From NCBI RefSeq assembly GCF_019598945.1, contig NZ_CP080598.1:4154001-4218000 (forward strand): a DNA stretch of 64,000 nucleotides, given 5' to 3'. Of the stretch, positions 1-64,000 are shown one piece after another (the first letter of the stretch is position 1; every line of letters starts with the position of its first letter). A model generated the notes under the pieces. It was not told the DNA's origin, did not search any database, and saw only the letters and a program-made list of their open reading frames with translations. The translations under genes and the position numbers were made by a program. The DNA is from Sphaerospermopsis torques-reginae ITEP-024 (GTDB lineage Bacteria; Cyanobacteriota; Cyanobacteriia; Cyanobacteriales; Nostocaceae).

Positions 1-74
1 TAAGTAGGTAAGCGTTAAAAATTGTCGTTATGATCAGGCAGGAGGCTGAAGGCAGAAGGCAAGAAGCCTATTCT

Positions 75-165
75 GCGGAATTTTTTGCTTTTTTACCCTG
101 GAAAGGGCAGGTTTTAAACGTTGAATGAAACAATTATCAATTGTCAATTGTCAATTGTCAATTTT
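75..165. repeat. dispersed repeat, inverted partner at 58.5 kb
   Basis: This stretch reads TACCCTGGAAAGGGCAGG, then a TTTAAACGTTGAATGAAACA block, then reiterated ATTGTCA units. The same order, reverse-complemented and partly diverged, occurs at about 58500-58592. It is intergenic in both places and has no reading frame. It looks like a dispersed noncoding repeat built around a short hairpin and a heptamer tract. Confidence 0.6.
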
Positions 166-168
166 TAA

Positions 169-648
169 TTAATAATCTCCTCTTGCAGCTTTATTTCTGA
201 TTAACTCCTGTTCAATTTCACTCCTTTCATAATCCTGTGCGCCAAAAGTTCGTTTTAGGGGTTCATTACCCAACTCTTCCCCCGCACGTTTGAGCATATT
301 AAGAGGATTTTTTTGTCTACTTCCAGTTCCCAAATCTTTAGGAATTACTTCACCTGCACGCTTGCCACTTTCGATATAATCATCACCTATTTCTGGTGTT
401 GTATATACCTTGGCTTTCCCCCTTTCTTTAGTTGAGTAAAAAGGTCTAACAACATCAGTTCTCACTAATCTCCCAGCTTTATTAGAATAATATGGTCGAG
501 TTATTTCGGGCTTTTGGTTTTTCAGGGAATAATAACCAGCAGCCTGAGCCGAAAGCATAGGTAAGCCAATTAACCAGATTAAACCAGCTAACATGAATAT
601 AGCAAGTTGGCGGTGAATTTGATTAAATAATCTCTTTATTTCCCACAT
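169..648 (-). CDS. secreted hypothetical protein
   Basis: A 159-residue protein of unknown function. Residues about 14-37 form a hydrophobic segment ending in SAQAAGYYS, which looks like a signal peptide cleaved after AQA, so export across the cytoplasmic membrane is likely. The mature part is basic and polar, with repeated R-P-Y/F-Y-S motifs (TRPYYSNK, VRPFYSTK) and a C-terminus rich in K, R and E. There is no catalytic motif I recognise. Similar short secreted proteins are common in filamentous cyanobacteria, but I cannot name a family with certainty. It is a single gene, with about 250 bp before the next gene. Confidence 0.7.
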   Translation of the reverse strand: MWEIKRLFNQIHRQLAIFMLAGLIWLIGLPMLSAQAAGYYSLKNQKPEITRPYYSNKAGRLVRTDVVRPFYSTKERGKAKVYTTPEIGDDYIESGKRAGEVIPKDLGTGSRQKNPLNMLKRAGEELGNEPLKRTFGAQDYERSEIEQELIRNKAARGDY

Positions 649-902
649 TAGACAAATGTCCTTTTGAATATTTCACAAATACCTAAATATTAAAAAAATA
701 TCCTGTAACTAACGTCTTACCTGGGGTTGGTTAAATGTATATAAAAAGTAATGTAAATACAGGGGTAGGGGTAAAGCAATGCTAAACCCCCTACAGGTTT
801 GCTATCCCCATGATGAGACTTTTATGGCTTACGCCATGCTGCGGTATCAAAAAACCATTTCATACATCAGGTATTTGCAACAAAAAAAATCAAGCTGCAA
901 AA

Positions 903-1985
903 TCAAGCTATAGTTACCTGATGTGATAAATAAACATCTTGAATAGCGTGAAACAAGCGCACCCCTTCCTCAAACGGACGCTGAAAAGTCTTTCTGCCAG
1001 AAATTAATCCTGTACCACCAGCACGTTTATTAATTACAGCAGTTCGTACCGCTTCAGCAAAATCATTTTTACCAGAAGTACCTCCAGAATTAATTAATCC
1101 TACCCTGCCAGCATAACAATTTAATACTTGATAACGAGTTAAATCTATGGGGTGTTTTGTGGTTAATTCTGTGTAAACTCGCTCATCAATTTTACCGTAA
1201 CTTTTACCTGTAGCTTTAGCAATTGCTTCATAACCATGATTGCATTCTGGTAATTTTTGTTTAATGATATCTGCTTCAATGGTGACACCCAAATGATTTG
1301 CTTGTCCAGTTAAATCAGCAGCTAGGTGATAATCTTGATCTTGTTGAAAATTGCTATTTCGCAAATAACACCAAAGCACAGTTGCCATACCCAATTCATG
1401 GGCGTGTTTAAAAGCTTGACTTACTTCTTGAATTTGTCTATCAGACTCTGGTGAACCAAAATAAATTGTTGCTCCGACTGCGGTTGCTCCCAAATGCCAA
1501 GCTTGCCAAACATCTGCAAACATAATTTGGTCAAATTGATTGGGATAAGTCAACAATTGATTATGATTTATTTTGGCAATAAAGGGGATTTTATGGACAT
1601 ATTTGCGGGACACACTGCCTAATACACCTAAAGTTGTAGCCACAGCATTACAACCTGCTTCTATTGCTAATTTCACAATATTTTCGGGATCAAAATAAAT
1701 TGGATTAGGTGCAAAAGCGGACCCGGCTGAGTGTTCAATACCTTGGTCTACAGGGAGGATAGAAAGATAGCCTGTATTGGCTAAACGTCCGGTAGAATAG
1801 ATTTGTTGTAAATTTCGTACCACACGGGGAGAGCGATCGCTATTAATCCACACTCGATCTATAAAATCTGCTCCTGGTAAATGCAGCAAATCTGAAGAAA
1901 CCTTGGCTTTATATGTTAGCAAATCTTCTGCTTCTTTACCTAGCAATGATTCCAAGGAATTGGTTTGTAATAAGGTTGTAGTCAT
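903..1985 (-). CDS. fbaB: class I fructose-bisphosphate aldolase (DhnA/FbaB type)
   Basis: A 360-residue protein with the features of the DhnA/FbaB class I aldolases, which cleave fructose 1,6-bisphosphate through a lysine Schiff base without metal. It contains the N-terminal [10 protein letters not shown] motif, [14 protein letters not shown], the segment [17 protein letters not shown] and, near the end, [19 protein letters not shown], which carries lysines expected at or near the Schiff-base site. It would serve glycolysis/gluconeogenesis or the Calvin cycle in the cytoplasm alongside a class II enzyme encoded elsewhere. The start (MTTTLLQTN) is the first ATG and is followed by a continuous alignable sequence. 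It is not in an obvious operon. Confidence 0.9.
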
Positions 1986-2211
1986 ATTTTTTTCTCACGT
2001 ACACAACCAGAGAACTTAGAAATATTTTTGGTTAAATACTATTACTATTTATTGCTTTTAAATGATGATTTTGTCTACTTTCCCAAGACATATATAAATA
2101 GAAAGAGTTGACAAATTATATCATGTCCAGTGGAACACTTACGATATCTGTTGGGGCAGGGAATAGGGAATAGAGAATAGGGAAAAGCAAATATGTCCAA
2201 AACTTTTATAT

Positions 2212-2366
2212 TAGACATCTCCAGAAAAGAAATTATGGTTTATTTATGGGGGCAGGTCGAAGCTTATGGGATATCTAGATGTCTGATTTTTCCGTTAAAT
2301 TATCGCCGAAATACTTCGCCCCTACAACTTATGACAAATTAATACATTCTATTTTGGAGAGGTCTA
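2212..2366. mobile_element. 155-bp MITE-like element, copy A
   Basis: A noncoding element bounded by imperfect inverted repeats: TAGACATCTCCAGAAAA on the left, and on the right the complement of TAGACCTCTCCAAAA. A closely similar copy lies at 43965-44121 in the same orientation. Both contain GGGGGCAGGTCGAAGCTTAT in the middle. TA at both edges is compatible with a TA target duplication. There is no reading frame, so it is probably a non-autonomous derivative of an insertion sequence. It occupies most of the 400-bp gap between the TPR gene and the aldolase gene. Confidence 0.75.
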
Positions 2367-2385
2367 TTGAATCACCAATCATCAA

Positions 2386-3288
2386 TTACCCATTAGTAAT
2401 TTTTTCTGCTAGTTGAGGGTTGAGTTGTAGTAGTATGTTGCTGTCGGCAATTGCTCCTTCATAGTCTCCTAAATGGTAACGTGCATTAGCCCGCAAGCCA
2501 TAAACTATGGAGAGGATAGGGTTAATTTGCAATGCCTGATTATAATCTGCAATTGCTTTTTCATGGTTTCCTAAATTGCTATAAACTAAACCTCGTTGAT
2601 AATAGACTTGATCATCATCAGGATGGAGTTTTATTGCTTGATTAAAATCAGCGATCGCTTTTTGATAGTCTTCCAGGTGAGACATTACTAAACCACGATT
2701 ATAATAAGCTTCAGCAAAGTGGGAATTAATTTCTAATGCCTGATTATAATCTGTAATTGCACCTTGATAGTCTTGGAGAGCATAGCGACTATTTCCACGG
2801 TTATGATAAGCTGCTGCTAGGTTGGGATTTAACTTTATTGCTTGGTTATAATCAGCAATTGCTTCTTTGTAATTACCAAGAATATGCAGAATATTACCAC
2901 GATTACTGTAAGCGGCAACAAAATCAGGATAGTATTGTAAAGCCTGGTTGATATCTACAATAGCACCTTGATCATCTCCGCCTCTAAAACGAGCTAAACC
3001 TTGGTTATGAAATGCTTTAGCTATGTCAAAATTGATATTTTGAGTGATATTTTGAGTAAGATTTTGCGGTAAGGGGAGAGAATTTTTGATGATGTTTATG
3101 ACTTGTTGATAATCTGCGATCGCTTGTTCAAATTTCTCTAATCCCAGGTAGGCATGACCACGGTTATGGTATGCTTCAGCTAAGTTAGGATTTAGTTGTA
3201 TTGCTTGCTGAAAAAATGCGATCGCACCTTCATAATCACCCTGTAAATTCTTCTTTATTCCCTGTTTAATCAACTCTTCAGCATTCAT
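2386..3288 (-). CDS. tetratricopeptide repeat protein
   Basis: A 300-residue protein made almost entirely of TPR units. About eight 34-residue repeats with the pattern A-Y-x-N-R-G ... L-G-x-Y-x-x-A-I-x-D-Y-x-x-A-I-x-L-x-P run from residue 3 to 295. One unit near residues 65-90 carries an insertion rich in N, Q and T (NLTQNITQNIN). There is no signal peptide or membrane segment, so it is probably a cytoplasmic protein-protein scaffold. Its partner cannot be inferred from the neighbours. Three HIP1 octamers lie inside the gene. Confidence 0.9.
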   Translation of the reverse strand: MNAEELIKQGIKKNLQGDYEGAIAFFQQAIQLNPNLAEAYHNRGHAYLGLEKFEQAIADYQQVINIIKNSLPLPQNLTQNITQNINFDIAKAFHNQGLARFRGGDDQGAIVDINQALQYYPDFVAAYSNRGNILHILGNYKEAIADYNQAIKLNPNLAAAYHNRGNSRYALQDYQGAITDYNQALEINSHFAEAYYNRGLVMSHLEDYQKAIADFNQAIKLHPDDDQVYYQRGLVYSNLGNHEKAIADYNQALQINPILSIVYGLRANARYHLGDYEGAIADSNILLQLNPQLAEKITNG

Positions 3289-3441
3289 GTAATTTTTCTA
3301 TCTTTAACTTTATTTCAAAATATAAGTGTAAGGATTCAGGATACAGAATAAAGGATTCAGTATGAATTAGAGTTTTCCAGTTATTCTTGATAATTGATCA
3401 AAAAACGTACTTCTGTTGTTCGCGAAGCGTGGCGAAGCCAT

Positions 3442-3475
<34 letters not shown>

Positions 3476-3501
3476 TGATATCCTGACTTCTTACATATAA
3501 G

Positions 3502-6500
3502 TTACATTACTGGCTGTTCCATAAACTGAGAATTTAAAGAATAATCAATAATTTCCGTATTCACACCATGTAAATGATACAACCTCAACTCATCACGTTG
3601 CTGCCAAACTGCAAAGATTTTATCTCTCCCATCATTAAGAGTTGCCATATCAATTTTATAGACTTTATAACCCCGTTTATCAACATTATTTACCTGTTGC
3701 AACTTCAAACCCAATAAACTTAAAAGTCGATTAAGTATCTTAATTCCTGAAACAGATGTTTTCTCTTGAGATATTTTCTCTTTCACCACATCAATACCCA
3801 AGGCTCGTTTAATATGTTTACTACTGTGAATAGCAACATTTTTTAACCAAATAATATCACTATCATTTTCACTAAATACTCTTCCTGATTCCAGGAATTG
3901 TAACATACCCAATGCTCTCATAGCTTCAACCTTGAGAGTATAAGTCTTGATATCAGGTAAGAAAACCTTACCCTCACCCCAAGATAATTGTTTTTGCCAC
4001 TCTTCCTGATCTCTACCATGAAAATATTCACTTTCATGAGTGAGATAATAATGAATTAACAATTGTCCATAATATCCTTTATCATCCTGCAATTTTAACC
4101 AAGGAGTTACTTCAATTCCATATCTATCTCTGAGAATATATTTATTAATTTGATTACGTTCTTCGTCACCGAGAGAATGTTTAGCTAATAGCTGTTCATA
4201 TTCAACATAATCAATTTTCTTAGCTGTAGCCACAGCATTAGCAGCTATTAATTGATTTTCTTGTTTAATTTCCTTAATTTTACCTTTAATATCTTTAGCC
4301 TTTTGACGACTTTGCGCCCAATCTTTTTGGACTTTAAAAATTTCCATAATTAATCTTTTACGAGTTTCTACATCTTGGGCATCAGTGGCAAAAAAAGCCA
4401 AGCGTAAATCCCGCAGAATATTATTTTGTACAGCATTACTTCGCATAATAATTTTATGCCCGTCAGCTATTAATCCATCTTGTAAAGATTGACGATAAAG
4501 ACTAATAGAAGCATTTACCCTAGCAGATAATTTTGCCCAAGTTCTTAAATGAATTGGATCATAAACTGCTGGTAAATCTACATCTATTTTATGTAAAGGA
4601 CTAAGCAAAGCGAGATTTTCTTTTTGGTTTTCTTGATACCAATGAGATAGTAATTGATAATTGGTACTACCACTACCAATTAAACCGATACCGCGTTTAG
4701 CACACCAGACAACACGGGGAACATCATCCCGCACTCTTGCTAATGCTTGACGTGCTTCCGCGTCAGGAATTACCCCTTGAAAAATGCCATAAACTCGGTC
4801 AAAATGTTGGACATCAATACTAATTCCTGTCCCCAAACTAGGAGTAACAAACACAGTATCATAATCAGTAATTTTTTGATTAATAGCCGCAATAAAATCA
4901 ACTGCTGCATGGCCAGGAGTATTAGTAGTTTGACTACTAACAAGCAAAGTATCAGGAAACTGCTTTCTCAATTTCTGTAAACGTTCTTTAAGATAACTTT
5001 CAATGGTTTCACAACTATAACGTCCAGTGCGACTATCAGTAGTTACATAACATTTACGTCCGGCAATTAAATCTAATTCTAATTGATGAATTAGTGGTGT
5101 TGGGTTAGGTGAATCATAAAAAGTTACATCCCAACCTTTTTGGGGTTTCCATTTATTGACAACTACCCAAGGAGTAATTTTAGTTCCTGCTAAACCTTGT
5201 AAATATTCTAGAGAAACATCTGATAAATCAGCATCTTGGGCAATTATTAAACCTCCAGTTTTTATAACTGTAGCAATTAATTGTTGGAAGACTCCAAGAA
5301 TTTTCACCCGTTTATTTTTACAAGTATTACTATTTAGTAAATGCCATAAAGATTGCTCAACTTCGTCTAATATTACTATAGCCCCTTGCCAATCTTGAGG
5401 ATTTAATTTCCAAAGGGAATCAACACATAAACCGAAAGATTTGGTAATTGGTAGGGGATGTTCTTCTATACTCCATGCTTCATGGTTAATTCCCCATTTA
5501 ATGCCTATTTTTTCACATAAAAATTTTCCTAAAAGGATGCGATGAGTAATTAATAAAACTGGTTGATTACGACTTTTTGCTTGATTAACTATAGCTTCCA
5601 GTCCGGTAGTTTTTCCAGTTCCTTTAGCGGATTTTACTCCTACTAAACCAGAGGAGGGAAAAGGTATTTCTCCTAAATAAGCCAGGTTAACATTCAGTGC
5701 GGGAGAAATTGTTAATTCAGTGTGAGGTTTAGTTTGAGCCAGATAAATTTCTAAATCTACACTTTGACGATAAACTTTATCAAAATTAGCTGCACCTTTA
5801 GCAGCAATAAATTCATCAACGCCTTTTTCTGTTCCTGGCAGTTCCACAACTTTTACCGGACAGTTTTGTTGTTGAAATAAACAACCAAGTTGGGAAATAG
5901 CATTATTGACAGCGGCGATTTTATTTGTTTGAGTTTCAAAATCAAAACATATATAAAAATTGCGTTTTTTGGTAGCGAATACTGCTAAGTCAGGTATGAG
6001 TTGACGAGAGGTAACTTTACCTGAGTTATCTTTAACAACGCGATAACCGCTAGTAATTCCTGGAATAGCAATAGCAACATATCCTTGTGTTAATAAAGCT
6101 GCGGCTTTTTTCACACCTTCACAAATAATTATTGAGATATTACATTCCGTCACCCATTGCCAAAAACCTTCCGCTTCACCATCATCAGCAATGGTGATAT
6201 TTTGAGGCATATCCATATTGTAACGCTGGGCAACTTGCTGCCAAATTTTCAATGTCACCCGCAAACAAAATACCCGCGTTGGTGTGCTGGGAGGATGTTC
6301 ATATTTAATAGACTTGCCTTTTTTATTTTGTCGGGGTTGGGATGGTTTAAAACATCCCCATTCCATTTTTTGCCAATTATTTAGGGGATCTCTTCCAGAA
6401 CACCACCAACCACCTGCTGTAATATGGCTGTAACGCTGCAACCACGAACTTTTTACCATGCCAGTATTGGTGCGTGGTATTTGTTCTGATATAAGTAGGT

Positions 6501-6615
6501 ACTGATAGGCGATCGTACCTTGGAGCGATATAAAATTTAGACGGGTTAAGTGTAAATCAATACAGCTATTTTGGACTAATTCTTCAAGGTGCTGGGGGTG
6601 TAAATAATCTAACAT
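3502..6615 (-). CDS. CyRepA1-type plasmid replication / DUF3854 helicase-like protein
   Basis: A protein of about 1037 residues resembling the cyanobacterial CyRepA1 family of putative plasmid replication initiators. The N-terminal third has a DUF3854/Toprim-like region (IIICEGVKKAAALLTQGYVAI, then FDFETQTNK). A P-loop NTPase follows: Walker A GVKSAKGTGKTT at about residues 325-336, a Walker B-like AIVILDEVEQSLWHLL at about 409-424, and later VTPSLGTGISIDV and EARQALARVRD motifs typical of SF2-like helicase cores. The C-terminal 400 residues are charged, alpha-helical and unassigned. I start it at the ATG at 6615 (MLDYLHPQHLEEL), because the frame continues upstream only as hydrophobic sequence unlike the family. 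No parA, partition genes or iteron arrays were seen beside it, so it may be a chromosomal homologue or a relic of an integrated element. Confidence 0.75.
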   Translation of the reverse strand: MLDYLHPQHLEELVQNSCIDLHLTRLNFISLQGTIAYQYLLISEQIPRTNTGMVKSSWLQRYSHITAGGWWCSGRDPLNNWQKMEWGCFKPSQPRQNKKGKSIKYEHPPSTPTRVFCLRVTLKIWQQVAQRYNMDMPQNITIADDGEAEGFWQWVTECNISIIICEGVKKAAALLTQGYVAIAIPGITSGYRVVKDNSGKVTSRQLIPDLAVFATKKRNFYICFDFETQTNKIAAVNNAISQLGCLFQQQNCPVKVVELPGTEKGVDEFIAAKGAANFDKVYRQSVDLEIYLAQTKPHTELTISPALNVNLAYLGEIPFPSSGLVGVKSAKGTGKTTGLEAIVNQAKSRNQPVLLITHRILLGKFLCEKIGIKWGINHEAWSIEEHPLPITKSFGLCVDSLWKLNPQDWQGAIVILDEVEQSLWHLLNSNTCKNKRVKILGVFQQLIATVIKTGGLIIAQDADLSDVSLEYLQGLAGTKITPWVVVNKWKPQKGWDVTFYDSPNPTPLIHQLELDLIAGRKCYVTTDSRTGRYSCETIESYLKERLQKLRKQFPDTLLVSSQTTNTPGHAAVDFIAAINQKITDYDTVFVTPSLGTGISIDVQHFDRVYGIFQGVIPDAEARQALARVRDDVPRVVWCAKRGIGLIGSGSTNYQLLSHWYQENQKENLALLSPLHKIDVDLPAVYDPIHLRTWAKLSARVNASISLYRQSLQDGLIADGHKIIMRSNAVQNNILRDLRLAFFATDAQDVETRKRLIMEIFKVQKDWAQSRQKAKDIKGKIKEIKQENQLIAANAVATAKKIDYVEYEQLLAKHSLGDEERNQINKYILRDRYGIEVTPWLKLQDDKGYYGQLLIHYYLTHESEYFHGRDQEEWQKQLSWGEGKVFLPDIKTYTLKVEAMRALGMLQFLESGRVFSENDSDIIWLKNVAIHSSKHIKRALGIDVVKEKISQEKTSVSGIKILNRLLSLLGLKLQQVNNVDKRGYKVYKIDMATLNDGRDKIFAVWQQRDELRLYHLHGVNTEIIDYSLNSQFMEQPVM

Positions 6616-6666
6616 GGGCAGAGGCACTAAAAGAAGAAATGGGGTAAGGAAATAAAACCTTAACAC

Positions 6667-7155
6667 GCATCTGCTGATTTTTGATAAAAACTTTGTGCCA
6701 AAATGGCAAAAGTTTTATACTTTGTTTATGGCAATACTTCGGTGATTACAGAAATAGCTGATTTTTCTTGTGAGATGGTAGAAATAATATTTTTGTATTG
6801 TGATATTTGTGCATGATTAATTTTTATTTATCAGTAAATTTTGGGTTTAAATAGTAAACATATACTGTTTAGATACCGGAATTGGTTAAATATATAGAGT
6901 ATTTAGGAGTTGGCTGGGTAGTGAAGCATTTAATAAAGTCTATAAGATTGAATTTTTATCTTTATTATTCTTGCATTGATGGGTGTATTTTTCGGAAATA
7001 TGGATTTCTAAATTTGGAAATTAAGTTTGCAGAAATTGAGCATGACTTCAAAGGTTAGTTCTCGATATTGTATTAACAAGCGAGGGGTTGAGGAACACAC
7101 AAAAACAAATCAACTCCCAGCGATAACTCAAATCAAGATCAAGGAGATTTCTATC
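6667..7155. other. intergenic region upstream of the peptide locus
   Basis: About 490 bp of AT-rich sequence between the divergent CyRepA1-like gene and the first CTB peptide. The last 100 bp, from about 7056, is the first copy of the 494-bp tandem duplication and ends in an AAGGAG ribosome site. It must hold the promoters of both neighbours, but I cannot place a convincing -35/-10 pair. No repeat or small gene was recognised in the first 380 bp. Confidence 0.5.
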
Positions 7156-7380
7156 ATGGCTAACTTATTTACCGCAGTATCCGCTGAACAACAAGAAATC
7201 GTAGCTGGTGGTGTGGAAACTGCACGTTTTGAAACTCGTTTTCGTGGTCGTCGCACTATCCAAGCTGGTCTAGCTGCTTCAGGCTTCGATGGTAGCATTG
7301 CAGCAGGTGGACAAGCTAATGAGAATGTAAGAACTAATGCTCTAACTCTTCTGAGAGCTAATGCTCCTTTCCCTGGATAG
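7156..7380 (+). CDS. CTB-type double-glycine bacteriocin-like precursor, copy 1
   Basis: A 74-residue peptide with an N-terminal leader (ANLFTAVSAEQQEIVAGG) ending in Gly18-Gly19, the site cut by C39 peptidases. This leader type matches the cyanobacterial CTB family of putative bacteriocins. The predicted mature part is 55 residues, arginine-rich at its start (RFETRFRGRR) and small-residue rich later, ending in FPG. It has no cysteine, so lanthionine or disulfide formation is excluded, and no modification enzyme lies in the locus. The start is set by the AAGGAG box 10-15 bases upstream. Residue 50 is Ala here and Glu in copy 2. The C39 exporter at 8688 is the likely processing partner. Whether it kills, signals or modifies the cell surface is not shown. 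Confidence 0.85.
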   Translation: MANLFTAVSAEQQEIVAGGVETARFETRFRGRRTIQAGLAASGFDGSIAAGGQANENVRTNALTLLRANAPFPG

Positions 7381-7397
7381 AGTGTATTATTTCGTTA

Positions 7398-7548
7398 GAG
7401 GATGTCTGAGCAGCATCAGAATTGATTGAGCTACCCCCAACCCCTTAAAAAATGGGGGGCTTAACTCCTCAAATTCCCCCTTTTTAAGGAGGATTTAGGG
7501 TGGTCTACAAGTGTTGCATACCACACTTAATAGTTTTCAGACATCCTC
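7398..7548. mobile_element. 151-bp MITE-like element (GAGGATGTCTGA termini), copy 1
   Basis: Perfect 12-bp terminal inverted repeats, GAGGATGTCTGA and TCAGACATCCTC, are flanked on both sides by TTA (7395-7397 and 7549-7551). This matches the TNA target duplication of IS5-family elements. It has no reading frame. The middle holds CCCCCAACCCCTT and its near-complement, able to form a second hairpin. It lies 18 bp behind the peptide stop codon and was duplicated with it. Confidence 0.8.
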
Positions 7549-7649
7549 TTATTTCTCAATATTGTATGAGCAAGCGAGGGGTTGAGGAATAAGCAGAAAG
7601 AAACCAACTCCACGCGATAATTCAGATCAAGATCAAGGAGATTTCTATC

Positions 7650-7874
7650 ATGGCTAACTTATTTACCGCAGTATCCGCTGAACAACAAGAAATCGTAGCT
7701 GGTGGTGTGGAAACTGCACGTTTTGAAACTCGTTTTCGTGGTCGTCGCACTATCCAAGCTGGTCTAGCTGCTTCAGGCTTCGATGGTAGCATTGCAGAAG
7801 GTGGACAAGCTAATGAGAATGTAAGAACTAATGCTCTAACTCTTCTGAGAGCTAATGCTCCTTTCCCTGGATAG
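7650..7874 (+). CDS. CTB-type double-glycine bacteriocin-like precursor, copy 2
   Basis: The second 74-residue precursor is identical to copy 1 except for Glu in place of Ala at residue 50, and carries the same Gly-Gly leader end at residues 18-19. Its ribosome site (CAAGGAG) and spacing are the same, but its leader further upstream has diverged. It would be processed by the same C39 exporter. The near-identity suggests either a very recent duplication or ongoing gene conversion. The Glu variant falls in the middle of the mature peptide, in SIAEGGQAN. Confidence 0.85.
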   Translation: MANLFTAVSAEQQEIVAGGVETARFETRFRGRRTIQAGLAASGFDGSIAEGGQANENVRTNALTLLRANAPFPG

Positions 7875-7891
7875 AGTGTATTATTTCGTTA

Positions 7892-8042
7892 GAGGATGTC
7901 TGAGCAGCATCAGAATTGATTGAGCTACCCCCAACCCCTTAAAAAATGGGGGGCTTAACTCCTCAAATTCCCCCTTTTTAAGGAGGATTTAGGGTGGTCT
8001 ACAAGTGTTGCATACCACACTTAATAGTTTTCAGACATCCTC
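7892..8042. mobile_element. 151-bp MITE-like element (GAGGATGTCTGA termini), copy 2
   Basis: Second copy of the element behind the second peptide gene, with the same termini and TTA flanks. It lies exactly 494 bp from copy 1 and is therefore part of the tandem duplication, not an independent insertion. Confidence 0.8.
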
Positions 8043-8242
8043 TTATTTCTCGATTGATAAATCTACTGGAATTTACTTTTTTCACCTGTTAAATAGAAGT
8101 GGTAAAAACATCAAATCATCCAATTATATGAGATGAGGTTCACTGTTTTAACCCTACCACTTTTAATAAAAATTTACAACAAGATTTATGTATGATTTTT
8201 GTGATACATAAATCTTATTTTTCATCAAAAAGAGGTTTTACC

Positions 8243-8551
8243 ATGTCTGATCACATACAAACCAACAACTCAGACCTATTTATAGGTATCTCAGAAAAGG
8301 AAATGGAGTCTGCATCTGGAGGCAGATCATCTATATTGTATATGTTTTATGAAGATACGAATATCTATACCAAGGGCATGAGTGATGTGAATATTTCTCA
8401 AGACAACTTTAGCGGTAATTCAAGGAATGAAACTGAATATCAATTTTCTCGAACAACTTTTGTTTTATTTTCATTATTGGGTGATGGCATTCAGTTTAAT
8501 AACCTAATAAACAGTGGCGGATTCTTATCAAGAATATTGAGGTTTTTCTAA
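8243..8551 (+). CDS. third double-glycine precursor peptide
   Basis: A 102-residue peptide whose N-terminus (SDLFIGISEKEMESASGG) has a double-glycine leader end at residues 26-27, so it is a likely second substrate class for the adjacent exporter. The predicted mature part of 75 residues starts RSSILYMFYEDTN. It has no cysteine and ends in a hydrophobic, Phe-rich tail (GGFLSRILRFF). It shares no clear similarity with the mature part of the CTB peptides. I chose the ATG at 8243, preceded by AGAGG, over an in-frame ATG at 8192, because it leaves a leader of normal length. The C39 exporter begins 136 bp downstream. Confidence 0.75.
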   Translation: MSDHIQTNNSDLFIGISEKEMESASGGRSSILYMFYEDTNIYTKGMSDVNISQDNFSGNSRNETEYQFSRTTFVLFSLLGDGIQFNNLINSGGFLSRILRFF

Positions 8552-8687
8552 TACAAATCAGAATGATGATGATCACATTATTGTAATCACAAAATTTTGA
8601 TTATTTATATTTGCCAGTGTTTACCACACATTCAGAAAAGATGACAATATATTATTTCTCATTTTTTCTATAGTTTTTAATGAAATT

Positions 8688-10838
8688 ATGAAAATCCAAT
8701 TTGTTAAACAGCACAGTGAAGAAGACTGTGGTGCAGCCTGTTTGGCGGCAATTGCTAAATATTACGGTCATAATTTTACCATCAGTCGCATTCGTGAAGC
8801 GGTAGGAACAGGACAAACGGGAACTACATTATTAGGTTTAAGACGAGGTGCAGAAACTCTTGGTTTTAAAGCTAATCCAGTTAAAACTTCACCAGAAGTT
8901 CTAGATAGAATGAATGAAGCACCCTTACCAGCCATTATTCACTGGAAAGGAAATCATTGGGTTGTTTTATACGGTAAAAAGGGCAAAAATTATCTCATTG
9001 CCGATCCCGCAGTTGGGGTTCGACATCTTTCTAAAAAAGACTTAATTGATGGTTGGAAAGATTGGTTACTTCTTTTACTAGAACCTGATCCAGTCCGCTT
9101 TTTTGAACAGGAAAGTGATAAAACTGGAGGATTTTGGCGTTTCTTCCGACGAATTTGGATTTATCGCGCCATTTTAGTCCAAGCTTTACCTCTAAATTTA
9201 CTCTTGGGTTTGCTATCTTTAGCTTCTCCTTTCTTACTGCAAATTCTCACTGATGATGTGTTAGTCAGAGGTGACACAAAATTACTTACTACTGTAGCAA
9301 TTTCTGTAGTAGTAATGAACTTTATTTCTAATAGCCTGGCATTTGTACAATCTAACTTAATTGCTCACTTTGCTCAACGCTTACAATTAGGATTAGTTTT
9401 AGATTTTGGTCGGCAAATTCTCCGTTTACCTCTGAGTTATTACGAAGCTCGACGCAGTGGAGAAATTGTCAGCCGTTTGCAAGATATTCAGCAAATTAAT
9501 CAATTAGTTACTCAATTAGTTGTCAGTCTACCCAGCCAATTTTTTATAGCGTTAATTTCCTTGGGTTTCATGATTTTTTATAGCTGGAAGCTGACCACAG
9601 TAGCTTTATTGATTTCTGTGATAATGACTTTATCTACAATCGTTTTCCAGCCAACTTTACAGCAAAAAACCCGTGAACTGTTAGTTCAAGATGCAGAAAA
9701 TCAAGGTGTTTTAGTAGAAACCTTTAAAGGTGCATTAACCCTGAAAACAACTACAGCAGCACCACAGTTTTGGGATGAATTAGAAAGCCGTTTTGGTCGT
9801 TTAGCTAAACTCACATATCGTACTATCCAAATTGGCATCATCAATAATACTTTTTCTGGTTTTATAGCTGGTATTGGTGGCGTGATTCTACTTTGGTTTG
9901 GTGGCTACTTAGTTATTGAACCAGCAGAAAATCTGAGTATTGGAAAACTACTTGCATTTAACTCAATGAATGGTAACTTCTTGGGTTTGATTGGTACTTT
10001 AATCAGTTTTGTTGAAGAATTTACTCGTGCGAAAACCTCTGTAGAAAGGTTAACGGAAGTTATTGATGCCACTCCAGAAAATGAAGGAGATGGTAAAAAG
10101 CCTTTTGCGAAAATCCTGGATAATTATGACATCATTTGTACCAATGTTAATTTTCATTATGCCGGAAGAATTGACCTTTTAGAAGATTTTTCTTTAACCA
10201 TTCCTGGTGGTAAAGTTGTGGCTTTAATTGGTAAATCTGGATGTGGTAAAAGTACCCTGGCTAAATTAATTGCTGGTTTATATCCTCTCCAGTCTGGCAA
10301 TATCCGCATTGGACTTTATAACCTCCAAGACCTTTCTTTAGAAAGTCTGCGTCAACAGGTGGTACTTGTTCCCCAAGATGCCCATTTTTGGAGTCGTTCT
10401 ATTGTGGAAAACTTCCGTTTAGGTTCGCCCTACGTTACATTTGAGCAAATTGTCAGAGCTTGTCAAATTGCAGGTGCTGATGAATTTATTAGTAAATTAC
10501 CGGAAAAATATCAAACTATTTTAGGGGAATTTGGCGCTAATATTTCCGGTGGTCAACGTCAAAGATTAGCTATCGCTAGAGCTATTGTTACAGACCCACC
10601 AATTTTAATTTTAGATGAATCTACAGGTGGACTTGATCCTGTGAGTGAAGGGCAAGTTTTGGATCAATTATTTGCACATCGCCTGGGTAAAACAACAATT
10701 TTAATTAGTCATCGTCCCCAGGTAATTAATCGTGCTGATTGGGTTGTTTTACTAGATCAGGGAAGGTTAAAAATACACGGTTTTTTGCAGGAGTTAAAAG
10801 TAAAAACAGGGGAGCATTTAGATTTTTTAATTCCCTAA
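8688..10838 (+). CDS. peptidase C39 / ABC exporter for double-glycine peptides (PCAT)
   Basis: A 716-residue bifunctional exporter. Residues 1-125 are a C39 cysteine peptidase with oxyanion Gln8, catalytic Cys14 in EEDCGAACLA, His90 in WKGNHWVV and Asp106 in IADPAVG, all present. Residues about 155-450 form the six-helix transmembrane domain. The ATPase domain has Walker A GKSGCGKST near 513, the signature SGGQRQR near 618 and Walker B ILILDEST near 640. It would remove leaders after Gly-Gly and export the peptides across the inner membrane, with the HlyD-type protein 28 bp downstream as periplasmic adaptor. No outer-membrane TolC-type gene is nearby. The catalytic set is intact. Confidence 0.95.
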   Translation: MKIQFVKQHSEEDCGAACLAAIAKYYGHNFTISRIREAVGTGQTGTTLLGLRRGAETLGFKANPVKTSPEVLDRMNEAPLPAIIHWKGNHWVVLYGKKGKNYLIADPAVGVRHLSKKDLIDGWKDWLLLLLEPDPVRFFEQESDKTGGFWRFFRRIWIYRAILVQALPLNLLLGLLSLASPFLLQILTDDVLVRGDTKLLTTVAISVVVMNFISNSLAFVQSNLIAHFAQRLQLGLVLDFGRQILRLPLSYYEARRSGEIVSRLQDIQQINQLVTQLVVSLPSQFFIALISLGFMIFYSWKLTTVALLISVIMTLSTIVFQPTLQQKTRELLVQDAENQGVLVETFKGALTLKTTTAAPQFWDELESRFGRLAKLTYRTIQIGIINNTFSGFIAGIGGVILLWFGGYLVIEPAENLSIGKLLAFNSMNGNFLGLIGTLISFVEEFTRAKTSVERLTEVIDATPENEGDGKKPFAKILDNYDIICTNVNFHYAGRIDLLEDFSLTIPGGKVVALIGKSGCGKSTLAKLIAGLYPLQSGNIRIGLYNLQDLSLESLRQQVVLVPQDAHFWSRSIVENFRLGSPYVTFEQIVRACQIAGADEFISKLPEKYQTILGEFGANISGGQRQRLAIARAIVTDPPILILDESTGGLDPVSEGQVLDQLFAHRLGKTTILISHRPQVINRADWVVLLDQGRLKIHGFLQELKVKTGEHLDFLIP

Positions 10839-10866
10839 TTCAACATAATTAAATTATCAGGTACTT

Positions 10867-12261
10867 ATGCTCTACACTCATAATCAAAAATTTATTCCTT
10901 CAGGAGAAAATGATGAGTTTCTTCCTCCTATTAGTCGTTGGACATCTTTAGCAGGAATATTTCTCATTGGTACTGTTGTTACTGGGATTACGTTATCTTC
11001 ATGGATTAAATATAATGTTACGGTCAAAGTGGATGCTATTGTCCGTCCTACAGGAGAAATTCGTGTGGTGCAATCAGAGATGGAAGGAACTATTAAAAGT
11101 ATCTTTGTAAAGGAAAATCAAGTTGTGAAAACGGGTGATGTTATTGCTCATATTGAAACTGATAAATTGCTCATTAAAAAAAGTGAATTGCAAGGTAATA
11201 TACAACAAGGTAACTTACAAATAATGCAAATAAATGCCCAAATCCGTATTTTAGATAATCAGATTTTGGCTGAAAAACAAGTTACAGAAAAAGTAGTTGC
11301 TGCGGCAAAGGCGGATTTGTTACGCAACGAAAGAGAATATCAAGAACGGCAAATTAATACTAAAGGTGAATTTCTTGCGGCTGAGGCAAATTTGCAAAAA
11401 GCCCAGACAGGTTTACAAAAAGCTCAAGCTGATTTAGAATTTGCTAAATTAGACCGCGATCGCTATGAACAATTATCACAAATCGGTGCAATTGGCCGAC
11501 GGGAATTTGAGCAAAAACAATTGGTTGTGCAACAAACACAATTAACATTAGCATCTGAAAAAAAATCTTTTGACATAGCCAAAATTAAAATGACTTCAGC
11601 GAAAGCTGCTGTTAACCCAACACCAGCAATATTAGTAATGGCAAAAGAACGTATTGCCCAGGAAACTGCTAAAGGTCAAGCTAATATTGCTAGTTTAAAT
11701 AAAGAAAAACAAGCATTAATTGAGCGTCGAGTGCAATTACAAACCCAAATTCAGCAATCTCAAAAAGAACTACAACAAATAGAAAATCAAATCCGCAAAA
11801 GCATTATTGTTGCCACCAGTAACGGTATTATTCTTAAACTCAATTTACGCAATCCTGGTCAAGTAATACGTGCTAGTGAATCTATTGCTGAAATTGTTCC
11901 TAATAATTCTTCTCTCTTTATTAAGGCTATGATTCCTACGAATGAAATTAAAAAAGTCGCCGTTGGGCAAAAAGTCCAATTGCGTGTTAATGCCTGTCCA
12001 TATCCTGATTATGGGACTCTTAAAGGTGTGGTTAAAACCATTTCTCCTGACGTAATTACAACCCAAAATAATAACACAGGTATAGCAACAGCTAGTAATT
12101 ATTTTGAGGCAACAATTGAACCGGAAACTCTTCAATTTGGGAATAGTAATCACCAATGTTATATCCAATCAGGAATGCAAGTAAAAGCTGATATTATTTC
12201 CAGAGAAGAAACAGCATTACAATTTATGCTGAGAAAAGCAAGATTAATTACTGATTTATAA
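10867..12261 (+). CDS. HlyD-family membrane fusion (adaptor) protein
   Basis: A 464-residue adaptor with a single membrane helix at about residues 20-45 (LAGIFLIGTVVTGITL), the first half of a lipoyl-like domain (IRVVQSEMEGTIKSIFVKEN), a long Gln/Lys-rich coiled coil over about residues 90-320, the second lipoyl half (NGIILKLNLRNPGQVI) and a beta-barrel C-terminus. It should join the C39 exporter to an outer-membrane channel so that peptides leave the cell in one step. It follows the exporter by 28 bp and is very likely cotranscribed with it. Confidence 0.92.
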   Translation: MLYTHNQKFIPSGENDEFLPPISRWTSLAGIFLIGTVVTGITLSSWIKYNVTVKVDAIVRPTGEIRVVQSEMEGTIKSIFVKENQVVKTGDVIAHIETDKLLIKKSELQGNIQQGNLQIMQINAQIRILDNQILAEKQVTEKVVAAAKADLLRNEREYQERQINTKGEFLAAEANLQKAQTGLQKAQADLEFAKLDRDRYEQLSQIGAIGRREFEQKQLVVQQTQLTLASEKKSFDIAKIKMTSAKAAVNPTPAILVMAKERIAQETAKGQANIASLNKEKQALIERRVQLQTQIQQSQKELQQIENQIRKSIIVATSNGIILKLNLRNPGQVIRASESIAEIVPNNSSLFIKAMIPTNEIKKVAVGQKVQLRVNACPYPDYGTLKGVVKTISPDVITTQNNNTGIATASNYFEATIEPETLQFGNSNHQCYIQSGMQVKADIISREETALQFMLRKARLITDL

Positions 12262-12301
12262 GCAGGTAGATGGAAGCAAAGAATAAAAATGCAACGTAAG
12301 A

Positions 12302-12328
12302 AGTCAGGAGTCAGGAGTCAGGAGTCAG
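12302..12328. repeat. heptamer tandem repeat (AGTCAGG)
   Basis: Nearly four copies of the heptamer AGTCAGG lie between the adaptor gene and an inverted-repeat element. It is the reverse complement of the CTGACTC tracts elsewhere in the window. Confidence 0.85.
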
Positions 12329-12344
12329 AATATTTGTTTGTAGC

Positions 12345-12458
12345 CAATACTTTTCGGTTAAGATTTTGTTCGCATAGCGTGCATTCCCCCAACCGCCCTT
12401 TTTAAGGGGGATATAGGGGGATCTCAAATACGTAATTTTTGTTAACCGAACAGTATTG
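12345..12458. mobile_element. 114-bp MITE-like element (TTAACCGA termini)
   Basis: Inverted repeats of 17 bp with one mismatch: CAATACTTTTCGGTTAA at the left and TTAACCGAACAGTATTG at the right. Inside are the complementary blocks CCGCCCTTTTTAAGGGGG. The right end overlaps the first codons of the longest frame of the following gene, which argues that the gene's true start is further downstream, at 12496. Confidence 0.7.
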
Positions 12459-12495
12459 CATTACAGTTACTCAAGTCATAAAAATTGTCAAGTTT

Positions 12496-13137
12496 ATGAC
12501 CTATGAACAAAGAATTAAAGAAGCATTACAATGGTGGTCTTATAGACAATCCATAAAACTGTTTCAGGAAGCAGAAAAAATCCGGGACAGTTTGTTACAA
12601 GAAACTTTCACCATTCGTCGCAGTTTAGATGTATTAAAAATAGATCATCCAAATTTATTAATTCAGAATTGCTATGAACACACCAAAAAAATTGATAATT
12701 TTCATCATTCTTTAGTTCAATTGAGCGATCGCTTGTCTCCAGTGTATATTCAAGAGAGTTTACCACTCTCAATCCAGTGCTTATTAGCTCCCTGGGTAGC
12801 ATCTTATTCTCATGTCTATTTTCATATTGATATGCCAGCATATTGGCAACATGAGTCTGTAGAAAGTAGTCTCATAATTCTACGAGCTTTAGAAGAATTA
12901 TTAATAATAACTTTGCGAGAAAATTCTACACCTATTGCAATTTATATCAGTTTACAACTCAAAGAAAATACAAAAAAATTAACTGTCAGAATCACCTATT
13001 CTGATCTATCTAACCTAACATCGTATTCCTATCTACCGGAATTAAATTATCTGAGTGATAGCCTAGAATTTTTAATGTCTGGGCAATGCTTTTACAACAG
13101 TAGCAATCTTAGGATAGCTTGGTATTTTTGTTGGTAA
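12496..13137 (+). CDS. degenerate histidine-kinase-like protein
   Basis: A soluble protein of 213 residues from the ATG at 12496. Its architecture resembles NarX/DesK-type sensor kinases without the catalytic parts. A long helical region (residues 1-85) sits where the dimerisation helices would be, but the expected His is absent (ETFTIRRSLDVL). A C-terminal HATPase-like segment (ILRALEELLIITLRENSTP, then LTVRITYSD) lacks a clear N-box Asn and glycine-rich lid. It is probably a non-catalytic partner of the kinase or regulator two genes on. The upstream frame to 12439 is translated from the end of an inverted-repeat element and is unlikely to be used. It has no membrane segment. Confidence 0.6.
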   Translation: MTYEQRIKEALQWWSYRQSIKLFQEAEKIRDSLLQETFTIRRSLDVLKIDHPNLLIQNCYEHTKKIDNFHHSLVQLSDRLSPVYIQESLPLSIQCLLAPWVASYSHVYFHIDMPAYWQHESVESSLIILRALEELLIITLRENSTPIAIYISLQLKENTKKLTVRITYSDLSNLTSYSYLPELNYLSDSLEFLMSGQCFYNSSNLRIAWYFCW

Positions 13138-13279
13138 GTGTTATTGTCTAGCCAATATTTTCACCAAAATAATTATATTAATTCAGTAAAATTATCCGGG
13201 GTAAGGGTGACATCCCTCATAGCAACTAAACCAACATAAATACAATTTAGGAAAAGCTAATTTTTATTCAGTATTGAAG

Positions 13280-13957
13280 ATGGAACAAATTTTATCAGCC
13301 AATAAATTGCTGAAAATTTTGGTAATTGATGATCACGAATCAGTGTTAAGTGGAACAATTGACATTCTCAAAAAAAACTATCCTAGTGCTGAATTTATAA
13401 CCGCAATTAATGTCAATAATACTCTTGAAGAACTTACCAGTTTTCAGCCTGATTTGATAGTTATGGATCTTTCAATTCCCGAAGAAAAAGGACTGACTGC
13501 GCGACCTGACAACGGTATCCAACTGTTAAAAATTTTGATGCAAAAATATCCTCACTTAAATATTGTTGTCCAAAGCGCCCATGCGAGGACATTGGTACGT
13601 ATTCGTTTGGATATTGATAGTCACAAAGGAGGTTTTACTATTGCTGATAAAAGCCTCTCAACCCAGGAAATGTTAACAAGAGTAGATTGGGCATTACAAG
13701 GATTAACTCATACAAAAGATATCAAAGGAATTTACTCAGGATTAGAAGTAAAACCCGAATGGTTAAAAGTCCTAAATTTGGCTTTTCAAGAAGGATTACA
13801 AGATAAAGCAATTGCTGAAAAAATGTGTGTATCTGAGCGCATGGTGCGTCATTATTGGAGTAAGTTACAAGATGCTTTAAACGTTTACCCAGAGGAAGGT
13901 AAAAATATCCGTATTCAAACAGAAAATAAAGCGAGATCAGAAGGGTTGATTGATTAA
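13280..13957 (+). CDS. NarL/LuxR-family response regulator
   Basis: A 225-residue regulator. The receiver domain (residues about 10-135) has ILVIDDHESV at the acidic pocket and phospho-acceptor Asp63 in LIVMDLS. The usual receiver Lys position is replaced by a divergent AHARTLVR/ADKSLSTQE region. The C-terminal helix-turn-helix (LAFQEGLQDKAIAEKMCVSE, continuing MVRHYWSKL) is of the LuxR type and should bind DNA. A TTG six bases upstream is in frame, but the ATG at 13280 is preferred. It sits between two kinase-like genes, and its likeliest target is the peptide/export operon upstream, which is inference from position. Confidence 0.88.
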   Translation: MEQILSANKLLKILVIDDHESVLSGTIDILKKNYPSAEFITAINVNNTLEELTSFQPDLIVMDLSIPEEKGLTARPDNGIQLLKILMQKYPHLNIVVQSAHARTLVRIRLDIDSHKGGFTIADKSLSTQEMLTRVDWALQGLTHTKDIKGIYSGLEVKPEWLKVLNLAFQEGLQDKAIAEKMCVSERMVRHYWSKLQDALNVYPEEGKNIRIQTENKARSEGLID

Positions 13958-14043
13958 TGATTACTGATAGCTGAATACTAACAAATAACCATTTCAATTC
14001 TGTCAATTTTCAATTGTCAATTGTCAATTAATATTTAAAGCTT

Positions 14044-14973
14044 ATGCAGTCTAAATTTTGGATGAAAATGAAATCGGGATGGCAAAATATCTGGATGTTA
14101 AACACATATCCAGTCACAAATATTATAGTGATTAGTATTGTCATCTCTAACTTAGTCAGTGCCAGTTATGTACTATTAACTTGGGGTTGCTTAATTCCAA
14201 AATTTTCCGCAATTATAGTCTTAGCTTTAAATGCTATAGCTATCACAGGTATATATCACTATAGCCAAATCGTTAAATCGGGAATTAAAGCTAGAAAAGC
14301 GATGATTGAAGTTGCATTTGAAACCATCCATAACGGACCACTACAAACTCTCAATAGGGTTTTAAGATTGGTGAAGTTACAAGATTTATCAATTAAGAAA
14401 ATGCTACCGGAGTTAGAAAAAGACCTAGAAAATTTAAACCAAGAATTAAGGGGAATTTATGAATTTTGGCAACAGGAAAACCTCACACATCAAGAAATAA
14501 ACCTTTACTTAGGAAACAGTATAATTATCAATTTACAAGAACCTCTGCACGAAATTCTCTATCAAGTTTATAGTCACACCTTAGAAAGAGATTTTCCTTG
14601 CTTTAGAACCATCAAATTAAAAATTCGTAATTTTGAACCTATAGACGAACACTGTTTAACTATTGAAGACAAACGAGGAATTTGCAGATTTTTGGAGGAA
14701 GCTTTGTGTAATGTCGGTAAATATGCTATGGGAGCAACCTGTCTCAAAGTTACTTGCTCTTTATCTATGGGTTGGTACACACTCAGTATTGTAGATGATG
14801 GTTTAGGCGTTAATTCATCTGTTAACTCATCTAGGAGGGAAGGTCAGGGAACAAAACAGTTTAAAAATTTAGCCCGACAAATTAAAGGTAAATTTCAACG
14901 CCTTCCCATGTATCCTCAAGGAACTATTTGTGAGTTATCTTGGCCTGGTTATCTTGTGAGTTATGATAAATAA
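14044..14973 (+). CDS. membrane sensor histidine kinase (NarX/DesK-like)
   Basis: A 309-residue sensor kinase. Two transmembrane helices (about 25-47 and 54-74) are joined by a very short loop, so sensing is probably within the membrane or of a small ligand. The dimerisation/phosphotransfer segment contains His96 in FETIHNGPLQTL. The HATPase domain has FLEEALCNVGKYA (N-box) and IVDDGLGV (G1 box), then a lid segment GQGTKQFKNLARQI. It follows the response regulator by 86 bp and should phosphorylate it. Together with the two preceding genes it looks like a dedicated control unit for the exported peptides. Confidence 0.88.
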   Translation: MQSKFWMKMKSGWQNIWMLNTYPVTNIIVISIVISNLVSASYVLLTWGCLIPKFSAIIVLALNAIAITGIYHYSQIVKSGIKARKAMIEVAFETIHNGPLQTLNRVLRLVKLQDLSIKKMLPELEKDLENLNQELRGIYEFWQQENLTHQEINLYLGNSIIINLQEPLHEILYQVYSHTLERDFPCFRTIKLKIRNFEPIDEHCLTIEDKRGICRFLEEALCNVGKYAMGATCLKVTCSLSMGWYTLSIVDDGLGVNSSVNSSRREGQGTKQFKNLARQIKGKFQRLPMYPQGTICELSWPGYLVSYDK

Positions 14974-15010
14974 ATCCTCATTTTGAGTTAGAGGAAGGCT
15001 AGAAAACGCT

Positions 15011-15958
15011 GTGCAGATAACATTTTTAGGAACAAGTTCTGGTGTACCTACAAGATCACGTAATGTTTCCAGTGTGGCACTGAGATTACCACAACGGGCA
15101 GAACTATGGTTGTTTGACTGTGGTGAAGGTACACAGCATCAAATTTTGCGGAGTGATCTGAAAATTAGCCAACTCTCCCGAATTTTTATCACCCATCTCC
15201 ACGGAGATCATATTTTTGGTTTGATGGGACTTTTAGCCAGTTGTGGTTTAGCTGGTAATGTGGAACGAGTTGATATCTATGGTCCTGCTGGGTTAAATGA
15301 ATATCTGCAAAGCGCCTCACGTTACTCACACACCCATTTTTCTTACCCCATCAAAGTACATACTGTTCAACCAGGGGTAATTTACGAAGATGATGAATTT
15401 ATTGTTAGCTGTGGTTTGTTACATCACCGCATTACAGCTTTTGGTTATCGTGTAGAAGAAAAAGACAGAACCGGACGCTTTGATGTGGAAAAAGCTAAAA
15501 CTCTACAAATTCCTTCTGGTCCTATTTATGGCAAACTCAAACGTGGTGAAACCGTAACCCTGGAAGATGGAAGAGTAATTAATGGTAGTGAATTATGTGG
15601 ACCTACGGAAATTGGCCGCAAATTTGCCTATTGTACAGATACTGTTTATTGTGATGGTGCTGTCAAATTAGCCCAGGATGCAGATGTATTAATTCATGAA
15701 GCTACCTTTGCCCATCAAGATGCAGATATGGCTTTTCAACGATTACATTCTACCAGCACAATGGCAGCACAAACAGCTTATGTCGCTGGGGTAAATCAAT
15801 TAATTATGACTCATTTTAGTCCTCGTTATACTCCTGGTAATGCTATTGAGTTAAAAGATTTGTTGAAGGAAGCCCGTGCGATTTTTCCTAATACTATCAT
15901 GGCGCATGATTTTATGATTTATGATATACCTAGAAGGCGAGAAGTTGTGAAAAATTAG
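15011..15958 (+). CDS. rnz: ribonuclease Z (tRNA 3' processing endonuclease)
   Basis: A 315-residue metallo-beta-lactamase-fold enzyme that removes 3' trailers from tRNA precursors. It begins with the family signature [20 protein letters not shown]. The zinc motif [10 protein letters not shown] supplies His62, His64, Asp66 and His67, and later ligands lie in [11 protein letters not shown] and MTHFSPRY. The start is a GTG at 15011, which gives the canonical N-terminus. The length fits bacterial short-form RNase Z (about 300-320). It lies 37 bp behind the kinase gene but is a housekeeping gene. Confidence 0.96.
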
Positions 15959-15970
15959 AATTTAGTACAG

Positions 15971-16003
<33 letters not shown>

Positions 16004-16083
16004 TTGATATCATTAAATTAAAATTAATACTGACCCAATTTATAATATTAATATAATTGATTCCTAATAGTAGAGGTCAAACT

Positions 16084-16302
16084 ATGAACCTTGAACAAGC
16101 AGTGTTAGAAAATTTGCGAGAATTACCAACCGATAAACAACAAGAAGTTTTAGATTTTATTCAATTTCTCAAACATAAATTACCACCAAAAAAACCAAGT
16201 CCTAGTTTTTACGGGTTATGGAGTGACTTGGATCTAAATATTACAGAACAAGATATTACAGAAATTCGCCAAGAAATGTGTTTCACGCTAACCTATAAAT
16301 AA
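16084..16302 (+). CDS. DUF2281-like small antitoxin-type protein
   Basis: A 72-residue protein starting MNLEQAVLENLRELPTDKQQ, with the pattern L-P-x-x-K-Q-Q-E-V-L-D-F-I-x-F-L found in DUF2281 proteins, which often stand in for antitoxins in cyanobacterial toxin-antitoxin clusters. The C-terminus (LNITEQDITEIRQEM) fits the same family. No toxin gene follows directly. The next frame (16323) is another small protein of unknown role. The ATG at 16084 is preferred over an upstream TTG. Confidence 0.65.
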   Translation: MNLEQAVLENLRELPTDKQQEVLDFIQFLKHKLPPKKPSPSFYGLWSDLDLNITEQDITEIRQEMCFTLTYK

Positions 16303-16322
16303 ACATACCCTGTTTAACCAAA

Positions 16323-16700
16323 ATGGCGCAACTAACAATTCAAGTACCGGATGAACTAGCAACCCGTTTACAACCTATATTACATCGTCTTCCAGAACTG
16401 CTTTCACAACTGCTAGAAACATATACACCAGAAACATTAACTTTAAATAATTCTAGCGATACTCCTGCAACTTATACTGAGGTTTTGGACTTTTTAATTA
16501 AACAACCAACACCGGAACAAATAGCTAAATTCAAAGTTTCTAGCCACGCACAAATAAGGCTAGAAGAGTTATTAGAAAAAAACCGTAGGGGTACAATTTC
16601 CGAAACTGAAAGCAGTGAGTTAGATATTTATGAACAGCTAGATCAATTAATGATTTTACTTAAAGCTAGAGCTTACAGTGTAATTAAAAATGACAAATAA
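16323..16700 (+). CDS. hypothetical protein translationally coupled to an HNH nuclease
   Basis: A 125-residue protein that begins like small DNA-binding or antitoxin proteins ([19 protein letters not shown], a ribbon-helix-like start) and continues as a charged helical region ([20 protein letters not shown]) seen in several cyanobacterial proteins encoded beside HNH nucleases. Its last 11 bases overlap the HNH gene start, so the two are probably translated together. The function is unknown. It may bind or restrain the nuclease, which is inference from the overlap only. Confidence 0.65.
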
Positions 16701-17103
16701 TGCCATTTCTGCTAGTTTACGTCAATTAGTCATAGAACGTGCTAAAGGACGTTGTGAATATTGTTTAATTCATCAAGACTTTTCTATTTACACACACGAA
16801 ATTGATCATATTATTGCTGTTAAACATGGAGGTGAAACTTTAGAGGAAAATCTGGCTTTATCTTGTTTACCTTGTAATCGTCATAAAGGATCTGATTTTG
16901 CTACTCTTGATTCAAGTAATGGGGAAATTATTCGTTTATTTCATCCCAGATTACAAATTTGGAATGAACATTTTACTTTAAAAAATGCAGAAATTATTGG
17001 TACTACTGCTATTGGTAGAGCTACATCACGGTTATTGATGTTTAATACTTCCAGTAGAGTGCGATCGCGTAAATCATTAATTGCTCAAAATTTGTACCCT
17101 TAA
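16690..17103 (+). CDS. HNH endonuclease
   Basis: A 137-residue HNH-type nuclease. The zinc-binding Cys pairs are GRCEYCL (Cys22, Cys25) and [11 protein letters not shown], and the core motif [12 protein letters not shown] lies between them. This order (CxxC, H-x-IDHI, CxxCNxxKG) is typical of free-standing HNH proteins of defence and mobile loci. It overlaps the preceding gene by 11 bp. Target specificity cannot be told. All conserved metal and catalytic residues are present. Confidence 0.85.
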
Positions 17104-17132
17104 TTTAGATGAGTTTTACAGGAGGTTTGACC

Positions 17133-17399
17133 ATGACATTACAAGAAATAATTAAATCTCTGGATGATTTATCTATAGAAGATAAAACTTCTTTGTTGAA
17201 AATTATTGAGTCTCAATTATTCCAAATCAAAGAACAGGAAAAACGCTCACAGAATAAAGGAGATAGTTTTTGGCAGGGAGTTTTAAAATTTAGAGAAACA
17301 ATTGAAAGAGAAGGAATTGAATTTACAGATGAAGATTTTGCGAATCTGAGAGATCGTAGTCCAGGATTTAAGGATTTACAGGATGTTTTTAATATATGA
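17133..17399 (+). CDS. small antitoxin-like protein
   Basis: An 88-residue acidic helical protein from the ATG at 17133, which has a strong AGGAGG ribosome site 8 bases upstream. The N-terminal segment (LQEIIKSLDDLSIEDKTSLL) and the C-terminal FTDEDFANLRDRSPG resemble VapB-type antitoxins encoded with PIN toxins in cyanobacteria, where the second part wraps the toxin. No PIN gene follows within the next 80 bases; the next two genes form their own pair. It could be an orphan antitoxin. Confidence 0.6.
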   Translation: MTLQEIIKSLDDLSIEDKTSLLKIIESQLFQIKEQEKRSQNKGDSFWQGVLKFRETIEREGIEFTDEDFANLRDRSPGFKDLQDVFNI

Positions 17400-17481
17400 T
17401 AAAATAAATAATATTTTAAATTGTAATTAATGAGTGTATAGGTGTATGATATCACAACTACATTATGAGGAATAAATAATT

Positions 17482-17820
17482 ATGTCTCAATCTGATTTAA
17501 TCAATAAACCAGAATTAAGTAACAATGTTGCAGAAAATCATCTCACAGAAATTTTACGAGAAATTCAAGCAACACCTAAAGAATATTGGCAAAATTTATT
17601 ACAAATGATGCGAGTATTTCGAGAAAGTGTTACTTTTAAACCCGAACTTTCTAATCATTCACAATCAGAAATAGACGCACAACAAAAAATTTTAAATCAA
17701 CAACATCAAGCACTCAAAGAATTAACCAAAGAGTGGTTAGAAGAAGGAGAAGAAGAAGAACAAACAGAAACTTGGGAATATTTACGCCAAAAACAAGAAA
17801 TTGATGATAATCCTTTTTAA
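17482..17820 (+). CDS. antitoxin-like partner of the PIN protein
   Basis: A 112-residue, strongly acidic helical protein (EEGEEEEQTETWEYLRQKQE at the C-terminus). It lies 17 bp upstream of a PIN-domain gene in the arrangement of antitoxin then toxin. I see no DNA-binding motif. It is probably the neutralising partner, judged by position and charge rather than by a recognised domain. Confidence 0.6.
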   Translation: MSQSDLINKPELSNNVAENHLTEILREIQATPKEYWQNLLQMMRVFRESVTFKPELSNHSQSEIDAQQKILNQQHQALKELTKEWLEEGEEEEQTETWEYLRQKQEIDDNPF

Positions 17821-17837
17821 GATCAATCTTACTTGAT

Positions 17838-18293
17838 ATGAACAGATTAATATTTCTCGATACAAACATTTTAGGAATGGTAACAAATCCTAAAAGTTCT
17901 AATTCCAGTTGTCAACAGTGCAAAGAATGGTTAGATGAAATACCCTTAAAAAATTATCAAGTAATTTTACCAGAAATTGCTGATTATGAAGTGAGACGAG
18001 AATTGCTAAGAGCAGGAAAAACAAAAGGAATTAAACGTTTAGATCAACTCAAACAAGCGATTACTTACTTACCTATTACTACTGCTACCATGCTTTTAGC
18101 AGCACAATTTTGGGCAGAAGTTAGAAACACAGGAAAAGCAACTGCTGATCCTAAATCTCTTGATGGTGATGTCATTTTAGCAGCACAAGCGAAAATAGAA
18201 GAATTAAATGGAAATCAAGTGATTGTTGCTACTACTAATGTTAAACATTTATCCTTATTTGTAGATGCTCATGAATGGCAAATGATTAATTAA
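17838..18293 (+). CDS. PIN-domain ribonuclease toxin (VapC-like)
   Basis: A 151-residue PIN-domain protein. The acidic metal site is built from Asp8 (IFLDTNILG), a Glu in LPEIADYEVRREL, and the Asp pair in SLDGDVILAAQA, followed by VIVATTNVKHLSLF. VapC toxins cleave tRNA or rRNA in a Mg-dependent manner when freed from their antitoxin. It follows its probable antitoxin by 17 bp, and the acidic set is complete. The following 180 bp before the ATP synthase operon hold only repeat-like sequence (CTCTGCGCCTCTGCG). Confidence 0.85.
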   Translation: MNRLIFLDTNILGMVTNPKSSNSSCQQCKEWLDEIPLKNYQVILPEIADYEVRRELLRAGKTKGIKRLDQLKQAITYLPITTATMLLAAQFWAEVRNTGKATADPKSLDGDVILAAQAKIEELNGNQVIVATTNVKHLSLFVDAHEWQMIN

Positions 18294-18470
18294 ATTGAAT
18301 ATAAAATTTTCAAACTTAAAAACTATCAACGCTAACTTAAAATCTCTCTCAAAATCTCTTTCTCTGTGTCCTCTGCGCCTCTGCGGTTCGTTCCTTCCTA
18401 ACCCTCATCAAGTAATCGGCAATAAGTGATAAGTAATAATGTTACCCATCACCCATCACCAATTACCAAA

Positions 18471-19418
18471 TTAACTAAGCGCTTCCGCACCACCCACAAC
18501 TTCCAGAAGTTCCTGAGTAATAGCTGCTTGACGCGCCTTATTGTAAGAAAGAGTCAAAGTGCTAATGAGTTGACCAGCATTATCACTAGCATTACTCATC
18601 GCAGTCATCCGCGCCGCCAGTTCACTAGCTGCGGACTCTTGTAAAGCTCTCAATAACTGATTGCTCAGATATAGAGGCAACAAAGAATCTAAAATTTGTA
18701 CAGGGTCTTGTTCAAAAATCATGTCACGGGGTAAAGCGCGAACTGTACTAGCTACCTTTTCCCGTTCCACTTGGAACTGACCACCACGAGTAGTTAAGCG
18801 GAAAACTTCATCATCTGCGGTTTCCAAACCTTGAGTATCCAAAGGTAACAAAGTTTGCACCACAGGACGAGAGCTAACCAAAGACACAAACCGAGTATAA
18901 ATTAACTCAATTCTGTCTACCTTTTCTGACAAGAACAAAGAAAGCAGTTCATCAGCAATATTAGTAGCTTCTGCTGCTGTGGGGATTTGTTCTAAACCAG
19001 TGTAGTTAGCATCAATTTTGTAACCACGACGTTGGAAGTATTGAGTAGCTTTGCGACCAACGATCACAAAAGTTACATCTAAACCTTCCGCTTTGAGTTC
19101 CTTAGCGCGGTTTTCTGCACGACGGATCACGTTAGAATTGTAACCGCCACACAGACCTCTATCACCGGAAACTACCAACAAACCGACAGATTTAACTTCC
19201 CGTTTTTTTAGTAGAGGTAGGTCTACATCTTCAAACTTTAAGCGAGTTTGTAGACCAAATAATACTTGTGCCAAACGGTCAGCAAAGGGACGGGTGGCAA
19301 TTACCTGCTCTTGAGCGCGACGTACTCTCGCCGCAGCCACCAGCCGCATAGCTTCGGTGATTTTTTTGGTATTTTTGACCGACTGAATGCGATCGCGTAT
19401 TGCTTTGAGATTAGGCAT
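18471..19418 (-). CDS. atpG: ATP synthase gamma subunit
   Basis: The 315-residue central stalk subunit of F1 (called atpC in cyanobacterial usage). It starts [20 protein letters not shown], has the rotor helix through residue 60 and the [10 protein letters not shown] motif, and ends with the long C-terminal helix ([20 protein letters not shown], continuing [10 protein letters not shown]). At 315 residues it includes the cyanobacterial insertion of about 35 residues near position 200, but not the chloroplast redox cysteine pair. It is the last gene of the operon. The beta and epsilon genes are absent, as expected for cyanobacteria, where they form a separate operon. Confidence 0.97.
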
Positions 19419-19420
19419 AA

Positions 19421-19505
19421 TCCGATTTTAGATTTTAGATTTTAGATTTCAGATTTTAGATTTCAGATTTTAGATTTAATCCAAAATCCAAAATCCAAAA
19501 TCCAA
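19421..19505. repeat. TTTAGAT-type tandem repeat between atpA and atpG
   Basis: Reiterated ATTTTAGATTTTAGATTTCAG units are followed by CCAAAATCCAAAATCCAAAAT units, filling the whole 92-bp gap. The two arms are roughly complementary (GATTTTAGATTT versus AAATCCAAAATC), so a long hairpin in the transcript is possible. Confidence 0.85.
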
Positions 19506-19510
19506 AATTG

Positions 19511-21031
19511 TTACGCTGTAGCTAAAAAGGTCTTCTTGTAATCAGCTAAAGCTTCTTTGAGTGCTGCTTCTTCAGCATCTCCCAACACTTTGCTGCCTTG
19601 TACTGCTGAGTAGTAAGAGTTCTTACCAGTCTTCAAGTATTCACGGAAACCTCTAACAAAGCTGGTAACTTGGTTCACAGCAATGTCATCTAAATAACCG
19701 TTAATGCCAGCGTAAAGAATCGCTACTTGTTCAGCAACAGATAGAGGATCGTTTTGGGGCTGTTTCAACAATTCCCGTAAACGTACACCACGAGCTAACT
19801 GATCTTGAGTAGCTTTATCTAAGTCAGAAGCAAATTGCGCGAACGCTTGTAAGTCGTCAAACTGTGCTAATTCCAGTTTAATCTTACCTGCAACTTTCTT
19901 CATCGCCTTGGTTTGTGCCGCAGAACCTACACGGGATACGGAGATACCGGGGTTAACCGCAGGACGGATACCAGAGTTGAACAAGTCAGAGGATAAGAAA
20001 ATCTGACCGTCAGTAATAGAAATTACGTTGGTAGGAATGTAAGCGGATACGTCACCAGCTTGGGTTTCAATGATAGGTAATGCAGTCATGCTACCTTTAC
20101 CTAATTCATCGCTGAGTTTAGCAGCACGTTCCAACAAGCGAGAGTGAATGTAGAATACGTCTCCGGGGTACGCTTCCCGTCCGGGTGGACGACGTAACAA
20201 CAAGGACATCTGACGATAAGCCTGAGCTTGCTTAGACAAATCATCATATACAATCAGGGTAGCTTTGCCTTTATACATGAAGTATTCAGCAATAGAAGCA
20301 CCTGTGTAGGGAGCTAAGAATTGTAAAGTTGCGGGGTCACTGGCGTTAGCGGCGACAACTACGGTGTAGTCCATCGCGCCTTTTTCTTGTAAAGTTTGGA
20401 CAACGTTAGCAACGGTGGAAGCTTTTTGACCAACGGCTACGTATACACAAACTACATCTTCACCTTTTTGGTTAATGATGGTGTCAATTGCGATCGCAGT
20501 TTTACCAGTTTGGCGGTCACCAATGATCAACTCACGCTGACCCCGACCTACGGGAATCATCGAGTCAATCGCGGTGATACCGGTTTGCATGGGTTCATGT
20601 ACAGAACGACGTGCAATAATACCGGGTGCTGGGGATTCAATCAAACGACTTTCGCCAGTTTTGATTTCGCCCTTACCATCAATAGCACGACCCAAAGCGT
20701 CAACAACACGACCGATTAAAGCTTCACCTACAGCTACTTGAGCGATTCTACCAGTAGCAGTAACGGTGCTGCCTTCTTGGATATTGCGGCCTTCACCCAT
20801 CAATACCGCACCAACGTTATCTTCTTCTAAGTTTTGGGCGATACCAACAGTACCATCTTCAAATTCTAAAAGTTCCCCAGCCATAGCTTTTTCCAAGCCA
20901 TAGATCCGGGCAATACCGTCACCAACTTGCAGTACAGTACCAACATTAGCAACTTTGACTTCCTGGTCATATTGCTCGATTTGTTGTTGGATAATGCTGC
21001 TGATTTCGTCAGGTCTAATTGAAATGCTCAT
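19511..21031 (-). CDS. atpA: ATP synthase alpha subunit
   Basis: The 506-residue alpha subunit of F1, forming the hexameric head with beta and holding the non-catalytic nucleotide sites. Walker [14 protein letters not shown] is at about residues 170-182, [17 protein letters not shown] in the Walker B region, and the signature [14 protein letters not shown] near the end. The length is normal. It lies between atpH and atpG in the standard cyanobacterial order; HIP1 octamers occur within it. Confidence 0.98.
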
Positions 21032-21112
21032 TATGCCTATTGTTCAGTGTTCTTTCAAGACGGAATAAGTTGCTGGTAATTAGTGATTAGTGAGTTGTAC
21101 AGTAACTTTTAC

Positions 21113-21140
21113 TGTCACCTGTCACCTGTCACCTGTCACC
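21113..21140. repeat. heptamer tandem repeat (GTCACCT)
   Basis: Four copies of GTCACCT lie in the gap between atpH and atpA. The same unit recurs between atpF and atpF2, and in reverse at 38885 and 47232. Confidence 0.88.
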
Positions 21141-21149
21141 TATCCAACA

Positions 21150-21704
21150 TTAACCATTAGTTAAGCGCAAAGAAAGGCGACGTAGTTGACCACGTAAGCT
21201 GGCATCAATTACTTGAGAACCGACTTTGATCACCACACCACCAATTAAATCGGTGTCAATTTTGGTTACGATTTCTACTTCCCGTGCTTTGGTAATAGAA
21301 AGAACCTTTTCTTTTACTGTTTGCAGTTGTGCATCTGTCAAAGGAACAGCAGAAGTAACTTCCGCTAAAACCGTTTGATTCAATTCCCGCAACAGGTTTA
21401 CATACTGCTGTAAAATTGGCTCTAGAAAAGAAATCCGTCTTCTATCAACCAACAGCAAAATGAAATTTCTCAGATAGGGGTTAACACCTTCCCCTAACAA
21501 TTGTTTGAGGAGATTCTTTTTGTTTTCTGGTTGAATAAAGGGGTTATCCAAAAAGTTTTGCAATTCCCCAGAACCAGAAATCAAACTAATGAGAGTCCGT
21601 GCATCTGCACCAAACTCTTCTGTCAAATTATTTGCTTGAGCAACAGATAATAAAGCCTGTGCATAAGGTTGGGCTACTTCTGCTGTAGCTGCATTACTTT
21701 TCAT
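21150..21704 (-). CDS. atpH: ATP synthase delta subunit
   Basis: The 184-residue delta subunit (atpD in cyanobacterial usage), which clamps the b/b' stalk to the top of F1. It has the N-terminal helical domain (VAQPYAQALLSVAQANNLTE), LIDRRR-like LLVDRRRISFLEPIL and the C-terminal IDTDLIGGVVIKVGSQVIDA that define OSCP/delta. It starts 5 bp behind the atpF stop, so translation is probably coupled. Confidence 0.96.
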   Translation of the reverse strand: MKSNAATAEVAQPYAQALLSVAQANNLTEEFGADARTLISLISGSGELQNFLDNPFIQPENKKNLLKQLLGEGVNPYLRNFILLLVDRRRISFLEPILQQYVNLLRELNQTVLAEVTSAVPLTDAQLQTVKEKVLSITKAREVEIVTKIDTDLIGGVVIKVGSQVIDASLRGQLRRLSLRLTNG

Positions 21705-21709
21705 GGTTT

Positions 21710-22267
21710 CTAACCTCCCAATTGAGCGATGCTACGGTCAATAATAGTTTTTTGAGCATCCTCAGCAATGCCAGCTTTCAGTTCAGCTTCCGCTTTTTGT
21801 AATGCTTGAGCTACTACCTTTTGACGCAATTGAGAAATTACGCGCTCTAGTTCTGCATTCAAGTCAGCCGCACCAGCAGCTTGCATTTTCTCAATGTCAG
21901 CAGCAGCTTGGGCTAAAATTGCCTCACCAGCAGCTTTTGCACTTACTTCCGCATCAGCTTTAATTCTGGTAGCTTCAGCTTGAGCTTGCGTCAGCTTTTG
22001 TTGCGCTTCTTGCAATTGCTTGGCAGCTTCCGCTGCTCTTTGCTCTGCACTCTTAATTGCTGTTTCAATATTTTCTCGACGAGATTTGAGGGTATTACCC
22101 AAAACTTTACGTCCGAAAACAAACAGTACAGTAATAATAATGGCAAGGTTAATTAGGTTGGTCTCTAAAATATTAGTATTTAGACCAAAACCACTATGTT
22201 CTGCTCCCTCTGCCAGTTCACTTCCGACGGCGGCTGCTTCCGCCATCAATAGTACAAAAGTCCCCAT
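21710..22267 (-). CDS. atpF: ATP synthase b subunit
   Basis: The 185-residue peripheral-stalk subunit b. One membrane helix lies at about residues 32-52 ([20 protein letters not shown]), followed by a long charged coiled coil ([20 protein letters not shown] and onwards) that pairs with b'. The N-terminal 25 residues are acidic and probably lumenal or a short pre-sequence, as in other cyanobacteria. It lies directly upstream of atpH. Confidence 0.95.
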
Positions 22268-22305
22268 GTTTTTCTATCCACAACTGCGCTGCCAAATTCA
22301 AAATC

Positions 22306-22420
22306 TATTGTCAGTAGTCAGTGGTCAGTGGTCAGTAGTCAGTGGTCAGCTTTTGGTTAACTATTTTCTATCACCTCTTACCTGTCACCTCTTATCTGTC
22401 ACCTGTCACCTGTCACCTAC
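22306..22420. repeat. two heptamer tracts between atpF2 and atpF
   Basis: GTCAGTGGTCAGTGGTCAGTA-like units of 7 bases are followed some 25 bp later by TTACCTGTCACCTCTTATCTG-type GTCACCT units. There is no coding potential. The two tracts differ in unit and may have expanded independently. Confidence 0.8.
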
Positions 22421-22437
22421 AATGACAATTCTGCGAG

Positions 22438-22929
22438 TTAGCGTTGGCCTATTAAGTCAGCACCTAACAGCTTCTCTAGTATTTGGCGACTGAGGGCATC
22501 TACCTGAGCTTCTAAGGAAGCTAAAGCTTGTTGTTTTTGCTGCTCAATTTCACCAGCTGCTTTTTCTCTTTGTGCTTGGGCTTCTTGCTGCGCGGCAGCT
22601 ATTTTCTGAGCCGCTGTTTTTTGCGCTTCTGCTTGAGCTTGGGCAATAATCGCTTGAGCTTGTCTTCTTGCACCGGCTAGTTCTTGCTCATACTGCTCGG
22701 CTAATTTTTCCGCCTTTGACAAGCGTTCTTGGGCATCCAATTGATTGTTACGGACATATTCATTACGTCCATCAATCGCTTTACCCAATGGTTTATAGAG
22801 AGTTGCGTTCAATATCAGGGCTAAAACTAGAAACTGGATTGCCATCAAGGGCAAAGTCGCATCTAAGTCAAACAAGCCCCCTTCTTTGGCAACTTCTTCT
22901 ACTGCCAATAAGGTGATCCAGTGTGTCAT
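22438..22929 (-). CDS. atpF2: ATP synthase b' subunit
   Basis: The 163-residue second peripheral-stalk subunit (b', atpG in cyanobacterial usage) found in photosynthetic bacteria and plastids. It has one membrane helix at about 26-47 ([20 protein letters not shown]), the conserved [15 protein letters not shown] and a long Ala/Gln/Glu coiled coil. It forms a heterodimer with atpF. Confidence 0.95.
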
Positions 22930-23075
22930 TGTTGCTTGTTCCTATCTATGGTTGTAGTCCTGAGTTATGATATGTGGATGTTATGAGTTATGAGTTAGTG
23001 AGTCATTAATTCAACTCCTAACTCTTAACTCCTAACTCCTAATTTTTGTCACTCAGCACTCAGACTGTGTACTAA

Positions 23076-23372
<297 letters not shown>

Positions 23373-23390
23373 TTAGTAGTCAGCTTGAGG

Positions 23391-23490
23391 AGGCAAAAGG
23401 CAAGAGGCAAGAGGCAAGAGTTTATAACTAATTGTTTGTTTACTCTTTTCCCTATTCCCTATTCCCTGTTCCCTATTCCCTATTTCTGAC
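23391..23490. repeat. mixed heptamer tracts between atpB and atpE
   Basis: GGCAAGA-type units (AAGAGGCAAGAGGCAAGAG) are followed by TTCCCTA-type units (CCCTATTCCCTATTCCCTGT). Both units recur elsewhere in the window, the second in reverse at 24886. Confidence 0.85.
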
Positions 23491-23508
23491 TTTTGTCATC
23501 TGAGGGGT

Positions 23509-24264
23509 TTAATGATGCCCCTCATGCTCTTCGCCATGATGATCTTCCATCGCTTCACCAATATAGGCGGCTGCGAGGGTGGCAAAAATTAGGGCTTGAA
23601 TAGCACTTGTGAATAATCCCAAGGCCATTACTGGCAATGGCACAAATAGAGGCACTAGCAACACTAGCACGCCTACGACCAATTCATCAGCTAAGATATT
23701 ACCGAATAAACGGAAGCTTAGGGAAAGAGGCTTGGTGAAATCTTCAATAATTTTGAAGGGCAACATGAAGGAAACTGGTTGCACGTAGTTGCCGAAGTAC
23801 CCTAAGCCTTTCTTGCTGAATCCAGCATAGAAGTAAGCTAATGAAGTTAACAGTGCTAAGGCAACTGTTGTGTTAATGTCGCTGGTGGGAGCGGCCAGTT
23901 CACCTTCTGGCAAATGAATTAGTTTAAATGGAACTAATGCCCCTGACCAGTTGGACACGAAAATAAACAAAAACAATGTGCCGATAAATGGCACCCAGGG
24001 GCGATATTCTTTTTCGCCGATCTGGTTTTTTGCTAAGTCCCGAATAAATTCTAGGGCAAATTCCATCAAGTTTTGAATGCCGCTAGGAATGCGTTTAACG
24101 TTGCTGCTTGCCAAGATGGAAGCTAGTGTTAATACGCCAATTACAAACCAGGAGGTGAGAAACACCTGTCCATGTAGCTTTAAGTTGCCTATTTGCCAGT
24201 ACAGATGTTTACCCACTTCCAATTCTGCCAATGGAAGGGAGTAAAAGTTCAGAAAATTCAGCAT
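23509..24264 (-). CDS. atpB: ATP synthase a subunit
   Basis: The 251-residue membrane subunit a (atpI in cyanobacterial usage) that forms the proton half-channels against the c ring. It has five to six membrane helices, the essential Arg in [16 protein letters not shown], and a His-rich C-terminus ([12 protein letters not shown]) typical of cyanobacteria. The order in the operon is as expected. Confidence 0.97.
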
Positions 24265-24315
24265 TTTCTTGTTAGTGGGATCGCTTCTCTCATCTTACTG
24301 GAGAAACAGAGCGTT

Positions 24316-24816
24316 TTAAGGTTGCCGGAGCTTTGTGGAGTCAGAGATAAACGCCACTCTAATTACATAGATGATGAGTGTGGCTTTGTAGGTGAGAAAT
24401 CCCAAGAATATGGGCATGATTTCCAACTGGTTCAACTTTGATGCTAACAAAATCAGGATGACTAATAAAGCTAACCTGGTTTTACTCAGCTGTTGTTTCT
24501 CTCTGCCTAATCGCTCTACATCTTTGGCCAACATCCTCAAGTAAAGCACACCTGCACACGCCCCTAATAAATAATTTAGAGCAATGTTGAGGGAATAGGA
24601 AACCCAAACAGAGATGAAAATGACCCCTGTTAACACAAGCGTGATTACCAACAACTCTTGGTAGAGTTGATAAAACTCCTGCATGGAGGAGCTTGCTGGC
24701 TGTTTTTCTTCAGAACTAGCTTGAGTATCTTGTTCTGTTGTCGGAGTGGGTACAATTTGTTCTTCTGACAAGCTCACGGGACTTGAAACCAGTACAGCTA
24801 AATAGGGTGACTGCAC
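24316..24816 (-). CDS. atpI: ATP synthase subunit I (Atp1-like)
   Basis: A 166-residue membrane protein at the head of the operon, in the place of atp1/UncI, which helps assemble the c ring. Residues 1-50 are polar and rich in T, E and S, then come four hydrophobic segments ([62 protein letters not shown]). The frame opens with a GTG at 24816; a second GTG at 24777 gives the start [11 protein letters not shown]. Neither has a good ribosome site, so the start is uncertain. Confidence 0.85.
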
Positions 24817-24885
24817 ATTCAGTCAGTTGAATCATATCACGCTCTGGTAACAATACTTTAGAAAAAAACAATTATCTTATTTTTT

Positions 24886-24990
24886 AGGGAATAGGGAATA
24901 GGGAATAGGGAATAGGGAATAGGGAATAGGGAATAGAAGGCAAGAGGCAAAAGTTAATATTCTTCCCCTGCTTCCCCTGCTTCCCCTGCC
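24886..24990. repeat. GGGAATA and CTTCCCCTG tandem repeats
   Basis: Six to seven copies of the heptamer GGGAATA are followed, after a 25-bp spacer containing AAGGCAAGAGGC, by three copies of the nonamer CTTCCCCTG. They lie in the region upstream of the ATP synthase operon, so the promoter must be between here and 24816 or within the tract. Confidence 0.88.
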
Positions 24991-24997
24991 TCTTCTA

Positions 24998-25129
24998 CAC
25001 TCTCTCGCTAAGTGTTAGTAAGAGTAGTTGCTTTTTTATAAGGGTTTTGACTCCGTTTAAGTCTAGCTCGACTTGGGCTAAAATATTGGTCAATCTGGCA
25101 CAAATGTTACATTTTCCCATGAACTCTAC
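24998..25129 (-). pseudogene. detached C-terminal copy of the 26.1-kb methyltransferase
   Basis: About 43 codons in frame read EFMGKCNICARLTNILAQ, then VELDLNGVKTLIKKQLLLLT. They align with the last 40 residues of the methyltransferase at 26127-27308 (EFMQKCNGSAKIADIISQ, then TELDLNGVRKIIKQQLLLLT). The DNA is also alignable, with roughly a quarter of positions changed. Upstream the similarity stops and the frame becomes hydrophobic noise. It is therefore a remnant of a tandem duplication or of an older gene copy, and a toxin-antitoxin pair now lies between the two. Confidence 0.8.
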
Positions 25130-25257
25130 TCTGGGGTTCTCCTGACGGAGATTACGCCCTGAATCAAGATGTGTTTTATTTACCTGAAAATATAGGAATA
25201 ATATATAACAAAAAATATAAATTAAAGTCTTAAGTAGCTGGCTGCAATTAAATATAA

Positions 25258-25303
25258 AATGTGGGATGGGCATCTTGCCCGTCAACAGGCTAGAAGCCTG
25301 TTC
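25258..25303. repeat. GATGGGCATCTTGCCCGTC-type dispersed hairpin repeat
   Basis: GTGGGATGGGCATCTTGCCC is followed by an AACAGGCTAGAAGCCTGTT stem. Relatives of this unit occur at about 30078-30105, 30144-30170, 30411-30437, 34043-34069 and 61688-61712. All are intergenic and palindromic. They are common small repeats of this genome rather than a specific regulator. Confidence 0.75.
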
Positions 25304-25355
25304 CACTATCTAACAATTAATTAAGCCTACTTACTTATCATCTCCAAAAATAACT

Positions 25356-25586
25356 ATGACACAAATTACTCTTTCAGAACTCCCCCCTATCCTACAAACT
25401 TTAATTAACCAAGCTAAAAAAACAGGTGAAACTCTAACTATCACTGACAATGGTATTCCCTTGGCTATTATTTCTCCTGTTAAGAAAAAATCCCTCCTAG
25501 AAGTCTTTGCTAATCTGGAAGATATTGATGAAGATTTTCCCGATGTTGACGAAGGTTTATTACCTTTAGATGATATAGAAATTTAA
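25356..25586 (+). CDS. Phd/YefM-type antitoxin
   Basis: A 76-residue protein with the Phd/YefM N-terminal fold (ITLSELPPILQTLINQAKKT, then GETLTITDNGIPLAIISPV) for DNA and dimer contacts, followed by an acidic tail (EDIDEDFPDVDEG) that would bind the toxin. It ends 1 base before the PIN toxin start, so the two form one operon. It probably represses its own promoter in the 50 bp upstream. Confidence 0.85.
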   Translation: MTQITLSELPPILQTLINQAKKTGETLTITDNGIPLAIISPVKKKSLLEVFANLEDIDEDFPDVDEGLLPLDDIEI

Positions 25587-25587
25587 A

Positions 25588-25998
25588 ATGTCTTACTCTT
25601 ATTTACTGGATACTAATACATTATCAGACTTTATTAAACATCCCACAGGGAAAATTTTTTCTAAAATTCAAGAAGTTGGAGAAGAAAAAATTTGTACCAG
25701 TATCATTGTTGCCTGTGAATTACGATTTGGGGCAGAAAAGAAAAAATCTGTAAAATTGAAACAGCGTATTTCCCTCGCTTTTGAGATAATTCCTGTATTA
25801 TACTTAACACCCAATGTAGATGACAATTACGCAGAAATCCGTGCTTATTTAGAACAACAAGGAACACCCATTGGTAGTAATGATTTGTTAATTGCTGCTC
25901 ATGCTATCACTTTAAATCTTACAGTTGTTACAAATAATGTCCGCGAATTTTCTCGTGTTCCTAATTTGCGGGTGGAAAACTGGCTGAACACTAATTGA
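25588..25998 (+). CDS. vapC: VapC-type PIN toxin
   Basis: A 136-residue PIN-domain ribonuclease. Asp8 in YLLDTNTLSDF, the Glu in ACELRFGAEKK, Asp in IGSNDLLIAAHA and the C-terminal TNNVREFSRVPNLRVENW are all as in active VapC/FitB toxins. The start codon follows the antitoxin stop by 1 base. The pair lies between the methyltransferase and its detached C-terminal copy. Confidence 0.9.
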   Translation: MSYSYLLDTNTLSDFIKHPTGKIFSKIQEVGEEKICTSIIVACELRFGAEKKKSVKLKQRISLAFEIIPVLYLTPNVDDNYAEIRAYLEQQGTPIGSNDLLIAAHAITLNLTVVTNNVREFSRVPNLRVENWLNTN

Positions 25999-26026
25999 GA
26001 AAAGAGGTAGTTTAAAATAAAATTTG

Positions 26027-26098
26027 TAGGTTGGGTTGAACAAAGTGAAACCCAACTAACCCTGGTAAATGTTGGGTTTCGTTCCTCAACCCAACCTA
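26027..26098. repeat. TAGGTTGGGTTGA inverted repeat element
   Basis: A 13-bp perfect inverted repeat (TAGGTTGGGTTGA and TCAACCCAACCTA) encloses a second one (GAAACCCAAC and GTTGGGTTTC), giving a long cruciform or RNA hairpin. It lies between convergent genes, where it may end transcription in both directions. A longer, partly tandem version occurs at 53677-53833. Confidence 0.85.
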
Positions 26099-26126
26099 AG
26101 TAATTTCTACAACATACTTTTTAAAC

Positions 26127-27308
26127 CTAATCTCCAGGTGTTAATAAGAGTAATTGCTGTTTTATTATTTTTCTGACTCCGTTTAAGTCTAACTCGGTTT
26201 GGCTGATAATATCGGCTATTTTGGCAGAACCATTACATTTCTGCATAAATTCAAATTCTGCATCTGATAAATTGATGATTTGGTAATCGTAGTTAAATAT
26301 ACATTTGCTGGGAAACCCATCTATGCAGGGGTTAAGCTCTGGTATTGCTGCTAATAAGCTGTTTTCGTCTGTCCAGTCGTGTTTGGTTAATGGGGGACGA
26401 GTGAGGAAAAATTCGTAATGGGCTACTTCTGGATTCAGTAATTCTATCAGGCGGTATTTTTGGCGATCGCTCAAATTTCCTGCTCTCTCTATTAACTCTG
26501 GTGCTTTACCTAATAGTCTGTCTAAATCCCAAAATCCTGGATTGGAAAATCCTACAAAGTCTAATTCTGAAGCGTCTATTAATTCAAACAAGGTATCAAT
26601 ATTGTAGTCTGTTTCCTGGGGATGTACGTACATATCCGCAAAACATTCATCCCTCTGGTTTTCCATTGCCCATCTTTCTTTTTCTCTCTTGACAAGTCGG
26701 TTATTTTCTGGTAAAGAGGCAAAGATTTTTCTACCAACTTGCACTCCATCCCGATAGTCACCGCGTTTATCACCTTGGAGAAGGGCGATCGCCTTTTGCA
26801 TTAGTTGTATTTCCCATCTTCCCAATTCTCCATAGACAAAAATGTGCATTAACCCACCAGGAGCGAGTTTTTTCGCTAATGCTGGAATACCACGAATGGG
26901 ATCTGGTAGATGATGAAGCACACCAACGCAATTAATTAAATCAAATTGTCCTGGTATTTGTTCCACATCGTAAATACTCAGGTGATGAAATTTTACACGA
27001 TCAGCACCGGAACTTTGACAGCGTTTTTTTGCTACTTCTAGTGTACCCGCACTTAAATCAATTCCGACTACCTGCGCGTGGGGGTTGAGATGTACTAAAT
27101 ATTCTGTACCGACTCCTGAACCACAACCAGCATCTAAAATGCGGATATTTTGGTTTTGTGGTTTTCTCCCTGTGCAGAAGTTGTAAGCAGCTAACCAATT
27201 CCAACGCCAATTATATCCTGGTGGTGGTTCGTCCAGGATGGGTTCGGGGGGGAAAGGGTAGGTATCGTAGAGTTTCGCAACAGCAGCACTTACTTGGGAG
27301 TCGGACAT
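26127..27308 (-). CDS. class I SAM-dependent methyltransferase
   Basis: A 393-residue methyltransferase. The SAM site has ILDAGCGSGVGTEYLVH at about residues 56-72, the acidic loop VVGIDLSAGTLEVAKKRC, and INCVGVLHHLPDP after strand 4. A C-terminal domain of about 80 residues after the Rossmann part (DGFPSKCIFNYDYQIINLSD to the end) resembles small PqqD-like tails often fused to such enzymes in cyanobacteria. The substrate is unknown, and nothing in the neighbourhood suggests one. The N-terminus (AKLYDTYPFPPEPILDEPPP) is typical of a widespread cyanobacterial group. Confidence 0.88.
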   Translation of the reverse strand: MSDSQVSAAVAKLYDTYPFPPEPILDEPPPGYNWRWNWLAAYNFCTGRKPQNQNIRILDAGCGSGVGTEYLVHLNPHAQVVGIDLSAGTLEVAKKRCQSSGADRVKFHHLSIYDVEQIPGQFDLINCVGVLHHLPDPIRGIPALAKKLAPGGLMHIFVYGELGRWEIQLMQKAIALLQGDKRGDYRDGVQVGRKIFASLPENNRLVKREKERWAMENQRDECFADMYVHPQETDYNIDTLFELIDASELDFVGFSNPGFWDLDRLLGKAPELIERAGNLSDRQKYRLIELLNPEVAHYEFFLTRPPLTKHDWTDENSLLAAIPELNPCIDGFPSKCIFNYDYQIINLSDAEFEFMQKCNGSAKIADIISQTELDLNGVRKIIKQQLLLLTPGD

Positions 27309-27434
27309 GATCGGGATTAACGCAGCATTTCTGAGTTTAGCGGATGGGGGGATTTTGGGGAAGGTGATTTAATTTTAGATTTTGGATTTTAGGTTGAAAA
27401 TACCTATCTGACAAGCACAAAATTAATTGCTACC

Positions 27435-27606
27435 TAAGAGGATGTTTTAAAAGTTTTGGGCGAATATAATTCGCTACTACACAAGTAAAGTCCACCTGCG
27501 TGGACTAATGAAAAATTAAGGTTTTTTAACCCACGCACCATCTGGGTTTTGTCTGTGTAGATGTGATTTCTAATCACCCTAGTTGGGCTTTTAAAACATC
27601 CTCTAA
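27435..27606. mobile_element. 166-bp MITE-like element (GAGGATGTTTTAAAAG termini)
   Basis: Perfect 16-bp inverted repeats, GAGGATGTTTTAAAAG at 27438-27453 and its complement at 27588-27603, are flanked by TAA on both sides (27435-27437 and 27604-27606). This is a TNA target duplication as made by IS5-family transposases. It has no reading frame of its own, but its right end overlaps the last nine codons and stop of the PIN gene on the minus strand. It is related in sequence to the elements at 7398 and 7892 (GAGGATGT start). Confidence 0.85.
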
Positions 27607-28014
27607 ATAAATCTCTACATTTCTAGTATTCCATGTTGCAATACCAATCCCAAAAAAATCTTGATCTTCTGTCCATATTGGAGAATTTAACGCTAGAGCG
27701 AGAGCTACTATTTGCCCATCTTTAATATCTCTTTCTTCCATTCGCTTTTTAGCATCTTCCTCATATTCAAGATAAATTTCTTCATCTATTGGCATGACTA
27801 CTTTTTGAAGTTTATCAATAGCATTTAAAAATGGTTCTAAAGGAATATTCCGCTTTTTTAAAATTTTGGGCAAGTGTTCATTCAATTAATCATAACATGA
27901 AGCGGGAGTCACAAAACTACAGTTATAGTTGTATTTCTCAAATAAATTGCTAACTCGTTCTCCTAAAACTGCGCGAATGAGAATATTAGTATCAAGGATA
28001 ATTAACTTTCTCAT
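27574..28014 (-). pseudogene. PIN toxin gene broken by a nonsense codon
   Basis: From an ATG at 28014 the frame reads MRKLIILDTNILIRAVLGER through codon 42 (TPASCYD), then TAA at 27888-27886 as codon 43. It continues in the same frame with LNEHLPKILKKRNIPLEPF to a stop at 27574. Read through, it is a PIN protein of normal length (about 146 codons) with the first Asp (ILDTNIL) and later acidic motif (KDGQIVALALAL, TEDQDF) on opposite sides of the stop. The last residues (EDVLKAQLG) come from an inserted repeat element. Either the toxin is dead, or only the N-terminal peptide and a re-initiated fragment are made. Confidence 0.85.
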
Positions 28015-28274
28015 TGTTGCTTACTATTTTTAGCATTCTGGAAATCGGCTAATAAATCATCTTCACTAATACCTTTTGTTTCTAGTAAATGTTTAATTTT
28101 TTGTACTGCTTCCTGCAAGGCAATTAAATCTTGTTTTTGTGGATTTGGTTGTGTCGGTATGTAATAACCTATTGGTACACCATGAGAAGTAATTGCGATT
28201 GGTTCGGAATTTGGTTGTGTGTATTTATGTAAGTTGGCACGAAATTCTTTGATGCCTACAGATTGAATTTTCAT
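28011..28274 (-). CDS. Phd/YefM-type antitoxin of the broken PIN module
   Basis: An 87-residue antitoxin with the Phd/YefM start (IQSVGIKEFRANLHKYTQPN, then PIAITSHGVPIGYYIP) and a helical toxin-binding tail. Its TGA overlaps the ATG of the toxin frame by four bases (ATGA, 28011-28014), the usual coupling in such operons. The gene is intact although its toxin carries an in-frame stop, so it may be kept as a free antitoxin or DNA-binding repressor. Confidence 0.85.
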   Translation of the reverse strand: MKIQSVGIKEFRANLHKYTQPNSEPIAITSHGVPIGYYIPTQPNPQKQDLIALQEAVQKIKHLLETKGISEDDLLADFQNAKNSKQQ

Positions 28275-28498
28275 GATAGTAAATTGAGTGAAAATAAAAT
28301 ATGTACACCTGAGTACACTATAGCATAAATCATAATCAAATTAAATAATCAGCGTAATAGCATAAATTTAAGTTGATTCCGTGAAACCACTCATGTTAAG
28401 ATGGATATTGACGTTTATAATTGAAAATCTAAAAAAACTATAATATGTATTTAGCATCCATTTGTTATTTACCATTTGATTAACCAGGAGTATAAATA

Positions 28499-29155
28499 AT
28501 GGCGCTTGGTTTACCTGAGTTTGTTGAAAACCCTGAAAATCGTTGTCCGGTAGTTCTGTTATTAGATACTTCTGGTTCAATGTCAGGTCAAGCTATACAG
28601 GAGTTAAATACAGGTTTGGCGGCTTTCAAGGAAGATGTATTAAAGGATGCTCATGCTTCTTTAAGTGTGGAAGTGGCTATAGTTACTTTTGGACCTGTGC
28701 GACTGATACAAGATTTTGTCACCATAGACCATTTTACACCGCCCAAACTAGAAGCAGATGGTGGAACACCAATGGGTGAGGCGATAGAATATGCTTTAAA
28801 TTTAGTGGAAAAACGTAAACAGACTTATAAAGATAATGGTATTCTCTATTATCGTCCTTGGGTATTTTTAATTACTGACGGTGCGCCTACAGACTATTGG
28901 CAAAATGCAGCGCAAAGGGTGAGGGAAGAAGAAGAACAGCGCCGAATGTTGTTTTTTACTGTTGCTGTGCAAGGTGCGTATATGAATAAACTCAGAGAAA
29001 TTGCACCACCTGGACGGCCTCTAGTGATGTTAAATGGTTTAGATTTTCGTTCTTTATTTGTTTGGCTTTCTACTTCTATGAAACGGGTTTCTAGTGGCAA
29101 AGTTGGGGAAGTTGTAGCATTACCTCCAGTGGGATGGGGGCAAATTACAAGTTAA
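28499..29155 (+). CDS. vWA-domain protein (TerY/YegL-like)
   Basis: A 218-residue protein that is one von Willebrand A domain. The metal-binding MIDAS set is present: LLLDTSGSMSGQ near residues 20-31, the Thr in DGGTPMGEAIEYAL, and LITDGAPTDYW. It has no signal peptide or membrane helix, so it is cytoplasmic, as in TerY and E. coli YegL. It opens a set of three genes in the same direction (vWA, PP2C, kinase), matching the known vWA-PP2C-kinase triads of Ter-type stress systems and the E. coli yegL-yegK-yegI group. The vWA part is thought to be a metal-dependent protein-binding scaffold. Confidence 0.88.
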   Translation: MALGLPEFVENPENRCPVVLLLDTSGSMSGQAIQELNTGLAAFKEDVLKDAHASLSVEVAIVTFGPVRLIQDFVTIDHFTPPKLEADGGTPMGEAIEYALNLVEKRKQTYKDNGILYYRPWVFLITDGAPTDYWQNAAQRVREEEEQRRMLFFTVAVQGAYMNKLREIAPPGRPLVMLNGLDFRSLFVWLSTSMKRVSSGKVGEVVALPPVGWGQITS

Positions 29156-29167
29156 TTTGTAGAAACC

Positions 29168-29232
29168 AGATCCCCGACTTCTAACATAAGTTGATTATTT
29201 ATTGACATGATGAAAAAAGAAGTCGGGGATCT
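29168..29232. repeat. 15-bp inverted repeat (AGATCCCCGACTTCT)
   Basis: Perfect 15-bp arms, AGATCCCCGACTTCT and AGAAGTCGGGGATCT, are separated by 35 bp in the gap between the vWA and PP2C genes. It could cause partial termination or RNA stabilisation between them. The arm sequence is of a type often seen as dispersed repeats in Nostocales. Confidence 0.8.
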
Positions 29233-29267
29233 TAGCTATTAAATTAGATTTTGAGGATTTATTTATT

Positions 29268-30062
29268 GTGGGTTGGAAAGCTATAGCGCGTTTTGCGGTG
29301 GGAACGAGTCATCAAGAGCAAAAAATACCTTGTCAAGATTACGGACATTATCGCATTTTTAATGATGTGATTGTGGGTGCGGTTGCTGATGGTGCTGGAA
29401 GTGCTAAATATTCTCATATTGGTTCTAAAGTAGCGGTAGAAACTACGCTCAAATATCTTTCTACAATTAGTGAGTATCTTCAGCAGCGAAAACGATGTTG
29501 GCAGAAGGTTTCTCAACCACTTTCAGAACAAGAAGCAAAAAAGCTTTTTACTAAAACCGTTAATCATGTAATTTCAGATTTAACAAAACAAGCAGCAAAT
29601 AAAGATTATTCTGTTAATGATTTAGCTTGTACATTATTGGTTTTTGTAGCAACTCCTGAATGGGTTGCAGCTATGCAAATTGGAGACGGGTTTATTGTCA
29701 TGAGTTCTCAAGATACAGAATATCAAATGTTGTTTAAACCAGATAAGGGGGAATTTTTCAACGAGACAACTTTTGTCACTTCAGTTAGTGGACTGGAGGA
29801 AATGCAGGTAAAGGTATTTTCAGGAAAGCAAGAATTTATTTGTGCTGCTACTGATGGACTAGAAAAAGTAGCAATTAGATTTAGTGACTGGCAACCTTTC
29901 CTGCCATTTTTTAAACCTTTAGAGGCATATTTGCGAGAAACAGAAAATCCTGGATGTGATGGAGATAATTATATTATGGATTTTCTTGAGTCTGATAGGT
30001 TAAATGCTCGTACTGATGATGATAAAACTTTGGTTTTATGTTTGTTTGAAAAAGAGATTTAG
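29268..30062 (+). CDS. PP2C-family protein phosphatase (YegK-like)
   Basis: A 264-residue PP2C-type phosphatase. Metal-binding Asp residues lie in VGAVADGAGSAKYSHIGS and in CAATDGLEKV, with ACTLLVFVATPEWVAAMQIGDG matching the central motif and a final Asp region TDDDKTLVLCLF. It starts with a GTG at 29268 giving GWKAIARFAVGTSHQEQ, the start typical of phosphatases in vWA/kinase triads. It should remove phosphate from targets of the kinase encoded downstream. Confidence 0.88.
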   Translation: MGWKAIARFAVGTSHQEQKIPCQDYGHYRIFNDVIVGAVADGAGSAKYSHIGSKVAVETTLKYLSTISEYLQQRKRCWQKVSQPLSEQEAKKLFTKTVNHVISDLTKQAANKDYSVNDLACTLLVFVATPEWVAAMQIGDGFIVMSSQDTEYQMLFKPDKGEFFNETTFVTSVSGLEEMQVKVFSGKQEFICAATDGLEKVAIRFSDWQPFLPFFKPLEAYLRETENPGCDGDNYIMDFLESDRLNARTDDDKTLVLCLFEKEI

Positions 30063-30488
30063 TAGACTCAATTAAATGATGGGCGGGCAGGATGCCCAGC
30101 CCACAAAAGTGACAGCACTTTCTGGTGTTATGAGCTACACCACGGGCGGGCAAGATGCCCACCCCACAAGAGTTTTATTATTAAAATTTGTACCTCATAG
30201 CAATGGAATCTGCTGTATATCCCACATTCCGAACTTCGCTTTGTAATACATGAAGATTACGAAAATTGCGGTTAATGGTGGTTGAATAGCGATCTCCGAA
30301 TGGCTATAATTAATACGTTTAAATATTGAATAATATCAACATTTTTTGTAAAATTTATTGAAGTATTAACGTATGACATTTTGAAGTGCGGAAAGTCGGT
30401 TATATATTGATTGTGGGATGGGCTTCTAGCCTGTCCTAGTAAACAATACTATTTGATATTGATTTCATCCCATTTACTGAAAAATTAT
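30063..30488. repeat. intergenic repeats between PP2C and kinase genes
   Basis: The 426-bp gap holds two copies of a hairpin repeat (GGGCGGGCAGGATGCCCAGCC near 30082 and GGGCGGGCAAGATGCCCACC near 30145). A degenerate third copy (GGGATGGGCTTCTAGCCTG) sits near 30415, inside the longest possible 5' extension of the kinase frame. The rest is AT-rich with no gene. The kinase probably has its own promoter here. Confidence 0.65.
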
Positions 30489-32414
30489 ATGACGTTTCTA
30501 ATTTGTGATAGTACGAGTGAAAGAATTACTTTGTTAAATGAAATAGCTGCTAGTGGAGAAGCTAAAGTTTGGCGAACTAATCATCATGGTTATTTAGCTA
30601 AAATTTACCATTCACCAACACCTGAAAGAATGGAAAAATTAGCGGCAATGATAGCGCACGCACCAAAAGAGCCAAATTCCCATCTTAATCATATTTCTTT
30701 TGCTTGGCCTAATTCATCATTAAGAGATGATCAAGGTGATTATGTAGGTTTTTTAATGCCAGAAGTTAAAGGTGGAAAAGAGCTTATTAATATTTATAAC
30801 CCCCAGCTTCGTAAGAGCTTAAAGCTTGAGATTAATTGGCGTTTTCTACACACTACGGCTTTAAATATTGCCTCAATTATTGCAGCATTACATGAAGCTG
30901 GTTATGTATTAGGTGATATTAAACCACAAAACATTTTAGTTAATAATCGTGCTTTACCTTCGATTATTGACACAGATTCTTTTCAGGTGAAAAATCCCAA
31001 AAATGGTAAAGTTTATCGTTGTTTAGTTGGTTCAGAAGGATATACACCACCGGAATTAATTGGTGAAGATTTTTCTAGGATTGAACAAACGGAAATACAT
31101 GATAGATTTCGATTAGCAGTAATTATTTATCAATTGTTATTTGGTGGTAATAGTCCTTTTCAGGGAATATGGACAGGTGGGGGAGAAACTCCAGAAGTTA
31201 ATGAACTTATTAAGCATGGTATATGGTTGTATTCTCAAAATAGTTTGATTGAGCATGTAGAGAGAACAATTCCTATGATAATTGTTCATCCTGCAATTCG
31301 GGAATGTTTTCTCAGATGTTTTAATGATGGGTATAAAAATCCTCATTTACGTCCGACTGCTAAGGAGTGGTTAGAGGTTTTAAGAATAGGAAATGATAAC
31401 TTAACTGTATGTGATAGGGTAGATAGTCATTTTTATAGTAGAACTTATGGTAGTTGTTATTGGTGCGATCGCTCTACAAAGTTGGGTGTTGATATTTTTG
31501 CTGGTGTTGTTAAGGTAAAACCATCTCTTGTTGTGGAATCACCCCTACAAACCCTCACTGGTCATTCTAACTTGGTTACGTCAGTAGCATACAGCCCTGA
31601 TGGTCAAACTCTGGCTAGTGGGGGTGACAAGACTATCAAACTGTGGGAAGTAAAAACGGGAAACCCCCTACAAACCTTCACTGGTCATTCTAACTTGGTT
31701 ACGTCAGTAGCATACAGCCCTGATGGTCAAACTCTGGCTAGTGGGGGTAATGACAACACTATCAAACTGTGGGAAGTAAAAACGGGAAACCTCCTACAAA
31801 CCTTCACGGGTCATTCTTACTGGGTTGGGTCAGTAGCATACAGCCCTGATGGTCAAACTCTGGCTAGTGGGAGTAATGACAACACTATCAAACTGTGGGC
31901 TGTAAAAACGGGAAACCTCCTACAAACCTTCACGGGTCATTCTGACTGGGTTGGGTCAGTAGCATACAGCCCTGATGGTCAAACTCTAGCTAGTGGGAGT
32001 AATGACAACACTATCAAACTGTGGGACTTAAAAACGGGAAACCTCCTACAAACCTTCATTGGTCATTCTAACTCGGTTTGGTCAGTAGCATACAGCCCTG
32101 ATGGTCAAACCCTTGCTAGTGGAAGTCGTGACAACACTATCAAACTGTGGAATGTAAAAACGGGAAACCTCCTACAAATCTTCACTGGTCATTCTCACTG
32201 GGTTATGTCAGTAGCATATAGCCCTGATGGTCAAACTCTGGCTAGTACAAGTAATGACACGACTATCAAACTGTGGGATGTAAAAACGGGAAACCTCCTA
32301 CAAATCTTCACTGGTCATTCTCACTGGGTTACGTCAGTAGCATATAGCCCTGATGGTCAAACCCTTGCTAGTGGGAGTGGTGACAAGACTATCAAGATAT
32401 GGCGGTTAAGGTGA
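30489..32414 (+). CDS. YegI-like protein kinase fused to a seven-blade WD40 domain
   Basis: A 641-residue protein. Residues 1-340 are a divergent Ser/Thr kinase: the nucleotide-binding Lys is probably in YLAKIYHS, the catalytic loop is LGDIKPQNIL (Asp142) instead of HRD, and the metal motif is IIDTDSF (Asp160) instead of DFG, as in YegI-type kinases of vWA/PP2C triads. A zinc-ribbon-like stretch (CYWCDRS) precedes residues 350-640, which hold seven WD40 repeats of 41-42 residues, enough for one closed propeller. The ATG at 30489 is chosen because the upstream frame is repeat sequence. The WD40 part probably recruits substrates. The fusion differs from the E. coli form, which lacks WD40. Confidence 0.88.
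   Translation: MTFLICDSTSERITLLNEIAASGEAKVWRTNHHGYLAKIYHSPTPERMEKLAAMIAHAPKEPNSHLNHISFAWPNSSLRDDQGDYVGFLMPEVKGGKELINIYNPQLRKSLKLEINWRFLHTTALNIASIIAALHEAGYVLGDIKPQNILVNNRALPSIIDTDSFQVKNPKNGKVYRCLVGSEGYTPPELIGEDFSRIEQTEIHDRFRLAVIIYQLLFGGNSPFQGIWTGGGETPEVNELIKHGIWLYSQNSLIEHVERTIPMIIVHPAIRECFLRCFNDGYKNPHLRPTAKEWLEVLRIGNDNLTVCDRVDSHFYSRTYGSCYWCDRSTKLGVDIFAGVVKVKPSLVVESPLQTLTGHSNLVTSVAYSPDGQTLASGGDKTIKLWEVKTGNPLQTFTGHSNLVTSVAYSPDGQTLASGGNDNTIKLWEVKTGNLLQTFTGHSYWVGSVAYSPDGQTLASGSNDNTIKLWAVKTGNLLQTFTGHSDWVGSVAYSPDGQTLASGSNDNTIKLWDLKTGNLLQTFIGHSNSVWSVAYSPDGQTLASGSRDNTIKLWNVKTGNLLQIFTGHSHWVMSVAYSPDGQTLASTSNDTTIKLWDVKTGNLLQIFTGHSHWVTSVAYSPDGQTLASGSGDKTIKIWRLR
31540..32400. repeat. seven near-identical 126-bp WD40-coding repeats
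   Basis: Seven head-to-tail units with shared blocks such as GTAGCATACAGCCCTGATGG and GACAACACTATCAAACTGTG. They differ mainly in the codons just after GGTCATTCT (residues after GHS), the loops on the face of the propeller. The first unit is 3 bp shorter. Such identity at the DNA level implies recent expansion or homogenisation. Confidence 0.9.
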
Positions 32415-32581
32415 ATTATAAAATGTATTTAATTTAACTAAATCTTCCTTGTAGTCATCACTTGTACTAACATGACAAAAACAACATACCAGAAAAAGCT
32501 GTTGTACTTCTATACATTCAGCTAAGGATAGATAAAATCAAAAAAAGTATCTATAATGAGTGGAATACCACAAGTTAACAT

Positions 32582-33720
32582 TAGACCTGTCCGAAATATA
32601 TACAAAAAAATGGTAGAACGGTAAATTGAAGATATACCGTGAATCTACCCAACATGAAAAATATTATCCATTATATACATTCGTACCCAAAACGCGCTAG
32701 GGGTATACTGGGAATTAGCTATGATAAATTGATTTCATTGATGGAGGTGGCTAAGTTAACTCATCAGGAGCAAAAAGCTCAGGTAGAAAAAAATAAAAGG
32801 CGTGTTAATGCGCCTGGTGGCGGGCGTAAACCAAAATTAACAATTGAAGAAGAAATATGCCTGACACTATTTTATCTCAGGCAAATGCCAACATTTGAAG
32901 TATTAGGATTACAGTTTGGTATTTCCAAGACAAAAGCAAATGATACATTTCATTACTGGCTAGGAATATTGAGGAAGATTTTACCATCTAGTATGCTAGA
33001 ACAATTAGAAAATCAGGAGGGAGATTATGCAATTGTTAAGGAACTATTACAGGATTTTGAGTTAATCGTAGATAGCTTTGAGCAAGCTATAGAAAGACCG
33101 GAAGACAATGATGAGCAAAAAAGATACTATTCGGGAAAGAAGAAATATCACTCATTTAAAAATCAAGTTGTCTCCATGCCAAAAGGTAAAGATATAGTAG
33201 ATGTGACGGTAGGAAAGCCAGGACCGACTAGCGATATTTCTTTGTTTAGAGGTCAACAAGAAAAATTTGATTCTGGACAGAGATTTCAAGGAGATAAAGC
33301 TTATACAGGTGGAGATAATATGACTACACCTAAGAAAAAGCCCAGAAATAAAGAATTAACAGATGAACTTAAAAGTTGCAAATAAAAAGCTGACTAGTAA
33401 ACGAATTTTTGTAGAGCATATTATCAGAATTATTAAAATATTTCGCATAGCATCATCAAGATTTCGTCTTCATAAAGATACTTATGAAAAAGTAATATTG
33501 ACGATTTGTGGATTGGTGAGGTTACGAATTGATTCTCTAGTTTTACCAAATTTATGATATGTGTTAAAAGTATGCAGATGATGAAATAACCATCGGCATT
33601 TTTTCCGGGCTATATTAACAGTAACTATCTCTAGCCCTGATGATTACGTCAAGTCTGGCTCACATGAAAACATCCTCAAAGCCCGACACAGACTGCCTTT
33701 TTAATTTTCGGACAGGTCTA
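32582..33720 (+). mobile_element. IS5-family insertion sequence
   Basis: A 1.14-kb element with 15-bp perfect inverted repeats, TAGACCTGTCCGAAA at 32582-32596 and TTTCGGACAGGTCTA at 33706-33720. The outer TA on both sides may be the duplicated target. It encodes one transposase in two frames and then about 160 bp of noncoding right end. It sits behind the kinase-WD40 gene and does not interrupt a recognisable gene. Confidence 0.88.
32654..33557 (+). pseudogene. IS5-type transposase in two frames
   Basis: The first frame (to 33385) has the helix-turn-helix part (LTIEEEICLTLFYLRQMPTF, then GISKTKANDTFHYW) and the first two acidic residues of a DDE_Tnp_4 domain (ELIVDSFEQAIERP, GPTSDISLF). After LTDELK it runs into a stop. 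The +1 frame continues as VANKKLTSKRIFVEHIIRII, carrying the third acidic residue in VEH, and ends at 33557. The shift lies in CTTAAAAG. It is either a one-base insertion in the A run that kills the enzyme, or a programmed or slippage frameshift. The DDE triad is complete only if the frames are joined. Confidence 0.8.
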
Positions 33721-34156
33721 TTGTATAATCTTGGGTCTTCATTATATATTATGCTAGATTGCCTTCACAAAAACCATAAAACCCTTATGCTATAATAAAT
33801 ACGGGCATTATTTATTAACATTTTAAGTATTTTTCATGGGATATGGCTTTTTGCCTTGATTTTTAAACACATTTTTGATGTTTAATTAATAGTTTGGCAT
33901 ACTAGTACAGTACGGCGTAAATAAACCAACCATTCTAAATCTCCGACAATCCTATGCTGTCTTGGTTTTGACTTTTGACTTTTGACTTCCGCGAAGCGGT
34001 ACTAGGTACTGAAGAACCATAATCCTAATATTCTGAACTCTTGTGGAACAGGCATCTTGCCTGTTCCACTTATACAAATTAAATGCACAACAGCTTATTA
34101 GGAGACTGAGGTTTGTTGACTGATGACTGTTGATTTTGTTTTGAAAGGTAATAAAC
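33721..34156. other. intergenic region with hairpin repeat
   Basis: About 435 bp without a gene. It holds TTTTGACTTTTGACTTTTGAC repeats near 33963 and a perfect 11-bp hairpin GTGGAACAGGC/GCCTGTTCCAC with a 5-base loop at 34043-34069. The last 90 bp contain the ribosome site (GAAAGG) of the next gene. No promoter is obvious. Confidence 0.55.
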
Positions 34157-34759
34157 ATGGCTTACAGTGATTTTAAATTAAGTGAAATTATCCAGAAATT
34201 TGAGTTGACACTAAATGAAGTATCAGCGTTATTTGCAGATACAACGGAAGAAGAACCCAGTGATTTACTAACAACAATTCTCAAAGAGAATGTTGATTTA
34301 GCTGTTTCGATTAACACTGAAAAAGCCCGTTCTGAAATGATAATTAGTCCAATTTTACTAGAAGTAAGAAGAAAGTTAAATAATCAAATCAGTCTATTTT
34401 CAGGGGTAGATTTTAATGTTGATAATCAACAAGGTTTAAATGGTTTTTGTGATTTCCTGATTTCTCTTTCCAAAGAACAGCTTTTTGTTCGCGCACCTGT
34501 AATTACATTGGTAGAAACCAAAAATGAAAACTTGAAATCAGGTTTGGCTCAATGTATAGCAGAAATGATTGCTGCTCAGTTATTTAACGAGAAAAACGAA
34601 AATAATATTAGGACTATTTATGGTGCTGTAACTATTGGTACTATTTGGCAATTTTTGAAGTTAGAAGATAAACTTGTTTCCATTGATTTAAGTGAATATT
34701 ATATCAAGGATGTGAAAAAGATTTTAGGAATTTTAATCAGTGCAATTAAGCAGGAATAA
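34157..34759 (+). CDS. conserved hypothetical, possible PD-(D/E)XK nuclease fold
   Basis: A 200-residue soluble protein. The central part GFCDFLISLSK ... VITLVETKNENLKSGLAQCI has the spacing of a PD-(D/E)xK core: Asp in the second strand, E-x-K in the third, then an amphipathic helix with a Gln (GLAQCIAEMIAAQLF). The family is recurrent in cyanobacteria near other small genes and usually has no assigned role. It could be an inactive structural relative. No neighbour gives a further clue, since an insertion sequence lies upstream and the apc operon downstream. Confidence 0.6.
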   Translation: MAYSDFKLSEIIQKFELTLNEVSALFADTTEEEPSDLLTTILKENVDLAVSINTEKARSEMIISPILLEVRRKLNNQISLFSGVDFNVDNQQGLNGFCDFLISLSKEQLFVRAPVITLVETKNENLKSGLAQCIAEMIAAQLFNEKNENNIRTIYGAVTIGTIWQFLKLEDKLVSIDLSEYYIKDVKKILGILISAIKQE

Positions 34760-38884
<4,125 letters not shown>

Positions 38885-39018
38885 GTGACAGTTGACAGGT
38901 GACAGGTGACAGTGAAGAAAGCAGGGGTGCAGGGGGCAGGGTGCAGGGGGGAGAGAATATTAACTTTTGCCTTTTGCCTCTTGCCTCTTGCCTTCTGTTC
39001 CCTGTTCCCTGTTCCCTC
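38885..39018. repeat. GTGACAG, GCAGGG and CTTGCCT repeat cluster
   Basis: AGGTGACAGGTGACAGTGA, then GGGTGCAGGGGGCAGGGTGC, then TTGCCTCTTGCCTCTTGCC and CCCTGTTCCCTGTTCCC units in a row between apcE and apcA. This is a nest of four different short tandem repeats. It may lower read-through from apcE to apcA, which is normally more strongly expressed. Confidence 0.85.
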
Positions 39019-39021
39019 AAA

Positions 39022-39111
39022 ATGAGCATTTCTGAAAGAAAATATTACAAAGTATTAAGAGCAGTAATAAATGCTCAACATAATGCCGGAGAATATTTTG
39101 CGGAAGGATAA
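39022..39111 (+). CDS. possible 29-residue peptide between apcE and apcA
   Basis: A short frame, ATG at 39022 to TAA at 39111, with the sequence MSISERKYYKVLRAVINAQH followed by NAGEYFAEG. The end faintly resembles the first helices of allophycocyanin subunits (for example [14 protein letters not shown] of ApcB), so it may be a decayed phycobiliprotein start. It has no good ribosome site. It may equally be a chance frame. Confidence 0.25.
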   Translation: MSISERKYYKVLRAVINAQHNAGEYFAEG

Positions 39112-39245
39112 TTAAGTTTTTCAACTTATGTACTTTTGTTGAGTAAATGTGACTCACTTTGTACTAAGATGCAAAACAGTTATCAATCAAATCAAAGTCT
39201 TACCAGTTTAAAAACTGGTGTCATTAGTTTTGGAGGAATCCATTA

Positions 39246-39731
39246 ATGAGTATCGTCACGAAGTCCATCGTGAATGCTGATGCAGAAGCTCGCTACCTCA
39301 GCCCCGGTGAATTAGATCGCATTAAGAGCTTCGTTTCTGGTGGCGCACAACGTCTCCGCATCGCTCAAGTATTGACCGACAACCGCGAGCGCATCGTTAA
39401 GCAAGCTGGCGATCAATTGTTCCAAAAGCGTCCTGATGTTGTTTCTCCCGGTGGTAACGCTTACGGTAAAGAAATGACAGCTACCTGTCTTCGTGACTTA
39501 GACTACTACTTGCGTCTTGTAACCTACGGAATCGTTTCTGGTGATGTAACCCCCATCGAAGAAATCGGTATCGTTGGTGTACGTGAAATGTACAAGTCCT
39601 TGGGTACTCCCATTGACGCTGTTGCTGGTGGCGTTGCTGCTATGAAAGCTGTTGCTTCTACCTTGTTGTCTGCTGAAGACGCAGCTGAAGCTGGCGCTTA
39701 CTTCGACTACGTTGTTGGTGCAATGTCATAG
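39246..39731 (+). CDS. apcA: allophycocyanin alpha subunit
   Basis: The 161-residue alpha chain of allophycocyanin, forming the phycobilisome core cylinders with ApcB. Phycocyanobilin binds to Cys81 in [14 protein letters not shown]. The N-terminal helices ([20 protein letters not shown]) and globin-like fold are standard. AGGAATCC just upstream gives the ribosome site. It has strong codon preference (C-ending AAC, TAC, TTC) relative to the window, fitting very high expression. Confidence 0.98.
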
Positions 39732-39799
39732 GTTACAGCTAATTAACTGCTGAAACTGAAAACTGTTGCAATCAATCTGGAAATAAGGAAATAACAACA

Positions 39800-40285
39800 A
39801 TGCAAGACGCAATTACCTCTGTAATTAATTCCTCTGACGTTCAAGGTAAATACCTTGATACCGCTGCTTTAGAAAAGCTCAAAGGTTACTTCGCTACTGG
39901 TGAACTGCGCGTTCGTGCAGCTACAACCATCAGTGCTAACGCTGCTGCGATCGTTAAAGAAGCTGTAGCTAAATCCTTGTTGTACTCTGACATCACCCGT
40001 CCCGGTGGTAATATGTACACCACTCGTCGTTACGCAGCTTGTATCCGTGACTTGGATTACTACTTGCGTTATTCCACCTACGCTATGTTGGCTGGAGATC
40101 CTTCCATCCTCGACGAGCGTGTATTAAACGGTTTGAAAGAAACCTACAACTCCTTGGGTGTACCCGTAGGCGCTACCGTTCAAGCTATCCAAGCTATGAA
40201 AGAAGTAACTGCAAGCTTGGTTGGTCCTGACGCTGGTAAAGAAATGGGCGTTTACTTCGACTATATCTCCTCTGGCTTGAGCTAG
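39800..40285 (+). CDS. apcB: allophycocyanin beta subunit
   Basis: The 161-residue beta chain of allophycocyanin. Its chromophore is on Cys81 in [14 protein letters not shown], and the conserved Asn in GGNMYTTRR is the residue methylated by CpcM in this family. It lies 68 bp behind apcA and is cotranscribed with it. Codon use is biased as in apcA. Confidence 0.98.
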
Positions 40286-40329
40286 GAGTTAGCTTTGCAC
40301 TTATAATTTAGGTGCGGCTTGATTAAGGT

Positions 40330-40414
40330 CTGGAAATCAACCATGAGTTCTAGGTCGTTCTATTGCTTACTAAACATGAGTATTAGCGGTCTAGTGTTGA
40401 TGTTTGATTTCCAG
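40330..40414 (+). terminator. long-loop inverted repeat between apcB and apcC
   Basis: Perfect 11-bp arms, CTGGAAATCAA at 40330-40340 and TTGATTTCCAG at 40404-40414, are separated by 63 bases that contain CTAGGTCGTTC and AGCGGTCTAG, able to pair weakly inside. It lies 45 bp after apcB and about 200 bp before apcC. It is well placed to cut most apcAB transcripts short or protect their 3' ends, as known for apc operons. An AGTCAGG heptamer tract follows at 40429-40458. Confidence 0.65.
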
Positions 40415-40613
40415 GCTTTGAAATGTAAGGAGTCAGGAGTCAGGAGTCAGGAGTCAGAATAATTAATATTTATTTATTTATTTTGGCTTGGTAGATGGAG
40501 ATTTGACAACTGACGGCTAAATCATTTAAATCCTTACAAATAAATTAAAGAGTTGTACTCAAGATTTTTGAGATAAAAAAGTTTTTCCAAACAAATACGG
40601 AGTTTAGAAAAAA

Positions 40614-40820
40614 ATGGCTCGTTTATTTAAAGTGACTGCTTGTGTTCCCAGCTTAACTCGCACTCGCACCCAACGCGAATTACAAAATACTTACTTCACT
40701 AAGTTAGTTCCTTATGAAAACTGGTTCCGTGAACAACAACGGATTCAAAAAATGGGCGGTAAGATTGTTAAGGTAGAATTAGCAACTGGTAAGCAAGGTA
40801 CAAACACTGGTTTGGCTTAA
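40614..40820 (+). CDS. apcC: phycobilisome core linker ApcC (L-C 7.8)
   Basis: The 68-residue small core linker that caps allophycocyanin trimers at the ends of core cylinders. The sequence (ARLFKVTACVPSLTRTRTQR, then ELQNTYFTKLVPYENWFREQ) is the CpcD-like linker domain with little change from other cyanobacteria. It is the last gene of the operon and is followed by a terminator. Confidence 0.98.
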   Translation: MARLFKVTACVPSLTRTRTQRELQNTYFTKLVPYENWFREQQRIQKMGGKIVKVELATGKQGTNTGLA

Positions 40821-40860
40821 TTTCTATACATACATCAGAGATTATTTTGGTAGATTTTTC

Positions 40861-40887
40861 AGGGGTCAGTGATGACCTCTTTTTTTA
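40861..40887 (+). terminator. intrinsic terminator after apcC
   Basis: AGGGGTCA, a GTGA loop, and TGACCTCT form an 8-bp stem (one G-T pair) followed by seven T. It ends the apc operon 40 bp after the apcC stop codon. Confidence 0.88.
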
Positions 40888-40956
40888 TTGATAGCAGGGA
40901 ATAGGGATGTCTGAATCAGGATGTCCAGGATTAAAGGATGAACAGGATGAAAATTT

Positions 40957-41205
40957 ATGAGAACTATTGAGCTTTCCCAATCTACATTAACAATATCTGA
41001 ATTATTAGAATTAGCGGAAAATGATACTGTAATTATTAAGAAAGCTGATGGGAGAGAGTTTGTTTTGTGTGTGGTTGATGATTTTGCTGCTGAAGTTAAA
41101 GCACTGCAAGAAAATCAGGAATTTATGGACTTTTTAGCCCGACGTTCTCAATCTGATCAACGAGTATCTTTAGAGGAAGCGCGTAAACGTTTGGGTATTT
41201 GGTAA
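40957..41205 (+). CDS. small antitoxin-like protein
   Basis: An 82-residue protein beginning RTIELSQSTLTISELLELAE and continuing ENDTVIIKKADGREFVLCVV, the pattern of Phd/YefM-like or prevent-host-death domain proteins in cyanobacteria, with a helical, Arg/Glu-rich tail (RRSQSDQRVSLEEARKRLGI). No toxin follows on this strand, and its stop abuts the convergent HicB stop (41205/41206). It may be a solitary antitoxin. Confidence 0.65.
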   Translation: MRTIELSQSTLTISELLELAENDTVIIKKADGREFVLCVVDDFAAEVKALQENQEFMDFLARRSQSDQRVSLEEARKRLGIW

Positions 41206-41427
41206 TTAAGATGCAATTTGCAATGTGTTAGGTTCAGGGATAGATTCACCTTCTGCTTCCCAAGCTTCTAGGTACATTTCGATTACTTCTTCTCCATTTT
41301 TAATTGCTTCTTCACGAGTTTTTCCGTGAGTACAAGGCATAATCACAAGATGGCTAAATTCGGGAATTGTAACTAGGAAAAGTTGGTCTTCCTTTGACCA
41401 TTGAATAATCATACTGTATTGACTCAT
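41206..41427 (-). CDS. hicB: HicB-family antitoxin
   Basis: A 73-residue HicB-type antitoxin with the RNase H-like partial fold: YSMIIQWSKEDQLFLVTIPE is the first hairpin and THGKTREEAIKNGEEVIEMY the helix. The C-terminal DNA-binding part of larger HicB proteins is missing, as in many short cyanobacterial forms. Its ATG shares one base with the hicA stop codon (TAATG), giving coupled translation. Confidence 0.9.
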   Translation of the reverse strand: MSQYSMIIQWSKEDQLFLVTIPEFSHLVIMPCTHGKTREEAIKNGEEVIEMYLEAWEAEGESIPEPNTLQIAS

Positions 41428-41648
41428 TAATTTTGCTCCTCTCCTAATTCTTCCAGTTCAGTTAATAATTTTGCTAATTGCTTTTCTAAGTAAAGTGGAA
41501 CATCATCTCCATCTTTACCTGGAATTGTTAATGTTTTCCTCAGTAAAGGATGTTTCCATCTTTCATGACTGCCTTTCCCACGCTTTGGTAGATACACAAA
41601 CCCTTTACGTGCAATCTCGGCTTTTAGTTCCCGAATTTTTCTGGGCAT
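41427..41648 (-). CDS. hicA: HicA-family mRNA interferase toxin
   Basis: A 73-residue HicA toxin with the double-stranded RNA-binding-like fold. The catalytic His is in GKGSHERWKHP, with ARKGFVYLPKRGKG before it and LTIPGKDGDDVP after it. HicA cleaves mRNA and tmRNA when HicB is lost. The gene is intact and is first in the operon, as usual for hicAB. Confidence 0.9.
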   Translation of the reverse strand: MPRKIRELKAEIARKGFVYLPKRGKGSHERWKHPLLRKTLTIPGKDGDDVPLYLEKQLAKLLTELEELGEEQN

Positions 41649-41683
41649 TTATGCTGAATATTGATTTATTCTTGGTCTGAACT

Positions 41684-42874
41684 TTAATAAGCTAACATCA
41701 TTTCTGCAATATCTACCTCAGAAAATCCCATTAATTTTCCCACTTGTTTAATGTACATTTTTTCCGTTATGTGAAAATCTCCATCACGCTTGGCAAGAGC
41801 GATCAAATCAATTAATAACCCTAAAGCATCATCGGGATATTTAGCTATTAATGAATAATCTACTTCTATTCTCTGGGCAGATAATAAATTTTTAATTTCC
41901 TTAATTTCTTCCACTGTTAAATTAGCATTGGTAATAATCGTCTTGAGATATTCTTTCTCTTCAGGTTCAATACTACCATCAACTTTCATTAAATTAATCA
42001 GGGTTTTAATCTTTAATAATTCTAGTCTTTCTCCTGTTATACAGCACTTTGCGTAACGTTTAGGTACAAAAACATAAGACAGAATTATTACATCAAGCTA
42101 GAAAATAGGATATGAACTGTACTAGATAGACGTGCAAAGTGCTGTATTATTTTCTTCTATATCAGATGGAGGAAGAAGACGATCAGTGTATTCAATGCTA
42201 CATTCACTTAATGATTGAGTCTCATCTAATATCTCAATTTCTTTTTCAAATATTTGAATAGCCTTATTACCTACTTGTTTAGTTGAATAGGCAGACCATA
42301 AACCCATAGCAGTAGCACCAACTCCAGGCAACCATTTGCTAACGCTTGATTTTAATACCTGTTGGGCATATTTTCCTGCTATCCAACGAGCCGTGTCTTG
42401 AAATATTGGAGTGCTTACTTTTCGAGCAATAATTTTACTGCCTTGAGCAATAATAACTCTATTTGCTACTGCATTGATGCCGGGTGTGATTAATTTTGTA
42501 CCCAATGCAGAAATTAAGACACCTGCTAATAGTTCTTTGTTTAAATATTGCTGCTTATCATAAGCTACACCCACATCATAAATCATGGCAATTTGGTTTC
42601 GCATGACTGTGATAATTTCTGGAGCAACTGCTAACATTCCCAATGGACCCGGTACTAAATTAGCTGCTACTGATATCCCTCCATTACATTTTGCATAGCC
42701 ATTGACAATTGAATTAGCTGATTCTATGGAAGGTCTTTGATGTTGATAAGGATTTTTAGCAAAATAATTACTTCTATCTTGGGCAACTATATCAAAAGAA
42801 GTAATTATTTTTTCACCGATTTGGTTTTGTAGTTCTTGAATAACGTTATTACTTGTATTTTGTTGGTTGATCAT
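41684..42874 (-). pseudogene. EcsC-like/TerB-like gene split by a 105-bp inverted-repeat element
   Basis: The 5' part (42874-42122) encodes 250 residues with a glycine-rich, membrane-associating region like EcsC/DUF697 proteins (AAPxx-like AVAPEIITVMRNQIAMIYDV, GVLISALGTKLITPG, WLPGVGATAMGLWS). Its last residues, TALCTSI, are read from an inserted element that supplies TAG. The 3' part (to 41684), in the same frame, encodes a TerB-like domain (ITGERLELLKIKTLINLMKV, DGSIEPEEKEYLKTII, DGDFHITEKMYIKQVGK), but its N-terminus has no start codon before Met at 41989. Removing 105 nt joins the halves as EENNITGERLELL. I infer one ancestral protein of about 365 residues. Both pieces may still be made. 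Confidence 0.8.
42040..42146. mobile_element. 103-bp MITE-like element with TA duplication
   Basis: Inverted repeats TACAGCACTTTGC at 42040-42052 and its complement GCAAAGTGCTGTA at 42134-42146, perfect over 13 bp, with TA at both outer edges. Taking one TA as the target, the insert is 105 nt (42042-42146). It contains no gene. TA duplication points to an IS630/Tc1-type or TA-targeting transposase. It interrupts a coding frame (41684-42874). Confidence 0.85.
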
Positions 42875-42942
42875 AAAAACTTTTCCCGCTTGTATCTTAC
42901 CTACTTATTTATTCAGTATAATTTTACTCGGTCGCAATATTG

Positions 42943-43021
42943 AATAGTAGCAAATTTACAAAAGTTTACGTATTACATCAAGTATCCATGATGAGCGTTA
43001 GCGTAGCTCATCGTAGATATC
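42943..43021. repeat. imperfect direct repeat flanking mazEF, left copy
   Basis: AATAGTAGCAAATTTACAAA and the rest of an 80-bp block end in the perfect 24-bp piece whose core is TTAGCGTAGCTCATCGTAGA. The same block recurs at 43778-43856 in the same orientation, on the other side of the MazF/antitoxin pair. Confidence 0.8.
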
Positions 43022-43093
43022 GCTTCCTATGGTCTTCTATACTGATTAATAATTATTTGTGGTATGCAGGTGAGAGAGCGATCGCCGATAGAA

Positions 43094-43468
43094 TCAAAAC
43101 TCCCATTCAATTACACCAAGAATGGCAGCAGCAATTTCTGACATTGTAACGTCAGACACATTACCCAATTTGCGAATGAATCTTTGTAAATCTACACCCC
43201 TCAGTTGTAAAGCGTCAATTGCTGAAACTTTCGCTAAACTATTTGTAGTGTCAGGTTCAATTTTTACGTGCCAGAAATCTTGTGAGAAATATGGTTTCCA
43301 GTCTGTAATAGGAGCAATAAGTTTGATAGGAAGTTTACCTACTGCATCAGAACTAATGACAACAGCAGGACGGACTTTCTTAATTTCTGCACCAATAGTA
43401 GGATCAAAATTAACCAACCAAATTTCTCCCCGCTTAGGTATGTCACGGTTAGTAGTCCACGATGTCAC
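43094..43468 (-). CDS. mazF: MazF/PemK-family endoribonuclease toxin
   Basis: A 124-residue MazF-type toxin of SH3-like barrel fold. It has PKRGEIWLVNFDPTIGAEIK at the start, KKVRPAVVISSDAVGKLPIK with the conserved Arg-Pro, and IAPITDWKPYF. The C-terminal AIDALQLRGVDLQRF is also conserved in the family. It cleaves mRNA at short sequence motifs when free. Its first 20 bases overlap the antitoxin gene. Confidence 0.9.
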   Translation of the reverse strand: MTSWTTNRDIPKRGEIWLVNFDPTIGAEIKKVRPAVVISSDAVGKLPIKLIAPITDWKPYFSQDFWHVKIEPDTTNSLAKVSAIDALQLRGVDLQRFIRKLGNVSDVTMSEIAAAILGVIEWEF

Positions 43469-43742
43469 CTGACATTAACTCCTTCCATTCAGAATCTTCT
43501 TCATAATGAGAAATCATTGTTTCAGCCTGACTTTCTAAAATGCGTCTGCGTTCAGCCATTGGTAACTTTAAAAAAGCCAAACGTTGCTCTAAAGAAAGAG
43601 ATTGATTTTCTCCAGAATCAGGAGTATTTTCAGAAACTAAAATCACTACTTCCACTGTTTGTCCCACTACAAGGTTGGGAGTTTCAATTTCAATTTTGTT
43701 TCCTGGCAGAACTTTGGCTTTGAGATATAAAGTTGATTTCAC
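43449..43742 (-). CDS. antitoxin partner of MazF
   Basis: A 97-residue antitoxin. The first 35 residues (STLYLKAKVLPGNKIEIETP) look like a swapped-hairpin, AbrB-like start with beta strands. The rest is acidic and helical (LSLEQRLAFLKLPMAERRRI), fitting a toxin-wrapping tail common in cyanobacterial MazF partners. It overlaps mazF by 20 bp, so production is coupled. Confidence 0.8.
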   Translation of the reverse strand: MKSTLYLKAKVLPGNKIEIETPNLVVGQTVEVVILVSENTPDSGENQSLSLEQRLAFLKLPMAERRRILESQAETMISHYEEDSEWKELMSGDIVDY

Positions 43743-43777
43743 AGGTGAAAATTACCCTTCAGCAGTTTCAATAATTT

Positions 43778-43856
43778 AATAGTAGCAAATTTATAAAACT
43801 GTAGGCATAGTTTATAGTATCAATGATAAGCCTTAGCGTAGCTCATCGTAGATATC
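43778..43856. repeat. imperfect direct repeat flanking mazEF, right copy
   Basis: Right-hand counterpart of the 42943-43021 block, sharing AATAGTAGCAAATTT and the 24-bp stretch around GCGTAGCTCATCGTAGATAT. The segment between the copies is the mazEF module plus short flanks, about 760 bp. Confidence 0.8.
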
Positions 43857-43932
43857 TTTTACCCTATACTACGCCAATAATAGACGGAAGAAAAAAATAA
43901 AATGTACAGACATTAAAATAACATCTGTACAT

Positions 43933-44121
43933 TAGACATCTCCGAAAACCATCTAATTGGTAATTAGATATCTCCAGAAAAGAAATTATGGAACCTATTT
44001 ATGGGGGCAGGTCGAAGCTTATGGGATATCTAAATGTCTGATTTTTCCGTTAAATTATCGCCCATAAGCGTCGCCCCTACAACTTATGACAAATTAATAC
44101 ATTCTATTTTGGAGAAGTCTA
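43933..44121. mobile_element. 157-bp MITE-like element, copy B, with an extra left end
   Basis: The main element, 43965-44121, is the counterpart of 2212-2366, with TAGATATCTCCAGAAAA at the left and the complement of TAGACTTCTCCAAAA at the right. Just before it, TAGACATCTCCGAAAA at 43933-43948 is a second copy of the left terminus, so two insertions or a partial duplication are stacked. It has no reading frame. Confidence 0.75.
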
Positions 44122-44227
44122 TTGAAGGCAATTAGCAAGAAGTTAAAGTTATGGTAGGTGATTAGTCTAATTGATGACTCAATTTTGATGAGGCGATCGC
44201 AGCTTTCCTATAATTTTACATATTATC

Positions 44228-44319
44228 AGGACTTACGCAAAAGAAAACGAAAGTAGGGGTAATTCATGAATTACCCCTACGCAAGAATCAGGTGTTGAGT
44301 TCAATCCTGCGTAAGTCCT
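44228..44319. mobile_element. 92-bp inverted-repeat element with a 28-bp palindrome
   Basis: Outer inverted repeats AGGACTTACGCA (44228-44239) and TGCGTAAGTCCT (44308-44319) enclose a perfect 28-bp palindrome at 44253-44280 with the half-site GTAGGGGTAATTCA. It has no gene. It lies 65 bp before ftsW. It is probably a small non-autonomous element, and its hairpins will form in any transcript crossing it. Confidence 0.8.
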
Positions 44320-44383
44320 AATTATTTTAGACTAAATGAAACCTTAAAACCTACAATAGCTTATGTTGCTATTCCTGTAACTT

Positions 44384-45568
44384 GTGAATTTACGCCAATT
44401 AATCCCTATTTTTGATAGTTCCGTTGCCAGCTGGGCTTTGGAAGCGCGTTTATTACGCTGGTTAACCTTTGTGTGGTTGTCTGTTGGTTTAATTGTACTT
44501 TTTTCTGCATCCTATCCCGTGGCTGATGCTCGTCAGGGTGATGGAATGTATTATTTTCAGCGTCAAATTATTTGGGTATTAGTTTCATTAATACTATTCA
44601 ACATCATTGTCAATCTTCCCTTACGGAAAATTTTGGCGGTATCTCATTGGTTTTTATTTCTGTTTTTGTTGTTAATTTTCGTGACTCTTATTCCCGGAGT
44701 GGGAAAAAAAGCATTTGACGCAGCACGATGGATAGCGATCGGTCCTATTCCCCTGCAACCATCAGAATTGATTAAACCCTTTTTAGTATTGCAAAGTGCG
44801 CGGCTGTTTGGCCATTGGGAAAGATTAACGTGGGAAATTCGTTTTTCCTGGTTAGGTGTGTTCTGTCTGGTGCTATTGGGTATTTTAGCTCAACCAAACC
44901 TCAGTACAACTGCACTTTGTGGAATCACAGTTTGGTTAATTGCCCTAGCTGGTGGAATACCATACAAATACTTAGGAGGAACAGCTATTGGTGGATTTTT
45001 ATTAGCCCTATTAAGTATTACTATCAAAGAATATCAACGCCGAAGGGTGATGTCTTTCATTAACCCTTGGGCAGATCCTAGCGGAGATGGTTATCAGTTG
45101 GTACAAAGTTTATTAGCTGTAGGTACAGGGAAAACTTGGGGTGTGGGTTTTGGACTTTCTCAACAAAAGCTTTTTTATCTCCCTATTCAAGATACTGATT
45201 TTATCTTTGCCATCTTCGCTGAAGAATTTGGTTTTGTGGGTAGTATGCTATTTTTGTTACTTTTAGCTGTCTTCGCTACTTTAGGATTAATTGTAGCCAT
45301 GAAAGCAAAAAGTTCTATCCATCGGCTGGTGGCAATAGGTATTACTGTGGTGATTATTGGACAATCATTATTACATATTGGTGTGGCTACGGGGGCGATA
45401 CCAACAACGGGTTTACCATTGCCAATGTTTAGTTATGGTGGTAATTCTATGATTGCTAGTTTGGTGGCTTCTGGATTATTAATTCGTGTTGCTAGAGAAA
45501 GCAGTGAAGCTGAGGTTTTACCTTTACCAATTAATACACCAGAAACTAAACGTAGAAAAAGAATTTAG
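44384..45568 (+). CDS. ftsW: FtsW/RodA/SpoVE-family septal peptidoglycan glycosyltransferase
   Basis: A 394-residue SEDS protein with ten membrane helices. Family motifs are GVGKKAFDAARWIAIGPIPL, LQPSELIKPFLVL, PDLST-like QPNLSTTALCG, the loop RRRVMSFINPWADPSGDGYQ, DTDFIFAIFAEEFGFVGS and the C-terminal GLPLPMFSYGGNSM. It polymerises lipid II at the division septum together with a class B PBP. FtsW rather than RodA is chosen from overall cyanobacterial pattern and is fairly but not fully certain. It starts with GTG at 44384. Confidence 0.93.
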   Translation: MNLRQLIPIFDSSVASWALEARLLRWLTFVWLSVGLIVLFSASYPVADARQGDGMYYFQRQIIWVLVSLILFNIIVNLPLRKILAVSHWFLFLFLLLIFVTLIPGVGKKAFDAARWIAIGPIPLQPSELIKPFLVLQSARLFGHWERLTWEIRFSWLGVFCLVLLGILAQPNLSTTALCGITVWLIALAGGIPYKYLGGTAIGGFLLALLSITIKEYQRRRVMSFINPWADPSGDGYQLVQSLLAVGTGKTWGVGFGLSQQKLFYLPIQDTDFIFAIFAEEFGFVGSMLFLLLLAVFATLGLIVAMKAKSSIHRLVAIGITVVIIGQSLLHIGVATGAIPTTGLPLPMFSYGGNSMIASLVASGLLIRVARESSEAEVLPLPINTPETKRRKRI

Positions 45569-45576
45569 ATTTTTCT

Positions 45577-45595
45577 TGGTGGGTAATTCCCACCA
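45577..45595 (+). terminator. hairpin after ftsW
   Basis: TGGTGGG, a TAATT loop, and CCCACCA form a perfect 7-bp stem 8 bp after the ftsW stop codon. No T run follows, so it may be a weak terminator or 3' stabiliser. Confidence 0.55.
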
Positions 45596-45866
45596 GATTA
45601 TTAATAGATAAAAGTAGAGTAAATGAAACAAGATATTCTTGTAATTAATACAAAATTTGGCAAATAAGTATATATACTAGTAGTTATTCGGAAAACTTGA
45701 CCATAAAATGTTACGCAAAACAAGATATTTTAACTTTTCTTCAGCAAAAATGTCAAAAAAGTTAAATTTTGGTTAACAATGAAAAAAATGTACCGATGTG
45801 CGGTATTTAAAAATAAGGATAATAAAAAGTTGTGCATCGCACCTTGGTAGAACTCAAGATAATAAA
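45596..45866. promoter_or_regulatory. upstream region of the ergothioneine genes
   Basis: About 270 bp, very AT-rich. I see no repeat and no clear operator. Weak -10-like TATATACTAG sequences lie near 45671. The ribosome site of egtB is weak (CTCAAGATAATAAA). A longer in-frame extension to 45798 exists but its residues do not look like the family. Confidence 0.4.
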
Positions 45867-47231
45867 ATGCAAACAATTCCCAGGCTGAATAACTTAGCAT
45901 CTACTCAAATACCCAAGCTAGATCATTGTAGTACCGAAAACCTGCTCAACTATTTTGAAAATTCTTGGGAACTAGAAGCAACCCTACTCAAAAGCATAAC
46001 TAGCACAGATACATTTTACCGCTGTCCTGATCCTTTAAGAAACAAATTAATCTTTTATCTGGGACATTCGGCAGTTTTTTACATCAACAAATTAATTCGG
46101 GTTGGTTTATTAGAAAAGCGCATTCATCCTCAATTTGAAATTCTGTTTGAAATTGGTGTTGATCCAGAAACACCAGATGAACTAGAAGCAGCAACAAAAG
46201 ATATCGTCTGGCCTGATGTAGATCAAGTTTGGCAATATCGAGAAAAAGCCAAAACCGCAATTACAAACATTATCAAAAATACACCTTTAAATCTGCCCAT
46301 TGATCAACAACATCCTTTATGGGCTTTATTAATGGGAATTGAACACAGTCGCATTCATTTTGAAACTTCATCCATGTTACTGCGTCAATTACCTGTTGAT
46401 CAATTAAAACGCCCCCAAGGTTGGAATTATGCGCCTACAAATGGGAAAACTCCTAATAATAAAATGATGAAAATTCCCGGTGGTGTGGTAAAATTAGGTA
46501 AAAAAGATGATGATTTAACTTTCGGTTGGGACAGTGAATATGGTAGTTTAGAAATTGGAGTTGAACCGTTTTTAGCCAGTCAAAATTTAATCACCAATGG
46601 GGAATTTTTAGAATTTGTTCAAGCTGGTGGTTATGAAAATTTAGAATATTGGATGCTGGAAGCTAGGGATTGGAAGAAACTCTATAATGTGCAACATCCA
46701 AAATTTTGGATACCAGATTTTATGGACAAAAACAATGGTAAATACCGCTATCGTGCTACCTTTGATGAAATAGATTTACCATTAGATTGGCCTGTGGAAG
46801 TCAATTATTATGAAGCTATAGCTTACTGTTGCTGGAAAGGTGGTAATACTCGGTTAATGACAGAAGCAGAATGGAATCAAGCTTTACAATTTTCTGGGGG
46901 TGATGGTTTAGAAAATAAGTACAATCTCAATTTACAATATATTTCACCTTCACCAGTAGGAATGTGTTCAAAAAACAATAAATCAGGTATTTTTGACTTA
47001 CGGGGGAATGTTTGGGAATGGTTGTCTAGTATATTTTACCCCTTACCAGGATTTCAAAACCACTATCTGTATGAAGATCAATCAGCGCCATTTTTTGATA
47101 ATAGACATCAAATGATGTTAGGTGGTTCTTGGGCAACTAATGGTACTATGGCTTTACCATGTTATCGAAATTGGTTTCGTCCTTTTTTCTATCAGCACGT
47201 TGGTTTTAGAATTGCTGAAAGTTTGAATTAG
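45867..47231 (+). CDS. egtB: EgtB/OvoA-like sulfoxide synthase for ergothioneine
   Basis: A 454-residue non-heme iron enzyme that couples a thiol (cysteine or gamma-glutamylcysteine) to hercynine with O2. The N-terminal DinB-like half has FYRCPDPLRNKLIFYLGHSA and MGIEHSRIHFETSS, giving the iron ligands His160, His164 and, within the HxxxHxE pattern, Glu166. The C-terminal half is an FGE-sulfatase/C-type lectin domain (IPGGVVKLGKKDDDL ... DLRGNVWEWLSS ... MMLGGSWATNGT). These motifs are closer to OvoA than to mycobacterial EgtB. With EgtD next door the product should be ergothioneine, matching published work on convergent evolution in cyanobacteria. It starts at the ATG at 45867. Confidence 0.9.
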   Translation: MQTIPRLNNLASTQIPKLDHCSTENLLNYFENSWELEATLLKSITSTDTFYRCPDPLRNKLIFYLGHSAVFYINKLIRVGLLEKRIHPQFEILFEIGVDPETPDELEAATKDIVWPDVDQVWQYREKAKTAITNIIKNTPLNLPIDQQHPLWALLMGIEHSRIHFETSSMLLRQLPVDQLKRPQGWNYAPTNGKTPNNKMMKIPGGVVKLGKKDDDLTFGWDSEYGSLEIGVEPFLASQNLITNGEFLEFVQAGGYENLEYWMLEARDWKKLYNVQHPKFWIPDFMDKNNGKYRYRATFDEIDLPLDWPVEVNYYEAIAYCCWKGGNTRLMTEAEWNQALQFSGGDGLENKYNLNLQYISPSPVGMCSKNNKSGIFDLRGNVWEWLSSIFYPLPGFQNHYLYEDQSAPFFDNRHQMMLGGSWATNGTMALPCYRNWFRPFFYQHVGFRIAESLN

Positions 47232-47259
47232 TTGACAGGTGACAGGTGACAGGTGACAG
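47232..47259. repeat. heptamer tandem repeat (GACAGGT)
   Basis: Nearly four copies of GACAGGT directly after the egtB stop, in the 115-bp gap before egtD. It is the reverse complement of the tract between atpH and atpA. Confidence 0.85.
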
Positions 47260-47346
47260 TTATAGAAAACTGTTTAGATATGTCTGAAACACCGCAAAAT
47301 TACGAAAAATAAAAATTGTAAACAGTTAACTCCCAGGATATTTACC

Positions 47347-48339
47347 ATGATTGCAGAAACATTGAACCCACAAATTTTAACAGTTTTAGATCATCATTAT
47401 CAAGAGTTAGCTATTGATGGTAAAGATGTGATTGAGGGATTAAGTAAAAAACAAAAAACTTTACCACCAAAATACTTTTATGATGATCGTGGTTCTTTGT
47501 TGTTTGAAGAAATTTGTGATTTACCAGAATACTATCCCACCCGCACAGAAGCATGGATTTTACAACAATATGCTGATGAAATTGCAGAAATTACAAATTG
47601 TTGTGAGTTGATAGAATTAGGAAGTGGAAGTTCTACAAAAACACAACTTTTATTAGACGCTTATCAAAAAATAGCTGATAATTGTCGTTATCTTCCTATT
47701 GATGTCAGTGGGGGTATTCTCAAAACCAGCGTTTTACAGTTACAAGAGAAATATCCTGATATTGCAATTCATGGTTTATTAGGAACTTATGATCAAGCTT
47801 TGGTGCATTTAGAAAGTAATTATTTACAGTCGCGGATGTTGTTTTTTCTGGGAAGTTCGCTAGGGAATTTTAACCCAGAAGAATGCGATCGCTTTTTAAA
47901 TCAAATTTCTCGCACTTTACAAAGTGGTGATTACTTTTTGTTAGGAATTGATTTACAAAAACCCAAGGATATTTTAGAAGCAGCTTATAACGATAGTCAA
48001 TGTGTGACTGCTGCTTTTAATTTGAATATGCTTTCTCATTTAAATTGGCGTTTTCAAGGTGATTTTGACATTAGTTTGTTTAAACATCAAGCAATTTACA
48101 ATGAGGTAGAAAATCAAATTGAAATGTATTTACATTGTCAAAAAAGCCATTGGGTAACTTTGGAAGCTTTGGATTTAAAAGTATTTTTTGAAGGAGGAGA
48201 AAGCATACTTACAGAAATTTCTCGCAAGTTTAATTTAACAAAGATGTCACAACAACTAGAAAGTAAAGGATTAAAAACTATCAAAACTTGTACAGACGAA
48301 AAGGGATGGTTTGGATTGATTCTTTGTCAGGTTGAATAA
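47347..48339 (+). CDS. egtD: L-histidine N-alpha-methyltransferase EgtD
   Basis: A 330-residue enzyme that trimethylates histidine to hercynine with three SAM, the first step of ergothioneine synthesis. It has the family start (KTLPPKYFYDDRGSLLFEEI, then LPEYYPTRTE), the SAM motif LIELGSGSSTKT and FFLGSSLGNFNPEE, LLGIDLQKPKDILEAAYND, and the substrate-site region TAAFNLNMLSHLN. The length matches characterised EgtD (about 320). It is encoded right after EgtB, so the pair makes a complete minimal ergothioneine route; EgtC and EgtE are not adjacent. Confidence 0.95.
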   Translation: MIAETLNPQILTVLDHHYQELAIDGKDVIEGLSKKQKTLPPKYFYDDRGSLLFEEICDLPEYYPTRTEAWILQQYADEIAEITNCCELIELGSGSSTKTQLLLDAYQKIADNCRYLPIDVSGGILKTSVLQLQEKYPDIAIHGLLGTYDQALVHLESNYLQSRMLFFLGSSLGNFNPEECDRFLNQISRTLQSGDYFLLGIDLQKPKDILEAAYNDSQCVTAAFNLNMLSHLNWRFQGDFDISLFKHQAIYNEVENQIEMYLHCQKSHWVTLEALDLKVFFEGGESILTEISRKFNLTKMSQQLESKGLKTIKTCTDEKGWFGLILCQVE

Positions 48340-48347
48340 GGCTGATA

Positions 48348-48417
48348 TCAGCACTCATAAATCAAGATTACAAATAGATAGATATATCTGTAATTTTTAT
48401 AAAGTTTTGAGTGCTGA
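48348..48417 (+). terminator. inverted repeat after egtD
   Basis: 10-bp arms TCAGCACTCA and TGAGTGCTGA are separated by 50 bases that include ATTACAAATAGAT and ATATCTGTAAT, a second nested stem. It lies 10 bp after the egtD stop and before the mscS gene. It may end the egt transcript, although no T run follows the outer stem. Confidence 0.5.
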
Positions 48418-48490
48418 GAATTTATCTATGTTATAAAATTAACCGACTCAAATATTTATCCAAGATTTAACTTAGCCAAAAGAGGCACAC

Positions 48491-49606
48491 ATGGAAACTG
48501 TATTAAATGCCTTACAAAGTATCAACTATTCCAATATCCCCATAGCTAAAATTGCTGCTGTTATTGTCATACTGACGATTACACAAACATTAAGACGATT
48601 TGTTTTAGCGGTTATCATTAAAACCATTGAAAAGTTCACAAGCAAAACAGAAACTACCCTTGATGATGAATTAATTGCGATTATTAAGCCAGCTTTAAAC
48701 TGGCTAATTCTCATTGGTGGATTTTGGTTGATTAAGGAAATTCTTTCCGAGGAATTAGGTTCTAAATTAACGGATACTATTGGTAAGAGTCTGAACCTAA
48801 TAGTTATTTTCATTGTTGGCTATGTTGTTTATCGTGCTTCGTCAATTTTAGGTCAATTAATTGCTAATGTTGTCCTGCAAACCGAGACTGAGCTTGATGA
48901 ATTACTCAGACCTTTGATGCCGAAAATTTTTCAATCAGCGGCAATTATTGTATTAGTAATTAAAATCAGTGAAATATTTTTAGGACAATCAGCTGCTGCA
49001 CTTGTGGGTTTACTCGGTGGTGCTGGTATCACTTTAGGTTTACTGTTCAAAGATATTGTTTATGACTGGTTTTGTACAGTGATTATCTACTCTGATAATC
49101 TGTATCGTGAAGGTGATTGGGTAGGAATATCAGGGGTAGATGGTTTTGTGCAAATACTGGATATTGGATTTAGAACCACAACATTACATATAGTTAAATG
49201 GGGTTCAATCATGAAAATGCCCAATTCTCGCATGATTTCTGGAATTGTAGAAAATTGGTCACAAAATCCAGGGGAAGAATTAAAGTGGGGTCTAAATTTA
49301 ATTCTCAAAATAGATGGTATTTCTGCAAAACAAACAGAGAGAATTTGTGATGCTATTGAACAAATGCCAACATCTATTCCTGGTTTGTCTCCTAAGTGTA
49401 CCGTGCGTTTCAAAAACATTGAAAAAAATGCCCGTGTAATTGAGTTGATGGCATTTGTAAATGATGATAACTTGTATTTTGATGCTGAGAAAAACTTAAA
49501 TTTAGCTATTTTGGAACTTTTGGAGCAAGAGGGTATTGATTCTCTGTATGTAGAGTTGAGAACAGAACCAGAAAAATACAAACCGATGCCAAACAGCAAT
49601 AATTGA
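48491..49606 (+). CDS. MscS-family mechanosensitive channel
   Basis: A 371-residue membrane protein with four to five helices (IAKIAAVIVILTITQTL, WLILIGGFWLIKEIL, LNLIVIFIVGYVVYRAS, SAAIIVLVIKISEIF) and an MscS pore region with Gly/Ala packing (QSAAALVGLLGGAGITLGLL, then FKDIVYDWFC). The cytoplasmic beta domain follows (GDWVGISGVDGFVQILDIGF, then RTTTLHI and MPNSRMISGIVENWS). It would release ions on hypo-osmotic shock. The next gene is a second channel of the same family in the same direction. Confidence 0.9.
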   Translation: METVLNALQSINYSNIPIAKIAAVIVILTITQTLRRFVLAVIIKTIEKFTSKTETTLDDELIAIIKPALNWLILIGGFWLIKEILSEELGSKLTDTIGKSLNLIVIFIVGYVVYRASSILGQLIANVVLQTETELDELLRPLMPKIFQSAAIIVLVIKISEIFLGQSAAALVGLLGGAGITLGLLFKDIVYDWFCTVIIYSDNLYREGDWVGISGVDGFVQILDIGFRTTTLHIVKWGSIMKMPNSRMISGIVENWSQNPGEELKWGLNLILKIDGISAKQTERICDAIEQMPTSIPGLSPKCTVRFKNIEKNARVIELMAFVNDDNLYFDAEKNLNLAILELLEQEGIDSLYVELRTEPEKYKPMPNSNN

Positions 49607-49687
49607 AAAAATCAGTTATGGATATACCCGAATTTTGTGAAAATTTGGGTATTTGGACATCATAAATAATACTCAAATTACCTGATT

Positions 49688-51271
49688 ATGAACATATTAA
49701 TTACTTTAGCTGAAGTCAGTATTTTAATAATTGTTTTTATAATATTCAGATGGCTTGTAGGTAAGTTATTTAAGCTATTGGTTAGATTATCAATATTGAA
49801 GGGCGACGATATAAAAATCAAAATTCTGCGCCGCAATATTACTGGTTTGTTATTGCTTATTTGTATATTATTGTGTGTTTTCATTGTTGGTTTTAATGGT
49901 TTTCTGATCTATCAGGGTGAAGACCTCCAACAATATAAAATAGCCCTGATCCGTCGTATTCCATCAGGATTTTGGCTGGCATTAGGAATTGGTATTGCTC
50001 AAAGTATTAGTGTGATAATTGCTGCGGCGATCGCTCTAAAAGTTATTAAACATTGGTTAAAAATAGCTAGTAATCGCGCCAAGAACTTAGACCAAAATAC
50101 AGCTGATGATGAAAGTATAGATGCTTTTTTTACCTCCCTCAATCAAAGGATTAGAGGTGGAATTTGGTTATGGGTGATTATTGCTTGTACCCAATTTCTC
50201 AAACTACCCACAGTAGTTTCAGAATATCTATATATTGGACTCCGAATCTATCTGATTATTGCTGTCGGATTACTCATTCTCAAAGCAGTGGCCGCAATTG
50301 TTGATACTCTAGATGTTCTGAGTGTCAGATATTCCAGTCCTGATAACCTGCTGAGATTTTATGATCGACTCCAACACCTGATTCCCTTTTTGAAGCGGTG
50401 TTTGGAATTTGTGATTTACGTCTGTACAGTCACATTAGTTATTCAGCAAGTTCAGTTAATAGCTAAATTGGCTACCTTTGGTCTAAAAATTATCCAAATC
50501 ATCGCTATCATCTTCTTCAGTCGTGTGATGTTTGAGGTGGTTTACTTACTATTAGAGGAGGTGCTGTTAAAAAACCAGAATTTGACTGAAACCCAAAGAA
50601 GTAGACGTTTAACTTTGATTCCTTTGTTTCGGAGTTTGTTGCAATATTTTATCTACTTTAGTGTTGCGGTTTCTATTCTCTATATTCTTGATATTAATCC
50701 TACTCCTATCTTAGCTGGTGCGGGGATTGTGGGTATTGCTGTGGGGTTAGGCGCACAGACATTAATTAATGATATAGTTTGTGGCTTTTTTATTCTTTTT
50801 GAAAATTACTATTTGGTAGGTGACTATATTGAAGCTGGGAAAGCTGAAGAAAAAGCAGTAGAGGGTACTGTGGAAGCAATAGAACTGAGAACCACCCGCA
50901 TTAGACATCCTAATGGTCAATTACATATTATTCGTAATGGTGATATTGGTTCAATTACTAATTATTCTAAACAGTATATATTTGCGGTTGTGGAAGTCAA
51001 TGTACCTTGTGATTCTAATTTATCACATATATATGAAGTAATTGGGGAAATAGGACAACAATTAAAAGCCAGTGATCTAGATGTCCTGGAAGCAACTTTT
51101 GTAGAAGGTGTAGAAAGTTTGAGTGAATCTCACTTGTTATTACGAACCTTAACTAAGGTAAAACCGGGAAAACATCTGCATATTCAGCGTGTGTTGCGTA
51201 AACTTTATATGGATAATTTTCAAAACCAAGGTATTTTACTGCCGGCGACTATTCCCAAGAGTGAGGATTAG
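49688..51271 (+). CDS. MscS-family mechanosensitive channel, long form
   Basis: A 527-residue protein with a longer N-terminal membrane part (about seven or eight helices) before the MscS core. The pore region is ILAGAGIVGIAVGLGAQTLI, followed by NDIVCGFFILFENYYLVGDY and the beta-domain motif ELRTTRIRHPNGQLHIIRNG. The helix following the pore and the vestibule domain are complete. It lies 81 bp behind the other MscS gene and is not closely similar to it, so this is a pair of different paralogues. It has the same general osmotic role. Confidence 0.9.
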   Translation: MNILITLAEVSILIIVFIIFRWLVGKLFKLLVRLSILKGDDIKIKILRRNITGLLLLICILLCVFIVGFNGFLIYQGEDLQQYKIALIRRIPSGFWLALGIGIAQSISVIIAAAIALKVIKHWLKIASNRAKNLDQNTADDESIDAFFTSLNQRIRGGIWLWVIIACTQFLKLPTVVSEYLYIGLRIYLIIAVGLLILKAVAAIVDTLDVLSVRYSSPDNLLRFYDRLQHLIPFLKRCLEFVIYVCTVTLVIQQVQLIAKLATFGLKIIQIIAIIFFSRVMFEVVYLLLEEVLLKNQNLTETQRSRRLTLIPLFRSLLQYFIYFSVAVSILYILDINPTPILAGAGIVGIAVGLGAQTLINDIVCGFFILFENYYLVGDYIEAGKAEEKAVEGTVEAIELRTTRIRHPNGQLHIIRNGDIGSITNYSKQYIFAVVEVNVPCDSNLSHIYEVIGEIGQQLKASDLDVLEATFVEGVESLSESHLLLRTLTKVKPGKHLHIQRVLRKLYMDNFQNQGILLPATIPKSED

Positions 51272-51518
51272 TATTTTATCAATGGACAATTGACAATTGA
51301 TAATTGATAATTGTCCATTATTGAAGTTCTTGACATATCAAAACCTCATTTTTAGGAATTTTAGGCAAATTAAGCAGTTAATTAAGTTTTGTTGTTAGTT
51401 TTCCTCCCACAGTATAAAATAATGATAATCTACAAAAGTTGAATCAAAATATAAATCTCACTGTTGCGAAACTCCGTTATCAATAATTGAAACTATCAAG
51501 GATTAACAGAGGATTCTT

Positions 51519-53048
51519 ATGAAATTAAAAAATCCAAGCATCGGATTAGTTGAAGTACCCGCCTTGGGATTGTATGACGAAGAAGGACATAATTGGACGG
51601 CATTATATAGACGTAATACCTTATTAAGTAAACAGGTATTAATGGCAGATTTACAAGCGGGTGGTTTTGATGCTCAACTGGTAAATCTCAAAGCCGGTGA
51701 TTCAAAAGAACCCTTTGGAGAAGTAACTTGGAAAGGGATGAATTTGACTAAAGCCTATGTAGGTCAAAGGATTTATGATATAGATCCTGAAACTTATGAT
51801 GCTTGGGGAATCACTGTTAATTATACCCAAGAACGTCAAGTAACTTGTATGGCGATCGCCCATTTTGCCAGTAAAGGAAAACCCGTTGTAGTTGGTGGTT
51901 CAGATGCGATCGCAGAACCCAAATATTATTTAGACGCAGGTGCAACAGCAATAGTAATTGATAAATCTGGTGCAGCTAACTGGCCGATTTTTGACTATGT
52001 ACTCGGTAAAACTCCCAGGGAAAAACTCACAGGAGTAATATTAGCCGATGGTACTTATCATCCCACACGCCCACAAGCCATGAGTCCCGATGAATGGGCA
52101 TTACCATCGGTAGATGTAGCCAGACAATGTTTAGGACAAGAATATTCAGAAGAACCCTTTGTAGAAGACCTCGTACCCATAGGTTCGGTGTATCCTGACA
52201 TTGGGTGCGATCGCAAATGTGACTTTTGCCAAACTCCCACCTACACATCAGGTTATCGCCGGATGTCACCCCAAACTACCATCAATTGGATTGCTCGACA
52301 AAAAGAAGCCGGCGCAAAATGCACAGTCATGGGTTCAGATCAATTTCTTGGCCGCGTCTTATTTCCAGGCGGAAGAGAAGAAATTATCGAAATCACCACA
52401 GCAGCGAGAGAAATGGGAATGCCCCTTTTATGGCCTAACGGTTTAGAACTGAGAAAAGCCACATTAGGAAGAGGACGCAACTACGAAAACACAGACCTCA
52501 CACCCGACGAAGAACTGATCGAAGCACTGTGGGGATGGGATGGCAAAGCTGGCGGATTTTTAGGTTATATTCCCGCAGAACGTCCCGTTTTCGGTACAGG
52601 ATCTTACAAAAAACTCCTGCCCTGGCAACAACATTGTGAAATGATGAAAGCGATCGTCAGAGTAGGTCTTCCTGTCATCGTTTATGGTTTAATTATTGGT
52701 TTTCCTGATGATACTCAAGATAGTTTACTTCGTCTCGAAGAAGCAGTATTAGAACTTCATCAACAACTTAGAGAAATTAACCCAGACTTAGAATTTCAAG
52801 TAGCTTCCTACGCTATTTCTCCCATACCCGGAACACCCCAAGGAGAAAACATTCGTAAATCAGGACTACTACGTTTTGATGATCCATCTATCATTGGTGG
52901 TTTCTGGACTCCTAGTTGTGACACCCACCATCTCAGCTATGAAGATATTTCCGATTGGCAATTTAGACTAGCTCAAATCGGTAAAGCAGAATCTAAAATC
53001 ATCAACTATCATGGAGGACTCACAAAACTTTCTGCTAGTGTAAACTAA
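51519..53048 (+). CDS. radical SAM enzyme with N-terminal B12-binding-like domain
   Basis: A 509-residue protein. The N-terminal 190 residues look like a cobalamin-binding-type Rossmann domain (LMADLQAGGFDAQLVNLKAG ... GKPVVVGGSDAIAEPKYYLD) but lack a clear DxHxxG, so B12 may not be bound by His. The radical SAM core has DIGCDRKCDFCQTP with Cys230, Cys234 and Cys237 for the 4Fe-4S cluster, and later LEFQVASYAISPIPGTPQ. The reaction is unknown. The next gene is a DUF427 protein 125 bp on, then a MurL-like PP-loop protein. The same-strand grouping suggests, but does not prove, a shared pathway. Confidence 0.85.
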   Translation: MKLKNPSIGLVEVPALGLYDEEGHNWTALYRRNTLLSKQVLMADLQAGGFDAQLVNLKAGDSKEPFGEVTWKGMNLTKAYVGQRIYDIDPETYDAWGITVNYTQERQVTCMAIAHFASKGKPVVVGGSDAIAEPKYYLDAGATAIVIDKSGAANWPIFDYVLGKTPREKLTGVILADGTYHPTRPQAMSPDEWALPSVDVARQCLGQEYSEEPFVEDLVPIGSVYPDIGCDRKCDFCQTPTYTSGYRRMSPQTTINWIARQKEAGAKCTVMGSDQFLGRVLFPGGREEIIEITTAAREMGMPLLWPNGLELRKATLGRGRNYENTDLTPDEELIEALWGWDGKAGGFLGYIPAERPVFGTGSYKKLLPWQQHCEMMKAIVRVGLPVIVYGLIIGFPDDTQDSLLRLEEAVLELHQQLREINPDLEFQVASYAISPIPGTPQGENIRKSGLLRFDDPSIIGGFWTPSCDTHHLSYEDISDWQFRLAQIGKAESKIINYHGGLTKLSASVN

Positions 53049-53172
53049 GTAATGATAAAAATTCCGGCGTTGCTTAACTCCGGGATAAAATCATTAAACA
53101 ATAACTCTATTTCTCTCTGCGCCTCTGCGCCTCTGCGTGAAAAAAATATCCCATTAATTAAGTAATTTAACA

Positions 53173-53670
53173 ATGATCAGACCACAACCTATACCACCAA
53201 AACCAGGACAAGAATCAGTTTGGGACTATCCCCGTCCAGCAATTTTACAAGATACCGACAAACATCTGAAAGTAATTTGTAATGGTATTGTTTTAGCAGA
53301 AACCACCAGAGGAAAAAGAGTTTTAGAAACCAGTCATCCTCCCACCTATTACTTCCCCCCAGAAGACATCAAACTAGAACATTTAATAGAAACACCAAAG
53401 AAAAATCTTTGTGAATGGAAAGGTGCATATCAATATTATGATATCAAGATTGGTGATAAGTATATCAATTTTGCATCTTGGCGATATTTTAACCCCACAC
53501 CAGATTTTCTACCCATTCAAGAATACTATGGTTTTATCGCAGCTTTAATGGATGCTTGTTATGTCAATGATGAGCTAGTAAAACCACAATCTGGTGATTT
53601 TTATGGCGGATGGATCACTGCGGATATTGTTGGACCATTTAAAGGTGAACCAGGTACTTGGGGATGGTAA
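53173..53670 (+). CDS. DUF427-family protein
   Basis: A 165-residue protein of the DUF427 family: SVWDYPRPAILQDTDKHLKV, IVLAETTRGKRVLETSHPPT, YYFPPEDIKLEHL and CEWKGAYQYYDIKIGD are its signature segments. The fold is a small beta barrel, and no enzymatic role is firmly established. The C-terminal extension (YYGFIAALMDACYVNDELVK, then SGDFYGGWITADIVGPFKG) is seen in cyanobacterial members. It stands between a radical SAM enzyme and a PP-loop ATPase. Confidence 0.88.
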   Translation: MIRPQPIPPKPGQESVWDYPRPAILQDTDKHLKVICNGIVLAETTRGKRVLETSHPPTYYFPPEDIKLEHLIETPKKNLCEWKGAYQYYDIKIGDKYINFASWRYFNPTPDFLPIQEYYGFIAALMDACYVNDELVKPQSGDFYGGWITADIVGPFKGEPGTWGW

Positions 53671-53676
53671 ATTTCG

Positions 53677-53833
53677 TAGGTTGGGTTGAACAAAGTGAAA
53701 CCCAACAAAAGTTAATTTTGTAGGTTGGGTTAAACCATAGTAAATTTCGTAGTTTGGGTTGAACAAAGTGAAACCCAACAAAAGTTAATCATCTGATCAA
53801 TGTTGGGTTTCCTAATGTCAATCCAACCTACAT
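53677..53833. repeat. tandem TAGGTTGGGTTGAA repeat cluster
   Basis: GTAGGTTGGGTTGAACAAAG is repeated with changes near 53677, 53722 and 53750, and is closed by GTTGGGTTTC and TCAATCCAACCTA near 53801-53833. It is an expanded version of the inverted-repeat element at 26027-26098. It fills the gap between the DUF427 and PP-loop genes. Confidence 0.85.
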
Positions 53834-53860
53834 TATGAAATCAAAAATAACTTTATAATC

Positions 53861-55216
53861 ATGAAAATATCAGTTATAAAAATTGACAGTTTGAAAGTTC
53901 ATGAACATCATCTAGAAATTATCTACAGTGCAGATAAATTTCAATTTTCCACAAAGATTTTCTATCATGATGTTTCTTTTTCTGGGTTGATGCAAAAATA
54001 TTCTCAACCTTTTATCCAGCGCATAGTTTCTCATATTGCTTTATTTGAAGGTATGAAATTATGTTCTTTATTTCCTGAATATTATGATATTTCTGTCATT
54101 GCTGAATATTTAGAACCTGCGGTTTTAGATTTATTTGTGCAAATTTATCAAGGAGTATTTGGACAACATTGGTATGAAAATAATATCACTGACTATCAAC
54201 AACCAGAAATTATCACTTCTCAAAAATTAGGAGTAAGTCAACCTGCGGAAATTTTAGGAAATCATCAAACTATTCTCGCTGGTTGTGGTGGTGGAAAAGA
54301 TAGCATTTTAGCTATGAAAATGTTAGAGGAAGCAGGTATTCCTTTTGCTTCTATGCAATATTCCCATAGTGTTTATGGAAAAGCTGATTTTCAACATCAT
54401 TTAATTTCCCAAGTTTTAGAATGTGTTAAACCTACCTCTAAACATCAAATCTCTATTTTTGATGATTTTACAGACTTTCCATTTCTGAAACTATATTTTC
54501 CTGAAAATTCTGGTATTACTGCACCAGAAACACCAGTTTCTATTTTTGAATCTTTGATTTTAATGTTAGATCAAGGATATAATTATCTATGTTTAGCCCA
54601 TGAAAAAAGTGCAAATACAGGTAATTTATTTTGGGATGAAATAGATAAAGAAGTTAATCATCAATGGGGTAAAGGTTTAGCAGCAGAACAGATTTTAGAT
54701 CAATTTATTAGAGAACATCTATTAACTAACTTTAAATACTTCAGTATTTTACAACCAATTTATGATTATCGCATCTTTCAAAACTTTAGTAAATACCCTG
54801 AATTTATCTCTAAAATACATTCTTGTAATGTGCAGAAACCTTGGTGTAAGAAATGTCCTAAATGTGCTTATGTTTGGTTAGGTTTAATGGCATTTTCTCA
54901 ACAAAGTATTGTTAATGAAGTTTTTAAAAACAACTTATTTGATGATGTAGACTTACTTCCTACTTTCCGAGAAATGGTAGGTTTAGGTGAACATACACCA
55001 TTTGAATGTATTGGAGAAATTGAGGAAAGTCGGTTATTGATGAAAAGATGTTTAGAACGAGGTTTAACAGGTAAAGCTTTAGATATATTTACTGAAGAAA
55101 TTTTATCAGATAGGAGAATTAAGTGGCAGGAAATAGAACAGAAATATAACTTTGTTTATAGTACAGAACACGCTATACCAGATTGGATATTTGAGAAAAT
55201 CAAGGAACAGTTGTAA
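53861..55216 (+). CDS. PP-loop ATPase related to MurL
   Basis: A 451-residue protein with an ATP pyrophosphatase loop AGCGGGKDSILAMKML near residues 141-156. It has the downstream pattern HEKSANTGNLFWDEIDKEVN, then HQWGKGLAAEQ, and a Cys motif PWCKKCPKCAYVWLGLMAF near residue 327, the order seen in MurL (UDP-MurNAc-L-Ala-L-Glu epimerase) proteins. MurL activity is not expected in an organism with ordinary D-glutamate synthesis, so it may adenylate another amino-acid carboxylate. It stands 191 bp behind DUF427 with a repeat cluster between. Function uncertain, fold assignment fairly sure. Confidence 0.65.
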   Translation: MKISVIKIDSLKVHEHHLEIIYSADKFQFSTKIFYHDVSFSGLMQKYSQPFIQRIVSHIALFEGMKLCSLFPEYYDISVIAEYLEPAVLDLFVQIYQGVFGQHWYENNITDYQQPEIITSQKLGVSQPAEILGNHQTILAGCGGGKDSILAMKMLEEAGIPFASMQYSHSVYGKADFQHHLISQVLECVKPTSKHQISIFDDFTDFPFLKLYFPENSGITAPETPVSIFESLILMLDQGYNYLCLAHEKSANTGNLFWDEIDKEVNHQWGKGLAAEQILDQFIREHLLTNFKYFSILQPIYDYRIFQNFSKYPEFISKIHSCNVQKPWCKKCPKCAYVWLGLMAFSQQSIVNEVFKNNLFDDVDLLPTFREMVGLGEHTPFECIGEIEESRLLMKRCLERGLTGKALDIFTEEILSDRRIKWQEIEQKYNFVYSTEHAIPDWIFEKIKEQL

Positions 55217-55233
55217 TTGAAAGTAAATTCCCA

Positions 55234-55638
55234 TCAAGACAAATATGTTTCCTTAAACTGAGAAACTGAGATAATTTTAGTCTCAATTAGTGCTTGTGCT
55301 TCGCTAAAATCTTTATCCCCAGTAATCAGTAAATCAGCTTTAGACGCTATAGCACAGCTAAGAAACTTGGCATCTTTTCTATCTCTTTTAAACTCAATAG
55401 TATTATCAACTTTAATTAAAGTAGTAACATCTTTTACACATTTTAGAAAAAGATTGCGTCTATCTAAATTAATGTTTAACTTTTCTCTATTTAATACTGA
55501 TTGATACTCTTCAAGAATTTCTTCTGAGACTAACCAAGTATACTCTAAATTAAAGGCAACAAATAAAACTACTTGTTCAGGGACTTTATTTTTCAGAGCA
55601 GCAGATATGAGAATATTAGTATCTATAATAACCTTCAT
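55234..55638 (-). CDS. PIN-domain toxin (COG1569 type)
   Basis: A 134-residue PIN protein of the putative toxin family with KVIIDTNILISAALKNKVPE at the start (Asp6), SEEILEEYQSVL with the second acidic position, and RDRKDAKFLSCAIASKADLL followed by TGDKDF for the third and fourth. All acidic residues are present. Its ATG overlaps the antitoxin stop by four bases (ATGA). Confidence 0.88.
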   Translation of the reverse strand: MKVIIDTNILISAALKNKVPEQVVLFVAFNLEYTWLVSEEILEEYQSVLNREKLNINLDRRNLFLKCVKDVTTLIKVDNTIEFKRDRKDAKFLSCAIASKADLLITGDKDFSEAQALIETKIISVSQFKETYLS

Positions 55639-55874
55639 TCTCCTCTCCGGTAAGCATCAATTTCTTCACAAATTTCTTCTTCTGTGATTTCTTGGGAAGA
55701 AGGTAAAGATTGAATTTCTTTAAATAAATCCTTTAACTGATTAGCAGCAGCTAATCTTTTTTCATCAACTACGTGAATTTTGATTTCTACCTTTGTTCCT
55801 ACTGCAAAAGGTAAATTAGAGATAACTACCTGTTGAGAATTATCAATTGTTAAATAAGTTTGATAGGTATTCAT
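55635..55874 (-). CDS. antitoxin of the PIN module
   Basis: A 79-residue protein with a short beta-rich start (YQTYLTIDNSQQVVISNLPF, then AVGTKVEIKIHVVDEK) and an acidic helical tail (SSQEITEEEICEEIDAYRRG) typical of cyanobacterial PIN partners. It overlaps the toxin by 4 bp. About 100 bp of A/T-rich DNA separate it from the transporter gene. Confidence 0.75.
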   Translation of the reverse strand: MNTYQTYLTIDNSQQVVISNLPFAVGTKVEIKIHVVDEKRLAAANQLKDLFKEIQSLPSSQEITEEEICEEIDAYRRGE

Positions 55875-55981
55875 TTTGTTTACTGTTAAATATTGCTTAT
55901 TTCTATATTAGCATAATTCTTAACTTGTAGTAGTATCAGCAAGATTTTTTCATAAATTTTATAAATTTTATATTTATAAAT

Positions 55982-57496
55982 TTATATTTTTTTAGATTTT
56001 AACCACTCCCTCACCACATCTTCCACTGGTTGAGATTGATTATCAACTTGATAATTCATCTGCTGTATTTCTGCTGTAGAAATTTTACCCGCTAATTTAT
56101 TAATAGTTTCTACTAACTCTGGATATTTTTCCAGAATTTCTTGATTGAAAACAGGTACAGCTTCATAAGGTGGAAAATATTTTTTATCATCTTCTAACAT
56201 CACTAAATTTAAAACTTGAATTAACCCATCTGTAGAATTTGTAGCTATGAAATCAACTTGTTTTTCTTTTAAAGCTTGATACATCACCCCTAATTCCATT
56301 TGTTTAATATTGGCAAATTTTAAGCCATAAGTTTTTGAGAAACCAGGATAACCGTCAGCACGTTCTAAAAATTCATAACCAAAACCTGCTTGCATTTGGG
56401 GAGTATATTTAGCAATTTCTGAAAGGGTTTTAACTTGCAATTTTTTTGCATCTTCAGCACGAATAAGCATCGCATAGGTATTTTCAAAACCCAAAGGTTG
56501 CATGACTGTTAAATTATATTTTTCTTGATATGCTTTTTTAGTTCTTTCATAAACAACTTGCGGATCTGTAATGGTTTTTTCTTTTAAAACTGCTGCAAAT
56601 GCAGTACCTGTATATTCTACATAACCCGCTATTTTGCCCGCTTTTACTGCTTCATGGGCAATAAATGTACCACCTAAATTCAACTTTCTGTCTACTTTTA
56701 AATTAGTATTGTTTTCTATTGTTTGTGCTAATATTTCTCCTAAAATTACTTGTTCAGTAAAGTTTTTTGAACCAATAGTAATTGTGGCTGGTGTTTGCTG
56801 AAAATTAAAGACAATTAAACCAGATATTATAAAAATAATTATCCCTAAAATTATTGCAATTTTTGGTTTATTACCTGTTTGTTTAGTGAGAGTTTTTTCT
56901 AAAAAACCTAATCCAAAATCTGCACTCAACGCAATAAAAGCTGCGGGTATTGCACCTGCTAAAATCAATTCATTATTAACTGTAGAAATACCGCGAAAAA
57001 TAAATATTCCCAAACCACCACCACCAATAGCAGCAGCAATAGTGGCAATACCTACAGATATCACAGTTGCTACTCTGACACCTGCTAAAATAACTGGTAA
57101 AGCTAGGGGAATTTCGACTTTTAATAATAATTCTTGATCTGTCATTCCCATCCCTACTCCAGCTTCTTTAATAGCAGGATTGATACCATTAATACCAATG
57201 TAAGTATTACGAATTATCGGTAATAAAGCATAAAGAGTTAAAGCAAAAATGGCGGGATTTTTACCTATTCCTCCTAAAAAGGGAACGGAGATTAAAAACC
57301 CAAATATGGCTAAACTGGGAATAGTTTGGATAGCGTTTGCTAAACCCAAAATTGGAGGTGCAAGTTTTGGTTGACGGGTGATAAAAATACCCAAAGGAAT
57401 ACCAATAGAAATGGCCACTATCATGGATATAGCTACTAATATTAAATGTTCGCCACTGCGAAGGATGATTTCTGAAGCATATTTAAATAAAAACAT
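55982..57496 (-). CDS. OpuC-type ABC permease fused to substrate-binding domain
   Basis: A 504-residue fusion. Residues 1-215 are the permease with six helices and the coupling segment EAGVGMGMTDQELLLKVEIPLALPVI. Residues about 235-504 are an OpuAC/ProX-like binding domain (ATITIGSKNFTEQVILGEIL, then KVDRKLNLGGTFIAHEAVKA and YVEYTGTAFAAVL) held at the periplasmic face. It imports glycine betaine, choline or similar quaternary amines for osmoprotection. The ATPase gene lies 134 bp upstream on the same strand. Confidence 0.92.
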   Translation of the reverse strand: MFLFKYASEIILRSGEHLILVAISMIVAISIGIPLGIFITRQPKLAPPILGLANAIQTIPSLAIFGFLISVPFLGGIGKNPAIFALTLYALLPIIRNTYIGINGINPAIKEAGVGMGMTDQELLLKVEIPLALPVILAGVRVATVISVGIATIAAAIGGGGLGIFIFRGISTVNNELILAGAIPAAFIALSADFGLGFLEKTLTKQTGNKPKIAIILGIIIFIISGLIVFNFQQTPATITIGSKNFTEQVILGEILAQTIENNTNLKVDRKLNLGGTFIAHEAVKAGKIAGYVEYTGTAFAAVLKEKTITDPQVVYERTKKAYQEKYNLTVMQPLGFENTYAMLIRAEDAKKLQVKTLSEIAKYTPQMQAGFGYEFLERADGYPGFSKTYGLKFANIKQMELGVMYQALKEKQVDFIATNSTDGLIQVLNLVMLEDDKKYFPPYEAVPVFNQEILEKYPELVETINKLAGKISTAEIQQMNYQVDNQSQPVEDVVREWLKSKKI

Positions 57497-57584
57497 GATT
57501 GTTGATTTTTAGATGTTTTTAATTGATGTATTTGAAGTATTAATTCAGAGTTAATAAAGCGTTTAAATTCAACCTTACTACCCA

Positions 57585-57624
57585 CTTCTGACTCCTGACT
57601 CCTTGATCTCCTGACTCCTGACTC
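57585..57624. repeat. CTGACTC heptamer tracts
   Basis: Units of GACTCCT/CTGACTC in two short runs, 57585-57603 and 57610-57625, fill the gap between the osmolyte permease and its ATPase gene. Confidence 0.8.
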
Positions 57625-57629
57625 CTTGC

Positions 57630-58397
57630 TTAATTCAGTTCTTCCCAATTTTTCAAAGCATTCAAACAAGATAAAAAAGCTTGTGCTTCAGGGTGTTGAG
57701 ATTTAATAAACTCTCTTCTTGTACCTAAAGCAACCAAGTTTCCTTCATACATTAAACCAATTCTTGTAGCTAAAAAGAAAGCTTCTTGAATATCATGGGT
57801 GACAAATATCACGGTTTTTCCTAATTGTTGTTGTAAATATTGAAATTGCTGTTGTAATTCTAAACGAGTAATAGGATCTAAAGCTCCAAAAGGTTCATCC
57901 ATTAATAGTATAGGTGGATCTGCGGCTAAAGCCCTAGCAACTCCTACTCGTTGACGTTGGCCTCCTGATAGTTGATGGGGATAACGTTGAGCAAATTTTC
58001 CAGGTTCTAAACCTACTAATTCTAACATTTCATGGACTCTTGTTTGAATTTTATTTGCTGACCATTTTTCTAAAGATGGTACAAGTCCAATATTTTCCGC
58101 GACGGTAAAATGAGGAAATAAACCTGTTTCTTGAATAACATAACCTATGCGTCTTCTCAGTTTAATTGCATCCCATTGGGTAGTTGGTTTTGACTGTACT
58201 AAAACCTGTCCTTGGGTGGGTGTAAGTAAATGATTGATTAATTTTAAAGTTGTGGTTTTACCGCTACCACTACGCCCTAATAAAATTAATGCTTCTCCTT
58301 GATAAATACTCAGATTTAGGTTAGATAATAGAAGACGGTGATTAATTTTAAAACTGACATTTTTAAATTCAACTGCTATTTCTGATATTGAAGACAT
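57630..58397 (-). CDS. OpuC/ProV-type ABC transporter ATPase
   Basis: A 255-residue ABC ATPase: Walker A LLGRSGSGKTTTLKL, Q-loop GYVIQETGLFPHFTV, signature LSGGQRQRVGVARAL, Walker B ILLMDEPFGALDP and switch His in VTHDIQEAF. The ETGLFPHFTVAEN region is characteristic of the quaternary-amine importers. CBS domains of larger ProV proteins are missing. The start is the ATG at 58397 (MSSISEIAVEF), not the upstream TTG at 58415. It pairs with the fused permease/binding protein downstream. Confidence 0.93.
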   Translation of the reverse strand: MSSISEIAVEFKNVSFKINHRLLLSNLNLSIYQGEALILLGRSGSGKTTTLKLINHLLTPTQGQVLVQSKPTTQWDAIKLRRRIGYVIQETGLFPHFTVAENIGLVPSLEKWSANKIQTRVHEMLELVGLEPGKFAQRYPHQLSGGQRQRVGVARALAADPPILLMDEPFGALDPITRLELQQQFQYLQQQLGKTVIFVTHDIQEAFFLATRIGLMYEGNLVALGTRREFIKSQHPEAQAFLSCLNALKNWEELN

Positions 58398-58497
58398 AAG
58401 AGTGTAATAAAACAATCAAAGGTGATTATGAATAATGCAATATTTTAAATGCAATATTTTAGGAGTCAGTAGGGGTTTAGTATTGCTAAACCCTATT

Positions 58498-58618
58498 ATC
58501 AATTGATAATTGACAATTGACAATTGATAATTGTTTCATTCAAGGTTTAAAAACTACCCTTTGAAGGGGAAAAACCAAAAAAATCTGTCAATTGTCCATT
58601 GTCAATTGTCCATTATTG
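58498..58618. repeat. ATTGACA repeats and inverted partner of the 75-165 repeat
   Basis: TCAATTGATAATTGACAATT and similar ATTGACA units are followed by CATTCAAGGTTTAAAAACTA and CCCTTTGAAGGGG, then further TCAATTGTCCATTGTCAATT units. The first 90 bp match 75-165 in the opposite orientation. Self-complementary tracts on both ends would pair into a long hairpin. Confidence 0.75.
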
Positions 58619-58640
58619 AACTCTGATAACTGATTAAGTA

Positions 58641-59021
58641 TCAAAATTTGATGGTTGCAGCAGTAATAGCTAAAGCACCCCAACCAGCCATTAATGAAAC
58701 TCCTCCTAATGGTGCGATCGCTCCTAGTGATTTTATACCAGAAAACGTAATGGCATACAAGCTACCAGAAAAAATCACGACACCAATAATAAATAACCAC
58801 CCACTAAATAAAAGAGTTATAGGTGGAGTTTCAAAGCGACTGATGAGGATAGCCACTAAAAACAATGCCAGGGCATGATACATTTGATAACGTGCGCCAG
58901 TGTCGAAAATTTCCAACATTCTTTCACTGACTTTTTCCCGCAAAGCATGAGCGCCGAAAGCACCAGCAGCTACAGATAAACCGCCAAAAATAGCAGCTAT
59001 GGTTAAAAAAATCTGTGTCAT
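58641..59021 (-). CDS. DUF423-family membrane protein
   Basis: A 126-residue integral membrane protein with four helices and the DUF423 signature (AAGAFGAHALREKVSERMLE, IFDTGARYQMYHALALFLVA). The family is widespread, small and without an assigned role. The end GGVSLMAGWGALAITAATIK is also conserved. Single gene, 31 bp after the next gene upstream. Confidence 0.92.
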   Translation of the reverse strand: MTQIFLTIAAIFGGLSVAAGAFGAHALREKVSERMLEIFDTGARYQMYHALALFLVAILISRFETPPITLLFSGWLFIIGVVIFSGSLYAITFSGIKSLGAIAPLGGVSLMAGWGALAITAATIKF

Positions 59022-59052
59022 TATTACCTAGCTATAAATGAGCAAAGCGACA

Positions 59053-59544
59053 TTAAAGATCAAAGTGATATGATACCCCTCCTTCTTCATTGACTTGAAA
59101 ATTAGCATTAAATTCTTTAGCTTTTTGGTCTAAATATTCTTTAGCTTCTGCGGCTGGTAACTGTGACTGCATGGCAAAACCTAACAATGTAATTCTGCCA
59201 TTATTTGTTTGTAATATTTGATAAAATTGCGATCGCAAATGCTGATTTTTTTGTTGTATCAACGCTTTTTGATCTTGTCGGCTTTGCTTGTATAATCCTA
59301 ATGCTAACCATCCACCCAATAACGCCGTAGGAACACCAAACATGATCCCTTGGGCTGCTGTATTATCAAGTTGATATAGTGCCTCGTGATTGATAAAATC
59401 TTTGGCTAGTGCTTCATCTTCTATCCCTGGTAAGATAGGCTTGAATGTGGTATTTTTGGCAATTACCGCTGTTACTGATGTCGTTAAAAACATGAATCCG
59501 AGTGTAAGCAGCCAACCAGCAGCCAATTTTTCCGCCGTTTTCAT
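59053..59544 (-). CDS. hypothetical membrane-anchored protein
   Basis: A 163-residue protein with two hydrophobic segments (AGWLLTLGFMFLTTSVTAVI at 8-28 and AAQGIMFGVPTALLGGWLAL at about 63-83) and a basic, helical C-terminal half that looks like a small winged-helix-like region (LRSQFYQILQTNNGRITLLG, then FAMQSQLPAAEAKEYLDQKA). Such proteins occur in many cyanobacteria next to unrelated genes; no function is known to me. It may be cotranscribed with the DUF423 gene 31 bp downstream. Confidence 0.7.
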   Translation of the reverse strand: MKTAEKLAAGWLLTLGFMFLTTSVTAVIAKNTTFKPILPGIEDEALAKDFINHEALYQLDNTAAQGIMFGVPTALLGGWLALGLYKQSRQDQKALIQQKNQHLRSQFYQILQTNNGRITLLGFAMQSQLPAAEAKEYLDQKAKEFNANFQVNEEGGVSYHFDL

Positions 59545-59629
59545 AGTTTCTTGAGAGTTAGACTTTGCTTGCGATTTTAACCTTACTTGCTTTAAGCTTC
59601 CAGTAAAATAGAAAATTCTTACTTTTATC

Positions 59630-59745
59630 TCGTTATCTCGTTCCCAGTCTCAGACTGGGAATGTTACAAAGAGGCTTTGCCTCTGATTTAATCGCAGCCA
59701 GAGTCTGCTACAATTCATTCCCATACAGAGTATGGGAACGAAAAA
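59630..59745. repeat. CGTTCCCAGTC-type hairpin repeat
   Basis: TCTCGTTCCCAGTCTCAGACTGGGAATG forms a hairpin at the left, and CATTCCCATACAGAGTATGGG with GAACGA forms one at the right. The outer GTTCCC and GGGAAC blocks are also complementary, so the 115-bp unit can fold as one cloverleaf-like structure. It lies between two minus-strand genes and carries no frame. Confidence 0.75.
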
Positions 59746-59755
59746 CAAGTAATTT

Positions 59756-60439
59756 TTACCTTGTAGCTTCTAACAAGCGGGAAAAATAGAAACGGGTTCT
59801 AGTCATAGCTTTTCTTTGTATTTTAAAGCCATTTTTCTCCAGAATTTTCACTACATCTGCTTCACGATGTAAATAAGCACGAGTTGTTTTACTTGGTCCT
59901 GGGAAGAAAGTACCTATTTTTTTGAGGATAGACAGAAAAAAGGTTTTCGGGGCAAAACTAATCATTATGCGTGATTGTGCCAAAGAACACAGGTGAGAAA
60001 TCATTTCATCTGCTTTTTCTTGGGGGTAATGAATCAGCACATCCAAACAAATAACTGTGTGATAATTGCCATTTAAAGATTCTAAGTCTTGTACTGTAAA
60101 ATCAGGATTAACTGTATTTTTTAAAGCTAATGCAGCTCTATCCTGTGCTTCTGATACCATTTTGGCGGAAATATCACTGGCGTAAACCTTAGCACCTTCA
60201 GTAGCTAGGGGAATACTGAGACTACCAACACCACACCCAGCATCGCAGATGGTTAACTGGGATAAATTGTTATCATCTTTTAACCAGCCGATGACGGTAT
60301 CTACGGTTTGTTGATGTCCAGTGCGGATATCTAGCTGTACTTTGTTGACCTCACCATCTCCATAGATGCGTTTCCAACGGTCAAAGCCTGTAGAATTGAA
60401 GTATTCGCGGACTATTGTTTTATCGTCGGCTGCGTTCAT
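59756..60439 (-). CDS. chlM: magnesium protoporphyrin IX methyltransferase
   Basis: A 227-residue SAM enzyme of chlorophyll synthesis that methylates the 13-propionate of Mg-protoporphyrin IX after Mg chelatase. Signature start FNSTGFDRWKRIYGDGEVNK, SAM motif LTICDAGCGVGSLSIPLA, then CLDVLIHYPQEKADEMISHL and KKIGTFFPGPSKTTRAYLHR match BchM/ChlM closely. The length is normal (about 230). It is not clustered with other chlorophyll genes here. Confidence 0.96.
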   Translation of the reverse strand: MNAADDKTIVREYFNSTGFDRWKRIYGDGEVNKVQLDIRTGHQQTVDTVIGWLKDDNNLSQLTICDAGCGVGSLSIPLATEGAKVYASDISAKMVSEAQDRAALALKNTVNPDFTVQDLESLNGNYHTVICLDVLIHYPQEKADEMISHLCSLAQSRIMISFAPKTFFLSILKKIGTFFPGPSKTTRAYLHREADVVKILEKNGFKIQRKAMTRTRFYFSRLLEATR

Positions 60440-60615
60440 GACCTTAATTTTTGACAGTTAACAATTCTTAAAATTATAATAAAATAATGTCAGAATTTAG
60501 AAGTCAGGAGTCAGAATTTTTGATAAATTGATAGATTATCAAATAGTGATTTTTGGCTTAACCTCTAAAACATTGACTGCTGAAAGCTGATAGATATTTT
60601 ATGATCTGCCAATTT

Positions 60616-61446
60616 TTATTTACTTTGTAAAGTAATGATAGTCACTTCTGGCGGACAAAATAAACGTCCTGGTAAATAAGTACCTAAACCGCGATTAACA
60701 TATAGTTGATTTTTGCCTATTTTATGGAAACCTTGTGACCATTCCCAATGATTAAATACAGGGTGTTTTTTTCTGAGAAATGGTAGGAAATTTTGTAATT
60801 TTTTGGGTGTTATTCTGAGAATTTTATGTTGAATCATTAATACAGGACCGAACCCAGGAATAACGATTTGTCCACCGTGAGTATGACCAGATAATTGCAA
60901 ATCTACACGCCATTTTTGCAATATTTCTGCTGTATCTGGGTTATGGGATAAAACTATGCAAGGTGTATCAGGATCTAGTTGGTTCATCACTGGTGTAGGA
61001 TTAAATTCTTTTGAGTAAAAATCCGCTAGTCCTACAATTGCTAATTCTTTTCCTAATGGATAGGAAATTTGATTCCAAAGAACATGAATACCTATATTTG
61101 TTAATTTAGTTGTAACTTCAGTTTGGGAATTTTTATAATATAAATCGTGGTTTCCCAGTACGGCATAAATACCATGACGACTTTGCAATTTTTTCAGGTA
61201 TTTTGCTAGTTGATCAAGGGTTGCGGTGCTGGTGGTGATGAAGTCGCCGGTTAATAAAATTAAGTCTGGTTTTGCTTGGTTTGTAATGGCGATCGCTCTT
61301 GCTAACATTTTATCTGATAAGCGCAAACCATCATAGTGAAAATCTGACATTTGCACCAATTTTTTACCTTGTAATGATGCAGGTAAACCCGCAATTTTTA
61401 CCGTTAATTTTTCTGTAGTCAACGGTCCAGATAATAATCTGTGCAT
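60616..61446 (-). CDS. calcineurin-like metallophosphoesterase
   Basis: A 276-residue phosphoesterase of the YkuE/YaeI-like group. The two-metal site is complete: KLVQMSDFHYDG (D-x-H), LILLTGDFITT (GD), VLGNHDLYY (GNHD), IVLSHNPD (H) and LSGHTHGGQIVIPG (GHxH). No membrane helix or signal peptide is clear, unlike YkuE. Substrates could be lipid A precursors, cyclic nucleotides or others and cannot be told here. Confidence 0.9.
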   Translation of the reverse strand: MHRLLSGPLTTEKLTVKIAGLPASLQGKKLVQMSDFHYDGLRLSDKMLARAIAITNQAKPDLILLTGDFITTSTATLDQLAKYLKKLQSRHGIYAVLGNHDLYYKNSQTEVTTKLTNIGIHVLWNQISYPLGKELAIVGLADFYSKEFNPTPVMNQLDPDTPCIVLSHNPDTAEILQKWRVDLQLSGHTHGGQIVIPGFGPVLMIQHKILRITPKKLQNFLPFLRKKHPVFNHWEWSQGFHKIGKNQLYVNRGLGTYLPGRLFCPPEVTIITLQSK

Positions 61447-61743
61447 AATGATTTTGATGATTTTGAATAGTGTTATTTATAGATTAAATGAAAATTTTGG
61501 TTTTTTTGTAGGAATAAGATAACTTTTGGAAATTTTTACAAAAGTTGTGTATTTTTACGTATTTATATTTAAAATTTTTTAATATAATTTTACTTTTGCT
61601 CAAGTACCCTAATTCTTTGAGAAGCAGGGGTCTCGTTAATAATTATTGAATTTTTTGTTTATTTTTAGTTTATTTTCACATAATTAAGGCGGGCAAGATG
61701 CCCACCCCACAAAAGCTGATAAATTATGATCAATTTTGAAAAC
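61447..61743. other. AT-rich intergenic region
   Basis: 297 bp without a gene, very A/T-rich in the left half. One hairpin repeat, GGCGGGCAAGATGCCCACCC, is at about 61688-61712. No promoter or terminator could be set. Confidence 0.5.
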
Positions 61744-63165
61744 TTACTCCACAACAGCAGGTAGAGATTTTGCTAAATTCTCCCCATGACTCAAATTTCC
61801 CCCTTGAACCTGGTCAGTTAAAACCTGTCTCATAACCTGCATGAAAATTCTGGGATGGAAAAATGCGCTGGGAGGTTTGATCATGTGAATTACTTCTAAA
61901 AACAACTGATGAACTGCCGCACTTTTGCTTTGTAATATCATCACTTGTTCTAAATATTTTTGCATCATTTGATTGATTAAACTGGGTTGACCTCCCTCGG
62001 TGGTAGACCAACGGAAATCTTCACCTGTAGCAATCATCCAAGGTATACTAATTACCTTGTTAAGTTGTTTTTGAAACCGTCGAGATAGACCAGTTAAATT
62101 TTCTTGCTTACTTAAACATTCATCCAGAGTTACAGCACCTAAAGCAGCGGTAGTCATACCTTGACCGTAAACAGGATTGAAGCTACAAACAGCATCACCG
62201 ACTACTACTAAATTTTCTGGGAAGCGAGACAGTTTTTCATAATGACGCAGACAGTTTTCTGTGCGTTTATAGGCGTAAATTGGTGAAATTGGTTGAGCGT
62301 TTTTGATGGTTTCGTAAATAATAGGCGATCGCAAACTGCGAGCAAATTCCAAAAAACCACCCTCATCCGTAGGTGGATAATCTCGACCTATACCCACCAG
62401 TGTCACAATCCACTGATTACCTTCAACTTTATAAATCACACCCCCACGAGTACCTGGTGGTTGTGCTGTTATATACACTGAATGCCAATCTATTTGCAAA
62501 TCTGATTGAATTTGATACCAGCGACTAGCGTAGCCTAAAAAAGAATTAACAATTGTTTCCTGGGTTGGTTCATAGCCCATTTCTTGCAACCAGTGGGGTG
62601 TGCGCGAAGTTCGTCCAGTTGCATCTACCACTAAATCCGCAAATATCTCTATTTCCGGTTCATTACCAGTGCGTATCCGTACACCAGTAACCTGAGTTTT
62701 GTCCGCGTTTGATAAAAAGCTAGTTACCTGTGTACCTAACCTCAATTTCACACGATCATTTGCCACCAAACGCTGGCGGATAATCCACTCTAGCAAATTC
62801 CGGCTACAGGTGTGGGTAGCTAAATGAGAGTGAAAACGGGGACACCATCCGCTAGAACCCAACCAAGGAACATCTGCTGTCCAATTTACAAAAGGTGTAC
62901 CTGACTCTGCTAATTCAGCAAGTATACCAGGAAACAATTGTTCTAAAATCTGTTGCCCCCGTATCAGTAGGGCATGAACATGAAAAGATTGGGGAACACC
63001 AGGGCGTTTTTCTGGTTGTGCAGTTGACCCTAGCAAGTCCTTTTCTACAATTATTACACGGTCAAAATACCGAGTCAGCACCTGAGCCGCCAACATTCCG
63101 GCGATGCTTCCCCCAATCACAACAGCAGTTTTTTCTGTAGATGTGGAATTACTTGAATACATCAT
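61744..63165 (-). CDS. FAD-dependent monooxygenase-like oxidoreductase
   Basis: A 473-residue flavoprotein of the group including p-hydroxybenzoate hydroxylase and geranylgeranyl reductases. FAD fingerprint AVVIGGSIAGMLAAQVLTRY at residues 15-34 with Glu at IVEKD, second motif LVVDATGRTSRTP and third VVGDAVCSFNPVYGQGMTTA. It likely uses NAD(P)H; the substrate is unknown. Neighbours do not form a pathway with it. Confidence 0.85.
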   Translation of the reverse strand: MMYSSNSTSTEKTAVVIGGSIAGMLAAQVLTRYFDRVIIVEKDLLGSTAQPEKRPGVPQSFHVHALLIRGQQILEQLFPGILAELAESGTPFVNWTADVPWLGSSGWCPRFHSHLATHTCSRNLLEWIIRQRLVANDRVKLRLGTQVTSFLSNADKTQVTGVRIRTGNEPEIEIFADLVVDATGRTSRTPHWLQEMGYEPTQETIVNSFLGYASRWYQIQSDLQIDWHSVYITAQPPGTRGGVIYKVEGNQWIVTLVGIGRDYPPTDEGGFLEFARSLRSPIIYETIKNAQPISPIYAYKRTENCLRHYEKLSRFPENLVVVGDAVCSFNPVYGQGMTTAALGAVTLDECLSKQENLTGLSRRFQKQLNKVISIPWMIATGEDFRWSTTEGGQPSLINQMMQKYLEQVMILQSKSAAVHQLFLEVIHMIKPPSAFFHPRIFMQVMRQVLTDQVQGGNLSHGENLAKSLPAVVE

Positions 63166-63314
63166 TTCAAAATAGACTGAGTTAAAACAAATTTATGTTA
63201 CATATCAGAATTTTATCAAAATTTTGTGGTTTGGGCATGGTTCGACAAGCTGAGTACAAGTCTTGTCCGCCCTAAATATACAACTTAAATTATCCAATTT
63301 TTGCTGATCCAAAA

Positions 63315-64000
63315 TCACCATTTTAAAACCTGTTTCCTCATTTCTCCCATATCTAAATAATCATTAACAAACGCTTTTCTTAACAACTCATCAGGAATAA
63401 ACTGATCATATTTTTGTAATTTCGGTGCTTCTGCATGACTCACTAAATGTTCTGCTGTAATTCTCTGTTCACATAAACCTACTATTTCTGAATAAACAGA
63501 TGAAAACTTATCCTTACCTAATTTCAAAGTCAAATAATAGGGATTTATCCCCCCAATACTGCTCATTTCTAACGACTCTCGACAAAAACAATTTAATAAT
63601 CTTTCTAAAGTTCGATAACCTACCGTACCCATCCAAGGAAAGATGCAGCATTTATTTTTATCTAATTTGATAATATTACTTTGCTCCAATCCTGATTTTC
63701 TAGATAATTTCCTCACTTCCTGCAAACGCAATTGAGCATTTTTTTGTAAATAACTATATTCTGTATCTTCTAACAAAACCTGACGCATTCTTTGTAAAAT
63801 TCTCCCATGAATATTCCCACTACCACCACGCCAATAAATATTATCTTTACCATTAGCTTTACCCTCAAATTGTTTAACTAAAATCACCTGCTTTTTAAAA
63901 TCAACTTCTAACACTTCCCAACTCTTACCAGCTAACCCAAATTGATTACCCACAGCAGGAGGTGTAGCAATACTACCTATTTCTGTTGTCCCTTGTTTCA
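63315..64000 (-). CDS. DEAD/DEAH helicase (Lhr-like), C-terminal part; continues beyond the window
   Basis: The frame runs from a stop at 63315 to the window edge with no stop, so the visible 228 or so residues are the C-terminal part of a longer protein. The upstream end reads KQGTTEIGSIATPPAVGNQF, then GLAGKSWEVLEVD, and IHGRILQRMRQVLLED, the pattern of the region behind the helicase core in Lhr-like DEAD/DEAH helicases of cyanobacteria. The GTG near 63953 is internal, not a start. No helicase motif is inside the visible part. Confidence 0.7.
   Translation of the reverse strand, partial: KQGTTEIGSIATPPAVGNQFGLAGKSWEVLEVDFKKQVILVKQFEGKANGKDNIYWRGGSGNIHGRILQRMRQVLLEDTEYSYLQKNAQLRLQEVRKLSRKSGLEQSNIIKLDKNKCCIFPWMGTVGYRTLERLLNCFCRESLEMSSIGGINPYYLTLKLGKDKFSSVYSEIVGLCEQRITAEHLVSHAEAPKLQKYDQFIPDELLRKAFVNDYLDMGEMRKQVLKW

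Follow-up and report, generated by a model that had tools for sequence, protein, structure and literature searches.

The YegL-PphC(YegK)-YegI trio of Escherichia coli consists of a vWA protein, a PP2C phosphatase, and a Ser/Thr kinase. YegI is an autophosphorylating membrane kinase that is dephosphorylated by PphC (PMC13232886); the literature searched yielded neither a trigger nor a substrate for this system. The TerY-P triads of tellurite resistance, CoCoNuT, and other defence loci are likewise composed of vWA, PP2C, and zinc-ribbon kinase proteins, and TerY-P-like modules with a kinase-OB fusion are described as stand-alone defence systems, according to PMC11090510. The same trio occurs in actinobacterial conflict systems, in which the kinase is fused to a ribbon plus a further domain or TM helices (PMC7159879). 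In cyanobacteria, Ser/Thr kinases carrying C-terminal WD40, TPR, GUN4, or DUF323 domains have been surveyed, an arrangement with WD40(7) included; the consulted passages of this survey list the domains of each kinase, with no description of the vWA-PP2C triad or of exchange at a single locus (PMC2176072). Furthermore, kinase-CLec proteins diversified by diversity-generating retroelements (DGRs), consisting of a serine kinase with a C-terminal lectin-like domain, have been reported in cyanobacteria, with no mention of PP2C (PMC7517822).

The DNA analyzed here, hereafter the window, comprises 64,000 nucleotides of Sphaerospermopsis torques-reginae ITEP-024 (NZ_CP080598.1, positions 4,154,001 to 4,218,000), a genome consisting of one 5.25-Mb contig. 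The window contains a vWA-PP2C-kinase trio on the plus strand, whose open reading frames and Pfam domains agree with the initial annotation. Direct comparison with E. coli K-12 (L168) also substantiated, for all three genes, the kinship to YegL-YegK-YegI proposed there. The vWA gene (28499..29155) encodes a YegL/TerY-like protein of 218 amino acids (Pfam VWA, 4.7e-12), 53% identical to YegL (E 2e-69), and the MIDAS motif DTSGS...GGTPMG...ITDG is kept in the alignment with YegL. The PP2C phosphatase gene (29268..30062) has a GTG start and encodes a PphC-like protein of 264 amino acids (Pfam PP2C_2, 1e-55), 31% identical to PphC (E 4e-37), with the metal-binding motifs ADGAG, GDG, and DDDKT kept in the alignment with PphC. 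The kinase (641 amino acids) most likely starts at ATG 30489, where the alignment of its relatives begins, and not at TTG 30411. Its residues 1-340 (30489..31508) form a YegI-type Ser/Thr kinase core with a C-terminal Cys-His-Cys-Cys ribbon, 34% identical to YegI (E 8.5e-50), followed by an exchangeable C-terminal module of seven near-identical WD40 repeats (31509..32414, Pfam WD40). Both divergent motifs highlighted initially, LGDIKPQN and DTDSF, are found in the kinase. The best 25 Pfam matches listed include none to the kinase domain; NCBIfam and PADLOC kinase models match residues ~110-255.

Judged by sequence, the trio is a member of the known YegL-PphC-YegI / TerY-P family. It resembles the E. 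coli system in its three proteins and in their gene order, except that yegJ is inserted in K-12, and a Cys-His-Cys-x-Trp-Cys ribbon is common to YegI and the window kinase. The tails differ: that of YegI, inspected by eye, consists of hydrophobic helices, a coiled-coil-like part, and a helix-hairpin-helix-like part, whereas that of the window kinase is a WD40 propeller. Among 13 aligned relatives, kinase residues K38, D143, N148, D161, D163, E189, and D205 are invariant, as are C308, H314, C323, and C326 of the putative zinc ribbon. An AlphaFold2 model of the kinase core, built from this alignment, was too poor for use (mean pLDDT 53.6). Purifying selection on the core parts is indicated by dN/dS values of 0.07-0.26 (vWA), 0.18-0.35 (kinase core), and 0.26-0.47 (PP2C); one PP2C pair nearly without changes gave 0.8.

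The genes of many relatives are separated by gaps of only ~10-20 bp, whereas the spacers in the window measure 112 and 426 bp and bear repeats. The vWA-PP2C spacer (29156..29267) contains a perfect inverted repeat (arms 29170-29182 and 29218-29230), a small, mobile-repeat-like hairpin that recurs at the same place in L013/L052 and L019/L060. The PP2C-kinase spacer (30063..30488) contains two similar GGGCGGGCARGATGCCC repeats at 30081 and 30144. Because these repeat-bearing spacers part the genes, co-transcription of the trio is open to doubt. An IS5-family transposase gene, apparently broken, lies directly 3′ of the kinase (32639-33560); its 248-aa open reading frame stops early and transposase-like sequence goes on beyond it.

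Besides the triad of the window, the source genome encodes a paralogous one (contig 2288000-2290778), in which the kinase bears a TPR tail. We refer to this paralogous TPR-tailed triad as type A, and to triads with a kinase core at least ~47% identical to that of the window as type B. Of 193 Nostocaceae genomes, nearly all contain a homologue at type A distance. Type B occurs in about 50 of them and in scattered members of further families and orders of the phylum; the comparison covered about 50 type B loci from Nostocaceae and 21 from elsewhere. Co-occurrence of the three genes in other genomes, on which the initial annotation had staked its reading, is seen in nearly all type B loci. The order vWA, PP2C, kinase on one strand is kept in nearly all complete loci and recurs in dozens of genomes, so the triad is not a product of chance; a few loci have no recognized vWA or PP2C gene within the stretch compared.

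Among named organisms, the closest relative identified was Sphaerospermopsis kisseleviana NIES-73 (PP2C 97% identical). The type B triad of the window, of S. kisseleviana, and of several other genera is flanked on one side by apcE and on the other by a methyltransferase gene that adjoins ATP synthase genes. Thirteen genomes that lack a type B triad have the same methyltransferase gene and apcE with no triad in between, and in two further genomes only the vWA gene is left there. Other species carry the triad at other sites, and the copy of Trichormus variabilis ATCC 29413 (AVA_RS26675-26670-26665), whose kinase is WD40-tailed, resides on plasmid A, which is typed as conjugative. We regard type B as accessory, given the occupied and empty forms of the apcE site, the other locations, and the plasmid copy. 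Since some relatives lost the kinase and kept only the vWA gene, the parts of the triad are not always needed together. S. kisseleviana (L052) has two type B triads 10 kb apart, with 7 and 14 WD40 repeats; in the copy nearest to that of the window, the vWA gene is more diverged, with a dS of 0.18 against 0.01 for PP2C and the kinase, which suggests a recombined mosaic. At another locus (L071:4365-7643), two type B kinase cores are joined head to tail in one frame of ~1095 aa, followed by a WD40 tail. Within the window, the stretch 25004-25126 (minus strand) is a short copy, 59% identical, of the terminal part of the methyltransferase gene (26127-27308).

In contrast to the TerY-P triads, no attached ter or restriction genes were seen here; nor did we see for window-type triads the tie to GAP1-N2 GTPase systems that marks the actinobacterial trio. 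Assignment to the PADLOC TerY-P anti-phage system was rejected, as the TerY model scored 15.6 bits (E 0.0022) against the window and the STK_OB model gave no match to type B kinases. The TerB-like domain placed about 10 kb away by the initial annotation is real (41699-42004, minus strand; 38.9 bits, above Pfam's cut-off), located 9.3 kb past the kinase with apcE in between. A link between this domain and the triad was discarded: in 93 other triad loci, searched up to ~10-20 kb each, no TerB homologue was found. The surroundings of the triad also contain PIN/VapC, weak Phd-like, and PemK/MazF toxin-antitoxin genes (17838-18293, 25588-25998, 27574-27885, 28011-28274, 43094-43468, and 55234-55638). 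At 45798-48339, a DinB + FGE-sulfatase protein is followed by a histidine-specific methyltransferase; these EgtB/EgtD-like genes probably serve ergothioneine synthesis.

While the kinase core is conserved, 16 tail classes by our own sorting are found behind the ribbon, the WD40 tail of the window being one of them. They comprise WD40 arrays, either bare or with a proline-rich linker and a membrane helix, a membrane helix alone, a helix followed by WD40, TPR, TPR-PDZ, WD40-PDZ-TPR, TonB_C, GUN4, an OB-like domain with TPR or GUN4, a LamG-like domain, a PQQ-like propeller, and one to five copies of FGE-sulfatase/C-type-lectin domains, the OB, LamG, PQQ, FGE, and membrane-helix assignments being made by eye or below threshold. 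On a tree of 70 cores, the classes change 29 times, a figure that merging WD40 with WD40-plus-helix would reduce; at least 15 changes would be required in any case, and shuffled labels averaged 45.9. Unrelated tails are found even on pairs with cores that are 93-96% identical and with flanking DNA that is 90-95% identical on both sides. Loci L070 and L080 share 92.7% DNA identity over the 4.4 kb ending with the core and 90.5% over the 3.8 kb starting at the stop codon, while their tails differ except for one 61-bp stretch. Similarly, L055 (TonB) and L057 (WD40, 13-14 repeats) are 94-96% identical upstream, and their next conserved downstream stretch is 94% identical. Because near-identical cores and flanks on both sides bear unrelated tails, the tail module has been swapped in place, presumably by recombination. 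The L070 tail itself is pieced together from a WD40 part sharing 83% identity with the tail of another type B locus and a PDZ part sharing 86% with that of a third; matches elsewhere in the searched genomes are weaker. The modules thus seemingly circulate mainly among type B loci. Our literature search, which lay outside most subscription journals, returned no report of in-place tail exchange on a conserved triad. This exchange is the new element here; the triad family and WD40-tailed cyanobacterial kinases were already known.

Pfam recognizes seven WD40 repeats in the window kinase, in line with the seven-bladed fusion first noted. A survey of triads, as had been suggested, showed WD40 fusions to be common (36 of 70 relatives). 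The fusion by itself is therefore not special, but one among many interchangeable tails. The repeats of the window measure 42 amino acids (126 bp) and share 83-96% DNA identity with one another. Recent copying from a different WD40 gene in the source genome was excluded, as the best match there reaches only 68% DNA identity. Counted with a small model built from the repeats of the window, 19 arrays have 7 repeats and 3 have 14, most low counts belonging to type A, to divergent repeats escaping the model, or to incomplete loci. Closed seven-bladed propellers are expected of WD40 proteins in general, and the counts of 7 and 14 fit such propellers.

In the FGE-tailed loci L124, L127, L129, and L130, which form one lineage, most of the differences at the ends of the tails fall in NNC codons bordered by constant flanks, and these tails look like variable regions of DGRs. 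A template (TR) was not detected within the 10-kb loci of the FGE-tailed kinases. One genome of this lineage (G266) does have a DGR, in which 13 of 13 changes between TR and the neighbouring target fall at A; the correspondence of this TR to the triad kinases is inexact. The complete-looking DGR of L204 and L208 has a reverse transcriptase bearing YVDD, a small accessory protein, a TR with 13 AAC codons, and an FGE-domain target. The window kinase was dismissed as a DGR target, its tail being WD40 and not FGE/lectin. The kinase-CLec proteins of PMC7517822 resemble the FGE-tailed kinases; here, by comparison, the kinase is part of a triad, and the lectin-like tail has many alternatives. We infer that some of those proteins belong to window-type triads.

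We propose, with a probability of roughly 0.7, that the triad is an accessory reversible Ser/Thr-phosphorylation switch of the YegL-PphC-YegI / TerY-P family in which the tail acts as an exchangeable sensor or docking module. Given the homology to the E. coli trio, the window trio is expected to act as a kinase-phosphatase switch that includes a vWA adaptor. The kinase core would phosphorylate itself and a substrate, the PP2C enzyme would take the phosphate off again, and the vWA protein would serve as a metal-dependent adaptor joining the parts or the substrate. The tail behind the Cys/His ribbon would constitute a plug-in module for recognition. That of the window, a soluble seven-bladed WD40 propeller, may bind a protein partner and thereby determine the place or time of kinase action. 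As the tail is replaced while core, phosphatase, and vWA protein stay constant, it is best read as the recognizer of a ligand, a partner, or a place. The swaps among at least a dozen unrelated domains suggest that recognition is a plug-in function added to a fixed signalling core. The stress or defence role initially attributed to such triads is plausible.

How the switch is used can be read in different ways. It is possible, though on balance doubtful, that the triad is an anti-phage defence switch, its tail a receptor for phage products and the exchange an arms-race diversification, as proposed for the kinase-OB TerY-P modules. The patchy presence in about 50 of 193 Nostocaceae, the occupied and empty forms of one chromosomal site, the copy on a conjugative plasmid, and the toxin-antitoxin genes close by favour this reading, and the OB-like tails at some loci recall the kinase-OB modules called stand-alone defence systems in PMC11090510; the DGR-like hypervariable tails point the same way. 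However, the match to the PADLOC TerY and STK_OB models is poor, no effector gene is consistently attached at the triad loci examined, and the near-universal, TPR-tailed paralogous triad has a housekeeping-like distribution. This last observation would suit a regulator of stress or housekeeping functions, with tails that serve only to place it at a membrane or complex and that drift more or less neutrally, WD40 and TPR arrays resizing by easy repeat recombination. Some tails are indeed plain membrane anchors (L076, L080, L125) or repeat domains, and E. coli YegI is a membrane kinase (PMC13232886). Nevertheless, we consider this explanation rather unlikely, as the blade counts lie at 7 and 14 instead of being spread, and unrelated folded domains (TonB, GUN4, PDZ, FGE) interchange near the core-tail border, which goes beyond repeat drift.

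Decay to an inactive remnant is highly improbable. Repeat insertions in both spacers, the IS5-type transposase fragment behind the kinase, and broken kinases in some relatives are compatible with it, but all three genes of the window are intact, their catalytic residues are kept, and dN/dS is low. The exchangeable-module switch also admits a more far-reaching version: an immune-like chassis with a fixed core, modules exchanged by recombination and hypermutated by DGRs in one lineage, and tails acting as receptors for phage or environmental ligands. We deem this version unlikely.

Near-identical cores with different tails, some at one chromosomal site, amount to a natural domain-swap experiment. 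This natural series suggests that input or docking is the task of the tail and makes the question testable. C-terminal exchange is known in polymorphic toxins and other conflict systems. If the tails are receptors, the triad would represent a Ser/Thr-kinase counterpart of the C-terminal exchange of polymorphic toxins.
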